From positions 1 to 10,829 of the forward strand of contig JAEWGQ010000252.1 in assembly GCA_023388235.1 (NCBI GenBank): 10,829 nucleotides of DNA. Reading direction: 5' to 3'. The position numbers and the translations under genes are program-made. This document shows, piece after piece, positions 1 to 10,829 of this stretch. The notes beneath the pieces are model-generated. The model ran no database searches. It was not told the origin of the DNA and saw nothing but the letters and a program-made list of their open reading frames with translations. Position 1 is the first letter of the stretch, and each line of letters opens with the position of its first letter. Origin of the DNA: Actinomycetes bacterium. GTDB lineage: Bacteria > Actinomycetota > Actinomycetes > Actinomycetales > Cellulomonadaceae.

Positions 1-338
1 CCGGGCAGCAGCGTGGCGGCGGCCGACGGGAAGGCCGCGACCCGCACCCGGCCGGCGCGCAGGCTCGCGACCGCCGCGACCTCCTCCAGCGTGGCGGCCA
101 GGGCGGACTCGACCGCCGCGGCGTTGCGGGCGAGCACGAGCCCGGCCTCGGTGAGCCGCACCCCGCGTCCCGCGCGGACAACCACGGGCGTGCCGATCAT
201 CCGCTCCACGGCCCGCAGCTGCTGGCTCGCCGCCGGCTGCGTCAGGCCCAGCGCGTGGGCGGCGGCGGTCACGCTGCCCGTCTCGTGGACGGAGCGGACC
301 AGGCGGAGGGCGGCGGCGTCGAGCGTCCGGGCGGGCAC
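1..338 (-). CDS. LysR-type transcriptional regulator, N-terminal part
   Basis: The visible 112 residues are the N-terminal winged helix-turn-helix of a LysR-family regulator. After the GTG start come LDAAALRLVRSVHETGS, the helix-turn-helix stretch ALGLTQPAASQQLRAVE (about residues 29-45) and the wing ending RLTEAG, followed by the linker helix and the first strand of the effector domain (GRVRVAAFPS). The remaining C-terminal effector-binding domain lies left of the window. Such proteins usually control themselves and a divergent neighbour, here the class V PLP enzyme starting 78 bases away, so that enzyme is a likely target. I chose the GTG at 338 because TATGCT ends exactly six bases before it, the spacing of a leaderless mRNA. 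An in-frame ATG at 362 would add MRGAYARR, which is not typical LysR sequence. The family is clear; the effector is unknown. Confidence 0.9.
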   Translation of the reverse strand, partial: MPARTLDAAALRLVRSVHETGSVTAAAHALGLTQPAASQQLRAVERMIGTPVVVRAGRGVRLTEAGLVLARNAAAVESALAATLEEVAAVASLRAGRVRVAAFPSAAATLLP

Positions 339-344
339 CCGGCG

Positions 345-350
345 AGCATA
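345..350 (-). promoter_or_regulatory. -10 box for a leaderless LysR transcript
   Basis: TATGCT on the minus strand matches the actinobacterial TANNNT -10 pattern. Its last base is seven positions before the GTG at 338, so transcription would begin at the start codon. No convincing -35 is seen at 17-18 bases; TTGAGC lies 20 bases upstream. Assigned by position and motif only. Confidence 0.5.
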
Positions 351-403
351 AGCCCCCCGCATGGGTCGCGGCTCAAGTGCCCGTTGCGCGCATGTGCAGC
401 CGC

Positions 404-409
404 GGGGGA
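404..409 (+). promoter_or_regulatory. Ribosome binding site of the PLP enzyme
   Basis: GGGGGA lies seven bases before the GTG at 417 and ten before the GTG at 420. It is the only purine-rich run near the point where similarity to the family begins, and so decides the start against more upstream in-frame codons. Confidence 0.5.
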
Positions 410-416
410 CAGTCGG

Positions 417-1484
417 GTGGTGCGACGCCTCGACGACCTCCGCTCCGACTTCGCCCCCGCCCCGGGCTACCTGAACGCGGCCACCGCCGGGGTCCCGCCC
501 CGCCGGACCGTGGCGGCGCTGCACGCCGACCTGGACCGCTGGGGGAGCGGCGGGCTGGACGTGCCGCGGTACCAGGAGGCGGTCGCCACGGCGCGGGCGC
601 GGTTCGCCACGCTCACGCGGGTGCCCGCCGACCGGGTCGCGATCAGCTCGCAGGTGTCGGCCATGGTCGCGGTGGTCGCGGCCTCCCTGCCCGACGGCGC
701 CCGCGTCGTGTGCGTCGAGGGCGACTTCACGTCCACCGTGTACCCCTTCCTCGTGCAGGGCGGCCGGCTGGACGTCCGGCACGCCCCGCCGGACCACCTC
801 GCTGAGGCCGTGGTCCCGGGTGTGGACCTGGTCGCGTACTCGCTGGTGCAGTCGGCGACCGGCCAGGTGCTGGACGACGACGCGGTGCGCGCCGCGGCCC
901 GTGCGGCCGGAGCCAGGACGCTGTGCGACCTGACGCAGGCGGCGGGCTGGCTCCCCGTGGACGCCGGCCGCTACGACGTCACCGTCACGGCGGCGTACAA
1001 GTGGCTGTGCGGCCCGCGCGGCGCGGCGTTCCTGACCGTGGCCCCGGACGTCCTGGACCGCCTGCGACCGGTGCAGGCCGGGTGGTACGCGGGCGACGAC
1101 CCGTGGGCGTCCTGCTACGGCCCCGCGATGCACCTCGCGCCGGACGCGCGGCGGTTCGACGTGTCGCCCGCCTGGCAGGCGTGGCTGGGCGCCGCCGAGT
1201 CGCTCGACGCGTTCGCCGACGTGGACCCCGAGCAGGTGCGCGCGTACGACGTGGCCCTCGCGGACGCGTTCCGCGCGGGGCTCGGCCTGCCTCCCGGTGG
1301 CAGCGCGGTGGTCAGCCTGCCCGACGCGGACGGGGCGCTGCGCGCGGCGCTGGAGGCGGCGGGGTGCCGCGTCGCGGGCAGGGCCGGGCGCGTGCGGCTC
1401 GCGTTCCACGTCCGGAACGACGGGGAGGACGTGGCGCGGGCGCTCGCGGCGCTGGGTCCGGCGGCGGAGCGCGTAGCGGTCTGA
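417..1484 (+). CDS. Class V aminotransferase-fold PLP-dependent enzyme
   Basis: A 355-residue fold-type I PLP enzyme of the class V aminotransferase/cysteine desulfurase-like superfamily. Visible landmarks are the N-terminal FAPAPGYLNAATAGVPPR segment, a phosphate-binding ISSQVS stretch near residue 77, the PLP-ring aspartate in DLTQAAG (D171) and the Schiff-base lysine in AAYKWLCGPRG (K195). The small C-terminal domain ends after RVRLAFHVRNDGEDVARAL. The motifs are complete, so it should be active, but the substrate cannot be read from sequence; kynureninase-, isopenicillin epimerase- and EgtE-like members share this layout, and no ergothioneine genes are nearby to support EgtE. The GTG at 417 has GGGGGA seven bases upstream; the next codon is also GTG and could serve. 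It is divergent from a LysR gene and is probably controlled by it. Confidence 0.87.
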   Translation: MVRRLDDLRSDFAPAPGYLNAATAGVPPRRTVAALHADLDRWGSGGLDVPRYQEAVATARARFATLTRVPADRVAISSQVSAMVAVVAASLPDGARVVCVEGDFTSTVYPFLVQGGRLDVRHAPPDHLAEAVVPGVDLVAYSLVQSATGQVLDDDAVRAAARAAGARTLCDLTQAAGWLPVDAGRYDVTVTAAYKWLCGPRGAAFLTVAPDVLDRLRPVQAGWYAGDDPWASCYGPAMHLAPDARRFDVSPAWQAWLGAAESLDAFADVDPEQVRAYDVALADAFRAGLGLPPGGSAVVSLPDADGALRAALEAAGCRVAGRAGRVRLAFHVRNDGEDVARALAALGPAAERVAV

Positions 1485-1645
1485 CCGCGCACCCGACGGG
1501 TCCGCGCGCCGCGCGGAGGGGACGGACGGCGCGCTGCCCGGACGCGGCGGGCGGCGGGGGCGCAGACTCTGCGGGAACGCGGGGCGCTGCGGGGCCGCGG
1601 GGCGCGGGGTGCGGTACGGAGCAGCGCGGGAGGCGCTGCCGGGGA

Positions 1646-1675
1646 GCGGCGCACGACCGGGCGGCCGTGCGCCGC
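1646..1675. terminator. Hairpin between converging genes
   Basis: A perfect 10-bp inverted repeat (GCGGCGCACG at 1646-1655, its complement at 1666-1675) with a 10-base spacer begins five bases beyond the lexA stop codon. It sits between the convergent PLP enzyme and lexA, the expected place for a shared terminator. No T-tract follows on either strand, so the function is inferred from position and stability. Confidence 0.55.
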
Positions 1676-1680
1676 CGGGC

Positions 1681-2424
1681 TCAGAGCGCCCGGAGGACGG
1701 AGACGACGCGGCCCAGCACCTGGGCGTGGTCGCCGTCGATCGGGGAGTACGCGGGGTTCTGGGGGAGCAGCCACACGTGGCCGTCCTGCCGCTTCAGCGT
1801 CTTGACGGTGGCCTCGCCGTCGAGCATCGCCGCGACGATCTCCCCGTTCTCCGCCACGGGCTGGCGGCGGACGACCACCCAGTCGCCGTCGCAAATCGCC
1901 GCGTCGACCATCGAGTCGCCGACGACCTTGAGCAGGAAGAGCTGGCCCGCGCCGACGAGCTGGCGGGGCAGCGGGAAGACGTCCTCGACCAGCTGCTCGG
2001 CGAGGATCGGCCCACCGGCGGCGATGCGCCCGACCACGGGCACGTAGGCGGCCTCGGGAGCGCCCTCGCGCGCGGCGGTGTCCTCGTCGCCGATCCCGGG
2101 CACGCCGGGCAGGGGCGCCACGCCGCGCGAGTCGTCCGGCTGCACGACCTCGATGGCGCGGGGGCGGTTCGGGTCCCGCCGCAGGTAGCCCTTGCGCTCG
2201 AGCGCGGTCAGCTGGTGCTTCACGCTGGACGGGCTGGTCAGGCCGACGGCGTCGCCGATCTCGCGCATGCTCGGCGGGTAGCCGCGCGACTCGACCGACG
2301 CGCGCACGGTCTCGAGCACGAGGCGCTGGCGCGGGGTCAGCCCGTCGCCGTCCGGCTGCAGCTCCACGACGGCGACGTCGTCCCCACCGGTGCTCGCCGT
2401 GGCGCCCGTTCCCTGGCCGGCCAT
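1681..2424 (-). CDS. lexA: LexA SOS-response repressor
   Basis: LexA represses DNA-damage genes and cleaves itself when stimulated by RecA filaments. The 247-residue protein has an N-terminal winged helix domain ([22 protein letters not shown] from about residue 29; recognition region [22 protein letters not shown] at 60-81). A linker leads to the C-terminal S24 peptidase domain. The scissile Ala-Gly is in RIAAGGP (A136-G137), the nucleophile is S171 in [11 protein letters not shown], and the general base is K208 in [10 protein letters not shown], so it should be cleavable. Length fits actinobacterial LexA. The ATG at 2424 is preceded by GGGAGAGGAC; an in-frame upstream start at 2487 would add an atypical Arg-rich tail. 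Autoregulation is supported by a LexA box overlapping the -35 about 180 bases upstream. Confidence 0.97.
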
Positions 2425-2577
2425 GTCCTCTCCCGTCGTCCGCGACGCCGGTGCGCGTCGCACCCGTCCGCCGTGCGGGGCGCGCACCCCGGCTGGTCAC
2501 GGTGCCCGGGGCGGTCCGCGGACGGGCCGCCGGGCGGGCGTGTCAGACCCTCGTGGTGCGCTGTACCCGACGTCCCG

Positions 2578-2606
2578 AGCGTAGGGGTCGCGGCCAGGCG
2601 TTTCAA
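2578..2606 (-). promoter_or_regulatory. lexA promoter
   Basis: On the minus strand TTGAAA (2601-2606) and TACGCT (2578-2583) are separated by exactly 17 bases, close to the housekeeping sigma consensus of actinobacteria. The -35 overlaps the LexA box at 2603-2618, so bound LexA would block the promoter. The start would be near 2571, giving a 5' leader of about 147 bases. Confidence 0.72.
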
Positions 2607-2618
2607 ACACCTGTTCGA
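2603..2618. promoter_or_regulatory. LexA (SOS) box 1, lexA side
   Basis: TCAAAC-ACCT-GTTCGA matches the TCGAAC-N4-GTTCGA operator of Gram-positive LexA with one change in the left half-site. It overlaps the lexA -35 element, as expected for autoregulation. Confidence 0.88.
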
Positions 2619-2670
2619 CCGTGTCTCGACATCGCGCGGAGGGTGTGGTTGAGTTCGTACAGACGTTCGA

Positions 2671-2686
2671 ACGAACAGGTGTTCGA
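2671..2686. promoter_or_regulatory. LexA (SOS) box 2, LysM-gene side
   Basis: ACGAAC-AGGT-GTTCGA contains the full CGAAC-N4-GTTCG core palindrome at 2672-2685. It lies 30 bases upstream of the LysM start and should make that gene DNA-damage inducible. A 10-bp palindrome CGTTCGAACG (2664-2673) abuts it, and a further GTTCG half-site is at 2653. No clear -35/-10 pair was found for the plus strand here. Confidence 0.88.
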
Positions 2687-2704
2687 GGGGTCGCCCGGCG
2701 GCCC

Positions 2705-2710
2705 AGGAGG
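2705..2710 (+). promoter_or_regulatory. Ribosome binding site of the LysM gene
   Basis: A perfect AGGAGG. It is six bases before the GTG at 2717 and twelve before the ATG at 2723, which favours the GTG start on spacing. Confidence 0.65.
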
Positions 2711-2716
2711 GAAGTG

Positions 2717-3220
2717 GTGGAGATGAGCGCCATCGCAGCGCACCCGCGGGTCGTCCCGACGATCGGTCCCCGGACCGTCCGGCCCACCCGGGTGGCACGT
2801 GCAGCCGCCCCCGCGCGGACCGCCTCCGTCGTCCGGACCGCTCCCGTCGCCCGTGCGGCGGCTACCGCCCGGACCGCTCCCGTCGCCGCGACGGCCGCGG
2901 CCGTCCGGACCGCTCCCGCCGAGGCGCCGGCGCGGCTGCACCTCACGCGCCGTGGGCGCGTCGTGCTGGTGCTGCTCGCCCTGCTCGTGGTCGTCGCCGG
3001 CGTCATGGGCGGGCGGGCCGTCGCCGACGCCCCGCGGCAGGCCACCGAGGTGACCACGCACGCGGTCGTCGCGGGGGAGACGCTCTGGCAGATCGCCTCC
3101 GACGTGGCCGCCCCGGGCGAGGACGTGCGGGACGTGGTGCTGCGCCTGCAGGACCTCAACGGGCTGCCGGACTCCTCGCTGATCGCGGGCCAGGTCCTCC
3201 TGCTGCCGGCCGGGTCCTGA
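2717..3220 (+). CDS. SOS-controlled membrane LysM protein, probable cell division inhibitor
   Basis: A 167-residue protein (165 from the alternative ATG at 2723). Residues 1-75 are low-complexity, rich in Ala, Arg, Pro and Thr, with degenerate hexapeptides such as VRTAPV/ARTAPV. Then come a basic patch (RLHLTRRGR), one transmembrane segment (VVLVLLALLVVVAGVM, about 82-97) and an outside LysM domain (THAVVAGETLWQIASDVA to AGQVLLLPAGS, about 114-166) that should bind peptidoglycan. Orientation would be N-in, C-out. Divergence from lexA, a LexA box in the promoter and the short TM-LysM layout match YneA of Bacillus and ChiZ (Rv2719c) of Mycobacterium, and the lexA-adjacent position also matches DivS of Corynebacterium. 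These delay division after DNA damage. Function is inferred from context and layout; no hydrolase active site is visible. Start choice is uncertain by two codons. Confidence 0.88.
   Translation: MEMSAIAAHPRVVPTIGPRTVRPTRVARAAAPARTASVVRTAPVARAAATARTAPVAATAAAVRTAPAEAPARLHLTRRGRVVLVLLALLVVVAGVMGGRAVADAPRQATEVTTHAVVAGETLWQIASDVAAPGEDVRDVVLRLQDLNGLPDSSLIAGQVLLLPAGS
2831..2921 (+). repeat. 36-bp-period repeat inside the LysM gene
   Basis: The core GGACCGCTCCCG recurs at 2835, 2871 and 2907, exactly 36 bases apart, with flanking bases also alike (about 20 of 21 in the best pair). It encodes three RTAP motifs twelve residues apart in the cytoplasmic tail. A weaker 18-base sub-period (six residues) is visible as RTASV, RTAPV, RAAAT, RTAPV, ATAAA, RTAPA. 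It looks like tandem duplication of a coding unit. Confidence 0.7.
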
Positions 3221-3363
3221 CCCGAGTCGTATCTTCCCGGCGCTCCGGCGCTCTGGCGTGCTGGCGTCGGGCACTCGCGCAGCTGCCGCGGCGCGGCGTC
3301 GTCGCTGGTCGGCGCACTGCACCACCCGTCCCGCCACATGCTGGGATTAACGAAACTCCCCGC
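3221..3363. other. Non-coding stretch after the LysM gene
   Basis: No convincing gene, and no clear terminator directly behind the LysM stop. Short CGGCG and CTGGCG runs repeat between about 3240 and 3290. GC content drops near 3343-3380 (GGATTAACGAAAC and onward), unusual for this window, and this introduces the promoter-like sequence described separately. Confidence 0.5.
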
Positions 3364-3393
3364 TTGCGTAATTGGAGATCTCGCCTCTAGGGT
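3364..3393 (+). promoter_or_regulatory. Promoter-like sequence for a small RNA
   Basis: TTGCGT (3364-3369) and TAGGGT (3388-3393) are 18 bases apart inside the most AT-rich patch of the gap. The -10 fits TANNNT. Transcription would start near 3400. No ribosome binding site plus start codon follows at a gene-like distance. Confidence 0.5.
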
Positions 3394-3399
3394 GGTGCC

Positions 3400-3570
3400 A
3401 CCTCGAACGGCTGGCTGGGGGGCTCGCCGCGAGGGACGCGCCGTCGTCGCAGCCCACGGGCTCGACGCAGGGGCGTGCAGCAACCGTCCGCACGAGGCGA
3501 GTCGTCGCGGACGAGACGGGACGGGGGCGTCCCCACGAGGGTGGCCGCAGGAGCGGCCACCCTCGTCGTC
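3400..3570 (+). ncRNA. Candidate structured small RNA upstream of nrdR
   Basis: Between a promoter-like sequence and a strong terminator lie about 165 bases with no credible reading frame and several consecutive hairpins. One is near 3453-3476 (CGTCG, bulged C, AGCC, loop CACG, GGCTCGACG). A second is at 3485-3513 (7 bp, one bulged base, 4 bp, six-base loop). A third is at 3518-3533 (GGGACG, GGGG loop, CGTCCC). The 14-bp terminator stem follows at once. nrdR has its own promoter downstream, so this is more likely a stand-alone RNA than a leader. I do not recognise it as tmRNA, SRP RNA, 6S or a known riboswitch. Alternative: the 3' end of a long LysM transcript that finishes at this terminator. 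The evidence is structural only. Confidence 0.45.
3535..3570 (+). terminator. Strong intrinsic-type terminator
   Basis: A perfect 14-bp stem (3535-3548 with 3553-3566) closes on the tetraloop AGGA. The plus-strand tail CGTCGTCTGTC is only mildly T-rich, as is common at high GC. It separates the upstream transcript (small RNA or LysM mRNA) from nrdR. Confidence 0.8.
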
Positions 3571-3658
3571 TGTCGGGCGCGCCCGCCGCGGACGACGGCG
3601 GTCGCGTGCGAGACGGCGTGACCCCGCGCGGACGGGAACGGCGCCGCACGGGACCGTG

Positions 3659-3688
3659 TTGCACCGTCCGCGGCGCGGGTCCTACCGT
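3659..3688 (+). promoter_or_regulatory. nrdR promoter
   Basis: TTGCAC (3659-3664) and TACCGT (3683-3688) are separated by 18 bases, downstream of the terminator and about 74 bases before the nrdR start. Both hexamers fit the housekeeping sigma pattern. The 5' leader would be roughly 67 bases. Confidence 0.62.
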
Positions 3689-3761
3689 GTCCCGGTCGTC
3701 CGGCCCGGCACGGCGCCCGCCGCCGCCCCGACCGCACGACCACGGATCCGCAGGAGGCCCC

Positions 3762-4262
3762 ATGCACTGCCCGTTCTGCCGCCACGCGGACTCGCGCGTC
3801 GTCGACTCGCGCACCTCGGACGACGGCCTGTCCATCCGCCGCCGGCGCCAGTGCCCGCAGTGCAACCGCCGCTTCTCCACGATCGAGACCGCGAGTCTCT
3901 CCGTGGTCAAGCGTTCCGGAGCCACGGAGCCGTTCAGCCGCGAGAAGATCGTCAACGGCGTCCGCAAGGCCTGCCAGGGGCGGCCCGTGAGCGAGGACGA
4001 CCTCGCCATCCTCGCCCAGCGCGTGGAGGAGACCCTGCGCGCCAGCGGCAGCGCCGAGCTCGACGCGTACGAGATCGGCCTGGCCATCCTCGGGCCGCTG
4101 CGTGACCTCGACGAGGTCGCCTACCTGCGGTTCGCGAGCGTCTACCAGGCGTTCGACAGCCTGGACGACTTCGAGGCCGCGATCACCGTGCTGCGCGCCG
4201 AGAACGAGGTCGCGCGGCAGGCAGCCGCCGACGGCGCCGACGAGGCCGGCGCCGCGTCCTGA
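3762..4262 (+). CDS. nrdR: Transcriptional repressor NrdR
   Basis: NrdR senses ATP/dATP and represses ribonucleotide reductase operons. The 166-residue protein begins with the zinc ribbon MHCPFC (C3, C6) and CPQC (C31, C34), with the basic DNA-binding run SIRRRRQC between them. An ATP-cone follows ([20 protein letters not shown] from about residue 48, through [29 protein letters not shown]). Length is at the upper end for the family because of an Ala/Glu-rich tail. The ATG at 3762 is preceded by AGGAGG at a short four-base spacing. No nrd structural genes are in the window, so its targets lie elsewhere. Its position after lexA and the LysM gene is shared with Mycobacterium (Rv2720, Rv2719c, Rv2718c). 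Confidence 0.97.
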
Positions 4263-4322
4263 CCCCGGCCGCGCAGCGCGCCCACCAGGCGGTCCGCCCG
4301 CCGCACCGCCCGGTCGGCGGAC

Positions 4323-4328
4323 TACGCT
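4323..4328 (+). promoter_or_regulatory. -10 box for a leaderless S9 peptidase mRNA
   Basis: TACGCT ends seven bases before the GTG at 4336, and no Shine-Dalgarno sequence is present in the 73-base gap after nrdR. This suggests the peptidase is transcribed separately as a leaderless mRNA. No -35 match is seen. A weak 6-bp hairpin (GGCGGT at 4288, ACCGCC at 4305) lies just upstream. Confidence 0.45.
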
Positions 4329-4335
4329 CGACGGC

Positions 4336-6357
4336 GTGATCCCTGCCGACCTGTCGCTGCTGCACACCCCTGGAACCCCCGCGATCGCCCCCGACGGCTC
4401 GTACGCCGTCGTGTCGCGCACCGCGCCCGACCTCGACGCCGATGAGTACACCGGCGCGCTGTGGCGCGTGGCGACGGACGGGTCCGCGCCGCCGGTCCGC
4501 CTCACCCGCGGGCACCGGGACACCGACCCGCAGGTCTCCCCGGACGGCCGGTGGGTGGCCTTCCTGCGCGCCGAGCCGAAGGGCCGCCCGCAGCTGCACG
4601 TCGTCGAGGCCACCGGCGGGGAGCCGGTGCGCCTGACCGACGCGCCGCTCGGCGTCGGTGCGGCGCGGTTCTCCCCGGACGGCACCGCGATCGCGTACCT
4701 CGCGCGCGTCCCCGAGGAGGGGCGGTACTCCCCGGAGGTCGACGCCGGTGCCGAGCGCCCTCGCCACATCACCGAGCTGCCCTACCGCAACGACGGCGTC
4801 GGCTTCACGCGGGACAAGCGCCGGCGGGTGTTCGTGCTGGACGTCCCGTCCGACCCCGCGACCCGCAGCGCGGCGCCCGCGGGCGACGCCCCCGGCTCCC
4901 GCCAGGTCACGGACGGCGAGGTGGACGTCGAGCAGGTCGCCTGGCTGCCGGACGGCCGGTACCTCGTGGCGGTGGCCGCGCGGCACGCGGCGCGCGACCG
5001 GGACCTGCGCGCCGACGCGGTCCTCGTGGACACGGCGGTCGACGGCGACCGGACGCTGCTCCCGCTGACCGACGCGGACGCCGGCAGCACCCTCGCGGTG
5101 TCCGTCGCGCTGCCGAGCCGCGACGGGCGCACCCTGTGGCTGCTCGCGCAGGACATGGGCCCGTCGGGCCGTGACTTCGTCGCGCGGCAGACCGGCCTGT
5201 ACCGGCTGCCCCTGGCGCCCGCCGCCGGCGCGCCGGTGCCGGACGGGACGCCGGTGCGCGTCACGGACGCGGAGGCGGTCGACCTCGACCCGGGCACCGT
5301 CGCGGTGACCGCGGACGGCGTGCTCGCGGGCGTCCTGCACCGCGGGACGGTGCTGCTGCGCGAGCACCGCGCGGACGGCACCGTCCGGGACGTGCTGACC
5401 GGACCCGTCGCCGCGCACGGCGTGGCGGTGGCGGCCGCCGCGCCGGTCGCCGTGGCCGCGGTGGCCGGTCCCGCCACGTCGGGCGACGTGCACGCGGTCG
5501 ACCTCGCCGCGGGCACGAGCCGGGTGCTCACCGACTGGTCGGCCCCGCTGCGCGCGACGGGCCGCGTCCGCGTCCCCGCGGAGCTCGAGGCCACCGCGCC
5601 CGACGGCTACCCGGTGCACGGCTGGGTCGTGACGCCGGACCCGGAGCGGTTCGCCGGCCCGCACCCGACGATCCTCATGATCCACGGCGGCCCGTACGCG
5701 CAGTACACGGTCGGGCTGTTCGACGAGGTGCAGACCCTCGCCGAGGCCGGCTACGCCGTCGTCTACGGCAACCCGCGCGGCTCGGCGGGCTACGGCTCGG
5801 CGCACGGCGCGGCCATCCGGCACGGCTTCGGCACGGTGGACACGGACGACGTGCTCGCCCTGCTCGACGCCGCGCTGGCCGACCCGGCCCTGGACGCGGG
5901 GCGCGTGGGGGTCATGGGCGGGTCGTACGGCGGGTACCTGACCGCGTGGCTGACGACCCGGACCGACCGGTTCGCGGCGGCGATCGTCGAGCGCGGGTTC
6001 CTGGACCCGGTGAGCTTCGTCGGGTCGAGCGACATCGGCTGGTTCTTCGGCCTGGAGTACCTGGGCGACGGCGACTCGGAGGAGGAGCGCGCCGCGGTGG
6101 CCGCGCAGTCGCCGATGGCGCACGTCGCGCGGGTCACGACGCCGACGCTGGTGATCCACTCCGAGCAGGACTGGCGGTGCCCGGTCGAGCAGGGTCAGCG
6201 CTGGTTCGTCGAGCTCAAGCGGCGCGGGGTGCCGGCCGAGCTGCTGCTGTTCCCGGGCGAGGGGCACGAGCTGACGCGCTCGGGCCGCCCGCAGCACCGG
6301 CTCGTGCGGTTCGAGCACGTGCTCGACTGGTGGGCGCGGCAGCTGCCCGTGGCCTGA
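4336..6357 (+). CDS. S9-family prolyl oligopeptidase / acylaminoacyl peptidase-like serine peptidase
   Basis: A 673-residue two-domain peptidase with no signal peptide, so probably cytoplasmic. The N-terminal part (to about residue 400) is a beta-propeller with recurring SPDG blades (DPQVSPDGRWVAFLRAE, ARFSPDGTAIAYLAR, AWLPDGRYLV). The C-terminal alpha/beta-hydrolase domain shows MIHGGPYAQY, the GNPRGSAGYG oxyanion region, the nucleophile S530 in GGSYGGYLTAW, D612 in HSEQDWRCP and H644 in GEGHEL. The triad is intact and in family order. Members cleave short peptides or N-acylated residues; the specificity here cannot be deduced. The GTG at 4336 fits both the beginning of the propeller and a leaderless start. 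It ends in front of a strong palindrome and converges on the CoA ligase. Confidence 0.92.
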   Translation: MIPADLSLLHTPGTPAIAPDGSYAVVSRTAPDLDADEYTGALWRVATDGSAPPVRLTRGHRDTDPQVSPDGRWVAFLRAEPKGRPQLHVVEATGGEPVRLTDAPLGVGAARFSPDGTAIAYLARVPEEGRYSPEVDAGAERPRHITELPYRNDGVGFTRDKRRRVFVLDVPSDPATRSAAPAGDAPGSRQVTDGEVDVEQVAWLPDGRYLVAVAARHAARDRDLRADAVLVDTAVDGDRTLLPLTDADAGSTLAVSVALPSRDGRTLWLLAQDMGPSGRDFVARQTGLYRLPLAPAAGAPVPDGTPVRVTDAEAVDLDPGTVAVTADGVLAGVLHRGTVLLREHRADGTVRDVLTGPVAAHGVAVAAAAPVAVAAVAGPATSGDVHAVDLAAGTSRVLTDWSAPLRATGRVRVPAELEATAPDGYPVHGWVVTPDPERFAGPHPTILMIHGGPYAQYTVGLFDEVQTLAEAGYAVVYGNPRGSAGYGSAHGAAIRHGFGTVDTDDVLALLDAALADPALDAGRVGVMGGSYGGYLTAWLTTRTDRFAAAIVERGFLDPVSFVGSSDIGWFFGLEYLGDGDSEEERAAVAAQSPMAHVARVTTPTLVIHSEQDWRCPVEQGQRWFVELKRRGVPAELLLFPGEGHELTRSGRPQHRLVRFEHVLDWWARQLPVA

Positions 6358-6372
6358 CCGCCGGCACGGCGA

Positions 6373-6406
6373 ACGGCCCCCGCACCGGATCCGGTGCGGG
6401 GGCCGT
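6373..6406. terminator. Bidirectional terminator: perfect 34-bp palindrome
   Basis: Two 17-base arms are exact reverse complements, centred between 6389 and 6390 (ACGGCCCCCGCACCGGA and its complement). It folds as a 15-bp stem with a GATC loop. It lies 15 bases after the peptidase stop and 17 bases after the ligase stop on the other strand, the natural place for a terminator serving both. T-tracts are poor on both sides. Confidence 0.85.
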
Positions 6407-6423
6407 CGTCGTCGTGCAGGGTC

Positions 6424-8121
6424 TCAGGCGAGCCGCGCGGCGAGCAGGTCGTCGCGGACGACCCGGCGCAGCACCTTGCCGATCTGGGAGCGCGGCAGGT
6501 CGGCGAGGATGACGATCTCGCGCGGGACGGCGTACCGGGCGAGCCGCTCGGCGCACCACTCGCGCACCGCCTGCAGCTCGACCTGCGCGTGCCCGAGCTC
6601 CATGACGACCGCCGCGACGACCTTCTCGCCGAGGTCGCCGCCCGGCAGGCCGACGACCGCGACGTCCCGGACGCCCGGCATCGTGCGGAGCTTGTCCTCG
6701 ACCTGCGACGGGTACACCTTGAAGCCGCCGGTGACGATCATCTCCTTGATCCGGTCGACCAGGACGACGAACCCGTCGTCGTCGAGCCGGACCACGTCGC
6801 CGGTGCGGAGCCACCCGCCGGGCAGCAGCTGCTCGGCGGTCTCCTCCGGGCGCCCCCAGTAGCCGGAGAACACCTGCGGGCCGCGGATCAGCAGCTCGCC
6901 CTGCTCGCCGGGGGTGACCTCGCGGGTGGGGTCCTCCTGGTCGACGACGCGGACGTCGGTGCTGGGGAACGGCAGGCCGAGCGCCCCGGGCCGGCGCGCG
7001 GGGGACAGCGGGCTGCCCAGCGCGACGGGGGACGTCTCCGTCATGCCGTAGCCCTCGACGACGAGCCCGCCGGTGACCCGCTCCCAGCGCGCGGCGGTGG
7101 CGGGGGACAGGGACATGGCGCCCGAGATCGCGTACCGGAACGAGGTCAGGTCCGCGCCGCGCGCCTCGGCGGCCGCCGCGAGGCGGTCGAGCATCGGCGG
7201 GACCGCCGGCAGGAACGTCCCGGGCCGCCGGCGCTGCGCGTCCAGCACCGCCTCGGGGTCGAACTTCGGGAACGCGACCAGCGTCGCGCCGATCCGGGTG
7301 GCGTAGGTCAGGCAGAGCGTGAGGCCGAACGCGTGGAAGAACGGCAGCACGCCGTAGATCGTCTCGGTGCCGGGCTGCGCCTGGGTCCACGCCTGGCCCT
7401 GGACGGTGTTCGCGACCAGGTTCCGGTGGGTGAGGACGGCGGCCTTCGGGGTGCCGGTGGTGCCGCCGGTGTACTGCAGCAGGGCGACGTCGGACGCGAC
7501 GGGCAGCGGGTGGTCGGCGGGCAGCGGCGCGGCGCCGGCCACGAGGCGGTGCCACACGGGGGTGCCGGCCGGCGGCGTGGCGCGCAGCGCGTTCCGGGTG
7601 CGGCGCGCGGCGGGCACCGGCAGCCGCAGCGCGAGCCGCTTGAGGGCGGGCAGGTCCGCGGACACGTCGACGGCCACGACCGTGCGCACCGCGGTGCCGG
7701 GCTGCGCCTCGAGCGCGGCGGGCACGGCCTTCTCCCAGACGAGGGCGACGGTGGCGCCCGAGTCCGCGAGCTGGTGCCGGAGCTCGCCGGCGGTGTAGGT
7801 CGGGTTGTGCTCGACGACGACGGCGCCGAGACGGAGCGTGGCGTAGAACGCGACGACGTGCGACGTGCAGTTGGGCAGCGCGAGCGCGACGCGGTCCCCG
7901 GCGCCGACGCCCAGGTCGCGCAGCGCGGTGGCGGCGCGCGACACGGCGTCGGCGAGCTCGGCGTACGTGGTCTCCGCGCCGAGGAAGTCCACGGCGACGC
8001 GCTCGGGCCACGTGGCGGCGGCCCGGTGGAGGGCGGTGGGCAGCGGCTCGTCCGGCACGTCCACCACCGGGGGCACCCCGGGTGCGTAGGAGGAGTGCCA
8101 CGGTCGTGCGAAGTCGGTCAC
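6424..8121 (-). CDS. Long-chain fatty-acid CoA ligase (AMP-forming)
   Basis: Activates a carboxylic acid, most likely a fatty acid, to its CoA thioester via an acyl-adenylate. The 565-residue protein has the complete ANL-superfamily set: P-loop YTGGTTGTPK (217-226), YGMTETSP (358-365), the D442 motif GGWLRTGDVV, the linker VDRIKEMIVTGGFKVYPSQVE, and the adenylation lysine K549 in SQIGKVLRR. YPSQVE and GGFKVYP are typical of FadD-type ligases rather than acetyl-CoA synthetases, but short- or branched-chain substrates cannot be excluded. I chose the GTG at 8121 because TACGGT ends six bases before it (leaderless); the GTG at 8127 is in frame and adds two residues. A 26-bp dyad over the promoter suggests repression, perhaps by a TetR-type fatty-acid regulator. 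The reductase gene lies 50 bases upstream. Confidence 0.93.
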   Translation of the reverse strand: MTDFARPWHSSYAPGVPPVVDVPDEPLPTALHRAAATWPERVAVDFLGAETTYAELADAVSRAATALRDLGVGAGDRVALALPNCTSHVVAFYATLRLGAVVVEHNPTYTAGELRHQLADSGATVALVWEKAVPAALEAQPGTAVRTVVAVDVSADLPALKRLALRLPVPAARRTRNALRATPPAGTPVWHRLVAGAAPLPADHPLPVASDVALLQYTGGTTGTPKAAVLTHRNLVANTVQGQAWTQAQPGTETIYGVLPFFHAFGLTLCLTYATRIGATLVAFPKFDPEAVLDAQRRRPGTFLPAVPPMLDRLAAAAEARGADLTSFRYAISGAMSLSPATAARWERVTGGLVVEGYGMTETSPVALGSPLSPARRPGALGLPFPSTDVRVVDQEDPTREVTPGEQGELLIRGPQVFSGYWGRPEETAEQLLPGGWLRTGDVVRLDDDGFVVLVDRIKEMIVTGGFKVYPSQVEDKLRTMPGVRDVAVVGLPGGDLGEKVVAAVVMELGHAQVELQAVREWCAERLARYAVPREIVILADLPRSQIGKVLRRVVRDDLLAARLA

Positions 8122-8127
8122 GGTCAC

Positions 8128-8133
8128 ACCGTA
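8128..8133 (-). promoter_or_regulatory. -10 box of the CoA ligase, leaderless type
   Basis: TACGGT on the minus strand ends six bases before the GTG at 8121. It lies at the edge of the dyad at 8130-8155, so a bound protein would cover it. No good -35 is visible. Confidence 0.5.
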
Positions 8134-8155
8134 ACCTACGCAGCCGTAAGTTACG
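8130..8155. promoter_or_regulatory. Probable operator, 26-bp partial dyad
   Basis: CGTAAC (8130) and GTTACG (8150) form the outer arms and TACG/CGTA the inner arms around a CAGC centre; 20 of 26 positions match the reverse complement. It lies between the reductase stop and the ligase start and overlaps the ligase -10. Size and placement suit a TetR-family dimer or pair of dimers. The regulator is not in the window. Confidence 0.6.
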
Positions 8156-8171
8156 CGTCCGTAGCCAGGAT

Positions 8172-9221
8172 TCACAGGTTCGACGAGCGCGGGCCCCAGA
8201 GGTTGATCCCGGCGTCCACGGCGTGCCGGTCGATCTCCGCGAGCTCGTCGTCGGTCAGCGGCGGGCCGTCGAGCGCGGCCAGGTTCTCGTCGAGCTGCTC
8301 GGCGGTCCGGGCGCCCAGGGCGACCGAGGTCACCCGCGGGTCGCGCAGCACCCACGCGATCGCGAGCTGGGCGAGCGACTGCCCGCGCGCCTGCGCCACC
8401 CGGGCCAGCGCCCGCACCCGGGCCAGGTTCTCCTCGCTGAGGTACTCGGGGCGCAGCGGGCCGCCGCGCGCGGCGCGGGAGTCCGCCGGCACGCCGCCGA
8501 GGTACCGGGACGTCAGCATCCCCTGCGCGAGCGGCGAGAACGCCACCACGCCGAGCCCGCCGTCCGCCGCGACGTCCAGCAGGCTCGCCCCGCCGGCGTC
8601 CGCGTCCGGCTGCTCGACCCAGCGGTTCAGCATCGAGTACGACGGTTGGTGCAGGGTCAGGGTCAGGCCCATCCCCGCGGCGACCGCCAGCGCCTCGCGG
8701 GTCCGCCGCGCCGAGTACGACGAGATGCCCGCGTACCGCGCGCGCCCGGAGTCCACCGCCGTCCTCAGCGCCCCGATCGTCTCCTCCAGGGGGGTGCTCG
8801 GGTCGAACCGGTGGCTGTAGAACACGTCCACGTGGTCGAGCCCCAGCCGGCGCAGCGACTGGTCCAGCGACGCGAGCAGGTACTTCCGGGACCCGTGCTC
8901 GCCGTACGGGCCGGGCCACTGCCGGTAGCCGGCCTTCGTGGCGACCAGCAGCTCGTCGCGGTACGGGGCGAGGTCGGTCGCGAGCAGCCGGCCCACGGAC
9001 TCCTCGGCCGCGCCGGGCGGCGGTCCGTAGTTGTTCGCGAGGTCCAGGTGGACGACGCCCCGGTCGACGGCGCGCAGCACCAGGGCGCGCTGGTCGGCGT
9101 ACGGCGTCGCGTCCCCGAAGTTCTGCCACAGCCCGAGCGTGACCTCGGGCAGGTCGAGGCCCGAGCGGCCGGCGCGGCGCAGGGGGAGGCGGTCGTGGCG
9201 GCCCGGGTCGGCGACGTGCAT
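8172..9221 (-). CDS. Aldo-keto reductase, YghZ/Gpr-like (L-glyceraldehyde 3-phosphate reductase family)
   Basis: A 349-residue NADPH-dependent aldo-keto reductase closely resembling E. coli YghZ (Gpr), which reduces L-glyceraldehyde 3-phosphate and helps remove toxic aldehydes. Matching landmarks as I recall that family are LGLWQNFG, HLDLANNYGPPPG, STKAGY-like ATKAGY, WPGPYG, SRKYLLASLDQSL, YSHRFD and GISSYS. The catalytic tetrad is D60, Y65, K96 and H137. The C-terminal cofactor part includes PLAQGMLTSRYLGG and VALGARTAEQL. The ATG at 9221 is preceded by TACGGT ending seven bases upstream and by GGGGGC, so either leaderless or weakly SD-led initiation is possible. It follows serA by 25 bases, so it may also be co-transcribed with it. 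The exact substrate is unproven. Confidence 0.93.
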   Translation of the reverse strand: MHVADPGRHDRLPLRRAGRSGLDLPEVTLGLWQNFGDATPYADQRALVLRAVDRGVVHLDLANNYGPPPGAAEESVGRLLATDLAPYRDELLVATKAGYRQWPGPYGEHGSRKYLLASLDQSLRRLGLDHVDVFYSHRFDPSTPLEETIGALRTAVDSGRARYAGISSYSARRTREALAVAAGMGLTLTLHQPSYSMLNRWVEQPDADAGGASLLDVAADGGLGVVAFSPLAQGMLTSRYLGGVPADSRAARGGPLRPEYLSEENLARVRALARVAQARGQSLAQLAIAWVLRDPRVTSVALGARTAEQLDENLAALDGPPLTDDELAEIDRHAVDAGINLWGPRSSNL

Positions 9222-9228
9222 GCCCCCG

Positions 9229-9234
9229 ACCGTA
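9229..9234 (-). promoter_or_regulatory. -10-like box before the aldo-keto reductase
   Basis: TACGGT on the minus strand ends seven bases before the ATG at 9221, inside the 25-base gap after serA. It could give the reductase its own leaderless transcript; its -35 would fall inside serA. Confidence 0.4.
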
Positions 9235-9246
9235 GCGGCGCGCGCG

Positions 9247-10443
9247 TCAGTCGACGACGCGCAGCCGGATCGTCTCGGGCCGCGCGCGCAGCGCCTCGAC
9301 CACCTGGCGGTCGACCGCCACGGCGTCGGTCACCACGTACCCGACCTCGCCGCGCGTCGCGAGGAGCTGGCCCTCGATGTTCGCGCCGTGCTCCGCGAGG
9401 GTGTTGTTGACCGCGGCCAGGACGCCGGGGACGTTGCGGTGCAGGTACGTGAGCCGGTGCACGCCGGGGCGGTGCTCGAGCGTGAGGTTCGGCAGGTTGA
9501 CGCTGAGCATCGTGGTGCCGGTGTTCATGAAGTCGCGCAGCTTGTTCGACACGAACTGGCCGATCGCCTCCTGCGCCTCCTCCGTGGAGCCGCCGGTGTG
9601 CGGGGTGAGGATGACGTTCGGCAGCCCGCGCAGCTCGGACTCGAAGGGGTCGCCCTTGCGCTTGGGCTCGACGGGGAACACGTCCACCGCGGCGCCCGCG
9701 ACGTGCCCGGCCAGCACGGCGTCCCGCAGGGCGGCGTAGTCGACCACGAAGCCGCGCGACAGGTTGAGGAAGATCGCACCCTCGCGCATCCGGGCGAACT
9801 GCTTCGCGCCGAACAGGCCGGCGTTGCCGCTGCGGCCGTCGACGTGCAGCGTGACGATGTCCGCGACGTCGAGCAGCTCGTCCAGGGTCTCGGCGCGGCG
9901 CGCGTTGCCCAGCGCGAGCTTCTCGGCGGTGTCGTAGAACACGACGGACATGCCGAGGTTCTCCGCCAGCACGGACAGCTGCGTGCCGATGTTGCCGTAG
10001 CCGACGATGCCGAGCGTCCGGCCGCGGACCTCGTGCGCGCCCTCGGCCGACTTGTTCCAGACGCCGTCGTGCATCGAGCGGTCCAGCACCGTGAGCCGCC
10101 GCGTCAGCGCGATGATGTCCGCCAGCGCGATCTCGACCACCGAGCGGGTGTTCGAGAACGGGGCGTTGAACACCGCGACCCCGCGCGACGCGGCGGCGTG
10201 CAGGTCGATCTGGTTGGTGCCGATGCAGTACGCGCCGACCGCGACCAGGTCCGGGGCGGCGTCGAGCACCGCCTCGGTGACCTGGGTCTTGGACCGGATC
10301 CCGAGCAGCTGCACCCCCTGGAGGGACTCGACCAGCTCGGACTCGTCGAGCGCGCCGGAGCGCGTGACGACCTCGTAGCCGGCGGACTCCAGGATGGTCC
10401 GGGCCTGGGGATGCAGGTTCTCGAGCAGCAGGGCGCGTGGCAC
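9247..10443 (-). CDS. serA: D-3-phosphoglycerate dehydrogenase, E. coli SerA type
   Basis: Oxidises 3-phosphoglycerate to 3-phosphohydroxypyruvate, the first step of serine synthesis, with NAD. The 398-residue protein has a split substrate domain (RALLLENLHPQA; LLGIRSKTQVT; GAYCIGTNQID), the Rossmann motif GIVGYGNIGT (near 148-154), and the catalytic set R230 (NLSRGF), E259 (VFPVEPK) and H282 (TPHTGG). The 29- and 23-residue spacings equal those of E. coli SerA as I remember them (R240, E269, H292). A C-terminal ACT domain (RLTYLHRNVPGVLAAVNNTL, about 328-398) suggests serine feedback. It lacks the intervening domain of the long mycobacterial SerA1 type. The start is GTG at 10443. Actinobacteria often carry several related hydroxyacid dehydrogenases, so another 2-hydroxyacid substrate is possible but less likely. 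Confidence 0.93.
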   Translation of the reverse strand: MPRALLLENLHPQARTILESAGYEVVTRSGALDESELVESLQGVQLLGIRSKTQVTEAVLDAAPDLVAVGAYCIGTNQIDLHAAASRGVAVFNAPFSNTRSVVEIALADIIALTRRLTVLDRSMHDGVWNKSAEGAHEVRGRTLGIVGYGNIGTQLSVLAENLGMSVVFYDTAEKLALGNARRAETLDELLDVADIVTLHVDGRSGNAGLFGAKQFARMREGAIFLNLSRGFVVDYAALRDAVLAGHVAGAAVDVFPVEPKRKGDPFESELRGLPNVILTPHTGGSTEEAQEAIGQFVSNKLRDFMNTGTTMLSVNLPNLTLEHRPGVHRLTYLHRNVPGVLAAVNNTLAEHGANIEGQLLATRGEVGYVVTDAVAVDRQVVEALRARPETIRLRVVD

Positions 10444-10449
10444 GCCCCT

Positions 10450-10478
10450 ATGGTGCGCCTCGCCGCCCGGGGCACCAA
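10450..10478 (-). promoter_or_regulatory. serA promoter, leaderless type
   Basis: TTGGTG (10473-10478) and CACCAT (10450-10455) are 17 bases apart on the minus strand, and the -10 ends six bases before the GTG. The -10 is a poor match at its first base. No usable Shine-Dalgarno sequence is present; AGGGG is only one base from the start. Confidence 0.45.
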
Positions 10479-10548
10479 GCCGGTCCCGACAGACGGACAG
10501 CGCGGCGGGCGGCGGGGCGCGCGACGGGGCGCGAGGCGGAGCGGGAGG

Positions 10549-10829
10549 TCAGGCCGGGTCCCACCCCGCCGGCAGCGGGCGGGAGTGCACCACGTGCAGC
10601 GCCTGGGTGGGCCGGGTCATCGCGACGTACAGGTCGCCGGCGCCGCCCTTGAGCACGTCGGCCGGCTCGACCAGCACGACGACGTCGAACTCCAGGCCCT
10701 TGCTCTGCGTGGGCGTCATGAGCGTCAGGGGCGCGTCCAGGTCGGGCACGCCCGCGCGCGTCGCCCCCGCGCCGGGCAGCGCGGCGGCGAGCGCGGGCAC
10801 CGCCTCGGGCGCGGCGATGACGGCGACCC
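10549..10829 (-). CDS. UvrD/HelD-like helicase or RNA polymerase recycling factor, C-terminal end
   Basis: The last 92 residues of a superfamily 1 helicase-like protein; the rest is beyond the right edge. Visible are motif V-like TLMTPTQSKGLEFDVVVLVEP and motif VI-like DLYVAMTRPTQALHVVHSRPLP. The SKGLEFD plus YVAMTR pair followed by a short HSRPLPAGW tail resembles the HelD/HelR group, which releases stalled or rifampicin-blocked RNA polymerase, more than UvrD or PcrA, but one exon-sized end is not enough to decide. The 105 bases between its stop and serA hold the serA promoter and no clear terminator. Confidence 0.8.
   Translation of the reverse strand, partial: VAVIAAPEAVPALAAALPGAGATRAGVPDLDAPLTLMTPTQSKGLEFDVVVLVEPADVLKGGAGDLYVAMTRPTQALHVVHSRPLPAGWDPA

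Follow-up and report, generated by a model that had tools for sequence, protein, structure and literature searches.

Aconitase and succinate dehydrogenase are classic targets of iron sparing. The small RNAs (sRNAs) known to spare iron, RyhB, PrrF, FsrA, IsrR and MrsI, have arisen repeatedly without sequence kinship (PMC9410917). RyhB, FsrA and IsrR are under the control of iron repressors and lower the mRNAs of iron enzymes, as we propose for the RNA described here, and aconitase is among the putative targets common to IsrR and RyhB (PMC9410917). In Mycobacterium tuberculosis the sRNA MrsI (ncRv11846), likewise of an actinobacterium, is preceded by a promoter that contains an IdeR box, and it targets iron proteins (PMC8628891); it is the only actinobacterial iron-sparing sRNA named in the passages of the cited papers that are drawn on here. 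In Corynebacterium glutamicum it is a protein, not an RNA, the DtxR-controlled repressor RipA, that acts at sdh (PMC1382209).

The locus analysed here is the gap between a LysM protein gene and nrdR in an actinomycete of the Cellulomonadaceae (contig JAEWGQ010000252.1). The window, that is the whole stretch of DNA that was analysed, comprises 10,829 nucleotides. From comparison of this gap with its relatives we propose that it probably contains an independent gene for an sRNA that acts in trans by base pairing and would mediate an iron-sparing response, and the best reading of this RNA is that of a functional analogue of RyhB, FsrA, IsrR and MrsI.

Results

A predicted small RNA gene between LysM and nrdR

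The features of the locus are as follows.

2723 to 3220, forward strand: LysM protein gene, upstream, next to lexA (Pfam LysM; the start at 2723 is a chosen one)
3347 to 3372, forward strand: palindrome TTAACG-N14-CGTAAT overlapping the -35 element (an element of the window subclade)
3364 to 3369, forward strand: -35 element TTGCGT (in the sequence; conserved among relatives)
3388 to 3393, forward strand: -10 element TAGGGT (in many relatives inside an iron box)
3400 to 3568, forward strand: predicted small RNA gene, about 169 nt (start placed by promoter and conservation; models R1 and R2)
3401 to 3434, forward strand: hairpin P1, apical loop UGGGGG at 3416-3421 (fold, pair changes)
3435 to 3484, forward strand: variable P2 region, the least conserved part of the RNA
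3485 to 3513, forward strand: hairpin P3, whose loop GGCGAG (3496-3501) with U3502 is the predicted acn/sdhC seed
3518 to 3533, forward strand: hairpin P4, GGGACG-GGGG-CGUCCC (fold, pair changes)
3535 to 3566, forward strand: P5, intrinsic-terminator-like hairpin of 14 bp without U-tail (pair changes)
3659 to 3688, forward strand: separate nrdR promoter-like pair TTGCAC-18-TACCGT (in the sequence)
3762 to 4262, forward strand: nrdR, downstream (Pfam NrdR zinc ribbon and ATP-cone)

An earlier note on this DNA had described a promoter-like pair in an AT-rich island, a hairpin-packed segment with a perfect terminator stem and a separate nrdR promoter behind it, and all three are present. TTGCGT and TAGGGT are separated by 18 bases in an AT-richer island (GC 0.55 at 3330-3389), and the terminator stem of P5 is a perfect 14 bp closed by an AGGA loop. 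The 180 nt from 3396 to 3575 fold at -110.7 kcal/mol against -93.3 ± 4.5 for shuffled sequence (z -3.9), with 0 of 200 shuffles as good. Judged by the promoter and by conservation, A3400 is the likely start of the RNA. The first base is A in 50 and G in 12 of the 62 rows scored (the 63-row set defined below, minus L142, where the start was misplaced by the model), and a promoter pair of the form TTG..-17/18-TA...T is present in 60 of the 62. A generic promoter and terminator scan of the window listed neither end of the RNA, since the promoter departs widely from the E. coli consensus and the terminator lacks a U-tail.

Conservation, covariation and distribution

The nrdR gene of the window, used as query, yielded 80 loci, the closest of which are from Cellulomonas. 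The gap before nrdR is 73-77% identical to that of four Cellulomonas loci and aligns more weakly with those of Cellulosimicrobium, Oerskovia, Sanguibacter and C. rhizosphaerae. Among the five Cellulomonas rows, identical columns amount to 134 of 169 in the RNA, 26 of 38 in its promoter, 8 of 84 in the spacer after the RNA and 6 of 27 before the promoter; the P2 region (3435-3485) has 31 of 51 and the nrdR promoter region (3656-3705) 34 of 50.

Of 81 sources, namely the 80 loci and the window, a covariance model (R1) built from an 11-sequence alignment detected the RNA in 11 (the window and 10 loci) at E below 1e-14, with nothing comparable elsewhere in them, these being the same eleven sources that built the model. 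In a family sample of 200 Cellulomonadaceae genomes, drawn evenly from a larger group centred on Sanguibacter suarezii (G001), 63 match at E up to 0.001, and 62 were kept. Three of the 66 initial matches are excluded from the counts: L145 and L147, second matches in two genomes, read like ribosomal protein L19 genes and were judged false, and L146 (2988-3114, G167) is a degenerate copy in the right gap in which P4 and the terminator are kept while P1 and P3 are replaced by GGCGACACAGC-like repeats. The 62 genomes and the window make up the 63-row set. A second model (R2), built from 60 of these rows (without L107, L142 and L144) and applied with strict filters, matches 16 of 396 genomes of the order. 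Since all 16 were already known from the family sample or the earlier loci, no RNA outside the Cellulomonadaceae was found among those 396 genomes.

The pairing of the RNA is conserved. Two-sided changes are seen in 36 of the 40 base pairs of the 66-row alignment (counted over 65 distinct rows, including the three later dropped), among them 10 of 10 modelled pairs in P3 and 14 of 14 in P5. The covariation score is 0.383 against 0.147 for shuffled alignments, none of 500 shuffles reaches any covariation measure, and the share of paired cells is 92.3%, compared with 78.6% after shuffling and no more than 56.1% after sliding. A lack of conserved pairing across relatives, which the earlier note had named as grounds for giving up the RNA, is thereby excluded. 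A run of five G lies within the first 75 nt in all 63 rows, including those without GGCGAG; 61 of 63 rows contain GGCGAG at some point in the RNA, and the P4 motif, by the patterns used, is likewise present in 61. When the Rfam 15 covariance models were run against the window and four further loci (L004, L009, L011, L012), the matches listed were all below cut-off and outside the RNA, no family reaching its gathering score, which bears out the description of the RNA as undescribed. Among the matches listed in a search of the open-licence literature (titles and starts of abstracts), no sRNA in a LysM-nrdR gap is named.

The RNA gene is independent of its neighbours

Upstream of the RNA the LysM gene is present in all 62 genomes (all 63 rows), and downstream nrdR is present in 60 (61 rows); in 59 of the 60 genomes with both, the RNA shares their strand. 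A cis-acting nrdR leader or attenuator, or a processed 3' end of the LysM mRNA, would occupy just this position between the two genes, and the P5 terminator could end LysM transcripts. We consider either very unlikely. In one genome (G159; L141, 2994-3174) the entire RNA gene, together with its promoter and terminator, has the opposite orientation to LysM and nrdR, and so the RNA is not an nrdR leader; in such a turned-round copy an nrdR leader or a LysM tail would hardly still function, and a continuous LysM mRNA reaching the terminator, another refuting case of the earlier note, is made unlikely by the same copy. Further evidence against a leader or tail is the RNA's own promoter, with its spacing of 17 or 18 in 60 of 62 rows, and, against a leader, the strong terminator that precedes the separate nrdR promoter and the two loci (L091, L108) that have no nrdR within 1500 bases downstream of the RNA. 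The LysM-nrdR gap is also shorter where the RNA is missing: of the nine RNA-less loci measured, eight have 86-175 bases and the ninth, that of C. gelida, has 299, while the window has 541. With 62 genomes holding the RNA in the same place, we take it that the RNA, on the evidence of its sequence, is a stand-alone gene with its own promoter and terminator, as the earlier idea of an independent transcription unit had it. In L091 and L108 another stretch follows the RNA, perhaps a gene on the opposite strand.

Open frames exist across the RNA, as expected at 77% GC, so that the conserved stretch might be thought to encode a small protein. However, close relatives differ by one-base indels, the lengths of the 63 rows are spread over all residues modulo 3 (30, 18 and 15), and the pairs show compensatory changes. 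This indicates that the RNA is not a protein gene, and we give the coding alternative next to no credence.

An iron box at most RNA promoters

In 48 of the 63 promoters the best match to TTAGGTTAGSCTAACCTAA scores 12-16 of 19, a level reached by at most 4.5% of shuffles of the same stretch (200 shuffles per promoter stretch). This iron box sits over the -10 element and start site or just upstream, and the consensus TTAGGTTAG(G/C)CTAACCTAA is that of DtxR of C. glutamicum and C. diphtheriae (PMC1382209). The other 15 rows, the window and 14 rows of its subclade, score under 12. In the window itself the best score is 10 of 19, matched by 24% of shuffles, and no iron-box match is found at three mismatches.

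Eight genomes were scanned in full, allowing up to two mismatches to the W-degenerate form of the box. In G180 the single site in the genome is the RNA promoter, and in G060 there are three, the RNA promoter and two near genes whose translations read as an HtaA-like protein and a siderophore-interacting protein. The two sites in G027 and the one in G001 lie by siderophore-binding proteins and an ABC transporter (again from translations), not at the RNA promoter, and the remaining four genomes (two of window type, G131 and G065) have no site. G027, G001, G131 and G065 score 12-14, yet their RNA promoters are more than two mismatches from the box; in G131 and G065 they contain variant forms of a TTAGGNNNNCCTAAGTTAG-like operator in two parts.

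The palindrome ATTACG-N14-CGTAAT lies over the -35 element in 15 of 63 rows, which equals the number of rows with an iron-box score below 12. In seven such genomes the RNA promoter is its sole match at zero or one mismatch, bar one 1-mismatch site in G095.

Given the neighbouring lexA and nrdR, the earlier note had been drawn to a role in DNA damage or dNTP supply. We reject such a role, as no LexA-type box is found at or near the RNA promoter, and it is iron metabolism that is indicated by the RNA promoter in most relatives and by the predicted targets. By the SOS consensus as generally known, a perfect box, CGAACAGGTGTTCG, lies at 2672-2685, before the LysM gene, and none within two mismatches lies between 2686 and 4120. 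Two one-mismatch neighbours of it at 2604 and 2656 are placed between lexA and the LysM gene, and it is likely that all three are SOS boxes of the divergent lexA/LysM promoter.

Predicted targets of the P3 loop

The P3 loop GGCGAG, together with the U that follows it, is perfectly complementary to (A)CUCGCC. Target loci (sdhC, ferritin/Dps and aconitase-family) were taken from ten sRNA-bearing genomes chosen for spread. In all ten, CTCGCC was found 1-10 bases before the Shine-Dalgarno sequence of acn, and in nine it stands likewise before that of sdhC. The sdhC seed is absent from G074, in which the RNA is present. These ten genomes, in which the seed was first noticed, form the discovery set; G065, three genomes with a divergent RNA and 22 without the RNA were read afterwards. 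As background, 665,509 bases of nrdR loci contain ACTCGCC in the same setting 0 times and CTCGCC 18 times, and 60 permuted seven-base seeds gave a mean of 1.3 and a maximum of 4 there. In the sdh and acn loci the permuted control reaches a maximum of 8, probably owing to overlap of some permutations with the real motif. Ferritin, Dps and leuC were discarded as targets, the seed being absent at their start sites in the loci examined; in one leuC locus and two ferritin/Dps loci the CTCGCC pattern lies on the opposite strand.

The presence of the acn seed follows that of the RNA. The acn starts came from an automatic finder, for which some start strings were supplied manually. All 11 genomes with the GGCGAG loop have the seed, as against none of 3 whose divergent RNA lacks GGCGAG and 1 of 22 without an RNA next to nrdR (Fisher p = 6e-8, ignoring kinship); ten of the 11 positives are discovery genomes, G065 being the sole new one. 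The only RNA-less genome with the acn seed is C. gelida, and C. alba is one base away. In C. phragmiteti no RNA was found and the sdhC seed is kept. This case and that of G074 fit recent loss or partial target sets, though they were not predicted. Since the NrdR tree was too poorly resolved for a kinship correction, an acn-protein tree of 35 rows was used, which does not include G065, whose acn is fragmented. On this tree there are at least seven changes of the label "RNA with GGCGAG loop". Supported branches provide six independent pairs, of which five or six have the seed going with the RNA and none the opposite (sign test, median p 0.031, range 0.031-0.0625). Complementarity to the ribosome-binding sites of acn and sdhC is a conserved feature of the relatives, in whose genomes the sites were read.

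Genome-wide, six sRNA-bearing genomes each contain 5-12 matches to the strict pattern (ACTCGCC, Shine-Dalgarno, start). The total is 49 against 46 for the reversed control pattern, which means that the case for the targets rests on which genes were matched and not on their number. Both sdhC and acn are among the strict matches in G095, G180, G060 and G001, and sdhC in G156; neither is in G131, whose sites lack the leading A. Nine of the 49 matches are acn or sdhC. Of the remaining 40, 36 were covered by reading 35 regions by eye, and no other recurring gene was recognised, so that at this stringency there is no sign of a large regulon. In the Cellulosimicrobium genome G131, nine of 11 strict matches were examined, and two of them (L332 and L337) lie before genes whose products read as Fe-S proteins, namely lipoyl synthase and a LutA-like protein; these genes are possible further targets.

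C-runs of four or more directly follow the Shine-Dalgarno sequence of sdhC in 6 of 10 genomes. Runs of five C are found in the acn leaders of 11 of 11 sRNA-bearing genomes, 2 of 3 with a divergent RNA and 7 of 22 without the RNA. As a second site the acn run is not diagnostic and, since it also occurs in those seven genomes, it was not relied upon. These runs would also agree with a structured sRNA that has neither an iron signal nor acn and sdhC as targets and acts on other mRNAs or a protein through its G-rich loops, as would the window subclade without an iron box and the P1 G-run that persists in every row, even where GGCGAG is lost. Nevertheless, such an RNA would not account for exact seeds that co-vary with the RNA and lie at the Shine-Dalgarno sequences of two classic operons for iron enzymes, or for iron boxes in 48 of 63 rows, and we regard it as unlikely, the iron-sparing sRNA being preferred.

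Two observations concern the DNA upstream of acn. The palindrome TATCTTGACGTCAAGATA or a close variant lies upstream of acn in several genomes. In seven RNA-less genomes of Microbacteriaceae and Arthrobacter (G562, G564-G567, G569, G570) the acn promoter regions contain TTAGGTNNNCCTTGCTAG-like elements, which resemble the RNA promoter of Oerskovia; in these genomes an iron regulator may act on acn directly.

Discussion

We propose that, when iron is present, a repressor of the DtxR/IdeR type would be bound to the box over the -10 element and start site, and that when iron becomes scarce it would leave and the RNA would be made. The exposed P3 loop, GGCGAGU, would then pair with ACUCGCC just upstream of the Shine-Dalgarno sequences of acn and sdhC in a seven-base kissing interaction, and the predicted pairing would block initiation of translation of both and so save iron. 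The G-rich loops of P1 and P4 may add a second contact to the C-runs in the same leaders. In the window subclade the iron box has been lost though the RNA and its targets remain.

A bolder reading can be put forward tentatively, as conceivable rather than probable. The RNA would represent a new family that spares iron by two loop seeds bracketing the Shine-Dalgarno sequence, the GGCGAG loop upstream and a G-tract loop on the C-run between the sdhC Shine-Dalgarno and the start codon; it would serve in the Cellulomonadaceae in place of a RipA-type protein and, in the window subclade, would have been rewired from the DtxR box to a different operator dedicated to the RNA. Besides sdh, RipA acts at acn, and by analogy a RipA-like logic seems to be run by an sRNA here.

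If the proposal of an iron-sparing sRNA is true, the actinobacteria outside the mycobacteria would have a separate sRNA of this kind, whose predicted signal, seed and targets could be examined directly in laboratory strains of soil bacteria. The gains, losses and apparent change of operator within one family would also offer a natural case of circuit turnover.

Among the actinobacterial sRNAs, Ms1 is likewise predicted in Cellulomonas, but it is tied to synteny with a HAD hydrolase and binds the RNA polymerase core (PMC9130861), and by this description it is set apart; neither nrdR nor lexA is mentioned in that text. The 6C RNA (RF01066) is likewise an actinobacterial sRNA with base-homopolymer hairpin loops, but these are C-rich (PMC8628891), whereas those of the RNA here are G-rich on the transcribed strand. 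The two G-rich hairpin loops of the RNA mirror those of 6C, so that it could be imagined as a decoy or partner of that RNA. We rejected this as highly improbable: RF01066 has no match in the window or the four loci scanned (L004, L009, L011, L012) and is absent from 10 of 10 sRNA-bearing genomes, in a search with a weak control (14 genomes, in which only C. glutamicum was matched, below cut-off).

The comparison with the iron-sparing sRNAs is closer. MrsI differs in lying in the blaI-rv1847 gap, in its length of 100-106 nt and in its targets hypF and bfrA, fprA also being named (PMC8628891); the RNA here lies in the LysM-nrdR gap and is set apart from MrsI by that description. Nothing here points to homology with RyhB, FsrA, IsrR or MrsI: there is no Rfam match, the neighbours of MrsI differ and the seed differs. 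The gene neighbours of RyhB, FsrA and IsrR are presumably different as well. Whereas IsrR and FsrA have C-rich regions, the RNA here has a GGCGAG loop seed and G-rich loops. We call it a new family that is a member of a known functional kind, the iron-sparing sRNAs.
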